Shown piece by piece: positions 1 to 64,000 of a DNA stretch of 64,000 nucleotides. The DNA comes from Caldovatus sediminis (lineage in GTDB: Bacteria > Pseudomonadota > Alphaproteobacteria > Acetobacterales > Acetobacteraceae). The notes under the pieces are model-generated. The model was given only the letters and a program-made list of their open reading frames with translations. It made no database searches and was not told where the DNA came from. The stretch lies in assembly GCF_014644455.1 (NCBI RefSeq), contig NZ_BMKS01000001.1, forward strand, positions 62,001-126,000. The letters are read 5' to 3'. How positions within the stretch are numbered: position 1 is the stretch's first letter; every line of letters begins with the position of its first letter. The position numbers and the translations under genes are program-made.

Positions 1-1184
1 ACGGCCGCCTGCGCCAGGGCGAAGCGCGCCGTCGCGTCCGGCCGGCCGATCGCGTCCAGCAGGCTGCCCGGGGCGAAGCCGACGCAGGAGAACAGGATGC
101 CGACGCCGAGGATGCGCAGCACCTCCGCCCCGCCGGCGGCGAAGGCCGCGCCGAGCCAGAGGCGCAGGATCGTCTCGGCGAAGGCCACCAGCGCCAGGCA
201 GGCCGGCAGCACCAGCGCCGCGATCAGCAGCGCGCCGCGGCGCAGCAGCGCGGCGGTCTCGCCCGGCATGGCGCGGAAGCCGGAGGCGAGGGCGGGCAGC
301 AGCGCCTGCGCCACCGCCACGGGCAGGATCCACATCCGCATCACCAGGTCGAGCGGCGTCGCGTAGTAGGCCACCGCCGCGAGCGAGAGCAGCGCGCCGA
401 TCAGGAAGCGATCGGCGTGGAGCAGCGCCTGGGTGAGCGCGCCGGAGACGCTCATCCACCCGCCGAGCCTGAGCAGCGGCAGCGCCGGGGCGAGGCGCGG
501 CCGCGCGCGGGACAGCCCCGGCACCAGCCGCCGCACCAGCCAGGCGTAGGAGAGCGTGTTGGCGAGCCGGCAGGCGACGAGGGCGAGCACCACCGCGACG
601 AGCGAGTCCCAGACCAGCAGCGCCAGCATCGGGCCGAGGTAGTAGAAGGCGCCGACCGGGATGCTCACCAGGTTGGCCGCGCGGAACCGCTGGTGCGCGG
701 CGAGCACGCCCCAGAGCGCGGCGTTCACCACCACCAGCGGCGCGGCGAGGACCAGCAGGCGGAAGGCGCGCACCGCCTCCGCCTGCAGCGCGGGCGGCAC
801 GTTCAGCACGCGCCCGACCAGCGCCGGCATCGCCCACCACAGCAGCGCCGCGCCGGTCAGGCTGATCGCGGCGAGGACGAGGACGGCCGCCGCGACCAGC
901 TCCGCCTCGCCCGCCCGCGCGCCGCCGCCGGCGCCGAGGCGCTCCGCCAGCGCCCGGGTCAGCGCCGGGCCGACGCCGAGGTCGAACACGCCGAACACGC
1001 CGACCAGGCCGAGCGCCAGGGTGAACAGCCCCCAGCGTTCGATGCCGAGCTGGCCGAGCAGGACCGGCGTGACCAGGAGGGCGAGCAGCAGCGGCAGCCC
1101 GCGCCCGGCGGCGTTCCACGCCGCGCCGGAGAGGAGGCGGCGCCCGGCGCCCGCGCCGCGCCTGTCGTCCGTTGACCCGTTCAT
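1..1184 (-). CDS. Wzx-type polysaccharide flippase (C-terminus beyond the left edge)
   Basis: Integral membrane protein of the polysaccharide biosynthesis/MATE-like flippase superfamily, expected to move undecaprenyl-linked oligosaccharide units across the inner membrane. About 394 codons are visible and the frame is still open at the left edge, so the C-terminus is missing. The N-terminus MNGSTDDRRGAGAGRRLLSG leads into a run of hydrophobic helices separated by short Arg-rich loops (for example VLLGQLGIERWGLFTLAL), typical of a 12-14 helix Wzx protein. The sugar transferase gene lies 49 nt upstream on the same strand, which supports an exopolysaccharide, capsule or O-antigen locus. The family assignment is from the overall pattern; the substrate cannot be told. 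Confidence 0.75.
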   Translation of the reverse strand, partial: MNGSTDDRRGAGAGRRLLSGAAWNAAGRGLPLLLALLVTPVLLGQLGIERWGLFTLALGLVGVFGVFDLGVGPALTRALAERLGAGGGARAGEAELVAAAVLVLAAISLTGAALLWWAMPALVGRVLNVPPALQAEAVRAFRLLVLAAPLVVVNAALWGVLAAHQRFRAANLVSIPVGAFYYLGPMLALLVWDSLVAVVLALVACRLANTLSYAWLVRRLVPGLSRARPRLAPALPLLRLGGWMSVSGALTQALLHADRFLIGALLSLAAVAYYATPLDLVMRMWILPVAVAQALLPALASGFRAMPGETAALLRRGALLIAALVLPACLALVAFAETILRLWLGAAFAAGGAEVLRILGVGILFSCVGFAPGSLLDAIGRPDATARFALAQAA

Positions 1185-1233
1185 GCGAGGGCGCGCAGCG
1201 AAGCAGCCGCGCGGCGCGGCGGCAAGGAGGCGT

Positions 1234-2025
1234 TCAGTAGGCGCCGCGGCGGAACAGCACGGCGGCCGGGGTGCGCAGCAGGATGCGCAGGTCCTCGCGC
1301 AGCGAGGGCCGGGTGACGTAGGCGACGTCGAGCGCGACGCGGTCCGCGTAGCTCGTGTCGTTGCGCCCGCTCACCTGCCAGAGCCCGGTGATGCCGGGCC
1401 GCACCGCCTTGTAGTGCTCCGCCGCGGCGCCGTAGCAGGCGGCGAGCTCGGCCTCGGGCACCGGGCGCGGGCCGACGAGGCTCATCTCCCCGCGCAGCAC
1501 GTTGATGAGCTGCGGCAGCTCGTCGAGGCTCGAGGCGCGCAGGAAGCGGCCGATCCGGGTGATGCGCGGGTCGTGGCGCAGCTTGCGCGTCGCCTCCCAT
1601 TCGGCGCGGGCGGCGGGGTCGGCCTCGAGCAGCGCGGCGAGGCGCGCCTCGGCGTCCGGCACCATGGTGCGGAACTTCAGGCAGCGGAACGGCGCGCCGC
1701 CGCGGCCGACGCGGCGGTGGGCGAAGAGCGCCGGCCCGCCATCGGCGCGGACCAGCAAGGCGATGAGGCCGAGCGGCACCGCCAGGGCGGCGAGCAGCGC
1801 GGCGGCGCCGAACAGGTCGAGCGCGCGCTTGAGCGCGGGGCGCAGCCGCTCGCGCAGCGGCTCGGCCGCGCCAGGCCGCGCCGGGAGCCCGCCCCGGCGC
1901 GGCAGCCGCATCTCCTCGGCGGGGGCGCCAAGGAAGGCGAGTTGCATGCCGGGCGCCAGGACGGGCGCCGGCGCGCGCGCCGCAGCCTCCTGCCGCGAGG
2001 GCTGGCCGACATCCACGCCGCGCAT
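1234..2025 (-). CDS. Undecaprenyl-phosphate sugar-1-phosphate transferase (bacterial sugar transferase family)
   Basis: A 263-residue protein of the WcaJ/ExoY/PssY group that moves a sugar-1-phosphate from a nucleotide sugar to undecaprenyl phosphate, the first step in building a polysaccharide repeat unit at the inner membrane. Seen: a variable N-terminus of about 65 residues, one hydrophobic segment after KRALDLFG, then the diagnostic series FRCLKFRTM, RIGRFLRASSLDELPQL, GEMSLVGPRP and RPGITGLWQVSGR. It lacks the multi-helix N-terminal region of WbaP-type enzymes, so it is a short PssY-like form. I chose the ATG preceded by AGAGG with a 7-nt spacer over an upstream GTG in the same frame. 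It is probably co-transcribed with the flippase downstream. Confidence 0.9.
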   Translation of the reverse strand: MRGVDVGQPSRQEAAARAPAPVLAPGMQLAFLGAPAEEMRLPRRGGLPARPGAAEPLRERLRPALKRALDLFGAAALLAALAVPLGLIALLVRADGGPALFAHRRVGRGGAPFRCLKFRTMVPDAEARLAALLEADPAARAEWEATRKLRHDPRITRIGRFLRASSLDELPQLINVLRGEMSLVGPRPVPEAELAACYGAAAEHYKAVRPGITGLWQVSGRNDTSYADRVALDVAYVTRPSLREDLRILLRTPAAVLFRRGAY

Positions 2026-2397
2026 GGTTTGACCTCTGTACCGCACCACCGCTGTGCCCCAAGCAAGCCGATGGCCTCGGCGGAAGGCGCAGGCGGCCCG
2101 GGGCGCCCGGATCGCGGACCGGCGGTCCCGCGACGCGGCCCGTCATGCACCTTTCCGGAAGGCTCCCCGGCGGAGGCGCAACCTGCGATCGGGCGGCGAC
2201 GGCATTGCGACCGGCTTTGGGCAAGATTGTGGCATCGAAACCGTATCGGCAGGGGCCGCCCCGTCCGCGATCCGCGCCGCCGGCGCCGCGGCCGGCGCGG
2301 CGAGGGCCGGCCGCGCGGCTTGCCCAGCGGCTGCGGGCGCCGGTAGAGGGCCCGCTCCGGCGGCGCGCCCGCCATCGGTCAGGAAGGGGATCGCGAG
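2026..2397. other. Divergent intergenic region, no gene seen
   Basis: This separates the minus-strand polysaccharide genes from the plus-strand DUF6311-type gene and must hold both promoters. It is somewhat less GC-rich near 2200-2250. I could not find a convincing -35/-10 pair on either strand and see no RNA gene or conserved reading frame. Confidence 0.5.
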
Positions 2398-4098
2398 GTG
2401 GGAGAGGCCGGCGCCGGCACGCAGCGGATCGCGCCGGCCGCCGCCGCGCCGGAGCGGACGCTCGCGCCCGGCGCGGCGGCGGCGCTCGCCTACGCCGCGG
2501 CGGCGCTGCTCGGCGGCGCGCTGGCGCTGGCGCTGCTCCCGCCGGACTTCCTGCTGCCGGAGGCGGGTCGGCCGTGGAAGCCGGTGGGCGACGCCGCCCA
2601 GCACATCGTCGCGCAGCGCTACTTCCTGCGCGACCCCGCCTGGCACTGGCCGCCGCTGCTGGCGCCGCATCTCGGCACCGCCGAGGGCGGGACGAACATC
2701 GCCTTCGCCGACGGCATCCCGCTGCTGGCGCTGGCGCTGAAGCCGCTCGCGGCCTGGCTGCCGCCGGGCTTCCACGGCATCGGCCTCTTCTACGGGCTCG
2801 CCATGCTGGCGCAGCCCCTCGCCGCGCTCTGGTGCCTGCGCGGCAGCGGCGAGCGGCGCCTCCTGCCCGGGCTCGGCGCGGCGCTGGCGGCGGCGAGCAT
2901 GCCGGCCTGGCTGAACCGCTACGGGCACGCGGCGCTGATGGGGCATTTCCTGCTGCTGCTCGGCCTCGGCCTCTACCTGCGTCTCGTCGGGCGGCAGGGC
3001 GCGCGGCTCTGGGGCGCGGCGGCGGCGCTCGCGGTCGCGGCGCTGCTCGTCCATCCCTACCTCGCGGCGATGGTGCTGGCGCTGCTCGGCGCGGTGCCCT
3101 TGACGCGGCTGCTGCGGCCCGGCGCGCCCGGCGTCGGCGCGGCGCTGGCGGGCTGCGGCGCGGCGGGCGCGACGGTGCTGCTGGCGATGGCGGCGTTCGG
3201 CTATCTCGGCGCGACCGGCGAGGGCGGCTACGGGCAGTTCGCGATGAACCTGCTCTCCCCGGTCTGGCCGCACCGCTCCGGCCTGCTCCCCGGCCTGGTC
3301 GCGGCGGAGGTGGACGCCACCGGACACGGCGGGTGGGAGGGCTACAACTGGCTGGGCGCCGGGCTGCTCGCCGGGGTGGCGGCGGCGCTGCTGCTGCGCC
3401 CGCGCGCGCTCGCCGTGACGCTGCGCCGGCATGCCGGGCTGGCGCTGGCCCTGCTGGCGCTGACCCTGCTCGCGCTGTCGCATCGCGTCGGGGCGGGGAG
3501 CGCGGTGGTGCTCGATCTCGGCGCGGTGCCGGCGGTGCTGGGGCAGTTCCGCGCCTCGGGCCGGTTCTTCTGGCCGGTCGCCTATGCGCTGCTGATCGGG
3601 GTGGTGGCGGTGCTGGCGCGGCATCCCCGGCGCGGGCTCGGCGCCGCCCTCGCGCTGGCGGTCGGCCTCCTGCAATTCGCCGACGCGGCGCCGCTGCGCG
3701 CGGCGCTGCGCGACTGGGCGGCGGCGCGGCCGGGCTGGACGCTCGACGCCCCCGCCCTGCGCGCGCTGTTCGCGCGGCACGCGCGGCTGACGCTGCTGCC
3801 CTCCTGGTCCTGCATCGCCCGCGGCGCCGAGCGCGACTACGCCGAGGCGCTGGAGGCCCTGGTGCTGGCCTCGGAGACCGCGCTGCCGGTCAGCACCATG
3901 TACGTCGCGCGCTGGCGCGGCGCGCCGCCCGCCTGCCGCGACGCGGCGCTGGCGGCGGCGCCGCTCGGGCCGGGCGAGCTGCGCCTGATCCTCCCCGGCG
4001 CGGTGGCGCAGGCCCTGCCGCTGGTGCCGCGCGCGGCGGAGCGGTGCGTCGCGCTGGGCGAGGCCGTGGCCTGCGCCGCCGCCGCGGCGGGACGGTAG
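2398..4098 (+). CDS. Large polytopic membrane protein, DUF6311-like
   Basis: A 566-residue inner-membrane protein with roughly ten hydrophobic segments. The region after the first helix (GDAAQHIVAQRYF, then a WHWPPL element and FADGIPLLALALK) resembles the membrane domain annotated DUF6311 and has the layout of lipid-linked-sugar-dependent (GT-C-like) glycosyltransferases: an acidic loop after helix 1 and a soluble C-terminal part. It starts at GTG with AGGAAGGGG upstream. The next gene is convergent, 22 nt away. Its place beside polysaccharide genes suggests envelope glycan modification, but the function is not known. Confidence 0.6.
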   Translation: MGEAGAGTQRIAPAAAAPERTLAPGAAAALAYAAAALLGGALALALLPPDFLLPEAGRPWKPVGDAAQHIVAQRYFLRDPAWHWPPLLAPHLGTAEGGTNIAFADGIPLLALALKPLAAWLPPGFHGIGLFYGLAMLAQPLAALWCLRGSGERRLLPGLGAALAAASMPAWLNRYGHAALMGHFLLLLGLGLYLRLVGRQGARLWGAAAALAVAALLVHPYLAAMVLALLGAVPLTRLLRPGAPGVGAALAGCGAAGATVLLAMAAFGYLGATGEGGYGQFAMNLLSPVWPHRSGLLPGLVAAEVDATGHGGWEGYNWLGAGLLAGVAAALLLRPRALAVTLRRHAGLALALLALTLLALSHRVGAGSAVVLDLGAVPAVLGQFRASGRFFWPVAYALLIGVVAVLARHPRRGLGAALALAVGLLQFADAAPLRAALRDWAAARPGWTLDAPALRALFARHARLTLLPSWSCIARGAERDYAEALEALVLASETALPVSTMYVARWRGAPPACRDAALAAAPLGPGELRLILPGAVAQALPLVPRAAERCVALGEAVACAAAAAGR

Positions 4099-4120
4099 GG
4101 GGTGGCACGGCCCGGCGCCC

Positions 4121-5368
4121 TCAGCCGGGGCGCAGCGGCGGCGCAGCCGGGGGCGCGGGCCGCAGCGGCATGAGGCAGAGCAGCGCCGCCACCCCCAGCG
4201 CGCCGCACAGCGCGAAGGTCCAGGCGGCCGGCAGCGCCTCCACCGCCGGCGCGGCGAGGGTCGGCGCGACCGCCTGGGCGATCAGCACCGGCATGGCCAG
4301 CTGCCCGAGCAGCGTCGCGTAGCCGCGCGGCCCGAACAGCGCCAGCGGCACGGCGCCGCGGCTGATCGTCAGCAGGCCGTTGCTGACGCCGTGGAAGACG
4401 GCGAAGGCGACGGCCGCGGCGCCGATCGCCAGCGGCCCGGGAACCAGCAGCACCGCGACGCCGAGCGGCAGCGCCAGCGCGCCGAGCCGCGCGACGGTCA
4501 GCGGATGCGCGCGCGGGCCGAAGGCGAACTCCAGCACCCGCCCGGCCACCTGGCTCGGCCCGACCAGCGAGGCGACCGCGACCGCGGCGGCGAGACCGAG
4601 GCCGATCCCCTCGAGCAGAGCGATGAGGTGCACCGCCATCACCGCGCCGACCACGGCGCGCAGCGTGAAGAAGGCCGCGAGCATCAGGACGGCGCGGCGC
4701 ATCCAGGCGGCGCCGGCGGGCTCGGGCGGCGCCGGCGGCCGATCGGCGGGCGCCGCGGCGTCCGGCGGTGGCAGCGGCGGCGCGGCCGGCACGAGCAGGA
4801 GGTAGAGCGGCAGCACCAGGAGGAGCTGCGCCGCCGCATAGGCGAGACAGGTGCCGCGCCAGCCGAGCAGCGGCAGCAGCGCGGTCGAGACCGGCCAGCC
4901 GACCGTGCTGGCGAAGCCCGCGATCAGCGTCACCTGGGTGATCGGCCGCCGCGCCTCGCGCCCGTAGAGGCGCCCGAGCGTGGCGAAGGCCGGATCGTAG
5001 AGCCCCATCGCCATGCCGAGGCCGAGCACCGCCCAGCCGGCGAACCAGCCGGCGATCCCCGGCAGCAGGCCGAGCAGGGCCAGCCCCGCGGCGAGCACGA
5101 AGGAGGAGGCGACGAGCACGCCGCGCCCGCCCCGCGCCTCGATGGCGCGGCCGACGCGCGGGGCGCAGAAGCCCGCGACCAGCAGCGCCGCCGAGAAGGC
5201 GCCGACCACCACCGCGCGCGGCTGGCCGAGCTCCTCGGCCACCGGCGCGGCGAGCACGGCGGGCAGGTAGTAGGTGCAGGCCCAGGCGACGGTCTGGGCG
5301 AGGCCGAGCGCGAGCGCGACGCGCCCGCTCCCGCCGCGCGCGCGCGCTGCCGCGTCCGGCGCGCTCAA
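4121..5368 (-). CDS. MFS transporter of the padR-monooxygenase operon
   Basis: A 415-residue major facilitator superfamily protein with about 12 transmembrane segments in two halves, split by a Pro/Ala-rich cytoplasmic loop near residues 195-220. It begins at TTG in a TTGA overlap with the stop of the upstream flavoprotein gene, and no Shine-Dalgarno sequence is visible, so translation probably depends on coupling. It is the last gene of a padR-flavoprotein-MFS operon and probably exports the product or substrate of the monooxygenase. The very low content of charged residues in the helices fits an MFS drug or metabolite exporter. MFS exporters such as ArsJ and ArsK occur in arsenic loci, which makes a metalloid compound possible but unproven. 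Confidence 0.8.
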   Translation of the reverse strand: MSAPDAAARARGGSGRVALALGLAQTVAWACTYYLPAVLAAPVAEELGQPRAVVVGAFSAALLVAGFCAPRVGRAIEARGGRGVLVASSFVLAAGLALLGLLPGIAGWFAGWAVLGLGMAMGLYDPAFATLGRLYGREARRPITQVTLIAGFASTVGWPVSTALLPLLGWRGTCLAYAAAQLLLVLPLYLLLVPAAPPLPPPDAAAPADRPPAPPEPAGAAWMRRAVLMLAAFFTLRAVVGAVMAVHLIALLEGIGLGLAAAVAVASLVGPSQVAGRVLEFAFGPRAHPLTVARLGALALPLGVAVLLVPGPLAIGAAAVAFAVFHGVSNGLLTISRGAVPLALFGPRGYATLLGQLAMPVLIAQAVAPTLAAPAVEALPAAWTFALCGALGVAALLCLMPLRPAPPAAPPLRPG

Positions 5369-6819
5369 CCGCAGCAGCCGCCGGCGCGCGCCGGCGCCGG
5401 CTCCGCCCGCCGCGCGGGGCCGCAGCAGCCGGAGGGGAGGGACGCGGCGACGCGCGCCGGCTCCTCCCGCGCCGGGGCGCGGGATGCGGCCGCGGCGGGC
5501 GCCGGACCGCAGCAGGCGGAAGCGGCGACGGAGTCGGGCAGGCGCGTGGCCGAGCAGACCCCGGTCTCGGGCAGCTCGAGCATCACCGCCGCGGCCGCCG
5601 CCGCGTCGCCGGCGAGGTGCGCGGCGATGGAGCGCACCTGCTCGTGGCCGGTGGCGAGCAGGAAGGTCGGCGCGCGGCCGTAGCTCTTCATGCCGGCGGC
5701 GAAGAAGCCGGGCTCCTCCGGATGCGCGAGCGCCGCCGCGCCGTGCGGGCGCACCGTGCCGCAGGCGTGGAGGTTCGGATCGATCAGCGGCGCCAGCGCC
5801 GGCGTCGTCTGCAGCGACGGGTCGAGGGTGAGGCGCAGCTCGCCGAGGAAGGCGAGGTCGGGACGGAAGCCGGTGGCGACGATCATGCGCTCGGCGCGCA
5901 CGGTGCGCGCCGCGCCGCCCTCGGCCGCGCCGGTGACGCGCAGGGCGCCGTCGTCCTCGCGCGCGATGCGCTCGACCAGGAAGGGGGCGAGCGCCGCGAC
6001 GGCGCCCGATTCGACCAGCATGCGCGCATGCTCGCCGAGTTCGCCGCGCGCCGCCAGGGCGTCCGCCGCGCCGCCGCCGAAGTTCACCGCGGCGAGCGGG
6101 CGGCGGAAGGCCCAGAGGACGCGGGTGCCGGGCGCCGTCTCGGCCAGGCGCACCAGGTCGAGCACCGCGTTCATCGCCGAATGCCCGCCGCCGAGCACGA
6201 GCGTGGTGCGCCCCGCGTAGTGGGCGCGCGCGGCGCCGAGCACATCCGGAATGCCGTAGGCGAGCAGGCCGTCGCGCGCCGCCGCGGCCTCGCCCGGCGC
6301 GGGCAGGCCGTGGGCGCCGGCCGGGCTCGGCGTGAACCAGGTGCCGGAGCAGTCGATCACCGCGGCGGCGAGGATCTCCTCCGCCGCGCCGTCGGCGCCG
6401 GCGACCTGCAGCAGGAAGGGCGCGGCGGCGCGCCGGCCGTCGCGCATCCGGTCGTGGTGGCGGCGCGCGACGCCGAGGACGCGGGCGTTCAGCCGCAGCC
6501 GCGCGGCGATGGCGGGATGCGCGGCGAGCGGGGCGAGGTAGCGCGCGTGCAGCTCGGCCCCGGTCGGGTGCTCGCCCTCCGGCGGGGGGCGCCAGCCGGC
6601 GGGTTCGAGCAGGGCGCGGGCCGCGGCGTCGGTGTTGAAGCGCCAGGGCGAGAACATGCGCACATGCCCCCAGGCGCGGACGGCGTGGCCGGCCTCCGGC
6701 CCCGCCTCCAGCACCAGCGGCTCCAGGCCGCGGGCGAGCAGGTGCGCGGCGGCGGCGAGGCCCACGGGGCCGGCGCCGATGACGGCGACGGGGAGGCCGC
6801 GGGCGGCGAGGTCAGTCAT
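5365..6819 (-). CDS. Flavin-dependent monooxygenase with C-terminal CCG repeats
   Basis: A 484-residue FAD/NAD(P)-dependent oxidoreductase of the flavin-monooxygenase class. Seen: an N-terminal dinucleotide-binding motif GAGPVG at residues 15-20, a second Rossmann motif VLGGGHSAMN near residue 208 for NAD(P)H, and ATGFRPD near residue 320, typical of FMO/thioredoxin-reductase-like enzymes. After the catalytic core comes LPETGVC (Cys about 422), then a low-complexity tail with three Cys pairs, each followed by Gly (about 436-437, 465-466, 482-483). Paired cysteines of this kind commonly bind soft metal or metalloid ions. The start overlaps the padR stop by 8 nt and the end overlaps the MFS gene by 4 nt. 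ArsO-like arsenic-linked flavoproteins are the nearest named idea; the substrate is not known. Confidence 0.78.
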   Translation of the reverse strand: MTDLAARGLPVAVIGAGPVGLAAAAHLLARGLEPLVLEAGPEAGHAVRAWGHVRMFSPWRFNTDAAARALLEPAGWRPPPEGEHPTGAELHARYLAPLAAHPAIAARLRLNARVLGVARRHHDRMRDGRRAAAPFLLQVAGADGAAEEILAAAVIDCSGTWFTPSPAGAHGLPAPGEAAAARDGLLAYGIPDVLGAARAHYAGRTTLVLGGGHSAMNAVLDLVRLAETAPGTRVLWAFRRPLAAVNFGGGAADALAARGELGEHARMLVESGAVAALAPFLVERIAREDDGALRVTGAAEGGAARTVRAERMIVATGFRPDLAFLGELRLTLDPSLQTTPALAPLIDPNLHACGTVRPHGAAALAHPEEPGFFAAGMKSYGRAPTFLLATGHEQVRSIAAHLAGDAAAAAAVMLELPETGVCSATRLPDSVAASACCGPAPAAAASRAPAREEPARVAASLPSGCCGPARRAEPAPARAGGCCG

Positions 6820-7240
6820 GGCATCGGTCCTTTCGGCTGGAAGCGCGGCAGCGGCCCGCGGCCGTGCCGAAGCCGCGGCAGCAGTCGCGGAGGGCGTCGG
6901 TCGCCTCCAGCCAGGCGGCGAGGGCGACGCGGAAGGCCTCGCGGCCCGCCGCGGTCAGCGCGTAGACGCGGCGGCGGCGGCCCTGGACCACCTGGTCCTC
7001 GCCGGTGACGAAGCCGCCCTCCTCGAATTCGCGCAGCACCGGGTAGAGCGCGCCCTCGGAGGGCGAGCAGCAGCCGCCCGTCATGCGCTCGACGGCGCGG
7101 GCGAGGTCGTAGCCGTGCATCGGCCCGTCGTGCAGGGCGCGGAGGAGGAAGAACTTGGAGAGCCCCATCTTGATCGTCCCGGCCCAGTAGGCGCGGGAGC
7201 CGTAGTCCACGCGGGGCGGCTGGGGCGCGGGCCTGCTCAT
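6812..7240 (-). CDS. Cysteine-rich PadR-family transcriptional regulator
   Basis: A 142-residue PadR-type winged-helix regulator, first gene of the padR-monooxygenase-MFS operon and probably its repressor. The DNA-binding domain is clear: MGLSKFFLLRALHDGPMHGYDL, then the wing region EGALYPVLREFEEGG and the basic strand GRRRRVYALT. Unusual for PadR are a Cys pair at residues 57-58 at the start of the recognition helix, a pair at about 120-121 and single Cys at about 131 and 140. This suggests thiol-based sensing of a metalloid, metal or oxidant. A good -35 and a weak -10 lie directly upstream and would place the transcript start at or next to the start codon. An internal ATG at codon 25 is the alternative start. 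Confidence 0.85.
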   Translation of the reverse strand: MSRPAPQPPRVDYGSRAYWAGTIKMGLSKFFLLRALHDGPMHGYDLARAVERMTGGCCSPSEGALYPVLREFEEGGFVTGEDQVVQGRRRRVYALTAAGREAFRVALAAWLEATDALRDCCRGFGTAAGRCRASSRKDRCHD

Positions 7241-7246
7241 GGCGCG

Positions 7247-7275
7247 ACCCTATGCCTCGTCCCCTAATATGTCAA
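7247..7275 (-). promoter_or_regulatory. Candidate promoter of the padR operon
   Basis: On the minus strand a perfect -35 TTGACA (7275-7270) is followed after 17 nt by TAGGGT (7252-7247), which matches the -10 consensus at only 3 of 6 positions. The predicted transcript start is at or 1-2 nt from the padR ATG. An 8-bp palindrome GATGCATC at 7281-7288 sits just upstream and could be part of an operator. Confidence 0.5.
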
Positions 7276-7327
7276 TGGGCGATGCATCGGACCGGAGAGC
7301 AGCCCGCCCGGCGGAGGGCGGGCGCGG

Positions 7328-7612
7328 TCAGGCGCGGCCGAACAGCAGGGAACGGAGCCGCCGGCGCCAGTGGCGGACACGGTCGACGAGGCGCGCCTCC
7401 AGCGCCTCCACCGCCGCGACCTGCCGCGGCCAGCGCGCCTGCGCCCAGGCCATGCCGCGATGGGCCCAGCGGTACTGGTGGCGCAGCACGAACAGGCCGA
7501 GGGCGATGAACAGCGCGCCCTGCAGGACCGGCAGCACCGAGCCGAGCGCGCCGAGGCCGAGCAGCGACCAGCCGAAGACCTTGCGCCCGAGGGACGGGCG
7601 GTACTCGATCAT
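7328..7612 (-). CDS. Small two-helix membrane protein (PGPGW/YbaN-like)
   Basis: A 94-residue protein with two adjacent hydrophobic stretches (residues about 12-28 and 30-44), then a basic amphipathic C-terminus (HQYRWAHRG, RVRHWRRRLRSLLFG). It resembles small inner-membrane proteins annotated as PGPGW or YbaN-like, though the literal PGPGW motif is absent; LPVLQGALFIALGLF occupies its place. The start codon forms an ATGA overlap with the stop of the adenine methyltransferase gene, so the two are co-translated. The function is unknown. Confidence 0.7.
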   Translation of the reverse strand: MIEYRPSLGRKVFGWSLLGLGALGSVLPVLQGALFIALGLFVLRHQYRWAHRGMAWAQARWPRQVAAVEALEARLVDRVRHWRRRLRSLLFGRA

Positions 7613-8685
7613 TCCACCCTCTCCTCCGCGCTGGCCGGCGGACGGGCCGCGGCGAGCCCGGGCACCGGCCGCTCGGTCAGGACGTAGAGGTATTCGACGT
7701 TGCGCAGCCGGCCCACCGTGCCGACGCGCTCGCCGCGCGGGTTGTGGATGCCGATCTTCGCGCCGACGTAGCGGTCGTGCGGGATCGCGATGACCTCCAG
7801 GTGGCCGCCGCGCGCGCGCAGGATCGCCTCCAGCTCCGCGCGCGAGAGATGGCCCTCGTCGTTGAAGGAGACAAGCAGGGCGCGGCAGCGCAGCGCGCCG
7901 ACGACGCGCGCGAGCGCCGGGCCGATGCTGCGGCGGCCGTTGAAGGCGCTGACGCGGCTGCGGCAGTCGGCGCGCTTGCAGGCCACGCCGTACACCTCCG
8001 GCCGGTCCCAGCGGACGATGGTCTCCCAGACGTGGTAGTTCCGCAGGTAGGAGTGCTGGTTGTAGGGGGGGTCGAGATAGGCGAGGTCGGCCTCGACGCA
8101 GGGGGCGAGGCGCTCGGCGTCGGCGCAGGTGGCGACGCAGGGGCCGGCGGCGGGGCGCGGGAGCAGGCGCGGCAGGCGCAGCTCCAGGTCGTTCAGCGCC
8201 CGCGGCGCCCACCGCTTCATGTAGGCCATCTGCAGGCCCGCCGTGGAATCCACGCGGTCGGCCGCCTCGAGCAGCGCGGTGAGCAGCACCGCCTCCAGCT
8301 CCGGCTCGGCGGAGAGGGCGGCGATGGCGTCGCGGATCGCGTCGATGCGCTCGCCGTTCTTCGGGTGGAAGAAGCGGGAGCGCTGGCAGAAGGTCTCGGT
8401 CACGTAGCCGGGGCGGCCGGGCAGGCGCTGCAGCTCGGCGAGGATGCGCCGCGCCGGCTCCGCCCAGCGCTCGGCGTCGGCCTGGACGTAGCAGGTGGCG
8501 ATGGCGTGGGCGTAGGCGTTGTGGTCGTTGGCGAGCACGCGGTAGCCGGCGGCCTTCAGCGCGTGCCCGACGCGCGCGGTGCCGGAGAAGAGGTCGGCCA
8601 CCGTCCCGCCGGGGGGCAGGACGGCGCCGATCGCGCGCAGGATGTGCGGCAGGAGCGCGCGCTTGGAGCCGATGTACTTGATCAC
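7609..8685 (-). CDS. D12-class N6-adenine DNA methyltransferase
   Basis: A 358-residue Dam/D12-type enzyme that would transfer methyl from S-adenosylmethionine to adenine N6 in DNA. Seen: the N-terminal KYIGSKR signature, the AdoMet-binding motif ADLFSGTARVGH from residue 30, the ND element at the end of the next strand, and the catalytic LDPPYNQHSY near residue 205. No restriction endonuclease gene is within reach, so it is an orphan or belongs to an epigenetic role. It starts at GTG, 34 nt after the lpd stop, and overlaps the next gene, so it probably shares a transcript with lpd. It is not a CcrM homologue by architecture, and its target sequence cannot be predicted. Confidence 0.88.
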   Translation of the reverse strand: MIKYIGSKRALLPHILRAIGAVLPPGGTVADLFSGTARVGHALKAAGYRVLANDHNAYAHAIATCYVQADAERWAEPARRILAELQRLPGRPGYVTETFCQRSRFFHPKNGERIDAIRDAIAALSAEPELEAVLLTALLEAADRVDSTAGLQMAYMKRWAPRALNDLELRLPRLLPRPAAGPCVATCADAERLAPCVEADLAYLDPPYNQHSYLRNYHVWETIVRWDRPEVYGVACKRADCRSRVSAFNGRRSIGPALARVVGALRCRALLVSFNDEGHLSRAELEAILRARGGHLEVIAIPHDRYVGAKIGIHNPRGERVGTVGRLRNVEYLYVLTERPVPGLAAARPPASAEERVE

Positions 8686-8719
8686 CGCTCCCGCCGTCCG
8701 GCGCGGCGCGCCGCCGTCC

Positions 8720-10111
<1,392 letters not shown>

Positions 10112-10494
10112 TCGAGGGGGTATCCTCGTCAGGAACGCGGCCGGAAAGTGGCCCGCGCCGCGCCGCGGATCAAGCGCGCGGCCGGCGGGTGGCCCCGGAG
10201 AGGCCGCGCATCGGGCCGGGCCGCCGCCTCCTCGTCGCTCGCATCGCCCGCCGGTCCCTCGCCCTTCGTGACGCGGCGGCCGACCAGACGCCCGCCGGAC
10301 CGAGGCGAGGCGCGCGAGCGGCCGCAACATGAGCGGCGGACGGTAGCACGGCCCGCGCCTCGCGCACGCATCCCCGCGCCACCGTCAGCCGGACCTTTTG
10401 CGATGCCGCCGCGAACCCGGCCGCGGACAGGCGCTGCCCCGTGTCCCAGGTCAGGACCCGAGGACGCCGCCGCTCCGCCATCGCCCGGCCCGGA
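10112..10494. other. sucB-lpdA intergenic region, no gene seen
   Basis: This stretch lies between co-oriented sucB and lpdA and is very GC-rich. The reading frames across it are Arg/Ala/Gly-rich and show no start context or family resemblance. No intrinsic terminator with a T-run is visible. A separate lpdA promoter may be here but I cannot point to one. Confidence 0.45.
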
Positions 10495-11754
10495 TCACAG
10501 ATCGAGCATCAGCCGCCGCGGGTCCTCGACCGCCTCCTTCACCCGCACGAGGAAGCTCACCGCCTCCTTGCCGTCCACGATGCGGTGGTCGTAGCTGAGG
10601 GCGAGATACATCATCGGCCGCACCTCGATCTTGCCGCCCACCACCACCGGCCGGTCCTCGATCTTGTGCATGCCGAGGATGCCCGACTGCGGCGGGTTGA
10701 GGATCGGGGTGCTGAGCAGGCTGCCGTAGATGCCGCCGTTGGTGATGGTGAAGGTGCCGCCGGAGAGCTCCTCCAGCTTCAGCGCGCCGTCGCGCGCGCG
10801 CCGGCCGAAGTCGGCGATGCGCTTCTCGATCTCGGCGAAGCCCATGCGGTCGGCGTGGCGCAGCACCGGCACGACCAGGCCCGCGGGGCCGCCCACGGCG
10901 ATGCCCATGTGCACGAAGTTCTTGTAGATGATGTCCTCGCCCTCGATCTCGGCGTTGACGGCGGGGAACTCCTTCAGCGCGGCGACGCAGGCCTTGACGA
11001 AGAAGGACATGAAGCCGAGCCGCACGCCGTGGCGCTTCTCGAACGCCTCGCGGTACTCGCTGCGCAGCGCCATCACCGCCGACATGTCCGCCTCGTTGAA
11101 GGTGGTGAGCATCGCGGCGGTGTTCTGTGCCTCCTTCAGGCGGCGCGCGATGGTCTGGCGCAGGCGCGTCATGCGCACGCGCTCCTCGCCCTCCTCGAGC
11201 GGGCGCGGCGCCGGCTTCGCGGCGGGGGCGGGCGCCTGCGGCGCGGCGGGCGCCGCGGCGCGCTGCAGGTAGGCGAGCACGTCGCCCTTGGTGATGCGCC
11301 CGCCCTTGCCGGTGCCGGCGCCGATCTGCTCGGAGGTGACGCGGGCCTCCGCCATCAGCCTGGCCGCGGCGGGGAGCGGCGCATGCTCGCCGGGCCGCGC
11401 GACCGGGCCGGCCGGCACGCGCGGAATCTCCACCTGCGGCCGCGCCGGCGCGGGCGCGGCCGGCGGGGCGGGCGGGGCGGCGGCGGGGGGCGCGGCGGCA
11501 GGCCTCGCCGGCGCCGCGCCCCCCGCGATGGTGCCGAGCACCGCGCCCGGCGCCACCTCCGCGCCCTCCTCCACCATGATCGCCTCGAGCGTACCGGCCG
11601 CGGGGGCGTTCACCTCCACCGTCACCTTGTCGGTCTCGAGCTCCACCACCGGCTCGTCGGCCGCCACGGCCTCGCCGGCCTTCTTGATCCAGCGCGCCAC
11701 GGTGGCGCTGGCCACGCTCTCGCCCAGGGGGGGCACCACGATCTCGGTCGCCAT
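10495..11754 (-). CDS. sucB: Dihydrolipoyl succinyltransferase (2-oxoglutarate dehydrogenase E2)
   Basis: A 419-residue E2 core of the 2-oxoglutarate dehydrogenase complex; it carries the lipoyl arm and transfers succinyl to CoA. Seen: one lipoyl domain with modified Lys43 in ETDKVTVEV; an Ala/Pro-rich hinge; an E3-binding domain near residues 130-165 (ending [10 protein letters not shown]); a second hinge; and a catalytic domain ending [13 protein letters not shown] with the active-site His. A SucB role rather than pyruvate E2 follows from [13 protein letters not shown] and from sucA directly upstream, 36 nt away. Length is normal. Confidence 0.97.
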
Positions 11755-11790
11755 GGTCTGCGTCTCTCTTCGTCCCGATGCCGGCGTCGC

Positions 11791-14658
11791 CTAGAGGCCG
11801 AGCGCCTCGCGCACCAGCGCCTGCTGCTGCTCCTGGTGGACCTTGGCGAGGCCGGTCGCCGGGCTCGCCGCCTCCTCGCGCCCGACATAGCGGGGCCGCT
11901 TCGCCGTGCCGTCGAGCGTCTGCAGCACGCGCTCGAGCCGCCGGTCCATGTAGGTCCAGGCGCCCATGTTCTCCGGCTCCTCCTGGCACCACACCACCTC
12001 CGCGTTGCGGTAGGGCGCAAGCGCGGCGCGCAGGCTGTTCACCGGGAAGGGGTAGAGCTGCTCCACCCGGATCAGCGCCACGTCCCGGATGCCCCTCTCC
12101 CGCCGCTCCGCGAGCAGGTCGTAGTAGACCTTGCCGGTGCAGAGCACGACGCGCCGCACCTGCTCCTCCGGCACCAGCGCGTCGGTCTCCGGGATGACGT
12201 AGCGGAAGGCGCTGCCGGGCCCGAACTCCGCCAGCGAGGAGACCGCGAGCTTGTGCCGCAGCAGCGACTTCGGCGTCATCAGCACCAGCGGCTTGCGGTA
12301 GTTGGCCTTGAGCTGGCGGCGCAGGCCGTGGAAGTAGTTGGCCGGCGTGCTGAAGTTGCACACCCGCATGTTGCGCTCGGCGCAGAGCTGCAGGTAGCGC
12401 TCGAGCCGCGCCGAGGAGTGCTCCGGCCCCTGCCCCTCGTAGCCGTGCGGCAGCAGCATGACGAGGCCCGACATGCGCAGCCACTTCGTCTCGGCGCTGG
12501 CGACGAACTGGTCTATGATGACCTGCGCGCCGTTGGCGAAGTCGCCGAACTGCGCCTCCCACAGCACCAGCGTGTGCGGGTCGGCGAGCGAGTAGCCGTA
12601 CTCGAAGCCGAGCACGCCGAACTCCGACAGCAGCGAGTTGAAGCACTCGAACCGCTTCTGCCCCTCGCGGATGTTGTTGAGCGGCACGTATTCGGCCTGC
12701 GTCACCTGGTCGATCAGCACGGCGTGGCGCTGGCTGAAGGTGCCGCGCTGCACGTCCTCGCCGGAGAGGCGCACGCGGTGCCCCTCCAACAGCAGCGTGC
12801 CGAAGGCGAGCGCCTCGGCGGTCGCCCAGTCTATCCCCTCCCCCGCCTCGATGGCGGCGCGCTTGGCCTCGAGCTGGCGGGCGATCTTCGGGTTGACGTT
12901 GAAGCCCTCCGGCACGCGGGTCAGCGCCGCGCCCACCTCGCGCAGGGCGGCGAGGTCCACCGCGGTGCCGTGCAGCCGCTCCACCTCCTCGGCGGAGCCC
13001 ACCGCCTTGAGGCCGGTCCAGTGGCCCTCCAGCCAGTCGGCCTTGTTCGGCTTGAAGCCCTGCGCCGCCTGGTAGGCCCGCTCCAGCTCGGCGGTGAAGG
13101 CGTCGAGCATCGCCTGCGACTCCTCCGCCGGCACCACGCCCTCGCGCGCCAGGCGCTCGGCGTAGAGCGTGCGGGTGGTCGGCATCTCGCGGATGCGGGC
13201 GTACATGATCGGCTGGGTGAAGGCCGGCTCGTCGCTCTCGTTGTGGCCGTGGCGGCGGTAGCAGACGATGTCGAGCACGACGTCGGTGGCGAATCTGTGC
13301 CGGAACTCGGCGGCGAGGCGGGCGCAGAACACCACCGCCTCCGGGTCGTCGCCGTTCACGTGCAGGATCGGCGCCTGCACGCTCTTCGCGACGTCGGTGG
13401 AGTAGAGGCCGGAATAGGCGTGGGCGGGGACGGTGGTGAAGCCGATCTGGTTGTTGGTGACGATGTGCACCGTCCCGCCGGTGCGGTAGCCGATGAGCTG
13501 GCTCATCGCCAGCGTCTCGTACACCACGCCCTGGCCGGCGAAGGCCGCGTCGCCGTGCAGCAGGACCGCCATGACGGAGCGGCGCGTCCGCGTGTCGCCC
13601 GCCATGTCCTGCCGCGCGCGCACCTTGCCCACCACCACCGGGTCCACCGCCTCGAGGTGCGAGGGGTTGGGCTGCAGCGAGAGGTGCACCTTGCGCCCCT
13701 CGATCTCGATGTCGGTCGAGGTGCCGAGGTGGTACTTCACGTCGCCCGAGCCCTGCACGTCGTCCGGGTTGGTGCTGACGCCGGCGAACTCGGAGAAGAC
13801 CTGGGCGAAGGGCTTCCTCACCACGTTGACCAGCACGTTGAGCCGGCCGCGGTGCGCCATGCCGATGGCGATCTCGCTCACCCCGTCGCGCGCCGCCTGC
13901 GCGATCACCTCCTCGAGCGCGGGGATGGTGCTCTCGCCGCCCTCCAGGCCGAAGCGCTTGGTGGTGGCGTACTTGCGCGCGCAGAACGCCTCGAAGCCCT
14001 CGGCCTCGGTCAGGTGCTGCAGGATCCCGCGCTTGGCCGCGGCGTCGAAGGCGCGGGTCCAGGGCGCGCCCTCGATGCGCTGCTGGATCCAGGACTTCTG
14101 CTCCGGGTCCTGGATGTGCATGAACTCGACGCCGATCGGGCCGCAGTAGCTCGCGCGCAGGATCGCCATGATCTCGCGCAGGGTGGCGGTCTCGCGCCCG
14201 AGCACGCCGTCGATGTAGATCGGGCGGTCGTAGTCGGCCTCGGTGAAGCCGTAGGTCGCGGGGTCGAGCTCCGGATGCGGCTTCGGCTGCTGCAGGCCGA
14301 GCGGGTCGAGCCGCGCCTCCAGGTGCCCGCGCACGCGGTAGCTGCGGATCAGCATCAGGGCGCGGATCGAATCCACCACCGCCTGGCGCTGCGCCTCGAC
14401 CGCCTCCTCCGGCGCGGCGGCCTTGCGGGCCACCGGCGCCTCCGGCTCCGGCGCGAAGCCGCCGCGCGGGCGCGGCGCCCAGGAGGCGCCCATCGCGTCG
14501 GTCAGGATCGCGCGGGCGTCGTCGTTCAGCGCCTCGAACAGCGCCGCGAAGGAGGGGTCCACGCTGTCGGGGTTCTCCACCCAGCGGGCGTAGAGGTCGG
14601 CGAGGAAGGCGGCGTTCGCCCCCGTCATCGCGCTCGCGAGGATGTCCACTCCGGCCAT
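11791..14658 (-). CDS. sucA: 2-oxoglutarate dehydrogenase E1 component
   Basis: A 955-residue thiamine-diphosphate enzyme that decarboxylates 2-oxoglutarate and passes the succinyl group to E2. Seen: an N-terminal E2-binding segment (FLADLYARWVENPDSVDPSF); the dehydrogenase E1 domain with GMAHRGRLNVL and GDAAFAGQGVVYE, the latter before the ThDP/metal site; then the transketolase-like pyrimidine-binding domain and C-terminal domain (VWCQEEPENMGAW). I chose the ATG of MAGVDILASAM because GAGGAGGAGAA lies just before it and homology begins there; the longer open frame upstream is not coding. It is the first gene of sucA-sucB after a 206-nt leader. Confidence 0.97.
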   Translation of the reverse strand: MAGVDILASAMTGANAAFLADLYARWVENPDSVDPSFAALFEALNDDARAILTDAMGASWAPRPRGGFAPEPEAPVARKAAAPEEAVEAQRQAVVDSIRALMLIRSYRVRGHLEARLDPLGLQQPKPHPELDPATYGFTEADYDRPIYIDGVLGRETATLREIMAILRASYCGPIGVEFMHIQDPEQKSWIQQRIEGAPWTRAFDAAAKRGILQHLTEAEGFEAFCARKYATTKRFGLEGGESTIPALEEVIAQAARDGVSEIAIGMAHRGRLNVLVNVVRKPFAQVFSEFAGVSTNPDDVQGSGDVKYHLGTSTDIEIEGRKVHLSLQPNPSHLEAVDPVVVGKVRARQDMAGDTRTRRSVMAVLLHGDAAFAGQGVVYETLAMSQLIGYRTGGTVHIVTNNQIGFTTVPAHAYSGLYSTDVAKSVQAPILHVNGDDPEAVVFCARLAAEFRHRFATDVVLDIVCYRRHGHNESDEPAFTQPIMYARIREMPTTRTLYAERLAREGVVPAEESQAMLDAFTAELERAYQAAQGFKPNKADWLEGHWTGLKAVGSAEEVERLHGTAVDLAALREVGAALTRVPEGFNVNPKIARQLEAKRAAIEAGEGIDWATAEALAFGTLLLEGHRVRLSGEDVQRGTFSQRHAVLIDQVTQAEYVPLNNIREGQKRFECFNSLLSEFGVLGFEYGYSLADPHTLVLWEAQFGDFANGAQVIIDQFVASAETKWLRMSGLVMLLPHGYEGQGPEHSSARLERYLQLCAERNMRVCNFSTPANYFHGLRRQLKANYRKPLVLMTPKSLLRHKLAVSSLAEFGPGSAFRYVIPETDALVPEEQVRRVVLCTGKVYYDLLAERRERGIRDVALIRVEQLYPFPVNSLRAALAPYRNAEVVWCQEEPENMGAWTYMDRRLERVLQTLDGTAKRPRYVGREEAASPATGLAKVHQEQQQALVREALGL

Positions 14659-14719
14659 CGTTCTCCTCCTCGCCGGCGGGCCGGGCCCGGCCGCCCGCCG
14701 GTGCGGTTCCGATCCAGGC

Positions 14720-14736
14720 GCGCACCGATGGTGCGC
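14720..14736 (-). other. Hairpin in the sucA leader
   Basis: A perfect 7-bp inverted repeat (GCGCACC, loop of 3, GGTGCGC) lies about 60 nt upstream of the sucA start in the 206-nt gap after sucD. No T-run follows on either strand, so it is not a standard intrinsic terminator. It could be a leader structure or a protein-binding site. Confidence 0.35.
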
Positions 14737-14864
14737 GACAAAGGGGAGGCGCCGCCCGCGTCCTGCGGCGGCGCCCCGGGGACGCATACATAGGGTGGGG
14801 GGCGGAACTGCGGCAGGTTCCCCCCGCCGGACCTGTCCCGGCGCGGACCCGGACCGGCGCCGGC

Positions 14865-15743
14865 CTAGCCCTTCAGCGCCTTCACCATGGTCGAGCCGAG
14901 CGCCGCCGGGCTCTCCGCCACGTGGATGCCGGCGGCGCGCATCGCCTCCATCTTCGCCGCCGCCGTGTCCCTGCCGCCGGAGATCACCGCCCCCGCATGG
15001 CCCATCCGCCGCCCGGGGGGCGCGGTGGCGCCGGCGATGAAGCCGACCACCGGCTTGCGGCCCCGGTTCTCGCGCCTCAGGAATTCCGCCGCCTCGATCT
15101 CGCTCTGCCCGCCGATCTCGCCGATCAGGATGATGGACCGGGTCTCGTCGTCGGCGAGGAACATCTCCAGCACCTCGACGAAGTCCATGCCCTTCACCGG
15201 ATCGCCGCCGATGCCGACGCAGGTGCTCTGGCCGAGGCCCGCCGCCGTGGTCTGCGCCACCGCCTCGTAGGTCAGGGTGCCGGAGCGGCTGACGATGCCG
15301 ACCGAGCCGCGCCGGTGGATGTGCCCCGGCATGATGCCGATCTTGCACGCCTCCGGCGTGATCACCCCGGGGCAGTTCGGCCCGATCAGCCGCGACTTCG
15401 ACCCGCAGAGCGCCCGCTTCACCCGCACCATGTCGAGCACCGGGATGCCCTCGGTGATGCAGACGATCAGCGGCACCTCGGCGTCGATCGCCTCGAGGAT
15501 CGCGTCCGCGGCGAAGGGGGCGGGGACGTAGATCACGGAGGCGTCGGCGCCGGTCGCCGCGCGGCACTCCGCCACCGTGTCGAACACGGGGAGGCCGATG
15601 TGGGTCGTCCCGCCCTTCCCCGGCGTCACGCCGCCGACGTACCTGCTGCCGTAGGCGATGCCCTGCTCGGCGTGGAAGGTGCCCTGGGCCCCGGTGAAGC
15701 CCTGGGTCATTACCTTGGTGTCCGCATCCACCAGGATCGCCAT
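14865..15743 (-). CDS. sucD: Succinyl-CoA ligase, alpha subunit
   Basis: A 292-residue alpha subunit of ADP/GDP-forming succinyl-CoA synthetase, which makes succinate and a nucleoside triphosphate. Seen: the N-terminal CoA-binding Rossmann domain ([14 protein letters not shown]), the signature [31 protein letters not shown], and the catalytic phosphohistidine in [14 protein letters not shown]. It follows sucC after 4 nt, as expected for a 1:1 heterodimer made from one transcript. Length is normal for the family. Confidence 0.97.
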
Positions 15744-15747
15744 GGCG

Positions 15748-16944
15748 CTACGCGGCCTCCCTCACGGCGCGGACCACCTTCTCGGCGGCGTCGGCCAGGT
15801 TGTCGGCGGGGATGATCTTGAGCCCGCTCTCCGCCAGGATGCGCCTGCCCTGGGCGACGTTGGTCCCCTCCAGCCGCACCACCAGCGGCACCGTGAGCGT
15901 CAGCTCCTTCGCCGCGGCGACGATCCCCTCGGCGATCAGGTCGCACTTGGCGATGCCGCCGAAGATGTTGACCAGGATCGCCCTCACCTTCGGGTCGGAG
16001 GTGATGATGCGGAACGCCGCCGTCACCCGCTCGCGCGTCGCGCTGCCGCCGACGTCGAGGAAGTTGGCCGGCGCCGAGCCGTAGAGCTTGATGATGTCCA
16101 TCGTCGCCATGGCGAGCCCGGCGCCGTTGACCATGCAGCCGATCTCGCCGTCGAGCGCGACGTAGTTGAGGTCGTGGCGCAGCGCCTCGACCTCCTTCGG
16201 GTCCATCTCGGTCTCGTCGCGCAGCGCCTCGAGGTCCCTGTGGCGGAACAGCGCGTTGTCGTCGAAGGCCACCTTGGCGTCGAGCGCCACCACCTCGCCC
16301 GCCCCGGTCACGACCAGGGGGTTGATCTCGATGATCGAGCAGTCGAGCTCGACGAAGGCGCGGTGGAGGGCGCTGACGAACGCCGTGAAGACGCCGACCT
16401 GCGCGCCCGCGAGGCGCAGGCCGAAGGCCAGCCTGCGCGCGTGGAAGGGGGAGAAGCCGGAGGCCGGGTCCACCGCGACCCGCAGGATCCTCTCCGGGTG
16501 CTTCTCCGCCACCTCCTCGATGTCCATCCCGCCCTCGGCCGAGGCGACGATGGCCACGCGGCCGCTCGCGCGGTCCACCAGGAGGGAGAGGTAGAGCTCG
16601 CGCGCGATGTCGCAGCCGGCCTCGACATAGACCCGGTGGACGACCTTGCCCGCCGGCCCGGTCTGCTTCGTCACCAGCGTGTGGCCGAGCATCGCCGCGG
16701 CGTGGGCGCGCGCCTCCTCGGCCGAGCGCGCGATCCGCACGCCGCCCTTGCCCGAGGGGTCGTCGGCGAAATGCCCGGCGCCGCGGCCGCCGGCGTGGAT
16801 CTGCGCCTTCACGGCGCAGACCGGCCCGGGGAGCGTCCGGGCGATGGCCTGCGCCTCCTCCGGCGTCGTCGCCACGCCGCCGTCGAGCACCGCGACGCCG
16901 TAGCGCCGCAGCAGCTCCTTCGCCTGGTATTCGTGGATGTTCAT
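15748..16944 (-). CDS. sucC: Succinyl-CoA ligase [ADP-forming], beta subunit
   Basis: A 398-residue beta subunit with an ATP-grasp N-terminal domain and a CoA-ligase C-terminal domain. Seen: [17 protein letters not shown] at the start, [17 protein letters not shown] (nucleotide binding), [22 protein letters not shown] (metal-binding acidic residues), and [15 protein letters not shown] followed by [18 protein letters not shown] in the C-terminal domain. It sits between mdh (96-nt gap) and sucD (4-nt gap) in the conserved alphaproteobacterial mdh-sucCD-sucAB order. Confidence 0.97.
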
Positions 16945-17040
16945 CCGCCCGTCCCCTGCCGCCCGCGCCGGTTCCGGCCAGCCGCCCCCGGACGCCGCGC
17001 GGCGTGGGGCACCGCGGGCGCCCGCCCGGCCGGCCGGACC

Positions 17041-18042
<1,002 letters not shown>

Positions 18043-18182
18043 CTACACCGCCCCGCCGGGCCCGGCAAGGCGAGGGGTCGGCCAGGCCGCGGCGGCGCCG
18101 TGCCGGGTCCGCGGTCTCGGCTGCGAGCCGCCCGGGCGAGTCGGGTGCGGGCGGCAACGATTGCCGAATGCCGGAAGTTGCC

Positions 18183-18210
18183 GTATTGTTCTGAAGTGTC
18201 TTGTATTGTT
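18183..18210. promoter_or_regulatory. Paired GTATTGTT direct repeats between mdh and the exported-protein gene
   Basis: The octamer GTATTGTT occurs at 18183-18190 and again at 18203-18210, exactly 20 bp (two helical turns) apart, inside an AT-rich island in otherwise extremely GC-rich DNA. It lies about 190 bp upstream of mdh and about 45 bp upstream of the plus-strand gene, a position suited to an activator or repressor acting on one or both promoters. On the plus strand TTGCCG (18179) and TGTATT (18202) could serve as weak -35 and -10 elements, 18 nt apart. Confidence 0.4.
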
Positions 18211-18252
18211 TCGCCGCGCCCCGGGGGGACAGGGCGCCGCGCAGCGGCGGCC

Positions 18253-18762
18253 ATGGCGGTTGCCGGCGCGGCCCTCGGCCTCGCCCTTCTGGTTCCCGCC
18301 AGGGGGGCGGTCGCCCAGGGCACGCACTACCGGTTCGGTGTGCCGGGCGCCGGCCTGCCCGAGAAGGGCGCGTACGGCCCGGGAGTCCTCACCCCGCAGC
18401 AGGTGGAGGCCTGCCTGCAGCGCTGGCAGGCGCTGAGCGCCGCGCGGGAGAAGCTGCAGCAGGACGAAAGGCAGCTCGACCAGTTGGAGGCGGAGCTGCA
18501 GGCTCCCCGCCGGGGCGCCGCGGCACAGCGCGGCGCGGGGCAGCGGCGCGGCGGCGCCCAGGCGCCGGCGGTCCCGCCCGCGCAGGCCGAGGCCGAGCAC
18601 CAGGCGAAACTCGAAACCGCCTACTCCCTGCGGCGGAGCTACATGGAGGCGGTCGCCCAATACGGCGTCCGGGTCCAGGGCTTCAACGCCGAATGCGCGA
18701 CGCGCCGCTACTACGAGGAGGACATGCGCGCCGCGCGGACCCGCCTCGGCATCGCCGACTGA
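18253..18762 (+). CDS. Exported coiled-coil protein of unknown function
   Basis: A 169-residue protein with an apparent Sec signal peptide (GAALGLALLVPARGAVAQG) and a mature part dominated by heptad-like, charged helices: QRWQALSAAREKLQQDERQL, then an Ala/Arg/Gln-rich linker, then ETAYSLRRSYMEAVAQYGV. One Cys occurs before the first helix and one near the C-terminus in NAECATRRYYEED, so a disulfide is possible in the periplasm. An in-frame GTG at 18196 would add 19 residues with a basic n-region; I prefer the ATG because the GTG lies inside the presumed promoter. No family recognised. It is convergent with the next gene, 42 nt away. Confidence 0.65.
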   Translation: MAVAGAALGLALLVPARGAVAQGTHYRFGVPGAGLPEKGAYGPGVLTPQQVEACLQRWQALSAAREKLQQDERQLDQLEAELQAPRRGAAAQRGAGQRRGGAQAPAVPPAQAEAEHQAKLETAYSLRRSYMEAVAQYGVRVQGFNAECATRRYYEEDMRAARTRLGIAD

Positions 18763-18804
18763 CGCCGGGCGGCGGCAGCCGCGCGCCAGGCCCGCCGCCT
18801 GCCC

Positions 18805-19401
18805 TCAGAGCGGAACGCAGCGCACCACGTCGTCGTGGCCCCGCGCCAGGGTGGCGAGCGTGCCGTCCGGGCATGCGCGCTGCGAGAGATCGGCGGGCGG
18901 AAGCCCCGCCTGCCAGTGCAGTCCGCGCCCGCCGCCGGCTTCGCCGGCCCCGGCGCCGCGGCAACGGCCGCCCCGCGCCGGCTTGCCGCCGCGCGGACAG
19001 AGCTGCTGCGCCGAGGCGTAGCGCGAGTCGAGCGCGGCGACGCCGCGGCCGGCCGCGGCGCTGGTTCGGCCCTGGACCACCCCGCCGGGCCGATCCTCCA
19101 CCGCCGCCCGCCCGCTGCGCCCGCCCGGCGCGAGCCGCTGCCCGCCCCTGGCGGCGGGACGGGCCGCGCCGGCACGTGGCGCTCCCCCCCGACCGGCCAC
19201 GGCCCGGCCGGAGCCGGAGCGGCTCGCGGCCGCGGCGCGGGGGGCGGCTCCGGACCGGACCGCCGCCGGCGCCGTCGCGGATCGGCCGGCGGCGGGCTGG
19301 CCGACCGAGGCGCGTCCGGCCGGATCGCCGCGCTGCGCCGCTTCCGCCCCGGGCGCGACGGTCAGCAGCAGGGCCATCATCAGGAAGCACAATGCGCGCA
19401 C
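18805..19401 (-). CDS. Exported Ala/Gly/Arg-rich protein with conserved-looking Cys ends
   Basis: About 198 residues. A strong signal peptide (RALCFLMMALLLTVAPGAEA) is followed by roughly 100 residues of Ala/Gly/Arg/Ser low complexity, and then an ordered C-terminal part with Cys in LCPRGG, GGRC, RACPDGT and VRCVPL. I chose GTG at the signal peptide because GCGAGGG precedes it at a good distance; an ATG 19 codons upstream is possible but has no ribosome-binding site. The low-complexity middle looks like a linker between the membrane and a small disulfide-stabilised C-terminal module. No known domain is recognised; that it is coding rests on the signal peptide plus the ordered C-terminus. Confidence 0.55.
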   Translation of the reverse strand: MRALCFLMMALLLTVAPGAEAAQRGDPAGRASVGQPAAGRSATAPAAVRSGAAPRAAAASRSGSGRAVAGRGGAPRAGAARPAARGGQRLAPGGRSGRAAVEDRPGGVVQGRTSAAAGRGVAALDSRYASAQQLCPRGGKPARGGRCRGAGAGEAGGGRGLHWQAGLPPADLSQRACPDGTLATLARGHDDVVRCVPL

Positions 19402-19516
19402 GCCGAACCCTCGCCATGAATCCGATTCGCGCCGCTCACGGCGCCGGGAGCGCTTCATTGCACCAGCAGGCGGGCCGCCGGCAATATCCTTTCGCGCGGG
19501 ATCCGCCCCGGCGCGG

Positions 19517-20713
19517 TCAGGTCAGATGCGGAAGCGCCAGGTAGTCCTGGCTCTGCATCTCGATCAGCCGGCTCGCCGTGCGCGCGAACATCGCCGCGTT
19601 CTCGCCGCGCGCGTAGAGCTCGTCCGGCATCGCGTCGGCCGAGGCGATCAGCTTGCAGCGGTGCTCGTAGAGCGCATCCACCAGGGTGATGAAGCGCCGC
19701 GCCTTGTCGTAGTTCTCCGGGCCCAGCCGCGGCACCGCATCCAGCACCAGCGTGTGGTAGTGTGTGGCGAGGGCGAGGTAATCCGCCGGGCCGAGCGGGC
19801 GGCCGCACAGCGCCTCGAAGTCGAAGCGCGCCACGCCGCGCGCCGCCTGCGGCACCTCGAGGCGCCGCCCGAGCAGGGCGAGATGCTCCGGCGCGCCGTG
19901 GGCCTGGCCGGTCAGCTCGGCGAAGGCGGCGTCGAGCGCGCGCTCCGCCCGCGCATCGGCGGGGACGTGCCAGGTCGGCAGGCCGCGGATGCGGTCGCGC
20001 CGGTAGTCGCGCGCGGCGTCGAGGTGCAGCACCTCGAGCCGGCGCTTGATCAGCGCGATGAAGGGCAGGAAGGCGTCGCGCCCCGGCTTGCCCCTGAACA
20101 GGTCGTCGGGCGCGGTGTTGGAGGTGGCGACCACCACCACGCCGCGGGCGAACAGCGCCTCGAACAGCCGCCCCAGGATCATCGCGTCGGCGATGTCGTG
20201 GACCTGGAACTCGTCGAAGCAGAGCAGCGCCGCCTCGGCGGCGATCGAGTCGGCGAGCGGCGGGATCGGGTCCGCGGCGTTGCCGTGCTCCTGCTTCCAG
20301 GCGTGGATGCGCCGGTGCGCCTGCTGCATGAACTGGTGGAAGTGCAGCCGCCTCTTCCGCGGCACCTCGGCGCAGGCGAAGAAGAGGTCCATCAGCATGG
20401 ACTTGCCGCGCCCGACCTCGCCGACGAGGTAGAGTCCCTGCGGCGCGGCGCCGTTCTCCACGCCCTCCTCGGGCGGCCGGCGGCGGAACAGGCGGGCGAG
20501 GAAGCCGGGCGCGCCGCCGTTCTCGTCCTGCGCGAGCGGCGGCGGGTCGTAGCCGCGCAGGCGGCGCCAGAGGTCCTGCAGCGTCTCCGCGGCCAGCTCC
20601 TGCGCCGGATCGGGCAGGAGCTGGCCGGCCGCGACGCGCGCCCGGTAGGCGGGCAGCGGGCCAGTGGCGGCGGGATGGGATGCGGGCGAGGGCGGGGCCA
20701 CGGGGGCATGCAT
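19517..20713 (-). CDS. zapE: AFG1/ZapE-family ATPase
   Basis: A 398-residue P-loop ATPase of the AFG1/ZapE family, linked in bacteria to Z-ring stability and, for the mitochondrial homologue, to membrane protein quality control. Seen: Walker A GEVGRGKSMLMDLFF, sensor-like HFHQFMQQAHRRIH, Walker B LLCFDEFQVHDIADAMIL, arginine-finger context FARGVVVVATSNTAPDDLF, and a C-terminal region ending in RTASRLIEMQSQDYL. The longer open frame reaches 20947, but homology begins near MHAPVAPPSP, so I start at that ATG. It is divergent from the glycosyltransferase gene. Confidence 0.9.
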   Translation of the reverse strand: MHAPVAPPSPASHPAATGPLPAYRARVAAGQLLPDPAQELAAETLQDLWRRLRGYDPPPLAQDENGGAPGFLARLFRRRPPEEGVENGAAPQGLYLVGEVGRGKSMLMDLFFACAEVPRKRRLHFHQFMQQAHRRIHAWKQEHGNAADPIPPLADSIAAEAALLCFDEFQVHDIADAMILGRLFEALFARGVVVVATSNTAPDDLFRGKPGRDAFLPFIALIKRRLEVLHLDAARDYRRDRIRGLPTWHVPADARAERALDAAFAELTGQAHGAPEHLALLGRRLEVPQAARGVARFDFEALCGRPLGPADYLALATHYHTLVLDAVPRLGPENYDKARRFITLVDALYEHRCKLIASADAMPDELYARGENAAMFARTASRLIEMQSQDYLALPHLT

Positions 20714-20924
20714 GGCGGGCGGCGGGATAGCCCGGCCTCCGGGGACGGTAAACCGCCCCGGCATGCGCGCCGGCCGGGCGCGGCCCGCCGCGCCGATCGC
20801 CCGCGCGTTTGACACGCCGCGGGCGCGCACGCAGCCTTGCCTGCAGGCATCCCGGGGCGCCGAGCCCGCGCCCGCCGCAGGGAAGGACGATGATCCCAGC
20901 CCCCGAGGCCGGCGCGAGGCGCGC

Positions 20925-22601
20925 ATGACGACGCCCAACGCCGCCATCTTCTACGACCCCGACGGCTACGACACGACCGCCGCGCCGATCATCGGGCGCC
21001 GCGTCGCCGGCGAGGAATTCCTGCGCGCCTTCGTGCGCCACTCCGGCTTCGACCGCCTGCGCGCCGTGGTGCGCCTCCCCGAGCACGGCGAGCGGTTCCG
21101 CCACCAGGTCGCGCGGATGGGCGCCACCGTCCCCGCCGACTGGGTGCCGCACGACGAGCCCCACCGCATCGCGGGCATGGGCAGCCTGTTCCTGCCCGGT
21201 CCGGGCCTGCCGCAATACGCCTGGCAGCGCCGGCGCCACCGGCAGGATGCGTATTCGCTCTGCGGCGTGACCCACACCACCTGCACCGACCGCACCATGG
21301 ACTCGATCGGCGACCTGCTGGTCTCGCCGACCCAGCCCTGGGACGCACTGGTCTGCACCTCGCGCGCGGTGCGCGACATGGTGGCGCGGCTGCTGCAGGA
21401 GCACGCCCTCTACCTGCGGGACCGCCTCGGCGCGCGGCGGATCGAGGGGCCGCAGCTCCCGGTCATCCCGCTCGGCGTGGACAGCGAGGCGCTGGCCCTG
21501 CCGGAAGCGGCGCGGGCCGGCTGGCGCGGCCGCCTCGGCATCGCCGAGGGCGACGTGGCGGCGCTGATGCTCGGGCGGCTGTCGCACGCCACCAAGGTCA
21601 ACCCGCTGCCGATGTATCTCGCCCTCGGCCGCGCCGCGCGGGCGGCGGCCGCGCCGGGACGGCGGGTGCACCTGATCCTCGCCGGCTGGTTCGACGGCCC
21701 GGCGGCCGAGCGCGCCTTCCGCGAGCCGCCGGCGACGCTCTGCCCGGAGGTGACGGTGCACGTCCTCGACGGCCGCGCGCCGGAGGTGCGGCGCGGGATC
21801 TGGGCCGCCGCGGACTTCTTCACCCTGCTCGTGGACAACATCCAGGAGACCTTCGGCCTGGCGCCGGTGGAGGCGATGGCGGCGGGGCTTCCCGTGGTGG
21901 TCAGCGACTGGGACGGGTTCCGCGACACGGTCGAGGACGGCGTGCAGGGCTTCCGCATCCCGACCCTGATGGCGACGGCGGGCGGCGACCTCGCCTCGCG
22001 CTACGCGGTCTGGGCCGACAGTTACGCCGACTACGCCGCCGGGGTCGGCCAGTTCGTCGCGGTGGACGTGGCCGCGGCCGAGGCCGCCTATCGCACGCTG
22101 ATCGCCGAGCCGGAGCGGCGCCGCGCCATGGCCGAGGCGGCGCGCGCCCGCGCCCGCGCGGCCTACGATTGGCGCGTCGTGATCGGCCAGTACCGCGCGC
22201 TGTGGGACGAGCTGGCCCGGCTGCGGCAGGGCGCCGCCTCGGCGGGCAGCGAGCGCGCGCCCCCTGTCGCCGGGCGCGAGCGCGTGCCGCTGCGGCCCAA
22301 TCCCTTCGCCGCGTTCGCGGCCTATCCGACGCGCCGCCTCGCGGCAGCGATGCGCTTCGCGCCCGCCCCCGGCGTCTCGCGCGAGACGCTGCAGGCGCTC
22401 GGCGCCGTGCCGGGCGCGGTGGTGCGCGGGGCGCTGCTGCCCTCGGCGGCGGAGATGGAGGCGGTGCTCGACCGCCTGGCCGCGGACGGCCCGGCGAGCC
22501 TGGAGACGCTGACCGGTCTGGTGCCGCCGGGGCGGCGCCAGCGGCTCGCGCGCGGTCTCGCCTGGCTGGCGAAGCTCGACCTGGTGCGGGTGGCGGAGTG
22601 A
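20925..22601 (+). CDS. GT-B glycosyltransferase (GT4-like)
   Basis: A 558-residue glycosyltransferase with a GT-B fold. The donor-binding domain is evident in the C-terminal half: LGRLSHATKVNPL, IWAAADFFTLLVDNIQETFG, then APVEAMAAGLPVVVSDWDGF with the EX7E-type acidic pair, and GFRIPTL. The N-terminal acceptor domain includes YDPDGYDTTAAPIIGRRVAGEEFLRAF. About 120 residues after the catalytic core (from residue 440) form an Ala/Arg-rich extension with no recognised domain. GAGG precedes the ATG. No polysaccharide genes flank it, so the acceptor is unknown. Confidence 0.85.
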   Translation: MTTPNAAIFYDPDGYDTTAAPIIGRRVAGEEFLRAFVRHSGFDRLRAVVRLPEHGERFRHQVARMGATVPADWVPHDEPHRIAGMGSLFLPGPGLPQYAWQRRRHRQDAYSLCGVTHTTCTDRTMDSIGDLLVSPTQPWDALVCTSRAVRDMVARLLQEHALYLRDRLGARRIEGPQLPVIPLGVDSEALALPEAARAGWRGRLGIAEGDVAALMLGRLSHATKVNPLPMYLALGRAARAAAAPGRRVHLILAGWFDGPAAERAFREPPATLCPEVTVHVLDGRAPEVRRGIWAAADFFTLLVDNIQETFGLAPVEAMAAGLPVVVSDWDGFRDTVEDGVQGFRIPTLMATAGGDLASRYAVWADSYADYAAGVGQFVAVDVAAAEAAYRTLIAEPERRRAMAEAARARARAAYDWRVVIGQYRALWDELARLRQGAASAGSERAPPVAGRERVPLRPNPFAAFAAYPTRRLAAAMRFAPAPGVSRETLQALGAVPGAVVRGALLPSAAEMEAVLDRLAADGPASLETLTGLVPPGRRQRLARGLAWLAKLDLVRVAE

Positions 22602-22775
22602 CGGCGGCGGCAGCGGTGACCGAGCGGTGCCGAGGCCGCGAATGCGGCCCGCCGCCCTTGCGGCGAAGCCGGGCAAGCCGCGGGTTCGCGCCGGCGTCCG
22701 GGCGGCGGCCGACGAGGCACATCGGCCGCCGCGGCCACGAGCCGGGCACGGGCCACCCGCGAGGCGGCGCCGCGC

Positions 22776-23255
22776 TCAGGCGCTCCGGCCGCGGTCCGGG
22801 TCGCGCATCGGGCCCGCGCCGCCGTCGGGATCGAACGGCGCCCGCACCCGCGCGAACCTCGCGCCGAGGCGCTCCAGCACGCGCAGGCCGTCCGGCTCGT
22901 CGCGGATGCGCAGGCGCCCGCCGCCGATCTCGCAGGGCAGGCGCCGGCTGCCGAGATGCCAGGCGATGCGGGCGAGCTGATCGGGCGTCGCCGCCGCCAC
23001 CTCGACCAGCGGCTCGTCCGCCGCGCGGACGAGGACGAGGCTGCCGTCCTCGAGCTCCAGCCCGTCGCCGTCGTGCAGCACGGGGGCGCCCGGCAGGTCG
23101 AGCACGAAGGCGAGGCCGCCCTCGCCGAGGCAGCGGCGGCGCCCGAGGCGCGACCGGTCGGCGTAGGACAGGACGACGGCGTCGCGCGCCGCATCCTCCT
23201 GCCAGGCGCCGGCGCGGTGGAGACTGGTCGCGCGGGGCAGCAGGGCCTCGACCAC
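22776..23255 (-). CDS. UreE-like urease accessory/nickel-delivery protein
   Basis: A 159-residue protein resembling UreE, the nickel metallochaperone of urease. The N-terminal domain has the small UreE beta-barrel pattern (SRLGRRRCLGEGGLAFVLDL, HDGDGLELEDG). The C-terminal domain has the diagnostic TPDQLARIAWHLGSRRLPCEI, RVLERLGARFARVRAPFDPDG. The metal-binding His of the classic WHLGNRH element is only partly kept: the first His is present, the second is Arg. There is no His-rich tail. I chose GTG because GGGGAAGG lies 7 nt before it; the longer frame has no homology. No other urease gene is near, which is unusual. Confidence 0.7.
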   Translation of the reverse strand: MVEALLPRATSLHRAGAWQEDAARDAVVLSYADRSRLGRRRCLGEGGLAFVLDLPGAPVLHDGDGLELEDGSLVLVRAADEPLVEVAAATPDQLARIAWHLGSRRLPCEIGGGRLRIRDEPDGLRVLERLGARFARVRAPFDPDGGAGPMRDPDRGRSA

Positions 23256-23661
23256 CGCGGCACCTTCCCCGTCAGGCCGGCAGGCCGGCGCAGGAATGCC
23301 CGACAGCCGCGGCGAGGCCGGACCGACGCCGCGCGGTCCCGCCGCCGCGACGGCGGTGCGTCGGACCGCGGCGGGCGCGGGCGCCGGCATCACGCGCCCC
23401 GCCCGCGACGCGTGCCGCGATCCCCGGCATCCTCGCCGCGATCGGCTCCCGCGCCGGCGCCGCAGGCCTTGCGGCGGCCTCGGCCCGGCGGCCGCATCCA
23501 GCCCGGGTCATGCGCTGCGCCATGGCAGGAAGGTATGGTGCCGGCGCGGCACGGATCAAGCGAGCGGCGCCCGTCGCAGGACCGGAGCATGCGCCGGCAG
23601 GCCGTTGCGCCACGCCGTCGCGCCGCGCAGCATCGGGCGGACCGGGGAACCGAGGAGGGCG
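23256..23661. other. Intergenic region, no gene seen
   Basis: This is the divergent region between the UreE-like gene and the propeller relic. The frames crossing it are Arg/Ala-rich and lack ribosome-binding sites and family resemblance. A TATGGT at about 23534 is a possible -10 for the plus-strand gene, but no matching -35 is evident. Confidence 0.45.
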
Positions 23662-24129
23662 ATGCCGCCGGAGCCGCTGTTCGTCAGGCTGGGGTCCGCC
23701 CGCTACGGCATCGAGCGGCCCTGGGGCGCGCTGCCCGCCACGCCGGGCAGCGTCGTGACCGACGCCGCCTGCGACGCCGCGGGCAACGTCCTCGTGCTGA
23801 TCCGCTCCGACGGCCACACGGCGGGCGCCGCCAATCCGCGGTGGTCGTGCTCGCCCCGGACGGGCGCCTCCTCCGCGCCTGGGGCGCCGGCGCGGTGGCG
23901 GACGGGCACCACAAGCCGATGGCGGCGCATGGCGGGCCGGACGGCACGCTCTGCGTCACCGACCAGACGCCGCGGCTGCCCTGGCTCTCGGCGGAGGGCG
24001 CGCTGCTAGGGCGCTGCCGCCCGGTGCTGAACGGCGCCCGCGGTATGGCGCGACGCCGCCTCGGGCGCGCTCTACCTCGCGGAGACGAACCCGAGCCGCA
24101 TCACGCGGCTGGTGCCGGTCGCCGGCTGA
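23662..24129 (+). pseudogene. Frameshifted NHL/SMP-30-like beta-propeller protein
   Basis: The remains of a protein of about 155 residues with propeller-blade repeats. Frame 1 starts at an ATG behind GAGGAGGG (MPPEPLFVRLGSARYGIERPWG, then SVVTDAACDAAGNVLVLIRS). The sense then moves to another frame near 23840 (VVVLAPDGRLLRAWG, then DGTLCVTDQTPRLPWLS) and returns to frame 1 near 24043 (DAASGALYLAETNPSRITRL) before TGA. The two shifts compensate, so start and stop share a frame, but that frame is interrupted by TAG at 24007. This is either a decayed gene or two indel sequencing errors. Confidence 0.7.
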
Positions 24130-24365
24130 GCGGGCCGCCCGCCGGGACGCGGCGCGCACGGGGGGCGCCGACAGGAGTGCCCGTCGCCGACCCGCTCCGC
24201 GTGGCCGGCCCCACACCCGGCGGCAAGCCGCGCGGCATCGCGCCGCGGCCGACACGCCCCGGCGCGCGCGTGCCCCCTCGCGCCGCGGGAGGCGCGGTCG
24301 GCGGTGGCGCGCGCGGTCAAGCCGAACTAGCCTCGGCGCGCGGGCATCGGGAGGGAGCGCGCGCC

Positions 24366-24689
24366 ATGATCGTCGAGGAACGCATCTACACCCTGCATCC
24401 GGGCCAGGCGGGGGCCTACCTCAAGGCCTACGAGGCCGAGGGGATGGCGATCCAGAAGCCGATCCTCGGGCGCATGGTCGGCTACTACCAGACCGAGTTC
24501 GGCACGCTGAACCAGGTGATCCACATGTGGGCCTACGAGGACCTCGCCGAGCGCGCGGAGCGGCGGGCGCGGCTGCAGGCGGACACGCGCTGGCAGGCCT
24601 ACGTCGCCAAGGTGCGGCCGCTGATCCTCAGGCAGGAGAACAAGCTGCTGCTGCCCGCGCCCTTCCTCGAGGTGAAGTGGCAGGACTGA
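24366..24689 (+). CDS. NIPSNAP family protein
   Basis: A 107-residue protein of the NIPSNAP family, a ferredoxin-like alpha/beta dimeric barrel. Seen: the start MIVEERIYTLHPGQAGAYLK, the central HMWAYEDLAERAERRARL, and the end FLEVKW. Most bacterial members have no proven enzymatic role. GGGAGGGAG precedes the start. It stands alone between the broken propeller gene and fumC, in the same direction as both. The sequence GAACTAGCCT about 40 nt upstream could be part of a promoter. Confidence 0.85.
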   Translation: MIVEERIYTLHPGQAGAYLKAYEAEGMAIQKPILGRMVGYYQTEFGTLNQVIHMWAYEDLAERAERRARLQADTRWQAYVAKVRPLILRQENKLLLPAPFLEVKWQD

Positions 24690-24822
24690 CCGGCGCGGGG
24701 CGGGAACGGGCGGCGGACCCGCCCCCGCCCGCCGCGCCGGGCCGGACGGGAATCCGCTCGGGACCGGCACCCGCATCGGCCGACCCGCGTTCCCATCCGC
24801 GCGAGACCAGGAGGGCAGGAGC

Positions 24823-26234
<1,412 letters not shown>

Positions 26235-26238
<4 letters not shown>

Positions 26239-26483
26239 GCGAAGGCACGGCAGGCCGCCACCTGCGCAAGCGCAGCTTCACCCTGGCCGGCCACCGCACC
26301 TCGGTGGCGCTGGAGCCGGAGTTCTGGGCGGCGCTGGAGGCGGCCGCGGCGCGGCGCGGCGTCAGCCTCGCCGGCCTGGTGGCGATGCTGGACGCGCGCC
26401 GGACGGAGGCCGCCGACGGCATGCCGCTGGCCAGCGCGCTGCGCGTCTTCGCCCTGCGGGAGGCGGCGGCGCCGCGCGGCTGA
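26235..26483 (+). CDS. Small ribbon-helix-helix protein coupled to fumC
   Basis: An 82-residue protein with a ribbon-helix-helix fold: a short basic strand (KRSFTLAGHRTSVALEPEFW) followed by two helices (AALEAAAARRGVSLAGLVAML). It matches the RHH_4-type domain, common in alphaproteobacteria, usually a homodimeric DNA-binding module. Its ATG overlaps the fumC TGA in ATGA, so it is translated only with fumC. A target gene cannot be inferred; autoregulation of fumC is possible. Confidence 0.8.
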
Positions 26484-26564
26484 CCGCGGCCCGCGCCGGG
26501 CGCGGACGCCACGCGGCTCGCGCTCGGCAGGCGCCGCCGGCCGTCCCCCCGTCCGCGATCCGCC

Positions 26565-29480
26565 CTATCCCCGTTCCGCCCGCCAGCGCGCCCAGGCGCT
26601 GGTCTCCGCGAGACGCCGCGGGTCGGCGAGGTTGCCGGACAGCCGCAGCCCGATGTCCGGCGCTTCGGCCTGCGCCGGCCGCGCCGCAATCTGCAGGTCG
26701 AGCGCGCCCCGCGCCAGGTCGATCGCGCCGCTCGCGCTCGCCGCGGTGCCGCCCTCGCCACCCAGCCGCGCCTGCTCGAGGACCGCCCGCCCGTCGAGGA
26801 GGCGGGCGGCGACCTCGAGCCGCTCGAAGGCGGTCGCGCCGCCGCCAGGGCCGTCGCTGACGCCGAGCGCGCGGCGCACCGCCTCCTCCGCCGCCTCGGG
26901 CGCCTCCTCGGCGGAGGCGGCGACCAGCGCGCCGAGGTCGAAGCCCACCATCACGCCGTTGCGCACCGCGAGGCGCAGCTCGCCTTCCAGGGTCGCCAGC
27001 AGGGCCGCCGGACTGTGCCCCCGTCCGTTGACCCGCAGTTCGCCCTCGGCGTGGCCCGCCGTCAGGTCGAGCACCGGCAGGCCGAACAGCGGCCCGGCGA
27101 TGGTGGCGCCCTCCAGCCGCAGCGCCGCGCTCACGGCCGGCGGCTCGGCGGCGCCGCCGCGCACGGCCAGCGCGCCCTGAACGGTGCCGCCGCCGAGCCG
27201 AGCGCGCAGGCCTTCCACCTCCAGCCGGCCGGCGGCGAGCCGCACGGCGCGTGCCTCCACCGCCTCCAGCGCCGGGGCGCCGGGGATCTCCACGAGGGCC
27301 GCCTCGACGGCCAGTTCCGCGTCCAGCCGGTCGAGCAGGGCGAGGCCCAGCGGCTCCGTGCCGTGCCAGCGCAACGGGGGCAGCACGATGCGCTCGGCGA
27401 GGAAGCGCCCGGTCAGCTTCGGCCGCGGCGCGGCACGATCGAGCGCGAGCGCGAACTGATGCCAGCGCCCCCGCAGCCCGGCCAGGGTCAGGTCGAGATA
27501 CTCCGCCGCCACCCCGCTCGGCGCGGCGACGAGACCGGAGGCGACCAGCGACAGCGAGCCCTCGCCGAGCCACTCGACACCTCCGAGGCCGAGCCCTTCG
27601 GCGAGGAACCGCGGGGCACCCGGATGCCGCAGGGCGAGCGTGCCGGCGAAGCGCGGCGCCCGCGCGTTCAGCGTGCCGGCCGCCTCGACGCGCAGCTCGC
27701 CGAGCTCGGCCTCGCCGCGCAGCGCCAGCGCCTCCGCGGGGCCGCCGCCGGAGAGCCGCAGCGCCAGGGGCTGGGCCGCCAGCCTCGTGCGGTCGGGCCA
27801 GTCCCCGGGCAGCAGCGCGGCGATGCCCGCGGCGTTGGCGGCCGTGGCCTCCAGGCTGAAGTCGGACAGCCGCAGGGTCGGCCCGGCGTTGCCGTTGCCG
27901 CCCTCCGGCGCGACCGCGCCCGAGACCGTCAGGTCGGCGCCGGCGACGTGGCCCGAGAGGCGCCGCAGCACGAGCCGGCCGCCCTCCAGCGCCGCATCCA
28001 GCGTCGTGCGCTCCGCCGCCACGCCGCGCCAGGCGACGTGCTCGGCGGCGATGCGCAGATTGGCGTCCAGCCGGCCGAGCGCCGCGGCGAGGTCGGCCCA
28101 GCCCAGCCCCTCCGGCACCAGGCCGTCCAGCGCGAGCCGGTCGAAGCTGAGCCCGGCGCCGATCGCCGGGCGCGGCCCGGCGAAGCGCAGCACCCCGGCG
28201 CCGGAGACGCGCGCGCCGTCGATCGTCGCCGCGAGGTCGGCGATCGAGGCCTGGCTCTCCTCGAGCACCAGGCGCAGCCGCCCCTCCCCGGCGCCGGGCC
28301 GCGACGGGTCCGTCCCGCCGAGCGGCACGCCGAAGGCGAGGAGCGTCTGGCGCAGGTTGGCGCCCTGGAAATGCAGCGCCAGCTCCAGGCGCCGCGCGGC
28401 CGAGGCGCCGGCGAGCTCGACGATCGTCTCGCCGGGCAGCAGGGCCGAGACGTCGGTGAGCGTCAGCCGCTCGTCCTCCAGCGTCGCGGCGCCGCGCAGC
28501 CGGCGCAGCGCGACGCCGCGGAAGCTCGCGGCCTCGGCCGAGAGATCGAGGCTGGTCGGCATGGCAGGCCGCCCGACCGCGGCGCGAAGCGCGGCGATCC
28601 AGGCGTCGAGATCGAGCCGGCTCGCCGCCAGCGCGATGTCGAGCCGCGGCCGCGGCAGCAGCCGCAGCGCCGCCGCCCCGCGCGCCGGCACGCCCGCCAG
28701 ATCGAGAACGATCTCGTCCGCGGCGATCAGCTCCGCCCTGGCGATCAGCCGCCCGGAGCCGCGGAACGGGCCGCGCGGCGCGGGCAGCAGGGCGGCGAGA
28801 TCCTCGCCGGCGGCCTCGACGCGACCCTCGAACCCGCCCTCGGGAAGCAGCGCGCCGCGGGCGGTGGCGGTGGCGCCCGCCGCGCCGAGGGTGAGGTCGA
28901 GGGTCGAGACGCCGTCGTAGCCGGGGCGCCCGAGGACGGCCGCGAAGCGCGTCGGCATGCCGCGGAAGGCGAACCGCCCCTCGACCTCCACCGCCTCCAG
29001 CGCGCCGCCGGCCGAGAGCCGCGCCGCGACGTCCTCGAGCACCGCCTCGCCGATGCGCACGCGCCCCTCCTCGATGCGGGCGTCGAGCGCGAGCAGCCAG
29101 GGCGGCGGACGCAGCGCCAGGGTGGTGGCGGGCGGCCAGGGCAGCCGGATCTCCGCGCCCACCAGCGCGATCTCGCGCGGCTCGATCCGTCCGGCGAGCA
29201 GCGCGCCGAGGTCGAGGCGCAGCCGCATGGTGCGGGCCGCGACGTCGATGTCGTCGCCGGCGGTGCCGACCCGCACGCGCGACGCCTCGATCCGCGGCTG
29301 CGGCAGGAGGGCGAGGCGGAGGTCGCCCTCGATGGCGACCGCCCGGCCGAGGCGGACGGCTGCCATCGCGGCCAGCCGCGGCCGCTGCGCCTCCCAGTCC
29401 ACGAAGCGCGGGCCGAGCCAGAGCGCGCCGCCAAGCGCGGCGAGCAGCAGCGCGAGCCCGAGGACGAGCCGGCGGGTCAT
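26565..29480 (-). CDS. AsmA-family protein
   Basis: A 971-residue AsmA-like protein: one N-terminal membrane anchor (LVLGLALLLAALGGALWLG) and a very long periplasmic beta-rich domain. The AsmA signature is clear just after the anchor (VRLGRAVAIEGDLRLALLPQPRIEASRVRVG), with a C-terminal AsmA_2-like part (GHSPAALLATLEGELRLAVRNGVM). Proteins of this group (AsmA, TamB, YhdP) are thought to bridge the periplasm and move phospholipid to the outer membrane. It is convergent with the RHH gene (81-nt gap) and 51 nt downstream of the 5-oxoprolinase gene on the same strand. Confidence 0.88.
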   Translation of the reverse strand: MTRRLVLGLALLLAALGGALWLGPRFVDWEAQRPRLAAMAAVRLGRAVAIEGDLRLALLPQPRIEASRVRVGTAGDDIDVAARTMRLRLDLGALLAGRIEPREIALVGAEIRLPWPPATTLALRPPPWLLALDARIEEGRVRIGEAVLEDVAARLSAGGALEAVEVEGRFAFRGMPTRFAAVLGRPGYDGVSTLDLTLGAAGATATARGALLPEGGFEGRVEAAGEDLAALLPAPRGPFRGSGRLIARAELIAADEIVLDLAGVPARGAAALRLLPRPRLDIALAASRLDLDAWIAALRAAVGRPAMPTSLDLSAEAASFRGVALRRLRGAATLEDERLTLTDVSALLPGETIVELAGASAARRLELALHFQGANLRQTLLAFGVPLGGTDPSRPGAGEGRLRLVLEESQASIADLAATIDGARVSGAGVLRFAGPRPAIGAGLSFDRLALDGLVPEGLGWADLAAALGRLDANLRIAAEHVAWRGVAAERTTLDAALEGGRLVLRRLSGHVAGADLTVSGAVAPEGGNGNAGPTLRLSDFSLEATAANAAGIAALLPGDWPDRTRLAAQPLALRLSGGGPAEALALRGEAELGELRVEAAGTLNARAPRFAGTLALRHPGAPRFLAEGLGLGGVEWLGEGSLSLVASGLVAAPSGVAAEYLDLTLAGLRGRWHQFALALDRAAPRPKLTGRFLAERIVLPPLRWHGTEPLGLALLDRLDAELAVEAALVEIPGAPALEAVEARAVRLAAGRLEVEGLRARLGGGTVQGALAVRGGAAEPPAVSAALRLEGATIAGPLFGLPVLDLTAGHAEGELRVNGRGHSPAALLATLEGELRLAVRNGVMVGFDLGALVAASAEEAPEAAEEAVRRALGVSDGPGGGATAFERLEVAARLLDGRAVLEQARLGGEGGTAASASGAIDLARGALDLQIAARPAQAEAPDIGLRLSGNLADPRRLAETSAWARWRAERG

Positions 29481-29531
29481 GGGCGAGGGCTCATGGGCGA
29501 AGGCGGCCGGCGCGGCGCGCCCGCTCCGCTG

Positions 29532-32500
29532 TCACGGTGCCGCGCCCCATCCGCCCCCGCCCGGCGTCTCCAGCCCGAACACCTCGCCGGCGGCGAGGAA
29601 GGCGCGGTCGCAGCCCTTCAGCCATTCCACGCGCCCGTCCGCGCGCTCCACCCACTGCCGCCCCGGCGCGCCGTCCCGCCCGCCGGCGAGCCCGTGCGGG
29701 GCGACGGTGCGGCGCGAGGCGACGATCACCGCCTGCATCGGGCGGAGGAAGCGGATGCGCCGGCGCGCCCCGTCGCCGCCGCGCCAGCGCCCCGCCCCGC
29801 CGGAGCCGCGGCGGACCGAGAACTCCTCGAGCCGGACGGGGTAGCGCAGCTCCAGGATCTCCGGATCGGTCATGCGGGTGTTGGTCATGTGGGTCTGCAC
29901 CGGGCCGGTGCCGTGGAAGCCGGGCCCGGCGCCGGTGCCGCCCGCGACCGTCTCGTAGTACTGGTAGGCGGCGTCGCCGAACAGCACGTTGTTCATCGTC
30001 GCCTGGGCCGAGGCGCAGGCGCCGAGCGCGGCGAGCAGCGCGTTGCACGTCACCTGGCTGACCTCGGTGTTGCCGGCGACGACGGCGGCGCCGGGGCGGG
30101 GCGAGAGGAAGGTCCCCTCCGGCACCACGATCTCGAGCGGCGCGAGGCAGCCGTCGTTGAGCGGGATGTCCTCGCCGACCAGGCAGCGGAAGCAGTAGAG
30201 CACGACGGCGCGGCAGATCGCGGCGGGCGCGTTGAAGTTGCCGGGCCGCTGCGGCCCGGTGCCGGTGAAGTCGATCACCGCGCGGCGCCGGGCGCGGTCC
30301 ACCCGCACCGCGACGGCGAGCGGCGCGCCGTCGTCGAGCGCGGTGCGGAACGCGCCGTCCGGCAGGCGGTCGAGCACGCGGCGCACGCTCTCCTCGGCGT
30401 TGTCCATGACGTGGCGCATGTAGGCGCGCACCGTGTCGAGGCCGAACTCGCGCACCGCCCGGCGCAGCTCCTGCACCCCCTTCTCGTTCGCCGCGACCTG
30501 CGCCTTGATGTCGGCGAGGTTCACCTCCGGCGAGCGCGCGGGGTACTTCGCCGAGCGCAGCAGCGCGAGGAACTCCGCCTCGCGGATGCGCCCCCGCTCG
30601 ACGAGGAGGAAGTCGTCTATGACGACGCCCTCCTCCTCGAGCGTCGCGGAATCGGGCGGGGTGGAGCCGGGGGTGAGGCCGCCGATGTCGGCGTGGTGGC
30701 CGCGCGAGCCGACGAAGAAGAGGATCTCGCGGCCCTCCTCGTCGAACACCGGGGTGATGACCGTCACGTCCGGCAGGTGGGTGCCGCCGTTGTAGGGGTT
30801 GTTCAGCGCCACCACGTCGCCGGGCCTGAGGGTGCCGCCGCGCAGGCGGATCACCGTGCGCACGCTCTCGCCCATGGCGCCGAGGTGCACCGGGATGTGC
30901 GGGGCGTTCGCCACCAGCCGCCCCTCGGCGTCGAAGATGGCGCAGGAGAAGTCGAGCCGCTCCTTGATGTTGACGCTGAGCGCGGTGTTCTGCAGCACGG
31001 CGCCGGTCTGCTCGGCGATGCTCATGAACAGGTTGTTGAACAGCTCCAGCATCACCGGGTCGGGGCGGCCGGTCGCCGCGACGACGGCGTTCGGCCGCGG
31101 CTCGGTGCGGCGCAGGATCAGATGGTTGCGCGGCGTCACCTCCGCGCCCCAGCCCGGCTCGATCACGGTGGTGGCGTTGGCCTCGCGGATCAGGGCGGGG
31201 CCGGCGATGCGATCGCCGGCGCGGAGCGCCGCGCGGTCGAACACCGGGGCGGCGTGCTCGGCGCCGCCGGTGAAGAGGGCGACGCGGTCGATCGGGGCGA
31301 GCGGCTCATCCGGCGCGCGCGGCGGCAGCGCCGCCTCCTCCACCGGCTCGCCGGCGGCGGTGACCTCCGCCACCGCCGCCTCGACGATCACCGCCCGCTC
31401 GGGGGTGGCGAAGCCGAAGCGGCGGCGGTGCGCCTCGGTGAAGGCGGCGAGCACCTCCTCATGCGTCCCGAAGGGGACGGCGAGGAAGGCGTCGGTGCCC
31501 TCGTAGCGCAGGTGCAGCCGGCGCGCCGCCGTGATGCGCGCCTCCGGCGCGCCCTGGCGCAGCAGCTCGGCGCGGCCGTCGGCGGCCAGCGCCTCGAGCC
31601 GGCGGGCGAGCTCCTCCATCAGGCCCGGCGCCAGCGGCGCCTCCACCGCCGCCTCGCGGATCACGGTCTGGTCGGCGAGGCCCATGCCGTAGGCGGAGAG
31701 CACGCCGGCGAAGGGATGGATCAGCACCGTCTCCATGCCGAGCTCGTCCGCCACCAGGCAGGCGTGCTGCCCGCCGGCGCCGCCGAAGCACTGCAGGGCG
31801 TAGCGGGTGACGTCGTGGCCCTTCTGGATGCTCACCTGCTTGATGGCGTGGGCCATGCCGGCGACGGCGACGCGCAGGAAGCCCTCGGCCACCGCGCGCG
31901 GGTCCCGCGCCGGCTCGCCGGTGGCGGCGGCGATCTCCTCGGCCAGCGCGGCGAACCGCGCCCGCACCGCCTCGGCGTCCAGCGGCTGGTCGCCGCCGGG
32001 GCCGAAGATCGCCGGGAAGTGCGCGGGCTGGATCTTGCCCACCATGACGTTGGCATCGGTCACGGTGAGCGGCCCGCCACGGCGGTAGCAGGCGGGGCCG
32101 GGGACGGCGCCGGCGCTCTCCGGCCCGACGCGGAACCGCGCCCCGTCGAAGCGCAGGATCGAGCCGCCGCCCGCCGCCACCGTGTTGATCGCCATCATCG
32201 GCGCGCGCATCCGCACGCCGGCGACCACGGTCTCGAAGGCGCGCTCGAACTCCCCGGCGTAGAGGGCGACATCCGTGCTGGTGCCGCCCATGTCGAAGCC
32301 GATGATGCGGTCGAACCCGGCCATCGCCGCGGTGCGCGCCGCGCCGACGATGCCGCCGGCGGGGCCGGAGAGGATCGCGTCCTTGCCCTGGAAGCGCCCC
32401 GCCTCGGCGAGCCCGCCGTTCGACTGCATGAAGTAGAGCCGCACCCCCGGCAGCTCGCCCGCCACCTGCTCGACGTAGCGGCGCAGGATCGGCGAGAGGT

Positions 32501-33140
32501 AGGCGTCCACCACGGTGGTGTCGCCGCGCGGCACGATGCGCGGCAGGGCCGAGACCTGGTGGCTCAGCGAGACCTGGGAGAAGCCGATCTCGCGCGCGAT
32601 CGCGCCGAGGCGCAGCTCGTGCGCCGGATGCGCCCAGGCGTGCATCAGCACCACCGCGACGGCGCGGATGCCGTCGGCGAAGGCGGCGGCGAGCGCCGCC
32701 CGCGCCCCGGCCTCGTCGAGCGGCTCGATCTCCGCCCCGTCGGCGGCGATCCGCCCGCCGATCTCCGCCACCCGCTCGTGCAGCAGCTCGGGCAGGCGGA
32801 CCTCGAGGTCGAACAGCCTCGGCCGCGCCTGGTTGCCGATGCGCAGGAGGTCGGCGAAGCCGCGGTTGACCAGCAGCAGCACCCGCTCGCCCTTGCGCTC
32901 GAGCAGCGCGTTGGTGGCGACGGTGGTGCCCATCTTCACCGCCTCGATCAGCCCGGGCGGGATCGGCGCCGCGGGCGGCAGGCCGAGGCAGGCGCGGATG
33001 CCGGCCACGGCGGCGTCGCGGTAGCGGCCGGGATTCTCCGAGAGCAGCTTGCGCGTCGAGAGCCGCCCCGCCGGGTCGCGGGCGACGATGTCGGTGAAGG
33101 TGCCGCCGCGATCAATCCAGAACTGCCACTTTCCCGACAT
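29532..33140 (-). CDS. 5-oxoprolinase (HyuA-HyuB fusion)
   Basis: A 1202-residue ATP-dependent 5-oxoprolinase/hydantoinase, opening 5-oxo-L-proline to glutamate. The N-terminal HyuA part (to about 690) carries [44 protein letters not shown] and the metal-binding [13 protein letters not shown]. The HyuB part begins about residue 695 ([18 protein letters not shown]) and has [31 protein letters not shown] and [10 protein letters not shown]. The length equals the eukaryotic-type fused enzyme. I place the start at [13 protein letters not shown], where homology begins, with GGGCAGGG upstream; the much longer open frame is not coding. Confidence 0.93.
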
Positions 33141-33237
33141 GAGCCCTGCCCGAACTGCGAAATGGCGCCGGAGAATGGGATCGCGTGCCGCTTCGGGCAA
33201 CCGCGCCGTTGTCCGGCGCCGCCGGCGCGGATTAGAA

Positions 33238-33810
33238 ATGCGTATGTCCCGGCTCGCCGTCGCCCTCCTCGCCCTGCTCTTCGCGCTGCCCGCCGCCCGG
33301 GCCGCACGGGCGCAGCAGGACACGGTCGTCTCCCGCCACGGCGCCTGGGTCCTGGTGCGCGACGGCCGCGCCGCCAACGGACCCTGCTTCCTCTCCCTCA
33401 CGACCGAGGAGACCCCCCCCGCCCTGCGGATGGACTGGGTGCCGCGGGAGGACGGCAGCCTGTTCCTGATCTTCGCGGTCCGCGGCCTCGCGCTGGCGCA
33501 GCCTGTGGCGCCGCGAAACCGCGTCGCCTTCGCCTGGCGGCCGGATGCGGCGGACGCGCCGGAGCGGAGCGCCGTCCTCACCCTGGCCGGCTTCCGGGTG
33601 GTGCAGGAGGAGCCGCGGGCGACGGTGATGCACGTCGCGATCGGCAGCCCCGAGCTGGTCCGCGGGTTCCTCGCCAACGCCGTCGGCACGGTGGGTCTCC
33701 GCCTCACCCTGCTGCGCGCCATCGAGGTCACCTTCGACACGCGCGGACTGCCGGAGGCCTGGATGGCGCTCAAGGCATGCAATCCGGCGGTCGGCGCCGC
33801 GCTGCCCTGA
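33238..33810 (+). CDS. Exported protein, possibly IalB-like
   Basis: About 190 residues with a clear signal peptide ([21 protein letters not shown]). The mature part is beta-rich, with [38 protein letters not shown] and, near the end, [22 protein letters not shown]. The last element resembles the C-terminus of invasion-associated locus B proteins, and two Cys (in GPCF and KACN) could pair. Similarity is weak, so the family is tentative. Met codons at 33238 and 33244 are both usable. It is divergent from 5-oxoprolinase with a 97-nt gap. Confidence 0.6.
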
Positions 33811-33929
33811 CCCGCGCCCGGCGCCGGGCGGCCGCGGCGCCGGAGCGGGCCGGGCCGCTCCCGCGCGCGGCGCCCGCATGCTAGGAGCAGGCCTCGGCGC
33901 AGCGGCGGGCAGGCGGAGGACCGGCGGCC

Positions 33930-34706
33930 TTGGGCATCTGGGGCAAGATCATCGGCGGCGTGGCCGGCTTCGCCATGGGCGGGCCGCTCGGCGCCATGGT
34001 CGGCGCCGCGCTCGGCCACGCGGCCGACGAGGGCGCGCTGTCCGGCGCCGCCGGCGGGCGCCGCATCCCGCCGCACGCCGCCGACCTCGCCGCGCTGCTC
34101 GGCGGCAGGGAGAGCCTGTTCGCGATCGGCGTCGTGGTGCTCGCGGCCAAGCTCGCCAAGTGCGACGGGCCGGTGCGGCGGGCCGAGATCGACGCCTTCA
34201 AGCAGTACTTCCGCATCCCGCCCGAGAACCTGCGCGAGGTCGGCCGCCTGTTCGACCAGGCGCGCGAGAGCCCGGAGGGCTGGGAGCCCTTCGCCGAACG
34301 CCTCGGCACGGCCTTCGCGGACAACAAGGGCATGCTCGAGGACGTGCTGGCCGCGCTGTTCGGCATCGCGCGGGCGGACGGACCGCTGAACAGGGCGGAG
34401 CAGGGCTTCCTGCTCGGGGTGCACGCGCGCTTCGGCCTCGACGCTGCGGCATGGGAGCGGGCGCAGGGCGGCCGCACCCGGCCTCCGGACGCCGAGCTCG
34501 GCGTGGACCCTTACGGCGTGCTCGGCCTGACGCGGGAGGCGACGGACGAGCAGGTGCGCGCCGCCTGGCGCAAGCTGATGCGGGAGAACCACCCGGACAG
34601 CCTGGCGGCGCGCGGCGTCCCGGCGGAGTTCGTGCAGCGCGCGACGCGCAAGGTCGCGGAGATCAACGCCGCCTGGGACCGGATCAAGCGGGAGCGCCGG
34701 CTGTGA
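33930..34706 (+). CDS. DjlA-like TerB-DnaJ protein
   Basis: A 258-residue co-chaperone. The N-terminus ([25 protein letters not shown]) is a glycine-rich hydrophobic segment that may anchor it in the membrane, followed by a TerB-like helical domain (residues about 60-175) and a C-terminal J domain beginning [18 protein letters not shown] with the HPD tripeptide in [12 protein letters not shown]. The J domain stimulates DnaK ATPase. The start is TTG, supported by GGAGGA 9 nt before it. The next gene follows after 88 nt in the same direction. Confidence 0.88.
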
Positions 34707-34794
34707 GGGGCGCCGCCGGCCTCGCACGCGCCGTCCGCGCGGGGCGGCTCCCGGTCGAGGCCGACGCCATGCCGCGCCGCGCCGGGCCGGACCC

Positions 34795-35589
34795 GTGAGC
34801 GCGCCGCGCATCCGCGACCTCGCGAGTCCGAACCACGACGCGCGCCCGGCCGGCGCGCCGATCGACACGCTGGTGCTGCACTACACCGGCATGCGGACCG
34901 CCGCCGAGGCGATCGCCCGGCTGCGCGACCCGGTGGCGCGGGTCTCCGCCCACTACGTGGTGGAGGAGGACGGCGCGGTCTGGCGCCTGGTGCCGGAGGA
35001 GCGGCGCGCCTGGCACGCCGGCGTCTCCTTCTGGCGCGGGCGCGAGGGGCTGAACGACCGCAGCATCGGCATCGAGGTGGTCAATCCGGGCCACGAATGG
35101 GGCTACCGCCCCTTCCCCGCGCTGCAGATGGCGGCGGTCTGCGACCTCTGCCTCGCCATCCTCGCGCGGCATCCGATCCCGCCCTGCAACGTCGTCGCGC
35201 ACAGCGACATCGCGCCGGACCGCAAGCGGGACCCGGGCGAGCTGTTCGACTGGGAGGGCCTGGCGGCGAACGGCGTCGGACTGTGGCCGAGGGGGGTGGA
35301 AGGCGGCGATCCGGCAGTGCCGGCGGACGGCATGGTCCGCGCCGCGGCGCTGCTCGCGCGCATCGGCTACCGGGTGGCGGCGGCGCGGCCGGAGGTCGCG
35401 CTCGCCGCCTTCCAGCGGCACTGGCGGCAGGAGCGGGTGGACGGGGTGGCGGATGCGGGGACCCTGGCGCGGCTCGCCGCGGTGGCGGCGCTGTGCGAGG
35501 CGGAGCAGGACGCGCCGGCGGCGGCCGGGCCCCGCGTCGGCGGGCGCCGGGTGGTGGCCCGACGCCCTCCGCGTGCCGCGGAGCATTGA
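34795..35589 (+). CDS. N-acetylmuramoyl-L-alanine amidase (AmiD/AmpD type)
   Basis: A 264-residue zinc amidase of the amidase_2 family that cuts the bond between muramic acid and the stem peptide. Seen: [11 protein letters not shown] with the first zinc His, [37 protein letters not shown], and the second zinc His plus catalytic residues in [17 protein letters not shown] peptidoglycan-binding-like region follows (residues about 185-235, ending [16 protein letters not shown]). There is no obvious signal peptide, so a cytoplasmic AmpD-like recycling role or non-classical export is open. It starts at GTG. The RNase P RNA gene follows 31 nt later. Confidence 0.9.
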
Positions 35590-35620
35590 CCGGCGCCGCG
35601 CGCGTGCGCACATCTGCAGC

Positions 35621-36071
35621 GGCGCCAGACGGCCGGACGGCCGCCGGTCCCGCGGCGGCAGCGGCCGCGGCGGGGCTGGAGGAAAGTCCGGGCTCCACGG
35701 GAACGCGGTGCCGGCCAACGGCCGGCGGGGGAGTTCCGGCGGGCCGCGAGGCCCCTCGGCGCGACCCCAGGGAAAGTGCCACAGAGAACAGACCGCCCGC
35801 GCGCCGGTCGGCCCGCGGGCAAGGGTGAAACGGTGCGGCAAGAGCGCACCGCGTCCCCGGCGACGGGGATGGCACGGCAAACCCCACCGGGAGCAAGGCC
35901 GAATAGGGGCGGCCGGCGTGGTCCTCGCCTCGGCGGGGGCGGACGCGAGGGTGTTCCCGCCCTGCCGCCCGGGTTGGCCGCGAGAAGCCGGCGGTGACGC
36001 CGGCTCCAGAGGAATGGCCGTCCCCAGCCTTGCGGCTGGGACAGAACCCGGCTTACAGGCCGTTTGGCGCC
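35621..36071 (+). ncRNA. rnpB: RNase P RNA, bacterial class A
   Basis: The catalytic RNA of RNase P, which trims tRNA 5' ends. Its ends pair into P1: GGCGCCAGACGGCC at the 5' end pairs with GGCCGTTTGGCGCC at the 3' end over 14 bp with one G-U pair. Conserved core elements are in the right order: GAGGAAAGTCCGGGCTCC, AGGGAAAGTGCCACAGA, GGTGAAACGGTGCGG, GGCAAACCCC, GAGCAAGGCCGAATAGGG, then AGAGGAATGGCC and GACAGAACCCGGCTTACA near the 3' end. About 450 nt, in the class A range, with an intrinsic terminator directly downstream. Ends are set by the P1 helix and could be off by a few bases. Confidence 0.95.
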
Positions 36072-36086
36072 GCTTTCCCCCGATGT

Positions 36087-36121
36087 CCACAGGCTGTGGA
36101 TGGTGGCCTGTGGATTGTTTT
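36087..36121 (+). terminator. Intrinsic terminator of rnpB
   Basis: CCACAGGC pairs perfectly with GCCTGTGG across an 11-nt loop (one further T-A pair extends the stem) and is followed by ATTGTTTT. It begins 16 nt after the RNase P RNA P1 helix. The stem and loop also contain three TGTGGA elements that resemble 7-of-9 DnaA boxes, probably a by-product of the stem sequence. Confidence 0.75.
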
Positions 36122-36459
36122 CCGCAAAGAACAAACAACGAATTCTCGGAATCGGGGATGTCGTATGCCGGCCAGCGAAACGTCGTGAGAGAAGGGGCCG
36201 TTAAGGGACTGTAAAGACTATAGCTTTTCCGCAACACTCCGGACGGCCTTCGCGCCATTGCCCTTGCTGTCCCGTTCCATCCCGTGCTATCCCATATCCG
36301 CCCGCAGGAGACCGGACAGCTCGGGGGGGCGAGCGGTTCTCCGGGCGGGCGGTCGGGCGAGCCGGCGAGGTCGGGGGGCCTCGCCGGCCGCTGATCGGGC
36401 GGGGGAGCGCGGCCGCCGAAAGGCGGCCGCAGCCTTCAGGGGGGCTGGCAACCGGCGAG
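36122..36459 (+). promoter_or_regulatory. Promoter and long structured leader of the dcw operon
   Basis: An AT-rich island (36114-36235) inside GC-rich DNA ends in TATAGC (36219-36224), a likely -10; the -35 is not clear. Just upstream lie TTAA-N7-TAAA (36201-36215), one base off the CtrA box, and a GANTC site (36149-36153). A leader of about 230 nt follows. It holds the MraZ-type repeats and three hairpins: GCTCG/CGAGC at 36319-36334, a perfect 10-bp stem at 36361-36370/36379-36388, and a 9-bp stem with GAAA tetraloop at 36409-36430. No gene is seen. Confidence 0.55.
36261..36293. promoter_or_regulatory. MraZ-type operator: four repeats at 10-bp period
   Basis: CCC triplets begin at 36261, 36271, 36281 and 36291; the last three are in TCCCG, TCCCG and TCCCA, each separated by 5 nt. 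On the minus strand this reads (T/C)GGGA-N5 repeated, the layout known for MraZ sites upstream of mraZ in other bacteria. It sits in the transcribed leader about 165 nt before the mraZ start, which fits autoregulation of the operon. Confidence 0.7.
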
Positions 36460-36957
36460 ATGACCCCGTTCCTGGGCACCCATCTCGGCAAGCTGGACCG
36501 CAAGGGCCGCATCTCCGTCCCCGCCCCCTTCCGTTCGGTCCTGCAACGGTTCGGCTCCGACGTCCTCATCCTCCGCCCCTCGCACAGCCTGCCCTGCATC
36601 GAGGTCCACCCCGAGAGCGAGTTCCAGCGGCTGACCAGCGGCCTCCAGCGCCTTAACGCCTTCTCCGACCAGCAGGACGACCTCGCCACCGCGCTCTTCA
36701 CCGAGGCGCACGCCCTCCAGCCCGATGGCGAGGGGCGCCTGGTGCTGCCGGAGCCCCTCGTCGCCCATGCCGGGCTGACCGACGCGGTCGCCTGCCTCGG
36801 CCTCGGCAGCCTGTTCCAGATCTGGGAACCGGAGGCCGCCCGGCGCCGCATCGCCGAGGCGCGCCTGCGCGTCCGCGAGCGCGGCATGACCCTCCCCGCG
36901 CCGCCTGCGGCCGCGCCGAATCCCCCCCTCAACCCGACTCCGCGCGACGTGCCATGA
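36460..36957 (+). CDS. mraZ: Division/cell-wall cluster regulator MraZ
   Basis: A 165-residue MraZ with two AbrB-like (SpoVT-AbrB) swapped-hairpin domains: [20 protein letters not shown] in the first and [20 protein letters not shown] in the second; the DxxGR motifs are intact. MraZ forms ring-shaped oligomers that bind direct repeats upstream of its own gene and repress the dcw operon. The Pro/Ala-rich tail after residue 145 is slightly long. It is the first gene of the cluster and its stop overlaps the rsmH start in ATGA. Confidence 0.95.
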
Positions 36958-37955
36958 CCGCCGGCGACACCCACGTCCCCGTCATGCTCGCGGAGGTGCT
37001 GGCCATTCTCATGCCGCCCGGGCGCGAGGCGGCGGCGACGCCGCGCTTCTGCGACGCCACCTTCGGCGGCGGCGGCTATGCCGCCGCCATCCTCGAGGCC
37101 GCGCCGCGCTGCGTGCTGTGGGCGATCGACCGCGACCCCGACGCGATCGCCCGCGGCGCCGCCCTCGCCGCCCGCCACCCCGGCCGGCTGCACCTGATCG
37201 AGGGCCGCTTCGGCGACATGCTCGACCTGCTCGCCGCGCGCGGCGTCACCGAGCTTGACGGCGTGGTGATGGATCTCGGCGTCTCCTCCTTCCAGCTCGA
37301 CCAGCCGGAGCGCGGGTTCTCCTTCCGCGCCGACGGACCGCTCGACATGCGCATGGAGAAGCGCGGCCGCACTGCCGCCGACCTGGTGAACACGCTGCCC
37401 GAGGCGGAGCTCGCGAGGATCCTCTCGACCCTCGGCGAGGAACGGCACGCCCGGCGCATCGCCCGCGCCATCGTCGCCGCGCGCCGCATCGCCCCCATCG
37501 AGACCACCGGGCGGCTCGCCGAGATCGTGCGCAGCGCCGCCCCCCGCGACCCCTCGGGCATCGATCCCGCCACCCGCTCCTTCCAGGCGCTGCGCATCGC
37601 CGTCAACGACGAGCTCGGCGAGGTCGAGCGCGGCCTCGACGCGGCGGCGCGGCTGCTCGCGCCGGGCGGGCGGCTGGTCGTCGTCGCCTTCCATTCGCTC
37701 GAGGACCGCATCGTCAAGCGCTTCATGGCGGAGGCGGCGGGGCGCGCCGGCGCGCCGTCTCGCCACCATCCGGCCGCGCTCGCCGCGGCGCGCCGCGCCG
37801 CGCCCCGCTTCCGCCTGCTGACGCCGCGCGCGCTCCGCCCCGGCGCGGCCGAGATCGCCGCCAATCCGCGCGCGCGCTCGGCCCGGCTGCGCGCGCTCGA
37901 GCGTCCCGCCTCCGCCTCTCCCGCAACGCCTGCCACCCCCCGGGGGGCCGCATGA
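36954..37955 (+). CDS. rsmH: 16S rRNA (cytosine1402-N4)-methyltransferase
   Basis: A 333-residue RsmH (MraW), which methylates N4 of C1402 in the ribosomal P site. Seen: [13 protein letters not shown], the AdoMet-binding motif [37 protein letters not shown], the family signature [26 protein letters not shown] and [16 protein letters not shown]. It overlaps mraZ and ftsL by 4 nt each. Confidence 0.97.
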
Positions 37956-38767
37956 TCCGCCCGCTCACCCTCGTCAGCCTGCTCGCCGCGGGCGGCGCGG
38001 GGCTCTATCTCTATCAGGTCAAGCACTCGGTCTCGCTGCTGGACCGCGAGCTGCGCGACCTGCACCGCCGGATCGAGGCGGTGCGCGAGCACACCCGGGT
38101 GCTGCACGCCGAATGGGCCCTGCTCAACGAGCCGGAGCGGCTGCGCCAGGTGGCCGAGCGCTACCTCTCCGACCTCGTTCCGATGGCGCCGGCGCAGTTC
38201 GTGCGCCCGCAGGACCTCGAGCGCCGACTGCCGCAGCCGGTCGCCTTCGCCGGCGCGCCGGCGCCGTTCGGCTCGCCGCTCCTCGCGATGCCGGACGCGC
38301 CGGCCCCGGGCCCGGAACAGGCCGGCGCCGCGGTCGTCGTCGCGGCGGCCCCGCCGTCGCGCCCCGCCGGGGCGGGCTCCGATGGCGGCCGGACCGCTCC
38401 GACGGCCGGCGCGCCCGGACGCGCCGCGACGGAGACGGCGACGGTCGTGGCGCCCCTCGCCGCGGCGACCGTCGCCATGGCGGCGGCGCGGGGCGCGCGC
38501 GCCGGCGAGGCCCGTCCCGCCGCGGCCCCGCCCCCCGCCGCGGTCGGTTCCGTCCCCGCCGTCCCGGGCGCGGCGGCACCGGCGCGGCCGCGTGGCGGCG
38601 AGCGGCCGCCGCGGACGGCGGCGGAGGCGCCGCCGGCGGCGGTGGTGCCGGCGGCCGTCTCGGCACTCGGCGGCGCGCCGTCCCGCGCTCTCGCCCCGCC
38701 GGTGCCCTTCGGCGCCGTCGGTGCCGCCGTCGCCGCCTCGTTCCCGCCCCCCGCGCCGCCACGTTGA
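37952..38767 (+). CDS. ftsL: Cell division protein FtsL with long C-terminal extension
   Basis: The first 110 residues have the FtsL plan: a short cytoplasmic start, one transmembrane helix ([19 protein letters not shown]), and a periplasmic coiled coil ([20 protein letters not shown], then [17 protein letters not shown]) that pairs with FtsB to activate FtsWI. Typical members end near there. This protein continues for about 160 residues of Ala/Pro/Gly-rich sequence, making it 271 residues. It overlaps rsmH by ATGA. Identity is firm from position and the coiled coil; the tail's role is unknown. Confidence 0.88.
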
Positions 38768-38780
38768 GCCCCGCCTTCCC

Positions 38781-41075
38781 ATGACCCCCCCTGCTCCGCC
38801 CCCCGAGGAGCGCCGCCCGCCGCCGCCGGACTCGGCGCCGTCCGGACGGCGCTTCGCCGCCGCGACCGCGGAAGGCGGCGCGCGCGCCCTCATGGCGCCG
38901 GCCGGCGGCCTGCCCGCGACGGCACGGGAGCGGGCGGCGCTGGTGCGCGTGACCCAGCCGGAGCTCGCCCGCCGCGCCGTCATCGAGCGCACGCGCGGGC
39001 GGCTGGTGCTGACGGCCCTCGGCTTCGGCCTGCTGTTCGGGGCGGTCGGCCTCAAGCTCGCCCTGGCGACCGTGTTCGACCCGATGCAGCCGCGCCGCAC
39101 CGCCGCCGCGGCCGGGGTCGCGGCGCCCGCCCCCACCCCGGCCGCCGCCGCCCCGGCCAGGCGGCGCGCGCCGATCATGGACCGCAACGGCGAGCTGCTC
39201 GCCATCTCGCTGCCGATCACCGCGCTCGCCGCCAATCCGCGCCAGATCCACGATCCGGCGGAGGTGGCCGACCGGCTGCGCACCGTGCTGCCGGAGCTCG
39301 ACCGCGAGCGGCTGATCCAGCGCCTGTCGGGCGAGCGGCAGTTCGCCTACGTCCACCGCTCGCTGACGCCGCGCCAGCAGCAGGCGGTGAACGACCTCGG
39401 CATCGCCGGCCTGTTCTTCGAGGAGGCCGAGCGGCGCTACTACCCGCAGGGCCGCGCCGCGGTGCACGTGCTCGGCGCGGTGGACGTGGACGGCAACGGC
39501 ATCGCCGGCGTCGAGCGCAGCTTCGACGAGCGCCTGCGCCGCGGGGAGGCGCTGCGCCTCGCGATCGACGTGCGGGTGCAGCTCGCGCTCCGCGATGCGG
39601 TGCGGCGCGCGATCGCCGAGTTCGACGGCATCGGCGGCGCCGGCGTGCTGATGGACGTGGGCACCGGCGAGCTGCTCGGCCTGGTCAGTCTGCCAGACTA
39701 CGACGCCTCCGACCCGGCGGGGCTGCAGCAGCGGGCCGGCGCGGGCGGGGAGAGCGAGCGCGAGCGGCGCGAGCGCCAGGCCAACGACCCCCGCTTCAAC
39801 CGCGTCACCGTCGGCGTCTACGAGCCCGGCTCGACCTTCAAGCTGATGACCGCGGCGATGGCGCTGGAGTATGGGGTGGTGCAGCCGTGGCACGGCTACA
39901 GCGCCGCCGCGCCGATCCGCTACGGCCGCTTCACCATCAATGACTTCCGCGGCAAGGGGCGCTGGCTGGCGCTGCCTGAGATCATCGCCTACTCCTCCAA
40001 CATCGCCTCCGCCCACATGGCCGCGGCGGTCGGCCCGACGCGGCAGCGCGAGTTCCTGACGCGCATGGGCATGGCCTCGCGCCTGCGGGTCGAGCTGCCC
40101 GAGACGGCGCTGCCCCTGGTGCCGCGCGCGCAGGACTGGCGCGAGATCAACGCCATGACCATCGGCTTCGGCCACGGCATCTCGGTCACGCCGCTGCACG
40201 TGGTGACCGGCGTCGCCGCGCTCGCCAACGGCGGCATCTACCGCCAGCCGACGCTGCTCGCCCAGCCGCCGGGGACGGTGCGCGAGGGGACGCGGGTCAT
40301 CTCCGAGCGCACCAGCGACCTGATGCGCCGGCTGATGCGCCTGGTGGTGACCGAGGGCTCCGGCCGCAGCGCCGAGGTGGCGGGATATTTCGTCGGCGGA
40401 AAGACCGGCACGGCGCAGAAGACGGGCCCGCGCGGCGGCTACCTGCCGAACAAGCGCATCGCCGCCTTCGTCGGGGTGTTCCCGATCCATGCGCCGCGCT
40501 ACGCCCTCTACGTGATGGTGGACGAACCCAAGCCGAACGCGCGCAGCCACGGCTACGCCACGGCGGGCTGGGTGGCGGCGCCGGCGGCGAACATGGTGAT
40601 CAGCCGCGTCGCGCCGATCCTCGGCCTGCTGCCGGAGACCGACCGGGCGCAGGAGATCGGCCAGCAGATCGCCATGCCGATGAACGGCCGGATGACGCTG
40701 CCGCCGATGGGCGAGCGGCCGGAGTGGATCCTCGCGCAGCAGGCCGCGGCGCAGCAGGCCGCCGCGGCGGCCGCGGCCGCCACCGCCGCGCGGGCCGGTG
40801 CCGGCGGCGCGCGCGGCGGGACGCGCCCGGCACGCGCGGCCTCCCCTGCCGCGGGAAGCCCCTCGCCCGACGCCCCGGCCGCCGCGCGGCCGCCGCGCGC
40901 CGCCGCACCGCCCGCGGCGGCGCCCTCCGGCGCCGCGCCGCCGCGGCGGCCAGCGGCGGCGCCGACCGCCGCCGGCGCGGGCACGCCGCCGGGCCGCGCC
41001 GCCGAGGCGCCGCCCGCCCCCGCCGCCGCACCGGCGAGGCCGGCGCGGGAGGCGCGGCTTGCCGAGGCTCGGTGA
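38781..41075 (+). CDS. ftsI: Septal peptidoglycan transpeptidase FtsI (PBP3)
   Basis: A 764-residue class B penicillin-binding protein that crosslinks septal peptidoglycan together with FtsW. Seen: a Pro-rich cytoplasmic start, a membrane helix near residue 75 (LVLTALGFGLLFGAVGLKLAL), the pedestal domain, and the transpeptidase with catalytic STFK at 351-354, SSN at 405-407 and KTG from 541. After the catalytic domain (about residue 640) there are about 125 residues of Ala/Gly/Arg/Pro low complexity, absent from most homologues. I start at the ATG 14 nt after ftsL because the longer open frame only shadows ftsL. Confidence 0.95.
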   Translation: MTPPAPPPEERRPPPPDSAPSGRRFAAATAEGGARALMAPAGGLPATARERAALVRVTQPELARRAVIERTRGRLVLTALGFGLLFGAVGLKLALATVFDPMQPRRTAAAAGVAAPAPTPAAAAPARRRAPIMDRNGELLAISLPITALAANPRQIHDPAEVADRLRTVLPELDRERLIQRLSGERQFAYVHRSLTPRQQQAVNDLGIAGLFFEEAERRYYPQGRAAVHVLGAVDVDGNGIAGVERSFDERLRRGEALRLAIDVRVQLALRDAVRRAIAEFDGIGGAGVLMDVGTGELLGLVSLPDYDASDPAGLQQRAGAGGESERERRERQANDPRFNRVTVGVYEPGSTFKLMTAAMALEYGVVQPWHGYSAAAPIRYGRFTINDFRGKGRWLALPEIIAYSSNIASAHMAAAVGPTRQREFLTRMGMASRLRVELPETALPLVPRAQDWREINAMTIGFGHGISVTPLHVVTGVAALANGGIYRQPTLLAQPPGTVREGTRVISERTSDLMRRLMRLVVTEGSGRSAEVAGYFVGGKTGTAQKTGPRGGYLPNKRIAAFVGVFPIHAPRYALYVMVDEPKPNARSHGYATAGWVAAPAANMVISRVAPILGLLPETDRAQEIGQQIAMPMNGRMTLPPMGERPEWILAQQAAAQQAAAAAAAATAARAGAGGARGGTRPARAASPAAGSPSPDAPAAARPPRAAAPPAAAPSGAAPPRRPAAAPTAAGAGTPPGRAAEAPPAPAAAPARPAREARLAEAR

Positions 41076-41079
41076 CCTC

Positions 41080-42555
41080 ATGCGCGCCCTCTCCGACATC
41101 GCGCCGCTGGCGGACCGCGCCGCGGCGGCGGCCGGCACCGCGATCACCGCGCTCGCCGCCGACAGCCGCGCGGTGACGCCGGGGGCGCTGTTCGCCGCCC
41201 TGCCCGGCGCGCGCGCCGACGGCCGCGCCTTCATCGCCGAGGCGGTGGCGCGCGGCGCCGCCGCCGTGCTGGCGCCCGAGGGCACCGTCTGGCCGGCGGG
41301 CGTGCCGGAGCGCCCCCTGATCACCGCCGCCGACCCGCGCCGCGCCCTCGCCCTGATGGCGGCGGCCTTCCACGGCGGCGCGCAGCCGCGCCGCGTCGTC
41401 GCCGTGACGGGCACCAACGGCAAGACGAGCACGGTGGACTTCCTGCGCCAGCTGTGGACGCTCGACGGCGCGCGCGCCGCCTCGCTCGGCACGCTCGGGC
41501 TGGTGGCGGAGGGGTTCGAGGCGGGGCCCTCGCTCACCACGCCCGATCCGGTGGCGCTGCACGCGACGCTCGCCGCGCTCGCGGCCGCCGGGGTCGAGCG
41601 CGCGGCGATGGAGGCCTCCTCGCACGGCATCGCGCAGCGGCGGCTCGACGGCGTGCGCCTGGCGGCGGCCGGGTTCACCAACCTGACGCGCGACCACCTC
41701 GACTACCACGGCACGATGGAGGCCTACCGCGCCGCCAAGCTCCGGCTGTTCGAGGCGCTGCTCGCCCCCGGCGCGCCGGTGGTGCTGAACGCCGACATGG
41801 AGGCCGCGACGCGCGAGGCCGTCGAGGCGATCGCCCGGCGGCGCGGCCTGCCGCTGCTCCCGGTGGGCGAGCGGGGGGGCGAGCTGCGCCTGCTGCGCCA
41901 GGTGCCGCTGCCGGACGGGCAGGCGATCCGCGTCGCGCGCCCGGGCGGCGCGGCGGAGGAGATCCGCCTCGCCCTGCCCGGCCGCTTCCAGGCCGACAAC
42001 GCGCTGCTGGCCGCGGGCCTCGCCATCGCCACGGGGATGGAGGCGGCGCGCGCGCTGGCGCTGCTGCCGCGCCTCAGGGGCGTGCGCGGGCGGATGGAGC
42101 TCGCGGCGCGGCTGCCGAACGGCGCCGCGGTCTATGTGGACTACGCGCACACGCCGGACGCGCTCGAGCGCCTGCTCGCGGCGCTGCGCCCGCATGTCGC
42201 GCCGGGGGCGCGGCTGCACGTGCTGTTCGGCGCGGGCGGCGACCGCGATCCCGGCAAGCGCCCGCTGATGGGCGCCGCCTGCGCGCGGCTTGCCGACGTC
42301 TGCTGGGTGACCGACGACAACCCGCGCAGCGAGGACCCGGCGGCGATCCGCGCCGCCGTGCTCGCCGGCTGTCCCGGCGGGGTGGATGCGGGCGACCGCG
42401 CCGGGGCGATCGCGCGCGCGCTGGCGGCGCTCGGACCGGGCGACGTGCTGGCGGTGGCGGGCAAGGGGCACGAGAGCGGGCAGACCATCGCCGGCGTCAC
42501 CCATCCCTTCGACGACGCGGAGACGGTGCGCCGCCTCGCGGGGGCCGCAGGATGA
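41080..42555 (+). CDS. murE: UDP-MurNAc-L-Ala-D-Glu:meso-DAP ligase
   Basis: A 491-residue Mur ligase that adds the third amino acid to the peptidoglycan stem. Seen: the P-loop [15 protein letters not shown]; the Mur motif [13 protein letters not shown]; the carbamylated-Lys region [18 protein letters not shown]; and the motif DDNPRSEDP, whose DNPR tetrapeptide marks meso-diaminopimelate as the substrate rather than lysine. Start chosen at MRALSDIAP, 4 nt after the ftsI stop. Its stop overlaps the murF start. Confidence 0.96.
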
Positions 42556-43937
42556 CCGGCCCGCTCTGGACCGCGGACGAACTGCGCGCCGCGACGGGCG
42601 GGACGCTCGCGGGCGAGGCGGCGGCCGGCGGCGTCTCGATCGACTCCCGCCAGATCCGGCCCGGCGAGCTGTTCGTCGCGCTGCGCGACGCGCGCGACGG
42701 GCACGACTTCGTCGCCGACGCGCTCGCCCGCGGCGCCGCCTGCGCGATGGTGGACCGCGAGCCGCCGGGCGTCGCGCCGGGCGCGCCGCTGCTGCGCGTC
42801 GCGGACACCCTCGCCGGTCTCGCCGCGCTCGGCGCCGCCGGGCGGGCGCGGAGCGGGGCGCGCGTCGTCGCGGTGACCGGCAGCGTCGGCAAGACGACGA
42901 CGAAGGAGATGCTGCGCCACGCGCTCTCGGCCTGCGGCGCGACCCACGCGGCGGAGGCGAGCCACAACAACCACTGGGGGGTGCCGCTCACCCTCGCCCG
43001 CCTGCCGCGGGAGGCGGCCTTCGCCGTGGTCGAGATCGGCATGAACCACCGCGGCGAGATCGCCCCGCTCGCGCGCCTCGCCCGCCCGCACGCGGCGGTG
43101 ATCACGGCGGTGGCGCCGGCGCACATCGGCCATCTCGGCTCGCTCGAGGCGATCGCCGACGAGAAGGCCGACATCCTCGCCGGGCTGGAGCCGGGCGGCA
43201 GCGCGATCCTGCCGCGCGACACGCCGCTGTTCCTCCGCCTCGCCGCCGCCGCCGCGCGGTGCGGCGCGCGCGTCGTCGGCTTCGGCGAGTCGCCGGAGGC
43301 GGAGGCGCGGCTGCTGTCCTACGCCGGCACGGCGGAGGCGGGGCGCGCGGAGCTGGACCTGCACGGGCGGCGGCTCCGCCTCGACCTCGCGGCGCCCGGG
43401 CAGCACATGGCGATGAACGCGCTGGCCGCGCTCGCCGCCTGCGCGGCGCTCGGCGCGGACCCGGGGCTGGCGGCGGCGGCGCTCTCCGGCTTCGGCGCGG
43501 TGGCCGGGCGGGGAATGCGGCTGACGCTGCACCTGGCGGGCGGCACGGCGCTGCTGCTCGACGACAGCTACAACGCCTCCACGGCCTCGATCCGGGCCGG
43601 GCTCGCGGTGCTGGCCGCGCAGCCGGCGCGGCGGCGGATCGCCGTGCTCGGCGACATGCGCGAGCTCGGCGCCTACGGTCCGGCGCTGCACGCGGAGCTG
43701 GCGCCGGACGCGGCCGCCGCGGCCGACCTCGTCTTCTGCTGCGGCCCGCTGATGCGCCACCTCTACGACGCGCTGCCGGCGGAGCGCCGCGGCGGCCACC
43801 AGCCCGACAGCGAGCGCCTCGCGCCCGTGGTGCGCGACGCGCTGCGCCCGGGCGACGCGGTGCTGGTCAAGGGCTCGCTCGGCTCGCGCATGAAGGTGGT
43901 GGTCGAGGCGCTGACGCGCGGGGAGCGGCCGGCATGA
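42552..43937 (+). CDS. murF: UDP-MurNAc-tripeptide:D-Ala-D-Ala ligase
   Basis: A 461-residue Mur ligase that finishes the UDP-MurNAc-pentapeptide. Seen: [19 protein letters not shown] in the N-terminal substrate domain, the P-loop [45 protein letters not shown], and [18 protein letters not shown] in the C-terminal domain. The start overlaps murE and the stop overlaps mraY in ATGA. Confidence 0.96.
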
Positions 43938-45022
43938 TCTTCAACCTGTTCGCCCCCTACGCGGACGAGTTCGCGCTGTTCAACCTGGTGCGCTACATCA
44001 CCTTCCGCTCCGGCGCGGCCTGCCTGACCGCCTTCGTCTTCTCGCTGGTGCTCGGCCCGAGCGTGATCCGCTGGCTGCGCGCGCGCCAGAACGGGGGCCA
44101 GCCGATCCGCGCCGACGGGCCGGAGCGCCACCTGATCGAGAAGCGCGGCACGCCGACCATGGGGGGCGTGCTGATCCTCGCCTCGATGGTGCTGGCGACG
44201 GTGCTCTGGGCGGACCTGCGCAACGGCTTCATCTGGGCGACGCTGCTGGTGACGGTGGGCTACGGCCTGCTCGGCTTCGCCGACGACTTCCTCAAGGTGA
44301 CGAAGCGCAACACCAGGGGCGTCCCGGGGCGGCACAAGCTGGTCGCGCAGGCGGCGATCGGCCTCGCCGCGGCGGTGTGGATGTACCTGCTGCTGCCGGG
44401 ACCGCTGGCCGACAAGCTCGCCGTGCCGATCTTCAAGGACGTCCTGATCCCGCTCGGCCTCGCCTTCCCGCTCTTCGCCATGCTGGTGATGATGGGCGCG
44501 TCCAACGCGGTGAACCTGACCGACGGGCTCGACGGCCTCGCCATCGTGCCGGCGATGATCGCGGCCGGGGTGTTCGGGCTGATCGCCTACCTGGTCGGGC
44601 GGGTGGACTACGCGAACTACCTCCAGCTCCACTACGTGCCGGGGTCGGGCGAGCTCGCGGTGTTCCTCTCCGCCCTGCTCGGCGCGGGGCTCGGCTTCCT
44701 CTGGTTCAATGCGCCGCCGGCCGCCGTGTTCATGGGCGACACCGGCTCGCTCTCGCTCGGCGGGGCGCTCGGCGCGGTGGCGGTGGCGACCAAGCACGAG
44801 ATCGTGCTGGCGATCGTCGGCGGGCTGTTCGTCGTCGAGACGCTCTCGGTCGTGATCCAGGTGGTCTGGTTCAAGCGCACGGGAAGGCGCGTCTTCCTGA
44901 TGGCGCCGCTGCACCACCACTTCGAGAAGAAGGGCTGGCCGGAGCCGACCATCGTCATCCGCTTCTGGATCATCGCCATGGTGCTGGCGCTGATCGGCCT
45001 CAGCACGCTGAAGATCCGATGA
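43934..45022 (+). CDS. mraY: Phospho-MurNAc-pentapeptide transferase
   Basis: A 362-residue inner-membrane enzyme that forms lipid I from UDP-MurNAc-pentapeptide and undecaprenyl phosphate. About ten hydrophobic helices are apparent. Catalytic elements: [13 protein letters not shown] in the first cytoplasmic loop; GFADDFLKV with the Asp pair; [28 protein letters not shown]; and the [11 protein letters not shown] histidine motif. It overlaps murF and murD by 4 nt each. Confidence 0.97.
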
Positions 45023-46413
45023 GCGGCGCGGCGCCGAGCCTCACCCCCTTCGCCGGGCGGCGCATCGCCGTGATGGGCCTCGGCCGCGCCGGGCTGCCGG
45101 CGGCCGAGCGCCTCGCCGCCTGGGGCGCCGAGGTGGCGTGCTGGGACGACCGCCCCGAGGCGCGCGCGGCCGCCGAGGCCGCGGGACTGCCCGTGCGCGA
45201 CCTCGCCGCCGGCGCGTTCCGCTTCGACGCGCTGCTGCTCTCGCCCGGCATCCCGCACCGCCTGCCGGCGCCGCACCCGGTCGCCACGCGGGCGGCGGAA
45301 GCGCGCGTGCCGGTGCTGTGCGACGTGGAGTTCCTGTTCGCGGCGGTGCGCGCGGCGGGCTCCGGCGCGCGCTTCCTCGGCGTCACCGGCACCAACGGCA
45401 AGTCCACGACGACGGCGCTCGCCCACCACCTGCTGCGCGGCGCCGGCCTGGCCGCCGAGGCGGGCGGGAACCTCGGCCCGGCGGCGCTGTCCCTCAACAT
45501 GTTGGGGGATGAGGGCGTATACGTCCTCGAAATGTCGTCCTACATGTTGGAGCGAATCGCCGCCGTGCGCTTCAACATAGCGGTAATGCTCAACCTCAGC
45601 CCCGACCATCTCGACCGCCATGGCGACATGGCCGGCTATGCCGCTGCGAAGGCTCGCATCTTCGCGCGGCAGACGCCGCAGGACGTCGCCGTGCTCGGGA
45701 TGGACGACGCGCCGAGCCGCGCCATGGCCGCCGGCATCGCGGCGCGGCTGGTGCCCGTCTCCGGCGTCGCGGCGCAGCCGGCCGGCGGCATCTGGGCCGA
45801 GGGCGAGCGGGTGCTGCGCGACGGGGAGGGCCCGATCCTCGACCTGCGCGAGGCGCCGGCGCTGCCCGGCGCGCACAACGCGCAGAACGCCGCCGCCGCC
45901 TGCGCCGCCGCCTTCGCGCTCGGCGTGCCGCGCGAGGCCGCGGCGGCGGGCCTCGCGAGCTTCCCCGGGCTGCCGCACCGGCAGGAGCGGGTGGCGGAGA
46001 TCGGCGGCGTGCTGTTCGTCAACGACAGCAAGGCCACGAACGCCGATTCCGCCGCGCGCGCGCTGGCGAGCTACGAGCGCGTGGTCTGGATCGCCGGCGG
46101 CACCGGCAAGGCGGGCGGGATCGCCGCCCTGGCGCCGCTCTTCCCGCGCGTCGCGAAGGCGCTGCTGATCGGGCGCGACGCGCCGGAATTCGCGCGCACC
46201 CTCGCCGCGCACGGCGTCGCGCACGAGATCGCCGGCACGCTGGAGGCCGCGGTGCCCGCCGCCGCCGCCGCCGCGCGCGCCGGGGCGGCGCCGGTGGTGC
46301 TGCTCTCGCCCGCCGCCGCCTCCTGGGACCAGTTCGGCGGCTTCGACCAGCGCGGCAACCGCTTCCGCGCCCTCGTCCAGGCGCTGGCCCGCGTCGAAGG
46401 GAGGGCCGCCTGA
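45019..46413 (+). CDS. murD: UDP-MurNAc-L-Ala:D-Glu ligase
   Basis: A 464-residue Mur ligase that adds D-glutamate. Seen: an N-terminal UDP-binding Rossmann domain ([15 protein letters not shown]), the P-loop [16 protein letters not shown], the MurD motif written here [51 protein letters not shown] and [12 protein letters not shown]. Codons 160-193 switch to codons rare in this window (TTG, GTA, ATA, CGA, GAA), a local AT-richer patch over a conserved motif. ftsW starts 1 nt after the stop. Confidence 0.96.
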
Positions 46414-46414
46414 G

Positions 46415-47554
46415 ATGGCCGCCTTCTCCCGCGCCGACACCTCGGTCCTCGGCCGCTGGTGGTGGACCGTGGACCGCTGGACGCTCTCGGCGCTGTTCGC
46501 GCTGATCGGCTTCGGCTACGTGCTGCTGCTCGCCGCCTCGCCGGCGGTGGCGGAGCGCATCGGCGCCTCCTCGCGCCACATGTTCATCGTCAAGCAGGTG
46601 ATCTTCCTCGCCCTCGCCGCGGCGGTGATGGTCGGCACCTCGCTGCTCTCGGTGAAGGGCGTGCGCCGCGCCGCGCTGCTCGGCTGCGCCGTGGCGCTGG
46701 CGCTGACGGCGGCGACCCTCGTCGTCGGCGTCGAGATCAAGGGCGCGCGGCGCTGGCTGCCGATCCCGGGCCTCTCGCTGCAGCCCTCGGAGTTCCTCAA
46801 GCCCTGCTTCGCCGTCGTCGCCGCCTGGCTGATCGCCGAGGGCAAGGCGCCGGGCTCGCGCTTCCCGGGCGCGCTGGCCGCGATCGCCCTCTTCGGCGTG
46901 ATCGCCCTCATCCTCAAGGGCCAGCCGGACATCGGCATGCTGCTCGTGGTCTCGGCGGTGTTCTTCGCCCAGTTCTTCGTCGCCGGGCTCAACATGGTCC
47001 TCGTCGGCATCGTCGGCGCCATGGGCGTGGCGGGGGCCGTCGCCGCCTACTTCATGTTCCCGCACGTGCAGAGCCGGGTGCACCGCTTCCTCGACCCCTC
47101 CTCGGGCGACAACTACCAGATCACCGTCGCGCTGGAGGCCTTCGGCCAGGGCGGGCTGCTCGGCCGCGGGCCGGGCGAGGGTCGGGTGAAGAACCTGCTG
47201 CCCGACGCGCACGCCGACTTCGTCTTCGCCGTCGCCGGCGAGGAGTTCGGCATGGTGGTCTGCCTGCTCATCCTCGCCCTCTTCGCCTTCGTCGTGGTGC
47301 GCGGGCTGCTCCGGCTGCTCGCCGAGAACGACCTGTTCGTGGTGCTGGCCTCGGCGGGGCTGCTCGCCCAGTTCGGGCTGCAGGCCTTCGTCAACATGGC
47401 CTCCTCGCTGCACCTGATCCCGACCAAGGGGATGACGCTGCCCTTCGTCTCCTACGGCGGGTCCTCGGTGATCGCGGTGGCGCTCGGCATGGGCTTCCTG
47501 CTGGCGCTGACGCGCCGGCGCCTGCACCGGCAGCCGGAGGAGGCGGCGGCATGA
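46415..47554 (+). CDS. ftsW: Septal peptidoglycan glycosyltransferase FtsW
   Basis: A 379-residue SEDS-family polymerase with about ten transmembrane helices that polymerises lipid II with FtsI. Seen: KGARRWLPIPGLSLQPSEFLK with the SEDS signature, ILKGQPDIGMLLVV, the long periplasmic loop (PSSGDNYQITVALEAFGQGG) preceding GRGPGEGRVKNLLPDAHADF with a catalytic-type Asp, AVAGEEFGMV and the end PFVSYGGSS. The start lies 1 nt after murD; the stop overlaps murG. Confidence 0.96.
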   Translation: MAAFSRADTSVLGRWWWTVDRWTLSALFALIGFGYVLLLAASPAVAERIGASSRHMFIVKQVIFLALAAAVMVGTSLLSVKGVRRAALLGCAVALALTAATLVVGVEIKGARRWLPIPGLSLQPSEFLKPCFAVVAAWLIAEGKAPGSRFPGALAAIALFGVIALILKGQPDIGMLLVVSAVFFAQFFVAGLNMVLVGIVGAMGVAGAVAAYFMFPHVQSRVHRFLDPSSGDNYQITVALEAFGQGGLLGRGPGEGRVKNLLPDAHADFVFAVAGEEFGMVVCLLILALFAFVVVRGLLRLLAENDLFVVLASAGLLAQFGLQAFVNMASSLHLIPTKGMTLPFVSYGGSSVIAVALGMGFLLALTRRRLHRQPEEAAA

Positions 47555-48705
47555 GGGGTCCCGCGGTGCGCCCGATCGTGATCGCCGCCGGGGGCACGGG
47601 CGGCCACCTCTTCCCGGCCGAGGCGCTGGCGGCGGAGCTGCTCGCGCGCGGCGAGCGCGTGGCGCTGATGACCGACGCGCGCTCGGCCGCCTACGAGAGC
47701 CCGGCCTTCGCCAACGCCGAGCGCCTGGTGCTGCGCGGCGGGGGGCTCGCGGGGCGCGGCGTGCGCCGGGCGATGGCCGGCGCCGCGGCGCTCGCGCTCG
47801 GCGTCGTGCAGGCGCGCCGGCTGCTCGGCCTGCTGAACGCCGCGGCGGTGGTGGGCTTCGGCGGCTACGCCTCCTTCCCGCCCCTCGCCGCCGCGCGGCT
47901 GCTGCCGGCGGCGCGCCGGCCGGTGACCGTGCTGCACGAGCAGAACGCGGTGCTCGGCCGCGCCAACCGCGTGCTGGCGCGCGGGGCGGACGTGCTGGCG
48001 CTCTCCTTCGCGGCGACCGCCGCGGTGCCGGCGGCGGCGGCGCAGCGCGTGGTGGTGGTCGGCAATCCGGTCCGCCCGGCGCTCGCCGCCCTGGCCGGCC
48101 AGCCCTATCCGGCGCCGGCCGGCAGCGCGGCGCTGCGCCTGCTGGTGCTCGGCGGCAGCCAGGGCGCGCGCGTCTTCGCCGACGTGGTGCCGGAGGCGGT
48201 GGCGGCGCTGCCCGAGGCGCTGCGCGCGCGGCTGCTGGTGACGCAGCAGTGCCGCCCGGAGGACCTCGCGCGCGTGCGCGAGGCCTATGCGCGCGCCGGC
48301 GTGCCCGCCGACCTCGCGACCTTCTTCCCCGACGTCGCCGGGCGGCTCGCGACGGCGCACCTGGTGATCGCGCGGGCCGGCGCCTCGACCGTGGCCGAAC
48401 TCGCCTGCGCCGGGCGGCCCTCCATCCTGGTGCCGCTGCCGCACGCGATCGACGACCACCAGAGCGCCAATGCCCGCGCGCTCGCCGGCGCCGGCGCCGC
48501 GGTGGTGATGCCGCAGCCGGGCCTCACCCCCGGCACGCTGAGCCGCCGCCTCGCCGCCTGGCTCGGCGATCCCGCCGCACTCGCCGCCGCCGCCGCCGCC
48601 GCTGCCTCGCTGGCGCGGCCGAACGCGGCGCGGCGGCTGGCGAGCCTCGTCCTCTCCCTCGTCGCGCAGCGCGGCTCCGCGCCTGCCCTGCCGGAGTCCC
48701 GCTGA
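47551..48705 (+). CDS. murG: Lipid II synthase MurG
   Basis: A 384-residue GT-B (GT28) enzyme that adds GlcNAc to lipid I at the inner face of the membrane. Seen: the N-terminal [48 protein letters not shown], and in the donor domain [36 protein letters not shown] and [17 protein letters not shown]. It overlaps ftsW by ATGA and murC begins 1 nt after its stop. Confidence 0.96.
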
Positions 48706-48706
48706 C

Positions 48707-50157
<1,451 letters not shown>

Positions 50158-50161
<4 letters not shown>

Positions 50162-51084
50162 CGGCGGCGGCCATCGCCATGCCGGCGGCGGCGCGCCTGC
50201 CGCCGCTGCGCGGGCGGGTGCAGGCGGGCGCGCCGCTCGCGCCGACGACCTGGTTCCGCGTCGGCGGACCGGCGGAGTGGCTGGCGCGACCCGCCGACCT
50301 CGACGACCTGCTGCGGCTGCTGCGCGAGCTGCCGGACGCGGTGCCGCTGACCGTCATCGGCGCGGCGTCGAACCTGATCGTGCGCGACGGCGGCGTGCCG
50401 GGCGTCGTGGTGCGGCTCGCCCCGCGCGGCTTCGGCGCGGTCGAGGCGGAGGCGGGCGGCGTCGTCGCGGGCGCGGCGGCGCTCGACGCGACGGTGGCGG
50501 AGCACGCCGCGGCGGCGGGCCTCGCCGGCCTCGAATTCCTCTGCGGCATCCCGGGCACGATCGGGGGCGCGGTGGCGATGAACGCCGGCGCCTACGGGGC
50601 CGAGGTGAGGGACGTGCTCGACTGGGCGGAGGTCGCGACCGCGGGCGGCCTGCGGCGGCTGTCGAACGCCGAGCTGCGCTTCGCCTACCGCCGCGCCGAC
50701 GGGCTGGCGCGGCGCGCCGTGGTGGTGCGCGCGCGCCTGCGCGCCGCCCCCGGCGAGCCCGCCGCCATCGCCGCGCGCATGGCGGGGATCCGCGCCGCGC
50801 GCGAGGCCACCCAGCCGGTGCGCGCGCGCACCGGCGGCTCGACCTTCAAGAACCCGCCCGGCGGCGCCCGGGCGTGGGAGCTGATCGCCGCCGCCGGCTG
50901 CCGCGGCCTGCGGCGCGGCGGCGCGCAGGTCAGCGAGAAGCACTGCAACTTCCTCGTCAACACCGGCGGCGCCAGCGCCGCCGACATCGAGGGCCTCGGC
51001 GAGGAGGTGCGCGCCCGCGTCCGCGCCGCCTGCGGCGTGGACCTCGAATGGGAGATCCGCCGCATCGGAGTGCCCTCGCCATGA
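50158..51084 (+). CDS. murB: UDP-N-acetylenolpyruvoylglucosamine reductase
   Basis: A 308-residue FAD enzyme that reduces the enolpyruvyl ether to make UDP-MurNAc. Seen: [15 protein letters not shown], the FAD-binding [32 protein letters not shown], the catalytic Ser region [13 protein letters not shown], and [17 protein letters not shown] chose GTG at the GTGA overlap with murC, consistent with the other junctions; an ATG seven codons later is possible but has no Shine-Dalgarno sequence. It is the type I/II form of the fold, with no truncation. Confidence 0.94.
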
Positions 51085-52001
51085 AGCGCGTCGCGGTCCT
51101 CTACGGCGGCATCTCGGCCGAGCGCGAGGTCTCCCTCGCCACCGGCGCGCAGTGCGTCGCCGCGCTGCGCGAGGCGGGCTACGAGGTGGCGCCGATCGAG
51201 GTCGGCGAGGACCTCGCCGCGGTCATCCAGGCGCTGACCCGCCCGCGCCCGGACGCGGTGTTCAACGCGCTGCACGGCCGCTTCGGCGAGGACGGCTGCA
51301 TCCAGGGCGTGCTCGACTGGCTCGGCATCCCCTACACGCATTCCGGCGTGCGCGCCTCTTCGCTCGCCATGGACAAGGCGGCGGCGAAGGCGGTCTTCGC
51401 CGCGGCCGGGCTGCCGGTCGCCCCCTCGCGCCTCGTCACGCGCGAGGAGCTGGAGGCGGAGGATCCGCTGCCGCTGCCCTATGTGGTGAAGCCGGTGAAC
51501 GAGGGCTCCTCCGTCGGCGTCGAGATCCTGCGCGGGGGCGACAACCGCCGGGCGCAGATCGCCCGCACCTGGCGCTTCGGCCCGCGCATCCTCGCCGAGC
51601 GCTACGTCCCGGGGCGCGAGCTGACCGTCGCCGTGATGGGCGACCGGCCGCTCGCCGTGACCGAGATCGCCACCGACAACACCTTCTACGACTACGAGGC
51701 GAAGTACGCCGAGGGCGGCAGCCGCCACACCATCCCCGCCCCCGTGCACCCCGAGGCCGCGGCGCGCGCGATGGAGATCGCGCTGCGCGCCCACCAGGCG
51801 CTCGGCTGCCGCGGCGTCTCGCGCGCCGACCTGCGCTACGACGACACGCGGGGCGAGCCGGGCGAGCTGTTCCTGCTCGAGGTCAACACCCAGCCCGGCA
51901 TGACGCGCACCTCGCTCGTGCCCGAGCAGGCGGCGCATGTCGGCATCCCCTTCCCGGCGCTCTGCGCCTGGATGGTCGAGAACGCGCGCCATGGCCCGTG
52001 A
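51081..52001 (+). CDS. ddl: D-alanine-D-alanine ligase
   Basis: A 306-residue ATP-grasp enzyme that makes the D-Ala-D-Ala dipeptide used by MurF. Seen: VLYGGISAEREVSLATG; ALHGRFGEDGCIQGVLDW; YTHSGVRASSLAMDKAAAK; the ATP-binding YVVKPVNEGSSVGVEIL; RADLRYDD; and the metal-binding EVNTQPGMTRTSLVP with the specificity Tyr/Ser region in order. The start overlaps murB by ATGA; the end overlaps ftsQ by 11 nt. Confidence 0.96.
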   Translation: MKRVAVLYGGISAEREVSLATGAQCVAALREAGYEVAPIEVGEDLAAVIQALTRPRPDAVFNALHGRFGEDGCIQGVLDWLGIPYTHSGVRASSLAMDKAAAKAVFAAAGLPVAPSRLVTREELEAEDPLPLPYVVKPVNEGSSVGVEILRGGDNRRAQIARTWRFGPRILAERYVPGRELTVAVMGDRPLAVTEIATDNTFYDYEAKYAEGGSRHTIPAPVHPEAAARAMEIALRAHQALGCRGVSRADLRYDDTRGEPGELFLLEVNTQPGMTRTSLVPEQAAHVGIPFPALCAWMVENARHGP

Positions 52002-52905
52002 CGCGCTGACCGCACCGCGGCGGGAGCCGACGCGGCGCGCCGCGCCGGCGCGGCCGAAGGGGCCGGACCGGCCGAGCCGGCTGCGCCTCTGGCTGCGCCG
52101 CCGCCGCGCGCTGCTGCGCCCGGCCGGGCTCGGCGTGCTCGCCCTCGGCGCGCTCTCGGCCGCGGCGCTGACGCTCTACGCCCTCGATCCCGCCGGGCGG
52201 GTGGCGCGGCTCGCCGAGGGGGTCGCGGAGCTCGGCGAGCGGGCGGGCTGGCGCGTGCGGGCCGTGATCCTCGAGGGGCGCGAGCACACGCCGATCGAGC
52301 TGATCCGCGCCGCCCTCGGCGTCAGCCGCGGCGATTCGCTGCTCGGCTTCTCGCCCGAGGCGGCGAAGGAGCGGCTCGAGACCCTCGCCTGGGTCAGGCG
52401 CGCCCATGTCGAGCGGCGCCTGCCCGGCACCATCGTGGTGCGGCTGGAGGAGCGCCGGCCCTTCGCGATCTGGCAGAATTCCGGCCGCTTCGCGGTGATC
52501 GACCGCACCGGCCACGTGGTCGCGACCGAGCGGCTCGACCAGTTCGGCGCGCTGCCGCTGGTGGTCGGCGCCGGGGCGGAGCGCGGCGCGGCGGAGCTGC
52601 TCGACCTGCTGCGCGAGGAGCCCGACCTCGCCCAGCGCCTGCAGGCGGCGATCCGCGTCGGCGACCGGCGCTGGAACCTGAAGCTCTACAACGGCACCGA
52701 GGTCCTGCTGCCCGAGGGCCACGAGGCGGCGGCGATCGCGCGCCTCGGCGAGATGCACCGCCGGCACGGCCTGCTCGATCGCCCCGTGGCGGCGCTCGAC
52801 CTGCGCCTGCCCGACCGGCTGGTGGTGCGCCAGCACCCCGCGGCGCCGGACGCCGCGACGCCGGCCGCCAACACCCAGCGCGACGGACGGAGCCGGCGCG
52901 GATGA
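51991..52905 (+). CDS. ftsQ: Cell division protein FtsQ
   Basis: A 304-residue bitopic division protein: a basic cytoplasmic N-terminus, one transmembrane helix (AGLGVLALGALSAAALTLYAL), a periplasmic POTRA domain (VRAVILEGREHTPIELIRAALGV) and a beta domain with RRAHVERRLPGTIVVRLEERRP, FAVIDRTGHVV and NLKLYNGTEVLLP. FtsQ recruits FtsB/FtsL to the septum. The start is inside the last codons of ddl; the stop overlaps ftsA. Confidence 0.94.
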   Translation: MARDALTAPRREPTRRAAPARPKGPDRPSRLRLWLRRRRALLRPAGLGVLALGALSAAALTLYALDPAGRVARLAEGVAELGERAGWRVRAVILEGREHTPIELIRAALGVSRGDSLLGFSPEAAKERLETLAWVRRAHVERRLPGTIVVRLEERRPFAIWQNSGRFAVIDRTGHVVATERLDQFGALPLVVGAGAERGAAELLDLLREEPDLAQRLQAAIRVGDRRWNLKLYNGTEVLLPEGHEAAAIARLGEMHRRHGLLDRPVAALDLRLPDRLVVRQHPAAPDAATPAANTQRDGRSRRG

Positions 52906-54197
52906 ACCACCTCGTCCGCCTCCCCGCCCCCGTCGAGCCGCCGCCGGTCGGCCGCCGGCGGCGCGGCGCGCGCAGCGGCGTCTTCGGCGTGCTCGACCTC
53001 GGCTCGACCAAGGTCGTCTGCCTGATCGCGCGCGTCGAATCGGACGGCGAGCCGCGCGTGCTCGGCTTCGGCTGGCAGCGCGGCCGCGGCGTCAAGGGCG
53101 GCAACGTGGTGGACCTCGAGGAGGCGGAGCGCGCCATCCGCGCCGCCGTCGGCCAGGCGGAGGAGATGGCCGACACCCAGCTCCGCGGCGCCATCGTCAA
53201 CCTCTCCTGCGGCCAGCCGGACAGCCGCCCGCTGCACATCCAGTGGCCGATCTCGGGCCGCGCCGTCACCGAGGCCGATCTCCGCGCCATCCTCAACGAG
53301 GGCCGCCGCCGCACCGACGAGGACGGGCGCGAGATGGTGCACGCCGTGACGCTCGGCTTCATCGTGGACGCCACCCCCGGCGTGGACGACCCGCGCGGGA
53401 TGGTGTGCGAGACGCTCTCGGCGCGGCTGCACCTGGTGGACGCGGCGCAGGCGAGCCTGCGCAACCTCGGCGCCTGCCTGCTGCGCTGCGACCTCGAGAT
53501 CGAGGAGCTGGTCTCCGCCCCGTTCGCCTCCGGCCTCGCCACCCTGGTCGAGGACGAGCGCCAGCTCGGCACGGTGCTCGTGGACATGGGCGGCGGCACC
53601 ACCTCGATCGCCGTCTTCGCCGAGGGGCACCTGGTGCACACGGCGCAGATCCCGGTCGGCGGCGTGCACGTCACCAACGACCTCGCCAGCATCCTCTCGA
53701 CGCCGGTCGCGCACGCCGAGCGGATGAAGACGCTGCACGGCAGCGTGCACGCCACCTCGGAGGACGACCGAGAGTACCTGCCCGTGCCGCTGCTCGGCGA
53801 GGACGAGCACCACATCGCCCGCGTGCCGCGCGCCATGGTGGTCGGCATCATCCGGCCGCGGATCGAGGAGACGCTGGAGCTGGTGCGCGAGCGGCTCGAC
53901 GCCGCCGGGCTCGGGTGCGATCTGGTCAAGCGCGTGGTGCTCACCGGCGGCGCCGCGCAGCTCGTCGGCGTGCGCGAGCTGGCCGCCGAGATCCTCGGCC
54001 GCCAGGTGCGGCTCGGCCGCCCGCGTCCGGTGCGCGGCCTGCCCGAGGCCGCGTCCGGCCCCGGCTTCGCCACCGCGATCGGCCTGCTCGCCTGGGGCGC
54101 CGGCGAGGGGCGCCCGGTGATCGACATCGTCCCCGGCCCCGACCGTCCGCGGGGCCTGCTGCGCCGTCTCGTCCACTGGCTCAGGGAGCGCGTCTGA
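52902..54197 (+). CDS. ftsA: Cell division protein FtsA
   Basis: A 431-residue actin-like ATPase that tethers FtsZ to the membrane. Seen: GVLDLGSTKVVCLIARVE in phosphate-1, the FtsA-specific 1C domain, VLVDMGGGTTSIAVFAEG in phosphate-2, VVLTGGAAQLVGVRELA (adenosine region), and a C-terminal amphipathic helix (LLRRLVHWLRERV) as membrane target. It overlaps ftsQ by ATGA. A 33-codon ORF begins 1 nt after its stop. Confidence 0.96.
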   Translation: MNHLVRLPAPVEPPPVGRRRRGARSGVFGVLDLGSTKVVCLIARVESDGEPRVLGFGWQRGRGVKGGNVVDLEEAERAIRAAVGQAEEMADTQLRGAIVNLSCGQPDSRPLHIQWPISGRAVTEADLRAILNEGRRRTDEDGREMVHAVTLGFIVDATPGVDDPRGMVCETLSARLHLVDAAQASLRNLGACLLRCDLEIEELVSAPFASGLATLVEDERQLGTVLVDMGGGTTSIAVFAEGHLVHTAQIPVGGVHVTNDLASILSTPVAHAERMKTLHGSVHATSEDDREYLPVPLLGEDEHHIARVPRAMVVGIIRPRIEETLELVRERLDAAGLGCDLVKRVVLTGGAAQLVGVRELAAEILGRQVRLGRPRPVRGLPEAASGPGFATAIGLLAWGAGEGRPVIDIVPGPDRPRGLLRRLVHWLRERV

Positions 54198-54198
54198 G

Positions 54199-54300
54199 AT
54201 GGCCATGAGCGACGACGCGCGGCCCGCCGCCGCCCCGCCCCGCAACCCGAACCTCCCGCCGTCCGGGACCGACGCCGTCAGGAAGGACCACGCCGCATGA
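54199..54300 (+). CDS. 33-residue ORF bridging ftsA and ftsZ
   Basis: The 33-codon frame starts [16 protein letters not shown], 1 nt after the ftsA stop, with AGGGAG about 10 nt before it, and its TGA overlaps the ftsZ ATG in ATGA. It thus exactly fills the gap between the two genes, as if keeping ribosomes moving from ftsA to ftsZ. The peptide is Ala/Pro/Asp-rich with no predicted fold. It could be a translational-coupling ORF, a real micropeptide or chance. Not supported by homology, since none can be searched here. Confidence 0.4.
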
Positions 54301-55979
54301 CCCTCACCCTCACCCTGCCGCAGAACCGCTACACCGACTTCAGCCCGCGCATCACCGTCATCGGCGTGGGCGGCGGCGGCACCAACGCGGTCAACAACAT
54401 GATCACGATGGGCCTCGACGGCGTCGAGTTCCTGGTCTGCAACACCGACGCGCAGTCGCTGCAGCATTCGCGCGCGGAGCGGCGCGTGCAGCTCGGCCCG
54501 CACCTGACGCAGGGCCTCGGCGCCGGCGCCAAGCCCGAGATCGGCCGCGCCGCGGCGGAGGAGGCGATGGAGGACCTGGCCCGGCACCTCGAGGGCGCGC
54601 ACATGGTCTTCGTCACCGCCGGCATGGGCGGCGGCACTGGCACCGGCGCGGCGCCGGTGATCGCACGCATGGCGCGCGAGAGGGGCATCCTCACCGTCGG
54701 GGTCGTCACCAAGCCGTTCGACTTCGAGGGCCCGAAGCGCAAGCGCTGCGCCGACCAGGGGATCGAGGAGCTGCAGCAGTTCGTGGACACGCTGATCGTG
54801 ATCCCGAACCAGAACCTGTTCAGGCTGGCCAACGAGCGCACCACCTTCGCCGAGGCCTTCAAGATGGCCGACACCGTCCTCTACATGGGCGTGCGCGGCG
54901 TGACCGACCTGATGGTCAACCCCGGCGTGGTGAACCTCGACTTCGCCGACATCCGCACGGTGATGGCGGAGATGGGCAAGGCGATGATGGGCACCGGCGA
55001 GGCCGAGGGCGAGGAGCGCGCGGTGAAGGCCGCGGAGGCCGCGATCAGCAACCCGCTGCTCGAGGACACCTCGATGCGCGGCGCCCGCGGCGTGCTGATC
55101 AACATCACCGGCGGCCTCGACATGACCCTGTTCGAGGTGGACGAGGCGGCGAACCGCATCCGCAAGGAGGTGGACGAGGAGGCCAACATCATCTTCGGCT
55201 CCTCGATCGACGAGGCGATGAACGGGCGCATCCGCGTCAGCGTCGTCGCCACCGGCATCGACGCCTTCGAGGCGCGCGAGGCGGAGCGGCCGCGGCTGGT
55301 CGCGATCGGCGGCGGCGCGGCGGTCGCGACGGCGGCGCCCGAGGGCGGCGGGGCGGCGCAGGGGCAGCCGGCGGGCCTGGCCGCGGCGGGCGCGCAGGGC
55401 GCGGCGCTGCCGGCGGCCGGTCCGGGCACGCTGCCGTTCATCCGCCGTGCCGCGCAGCACGCCACCACCGCCGGCACCGCCGAGGCCGGGCTGCGTCACC
55501 CGGCCGCCGTCCCGCCGGCGCAGGCGGCGGCCGCTCCCGCCGCGCCGGCAGCCGAGCCGCCGGTGACGATCGGCGGCGCCGGGGTGGCCGCGGGCGGCCC
55601 GGCATTCCCGTCGGCGTCGGGCGGCGGAACGGCGCCGCTGTCGCGCCAGGCGGCCGCCGGGCCGGGCAGCACCGCGACCTCGGGCTCCGGCGGCAGCCCG
55701 CTGCGCGACATCTTCCGGCGCGTCACCGGCGGCGCCGGCGGGCTGATGAAGCGCAACCTTCCGGATTCGGCCGTTCTTGGGGCGGCGGGCGGCGCGACGG
55801 CTCCGGGACGTCCGGCGCGGATCGAGCCCGACCTCCGGGGTGTCGCCGGCGGGACCGCGCCCGGCGCGGGGCAGGCCGAGTTCGCCGCCACCGCCTCGAG
55901 GACAGGACCGTCGGCGTCGTCTCCGCCCGAGGACATGGGCATGGAGATCCCGGCTTTCCTGCGTCGCCAGAGCAATTGA
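54297..55979 (+). CDS. ftsZ: Cell division GTPase FtsZ
   Basis: A 560-residue tubulin homologue. Seen: [17 protein letters not shown], the GTP-binding signature [17 protein letters not shown], the NTDAQSL loop, [11 protein letters not shown] and the T7 loop with catalytic Asp. The globular part ends near residue 320. A long, Ala/Pro/Gly-rich linker of about 220 residues follows, then the C-terminal peptide [12 protein letters not shown] that binds FtsA and other partners. AGGAAGGA precedes the start. The linker is long for FtsZ, though long linkers occur in alphaproteobacteria. Confidence 0.97.
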
Positions 55980-56253
55980 GGGGGGATTGAGGGGGCCCGG
56001 AAGGCGCCACATTCCTGCCCCATTGTGCAAAGCACCAATTTCGGCAAATCAATGCCTTAGAAAGTAATATAGCGAAACAAGGCTTGAATAGCGCCCCGGG
56101 AGAAGCGGTGCCAGCTTCTCCCGGGGCGCCGTGCTTCAGGGGGGTGCGTGCGCCTCCGGCCCCCTCCGAAGGGTGCCCGCTGAGGCGGCCGAACGGGGGC
56201 GGGACCGAGTCCGCCCGGATCGCACCGGGCAGGCGCGTGGAACAGGGGTGCGC
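55980..56253 (+). promoter_or_regulatory. ftsZ-lpxC intergenic region with AT-rich island and strong hairpin
   Basis: After ftsZ there is an AT-rich stretch (about 56020-56090) with TAATAT at 56065-56070 as a possible -10 but no good -35. It leads into a perfect 16-bp inverted repeat: GCGCCCCGGGAGAAGC at 56091-56106 and GCTTCTCCCGGGGCGC at 56114-56129 with a 7-nt loop. No T-run follows, so it is not a classic terminator. It may be an attenuator, a leader structure for lpxC or a stability element for the ftsZ mRNA. Confidence 0.5.
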
Positions 56254-57252
56254 ATGGACGGCTTTCTGATGGTGGGGGCGGGTCAGGCGGAGGCGCGGCG
56301 CAGGACGCTGAAGACGTCCATCGGCTGCGTCGGCGTCGGCCTGCACACCGGCCGCCGCGTCCGGCTCACCCTGCATCCGGCCACCGCCGGCAGCGGCATC
56401 CGCTTCCGCCGCGCCGACCTCGGCGGCATCGAGATTCCCGCGCGCTTCGACCGGGTGGTGGACACGCGCCTGTGCACCGCCCTCGGCGCGCCCGACGCGC
56501 CGGAGGAGGCGCGGGTCGGCACCATCGAGCACCTGATGGCCGCCTTCGCCGCCTGCGGCATCGACGACGCCGTGGCCGAGCTGGACGGGCCGGAGGTGCC
56601 GATCCTCGACGGTTCCGCCGCCCCCTTCGTCTTCCTGCTCGACTGCGCCGGCAGCGTCGCCAGCGGCCTGCCGCGCGGCGTGGTCGAGGTGCTGCGCCCG
56701 GTGCGGGTCGAGGACGCGACGGGCGCCTGGGCCGAGCTGCGCCCGAACCCCGAGAACGCTCTCGACGCGGCGATGGAGATCGATTTTCCCAGCACCGCGA
56801 TCGGCCGGCAGTCGCTGGCCCTGCGCCTCGCGCCCGCCACGGTGCGGGCGGCGCTGGCGAGGGCCCGCACCTTCACCCTGGCCGAGGAGGTCGCCCGCCT
56901 GCGCGCGGCGGGCCTCGCGCGCGGCGGCTCGCTCGCCAACGCCGTGGTGGTGGACGGGCCGCTCGTCCTGAACCCGGGCGGGCTGCGCTGCCCGGATGAG
57001 TTCGTGCGCCACAAGCTGCTCGACCTGGTGGGCGACCTGGCGCTGGCTGGCCTGCCGGTCCGCGCCCGCTTCGCCGGCTTCCGCTCCGGCCATGCGCTGA
57101 ACAACCGTCTGCTGCGCGTCCTCTTCGCCGAGGCCGGCGCCTGCCGGGTGGTGGGCGACCCGGAGCCGGCCGTCACCGGCGCCCCGGAAAGCGGCGGCGC
57201 GGCGGCCGCCATCGCCCGCCTGCCGGCCGCGGCGGCACCCGCCATCGCCTGA
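56254..57252 (+). CDS. lpxC: UDP-3-O-acyl-N-acetylglucosamine deacetylase
   Basis: A 332-residue zinc amidase that commits UDP-acyl-GlcNAc to lipid A synthesis. Seen: KTSIGCVGVGLHTGRRVRLTL at the start; the zinc-binding TIEHLMAAFAACGIDDA; DGPEVPILDGSAAPFV; FVRHKLLDLVGDLALAG with further zinc ligands; and FRSGHALNNRLLRVL with the catalytic His. AGGGG lies about 8 nt before the ATG; the upstream part of the open frame is not homologous. A normal one-domain LpxC. Confidence 0.95.
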   Translation: MDGFLMVGAGQAEARRRTLKTSIGCVGVGLHTGRRVRLTLHPATAGSGIRFRRADLGGIEIPARFDRVVDTRLCTALGAPDAPEEARVGTIEHLMAAFAACGIDDAVAELDGPEVPILDGSAAPFVFLLDCAGSVASGLPRGVVEVLRPVRVEDATGAWAELRPNPENALDAAMEIDFPSTAIGRQSLALRLAPATVRAALARARTFTLAEEVARLRAAGLARGGSLANAVVVDGPLVLNPGGLRCPDEFVRHKLLDLVGDLALAGLPVRARFAGFRSGHALNNRLLRVLFAEAGACRVVGDPEPAVTGAPESGGAAAAIARLPAAAAPAIA

Positions 57253-57325
57253 GCCTGCCACCGCCGGTCCCGCTGGGCGGCCCTCCGGCCGGTCGGCGCC
57301 CCGGCGCGGAGCCGGAGGGACGGAT

Positions 57326-57356
57326 TTGGCGTGCCGCCCTCGCCCCGTGGTATAGA
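57326..57356 (+). promoter_or_regulatory. Candidate promoter of bamD
   Basis: TTGGCG (57326-57331) and TATAGA (57351-57356) are 19 nt apart, and the -10 is preceded by TGG as in an extended -10. This would give a leader of about 37 nt to the bamD ATG. Moderate support: the spacing is long but the -10 is AT-rich in a GC-rich context. Confidence 0.45.
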
Positions 57357-57399
57357 GCGGCGGCACCGCCGAGCAACGCCGGAAGACGCCGCCGAACCG

Positions 57400-58296
57400 A
57401 TGATCCCGCCCGCCCCCCGCAGACACCCTCCCCGCCGCCGCGGCCCCGCCGGGCGGCTGCTGCCGCTGCTGGTCCTGGTCGGACTCGCCGCCGCCGGCTG
57501 CGCGCGCCAGTGGGACGGATCGGAACGCAGCCTCGCCCCCTCCCGCGAGCAGCGCTACGCCGACGTCGCGCCGGAGACGCTCTACGCCGCCGGCATGCAG
57601 GAGCTGCGCGCGCGCCGCTTCCGGCAGGCGGTGGAGATCTTCGACGCCATCGAGCGCGAGCACCCCTACTCGACCTGGGCGACCAACGCCAAGCTGATGG
57701 CCGCCTACGCCGAGTACATGCAGAACCGCTACACCGAGGCGATCGGCGCGCTCGACCGCTTCATCCAGCTCCATCCGGCGCACCGCGACGTCGCCTACGC
57801 CTACTACCTGCGCGCGCTGAGCCAGTACGAGCAGATCAACGACGCGCAGCGCGACCAGCGCCAGACCGAGATCGCGATGGCCGCGCTGCAGGAGGTGGCG
57901 AACCGCTTCCCCGAGACGGCCTACGCGCGCGACGCGCGGCTCAAGATGGACCTCGCGCGCGACCACCTGGCCGGACGCGAGATGCATGTCGGCCGCTTCT
58001 ACCAGCGCCAGGGCCTCTACGCCGCCGCGATCGGCCGCTTCCGCAAGGTCGTGGACGACTACCAGACGACCAACCACGTGCCGGAGGCGCTGCACCGCCT
58101 GACCGAGATCTACCTCACCCTCGGCCTGACCGAGGAGGCGCGGCGCACCGCCGCGGTGCTGGGACACAACTATCCCGGCAGCCCCTGGTACCAGGACAGC
58201 TACGCCCTGCTGGTCGCCGGCGCGCCGCGCTCGGAGGACGAACAGCCGGGCCTGCTCCTCCGCGTCTGGGACAACACCCTCGGCCGGCTCCTCTAG
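57400..58296 (+). CDS. bamD: Outer-membrane assembly lipoprotein BamD
   Basis: A 298-residue lipoprotein of the BAM complex that inserts outer-membrane beta-barrels. Seen: a signal peptide with lipobox LAAAGC, then five TPR-like repeats starting at TLYAAGMQELRARRFRQAVEIF, including EREHPYSTWATNAKLMAAYAEY and AIGRFRKVVDDYQTTNHVPEAL. I start at ATG MIPPAPRRH; a longer frame from 57331 would cover the candidate promoter. The basic n-region is long but acceptable. recN follows 18 nt later. Confidence 0.95.
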   Translation: MIPPAPRRHPPRRRGPAGRLLPLLVLVGLAAAGCARQWDGSERSLAPSREQRYADVAPETLYAAGMQELRARRFRQAVEIFDAIEREHPYSTWATNAKLMAAYAEYMQNRYTEAIGALDRFIQLHPAHRDVAYAYYLRALSQYEQINDAQRDQRQTEIAMAALQEVANRFPETAYARDARLKMDLARDHLAGREMHVGRFYQRQGLYAAAIGRFRKVVDDYQTTNHVPEALHRLTEIYLTLGLTEEARRTAAVLGHNYPGSPWYQDSYALLVAGAPRSEDEQPGLLLRVWDNTLGRLL

Positions 58297-58314
58297 GGGC
58301 GTCGCCGGCGGCGC

Positions 58315-62602
<4,288 letters not shown>

Positions 62603-62688
62603 TCGCCGCCCTCCTCCGGCTGGCGCCTCCTGCGGCCGCGCCGCTCGATCCGCATCTCCCGCTCGCCCGCCGCCGCCGGGGCCGGGCG

Positions 62689-63636
62689 TCAGATGTAGGC
62701 GAACTCCTCCTCGGGCGGCGCGACGCGCAGCGCCCGCTCGGCGATGTCGGCGACGGTCGTGCCGACCGGCTTCACCCCGGCCCGCTCGCACGCCCCGCTC
62801 AGTTCGTCGAGCATCACCTTGAAGCGCTGGCACACCGGGTCGGCCGGGTCGCGGTACTCGAACATGTTGTGCGAGATCGCGTTCAGCACCGGCACCGCCG
62901 GGTCGCGCTGCCGCACCTGCGCGAGGATGTTCTCCGCGATCGCGCGGTAGCTCACCCCGTACTGGCCGGGCCAGTCGGTGTCGGGCCGGAAGTCGGCCGG
63001 CATGCGGCGGCCGTTCGGCGCCGTCAGGATCCGCGACAGATCCGCCGAGAGCGGCATGTTGCCGAAGGGCAGGTCGCCCGCGATCTGGCGGAAGGTCGCA
63101 TGCGCCCGGTGCGGGTCGGGCTCGCAGCCGGACCAGACCGAGCGCGTCTCGCGATACACCCGCTCCGGCGCCGAGACCGAGCCGCCGCGGAAGCCGAGCG
63201 CGGCGAGCACGCGGAAGCTCGCATCGTTGGCCGAGAAGGTGCCGGGCCGGAACCACAGCGGCGGCCGCCCCATCGCCTCGTGGAACAGGGCCGAGGCCTC
63301 GGCGAGCAGCGCCGTCGCCTCCGCTTCGGAGAGGTCGCCGAAATGCGCGCGGTAGCGCTCGCCCTCGTGGCGCCAGAAGGAGTACTTCCAGGGGTGCATG
63401 TGCAGCCCGACGCAATGCCCCTCGCGCTCGAGCGCCCTGAACAGGTCGGCCTGGGCCAGGATCGTCTCCGGGTGGACGAAGAAGGTGCAGGGGAAGCCGT
63501 AGGACCTCGCGATCGCGGCGTAGCCGAGCACGGCGCGCTCGCCCATCGCCCAGTCGCGCGGCCCGGTGGCCCTGGGATGGCTGGTCGCCGTGCTCGGCTC
63601 GCAGTCCATGGTGATGACGACGCTGATCTCGCGCAT
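62689..63636 (-). CDS. Polysaccharide deacetylase (NodB-like) family protein
   Basis: A 315-residue protein with the NodB-homology fold. Seen: VVITMDCEPS (metal-binding Asp region), FFVHPETIL, the metal-binding HMHPWKYSFW (two His), and RPGTFSANDASFRVLAALGF with the catalytic Arg. It has no signal peptide, so it is probably cytoplasmic. The stop lies 86 nt from the convergent ligA. It is 15 nt downstream of the aminopeptidase gene on the same strand and probably co-transcribed with it. The substrate is not evident. Confidence 0.82.
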   Translation of the reverse strand: MREISVVITMDCEPSTATSHPRATGPRDWAMGERAVLGYAAIARSYGFPCTFFVHPETILAQADLFRALEREGHCVGLHMHPWKYSFWRHEGERYRAHFGDLSEAEATALLAEASALFHEAMGRPPLWFRPGTFSANDASFRVLAALGFRGGSVSAPERVYRETRSVWSGCEPDPHRAHATFRQIAGDLPFGNMPLSADLSRILTAPNGRRMPADFRPDTDWPGQYGVSYRAIAENILAQVRQRDPAVPVLNAISHNMFEYRDPADPVCQRFKVMLDELSGACERAGVKPVGTTVADIAERALRVAPPEEEFAYI

Positions 63637-63651
63637 CGCGGCTTCCTCCCC

Positions 63652-64000
63652 TCAGTCCCCGATCGGCGCGCAGGCCGCGCGCAGCCAGGCCGCCGTCGCG
63701 GCGTCGAGCAGCGGCGCGACCTCCTCCGCGACGCGCGCGTGGTAGGCGTCGAGCCAGGCGCGCTCCCCGGGCGTCAGCAGGCGCGGCGCGATCAGGCGGC
63801 GGTCGAAGGGCGCCAGGGTCAGCGTCTCGAACTCCAGGAAGGGCTTCGCCGCGCCCGGGATCTCCGCCTCGCGCACCAGGAGCAGGTTCTCGAGCCGGAT
63901 GCCGTATGCGCCCGGGGCGTAGAAGCCCGGCTCGTCGGAGAGGATCATCCCCGCGCGCAGCGGCACCGGCTTCGCCGCGCGGCTGAACGCCGCCGGCCCC
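63652..64000 (-). CDS. Aminopeptidase P-like (M24B) peptidase, C-terminal part
   Basis: About 116 codons of a metallopeptidase whose N-terminal part lies beyond the right edge. Visible are the last metal-binding elements of the M24 pita-bread domain: GMILSDEPGFYAPGAYGIRLENLLLV, which contains two conserved Glu ligands, and the C-terminal FLEFETLTLAPFDRRLI that ends most Xaa-Pro aminopeptidases. It would cleave an N-terminal residue before proline. Partial because of the window edge. Confidence 0.85.
   Translation of the reverse strand, partial: GPAAFSRAAKPVPLRAGMILSDEPGFYAPGAYGIRLENLLLVREAEIPGAAKPFLEFETLTLAPFDRRLIAPRLLTPGERAWLDAYHARVAEEVAPLLDAATAAWLRAACAPIGD

Follow-up and report, generated by a model that had tools for sequence, protein, structure and literature searches.

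The closest described relatives of the operon analysed here are arsR-flavoprotein-MFS/arsK plasmid cassettes of Rhizobium rhizogenes, Ensifer adhaerens, Bosea and Shinella, in which the regulator gene is followed by that of a homologous flavoprotein, carrying LPxTGVC and a CC tail, and then by an MFS gene. ArsK is reported to export As(III), Sb(III), trivalent roxarsone and methylarsenite, and in the ArsV/ArsW system the flavin enzyme ArsV is reported to oxidise methylarsenite, the product then being exported. Among the ArsR repressors described in PMC11868830, R773 ArsR has its metalloid site in the DNA-binding domain, AfArsR carries a C-terminal CC...C arrangement and SpArsR needs only two cysteines for methylarsenite. 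The operon of Caldovatus sediminis described below has a padR gene in the first position. Judged from sequence, its probable function is to sense toxic trivalent arsenic or antimony, convert it chemically and export it, and we consider it quite likely that the operon is a self-regulated detoxification module for trivalent thiol-seeking metalloids, with PadR doing the job of ArsR by the mechanism that we propose.

The operon consists of padR, the flavoprotein gene and an ArsK-like MFS gene, all on the minus strand. The gene overlaps of the preliminary description, 8 nt between padR and the flavoprotein gene (6812-6819) and 4 nt between the latter and the MFS gene (5365-5368), are borne out by the coordinates. 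The features are as follows.

4121-5368, minus strand: ArsK-like MFS exporter, 415 residues, TTG start (NF033733 match, identity to named ArsK)
5365-6819, minus strand: NAD(P)/FAD two-domain flavoprotein with Cys-rich tail, 484 residues (Pyr_redox_3, fold, ars neighbours)
5368-5574, minus strand: flavoprotein residues 416-484, LPETGVC and CC-repeat tail (conservation, model)
6812-7240, minus strand: padR, PadR-family regulator of the 'GCC[ST]P' subfamily, 142 residues (PF03551, AlphaFold model)
7067-7072, minus strand: codons of PadR Cys57-Cys58 (conservation, position in model)
7250-7275, minus strand: promoter-like element TTGACA...CATAG upstream of padR (subfamily motif TTGAY..TATA[AG])
7252-7272: partial operator site overlapping the best dyad (12/16 consensus match)
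7267-7287, minus strand: best candidate operator dyad ATGCATCG-N5-TGACATAT (13/16 to consensus)

Within the window, by which we mean the whole 64-kb stretch of DNA analysed, phmmer searches with 18 reference proteins (the three window proteins, five ArsRs, ACR3, two ArsC types, ArsH, ArsO, ArsK, ArsJ and its GAPDH, ArsN1 and TrxB; ArsB was not in the set) matched only the three operon genes, in agreement with the absence of ACR3, ArsC and ArsH genes noted earlier. Elsewhere in the genome, on a different contig, an ACR3 gene adjoins an HTH_5 (ArsR-type) match.

The regulator belongs to the PadR family by its PF03551 score (72.8 bits, cut-off 27) and falls outside the ArsR/SmtB family, as PF01022 is absent among its Pfam matches; its gene is not among the nine HTH_5 places of its own genome. 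The AlphaFold model (mean pLDDT 87.7) has a winged helix and a long C-terminal helix, with LmrR and Rv3488 as the nearest solved folds. The cysteines are at 57, 58, 120, 121, 131 and 140, in line with the preliminary description, which gave pairs at 57-58 and about 120-121 and two more cysteines. It had also named what would speak against its reading, namely homologous operons without the Cys pairs, and here the two pairs part company. Cys57-Cys58, which the model places in loop 55-61, directly before the helix that we take as the recognition helix (62-74), is present in 30/30 subfamily PadRs against 0/44 of the nearest other PadRs. It is kept in all eight subfamily members found later, although these are not independent (three, G966, G1058 and G1133, come from one genus, and G966 is close to L021). 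Cys120-Cys121 is found only in two Caldovatus proteins, which rules it out as the key site; most other subfamily PadRs have cysteines closer to the C-terminus, and four of the 30 have none within the last 25 residues. The L021 record, a MAG contig, is titled Alcanivorax, and this title may be wrong, since the PadR that it encodes is almost identical to the one from G966 (L191), a genome of an alphaproteobacterium. The subfamily was found in 0/321 genomes of the class of G278, in a search that had no positive control in that class. Two PadR homologues that lack the flavoprotein still adjoin such an MFS gene (L145, 238 bits to ArsK; L188, 145 bits to the window MFS), and another is paired with a SaoE/SO_0444-like permease and a small CC-repeat protein.

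The proposal that PadR stands in place of ArsR is strengthened by the wider survey. Across 150 Acetobacteraceae genomes, the 29 places with a flavoprotein match above 300 bits have PadR in 17 cases, ArsR in 11 and neither in one; weaker matches were left out (60 genomes have any match at E 0.001, 26 have one above 300 bits). On the flavoprotein tree the PadR label needs five changes, at least four of them forced by the starred branches, and 13 of the 69 flavoproteins have neither regulator directly upstream by the criterion used. From these sequences, the swap from ArsR to PadR appears to have happened several times. All 28 flavoprotein-linked ArsRs contain CC, CxC or CxxC, a count that takes in N-terminal stretches of uncertain start codon, and many carry their cysteines as the C-terminal CC...C of AfArsR (PMC11868830). 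Duplicate proteins were dropped from all counts but that of the flavoprotein fingerprint (106 sequences).

Many relatives of the flavoprotein sit in ars loci with ACR3, ArsC, ArsH, ArsJ, ArsO or ArsN1, mostly directly behind a GCC-subfamily PadR or an ArsR, unlike the window copy, for which the 18-protein scan of the 64 kb revealed no further ars gene. Eight of nine inspected plasmid records (drawn from 129 with a flavoprotein match in one search and 138 in another) have annotated arsenic genes nearby. In the ninth, from Roseomonas mucosa, the PadR-flavoprotein-MFS set is not accompanied by additional ars genes, and a chromate exporter gene lies near this copy. In phmmer searches, 48 of the 71 distinct flavoproteins have an ars gene of any kind, ArsR included, within 1.5 kb, and 28 of the 71 have one other than ArsR, compared with 0/41 loci of other PadRs; these control loci are shorter (median 3.2 kb), hence the cut of the flavoprotein loci to 1.5-kb flanks. 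The calls of neighbouring ars genes rest on protein searches that used single reference sequences and thresholds of our own, so that misses are likely; 21 of the 40 genome loci (L002-L041), some of which end at contig ends, gave no core-set ars gene. ArsO-like genes occur in 8/40. The suggested metalloid link is thus upheld at the level of gene families by the plasmid records and the 48 of 71 neighbourhoods.

Vicinal cysteine pairs suit several inducers, and the one in PadR would also fit redox or other thiophilic-metal sensing. Rv3488 is reported to bind metal; no paper on Rv3488 with cadmium was found among openly licensed PMC papers. It is conceivable, if improbable in our opinion, that PadR responds to thiol-reactive or redox stress in general or to some other soft metal (Hg, Cd, Te, chromate), the ars linkage being secondary, and a padR adjoining chrA reported in an integron, as well as the Roseomonas chromate exporter, would agree with this. 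Set against it are the partners and neighbours, repeatedly ArsK-like, ACR3, ArsJ, ArsO or ArsN1, and the alternation of PadR with ArsR before the same flavoprotein gene.

The flavoprotein matches Pyr_redox_3 (47.5 bits) and no NCBIfam family over its cut-off, and no ArsV model is among its NCBIfam matches. The preliminary description called it a flavin monooxygenase and pointed to ArsO as an example from arsenic loci. Filing it as ArsO does not hold: it scores 37.5 bits against ArsO (NF040505), far from the equivalog cut-off of 425, and in L025 a genuine ArsO (551 bits, over the cut-off) is encoded by a separate gene adjoining that of the flavoprotein. FxGxxxHxxx[FY], the fingerprint of classical FMO and class B monooxygenases, is present in 0/106 family sequences, duplicates included, which places the family outside those classes. 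Since both marks are missing, we infer the oxidation step rather than read it from family membership, and of the sense-oxidise-export module originally envisaged the ars association, the PadR at the position of ArsR, the conserved pair Cys57-Cys58, the conserved Cys tail and the ArsK-like exporter stand, while Cys120-Cys121 is not conserved and neither an ArsO identity nor the FMO fingerprint is borne out. The closest fold is the bacillithiol disulfide reductase YpdA (7a76, TMq 0.58), with N-hydroxylating monooxygenases likewise among the matches. There is some possibility, which we hold to be on the unlikely side, that the same module runs on other chemistry, the flavoprotein being an NADPH-dependent YpdA-like reductase that holds a thiol, or an adduct of metalloid and thiol, in the reduced state so that the MFS protein can export it. 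The YpdA fold and the missing fingerprint are consistent with this, as is the gene after the distant flavoprotein homologue L041, whose product weakly resembles the deacetylase BshB2 (50.6 of 195 bits). The monooxygenases among the fold matches point the other way, as do the ArsO-like genes in 8/40 loci, one confirmed over the cut-off, and the reported oxidation of methylarsenite and organoarsenicals by the flavin monooxygenase ArsV, a likeness of role alone. The role presumed here is ArsO/ArsV-like. One genome encodes the flavoprotein as a fusion with an ArsN1-like acetyltransferase (137 bits, against a cut-off of 210).

Its cysteines are at 157, 353, 422, 436-437, 465-466 and 482-483, confirming the description of LPETGVC (Cys422) followed by three CCG repeats (the last three pairs), and residues 429-484 are predicted to be disordered (pLDDT <50). 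Among 69 distinct complete tails, those cut by contig ends being left out, LPxTGVC is invariant (69/69) and at least one CC follows it in 64; cysteine content is 10.3% after the motif compared with 0.7% in the core. An accident of GC-rich sequence is ruled out as the origin of the tail, because CC tails recur in relatives of other phyla too. A 32-residue tail peptide matched no other plasmid protein, and this search likewise missed the peptide's own source record. PadR regulators commonly control phenolic or multidrug genes, and the cysteines could in principle be coincidental in an ordinary PadR-oxidoreductase-MFS operon for aromatic or drug efflux. This would fit the targets usually reported for PadR and the plasmid PadRs L083 and L084, which have no ars neighbours, though they lie outside the subfamily. 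It is already contradicted by the comparative data, that is by Cys57-Cys58 in 30/30 and 8/8 PadRs and by the CC tail together with its ars context, and so we regard it as extremely improbable.

The exporter said to end the operon can be called ArsK-like from its nearly full-length match to NF033733 (237.9 bits, E 1.6e-70), and it is 34% identical over 386 columns to the NCBI-named ArsK of Rhizobium rhizogenes. ArsK proper is ruled out, as the score is below the curated equivalog cut-off of 400.

The motif TTGAY..TATA[AG] could be placed before 30/30 subfamily padR genes and in 21 of them ends 9 nt before the start codon used. With up to two mismatches allowed, its sole match in the Caldovatus genome is the padR one (one mismatch), the reversed control giving none. 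A matrix built from those same 30 sites scored at least 22 upstream of padR in six of the eight later members, missing L186 and L188, and elsewhere in the loci of these later members it scored as high as 26.1 (a second site) and 22.5 (opposite strand). The family dyad consensus ATRCMTCG-N5-CGAKGYAT recurs before padR and in most of the longer padR-flavoprotein gaps, gaps below 60 bp (the window, L002, L013, L018, L022) being omitted; comparison with shuffled sequences overstates its significance, since the consensus was picked by eye from the same sequence set. The dyad at 7267-7287 has the top consensus score across the 64-kb window on both strands and overlaps the -35-like element. It is among the weaker operators of the family, with only 4/8 arm pairs palindromic, and at the family position only 2/9 pairs match.

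On the observed gene order, conservation, operator-like dyad, ars association and repeated exchange with ArsR we build a mechanism in which we infer the ligand, repression and release, the redox direction and export. The substrate would be As(III)/Sb(III), a trivalent organoarsenical (methylarsenite, for example) or both. Dimers of PadR would bind the ATRCMTCG-N5-CGAKGYAT operator over the promoter and repress, until the metalloid, bound by the invariant Cys57-Cys58 before the recognition helix, takes PadR off the DNA; a third thiol, if needed, may come from the Cys-bearing C-terminus. The flavoprotein would capture the trivalent metalloid on its conserved cysteines and CC tail and convert it with NAD(P)H/FAD, most likely by oxidation to a less toxic pentavalent form, and the ArsK-like protein would export substrate or product. 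A more far-reaching proposal, for which the balance seems even to us, is that GCC-PadRs form a repressor family, not described before, that responds to trivalent metalloids, perhaps selectively to methylarsenite, through two thiols at the foot of the recognition helix. This family would have an operator of its own and would repeatedly have been swapped with ArsR, the disordered CC tail of the flavoprotein being a metalloid-capturing arm that loads the enzyme or hands the metalloid to the exporter.

If this is true, ArsR has an unrelated counterpart among the sensors of arsenic resistance, made by setting a Cys pair into the PadR fold, and regulator replacement before the same enzyme gene is a clear case of convergence. 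Metalloid biosensors would gain a new part whose operator is defined, and experiments would gain a way into the Cys-tailed flavoprotein of ars loci, which is widespread but poorly named. Among the matches listed from openly licensed PMC papers, no PadR regulator of arsenic, ArsK, ArsO or an ars operon is described in the text available. LmrR and Rv3488 share the winged-helix PadR fold, but Rv3488 is only weakly similar to the window PadR (37.8 bits) and has no Cys pair aligned at 57-58. With ArsR repressors of the R773, AfArsR, CgArsR and SpArsR types (PMC11868830), PadR would by analogy share the logic of Cys-based metalloid derepression, while it belongs to another protein family and has its Cys pair in another position. 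ArsO is, like the window flavoprotein, an NAD(P)H flavoprotein of ars clusters, from which the latter is set apart by score, by the absent fingerprint and by the separate true ArsO of L025. ArsV/ArsW is alike in reported role, compared by description only. The plasmid cassettes come closest, with 51% identity between the window flavoprotein and that of Ensifer adhaerens; their MFS proteins are NCBI-named ArsK in Rhizobium and Ensifer and reach 390.6 of 400 bits in Bosea, compared with 237.9 in the window, and their regulator is ArsR/SmtB where the window operon has PadR. The kind of system is already known, and what is new is the regulator class, its site and its operator.

Comparison across genomes indicates that the three genes form a real, conserved system whose most plausible role is metalloid detoxification under an unusual regulator, and the comparative support for the family's predicted sensor site, operator and linkage to arsenic-resistance (ars) genes is strong. 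The operon consists of:

6812–7240, minus strand, padR gene (Pfam: PadR)
5365–6819, minus strand, flavoprotein gene (Pfam: pyridine-nucleotide oxidoreductase)
4121–5368, minus strand, MFS gene (Pfam: MFS_1)

These coordinates confirm the gene overlaps of the preliminary description (8 nt for padR/flavoprotein, 4 nt for flavoprotein/MFS), and all the cysteines it listed are there. A DUF6311 protein gene (2398–4098, plus strand) adjoins the operon end on the opposite strand and is unrelated so far as seen. The MFS protein scores 237.9 bits against NCBIfam ArsK (cut-off 400), matching it over nearly its full length. For the flavoprotein, a 484-residue NAD(P)/FAD protein, the ArsO score is just 37.5 bits (cut-off 425). 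The host is a 4.8-Mb Acetobacteraceae genome close to Caldovatus aquaticus, with flavoproteins 89% identical. Since ACR3 with an adjacent ArsR-type match is found on a different contig and a further contig carries an ArsC-family gene, the operon probably adds to basic arsenite efflux.

The vicinal pair Cys57-Cys58 of the PadR lies in a GCC[ST]P motif present in all 30 distinct members of its subfamily (identity down to 48%) and in none of the 44 nearest other PadRs, while at least one cysteine within the last 25 residues is found in 26/30 versus 2/44. In the AlphaFold model (mean pLDDT 87.7) residues 55–61 form a loop directly before helix 62–74, the presumed recognition helix. As the pair is invariant and the extra cysteine frequent but not universal, we infer that the ligand would be one bound by two thiols, such as methylarsenite, or else As(III)/Sb(III) if another thiol takes part. 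Searching 385 alphaproteobacterial genomes added eight subfamily PadRs, three from one genus, all with the GCC pair and a C-terminal cysteine; the adjacent gene encodes the flavoprotein in seven and a window-like MFS in one. Some of the PadRs identified earlier have another partner in place of the flavoprotein. At L145 it is an ArsK-like MFS. On Cupriavidus basilensis plasmid pRK1-4 (L079:5956–7566) the PadR gene is followed by a SaoE/SO_0444-like permease gene and one for a small protein that carries three CC-containing repeats; this may be a second PadR-controlled exporter of metalloids or soft metals. At L146 (3747–4881, minus strand) the PadR gene stands directly before a glutathione-transferase-like gene whose product ends in CC; a PatB-like C-S lyase comes next, and an ArsO-like gene lies 2.9 kb on (326 bits, phmmer). 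A MAG contig titled Alcanivorax (L021) carries a PadR nearly identical to that of the alphaproteobacterial genome G966 (L191), reflecting either recent transfer or a misbinned contig.

The gene neighbourhoods indicate that PadR stands in for ArsR, the usual regulator of ars genes, before the flavoprotein gene. Flavoprotein matches above 300 bits occur at 29 places in 26 of 150 Acetobacteraceae genomes, directly preceded by a subfamily PadR at 17, by ArsR at 11 and by neither, as far as found, at one. Seventeen of the 18 subfamily PadRs in these genomes stand before a flavoprotein (the exception is in G067), and the subfamily boundary is sharp, with members at 166 bits or more and the next best at 53.9. 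On a flavoprotein tree of 69 rows (24 PadR, 32 ArsR, 13 other) the PadR label needs five changes, at least four forced by starred branches, against an average of 20 for shuffled labels, the details being provisional because of the quick method and several long branches. All 28 ArsRs directly upstream of a flavoprotein contain CC, CxC or CxxC.

A TTGAY...TATA[AG]-like element lies upstream of all 30 subfamily padR genes; in 21 of them its end lies exactly 9 nt ahead of the start codon used. A matrix built from these same 30 sites scores them at 17.9–36.5, whereas no position in 35 ArsR loci exceeds 11.0. The element was located in six of the eight later members, and four of their loci have a second site between genes scoring 20–26. 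With up to two mismatches the pattern occurs once in the host genome (reversed control 0), so the PadR looks dedicated to regulating this operon. Across the 30 upstream regions, 61% of dyad-arm pairs are complementary at one centre; at other centres the share is no higher than 33%. The dyad ATRCMTCG-N5-CGAKGYAT, at 13/16 or better, is found in 25/27 padR-flavoprotein gaps of 60–200 bp, and it lies upstream of 37/38 padR genes; the shuffle controls averaged no more than 10.4. The window's copy at 7267–7287, over the -35-like element, is the best in the whole 64 kb, yet has just 4/8 arms paired, and 2/9 pairs are complementary at the family dyad position. At loci L063–L066, L074, L178 and L180–L182 the gap that separates padR from the flavoprotein gene holds another operator-like dyad, suggesting a second controlled promoter; the window, with its overlapping genes, has none.

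The preliminary description proposed measuring the distance to ars genes, and this bears out the linkage: ArsR or another ars gene lies within 1.5 kb of 48/71 distinct flavoproteins (a non-ArsR one in 28/71), versus 0/41 other-PadR loci. Of 40 genome-contig loci (L002–L041), 19 contain a core ars gene besides ArsR, none being found in the other 21; ArsR is present in 18 and an ArsK-like MFS in 16. Nine hand-picked plasmid records with a flavoprotein match were examined. ArsR-flavoprotein-MFS/ArsK adjoins at least one of ACR3, ArsC, ArsH and ArsJ on Shinella, Bosea, Rhizobium rhizogenes and Neotabrizicola plasmids, and in Ensifer adhaerens is near an ArsN1-like acetyltransferase and a gene annotated as arsenate reductase (azurin) large subunit. 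ArsR, ACR3, ArsO, ArsC and TrxB genes adjoin the flavoprotein-MFS pair in Streptomyces sp. FR-008, two arsC genes flank the flavoprotein gene in Dietzia, and the order in Pseudomonas nitroreducens is ArsN1, flavoprotein, arsD-arsA. The Roseomonas mucosa record has PadR-flavoprotein-MFS, with no additional ars gene in the region covered. At L052:919–3096 (minus strand; the same locus as L156) the flavoprotein continues in-frame into an ArsN1-like acetyltransferase of arsinothricin/phosphinothricin type. In a relative from Wocania the flavoprotein is followed by a gene (L041:6296–7015) weakly similar to that of the bacillithiol deacetylase BshB2 (50.6 bits against a cut-off of 195), hinting at a link to low-molecular-weight thiols.

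What does the flavoprotein do? All 40 aligned relatives have Cys353 and Cys422, and at least 90% have Cys436; LPxTGVC is found in 69/69 complete tails, followed by CC in 64. Model confidence is mostly high as far as about residue 420, apart from a dip at 379–385, and disorder is predicted from 429. Among solved folds the bacillithiol disulfide reductase YpdA is closest, with N-hydroxylating monooxygenases next, and the window protein has no CxxC. The proposed metalloid sense-oxidise-export module is partly supported, by the ars linkage and the conserved Cys57-Cys58; the FMO fingerprint is missing from 106/106 family sequences. Given this fold and the lack of both motifs, an oxidase role would be argued from context and by analogy to ArsO and ArsV, and a reductase is a possible alternative.

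Among the matches listed in openly licensed papers when PadR was combined with arsenic, ArsK, ArsO or an ars operon, no listing or passage describes a PadR-type metalloid sensor. The literature covered also comprised PMC12191737 and PMC6016940 and, on ars genes, PMC9144182, PMC6514093, PMC7466150 and PMC9137774. Cysteine arrangements of ArsRs are described in PMC11868830: SpArsR is a two-cysteine repressor responding to methylarsenite, and the C-terminal CC...C of many flavoprotein-linked ArsRs is the pattern of AfArsR. The natural candidate identity of the flavoprotein is ArsV, which papers citing it describe as a flavin monooxygenase acting on organoarsenicals and antimonite (PMC11719878; PMC10080717).
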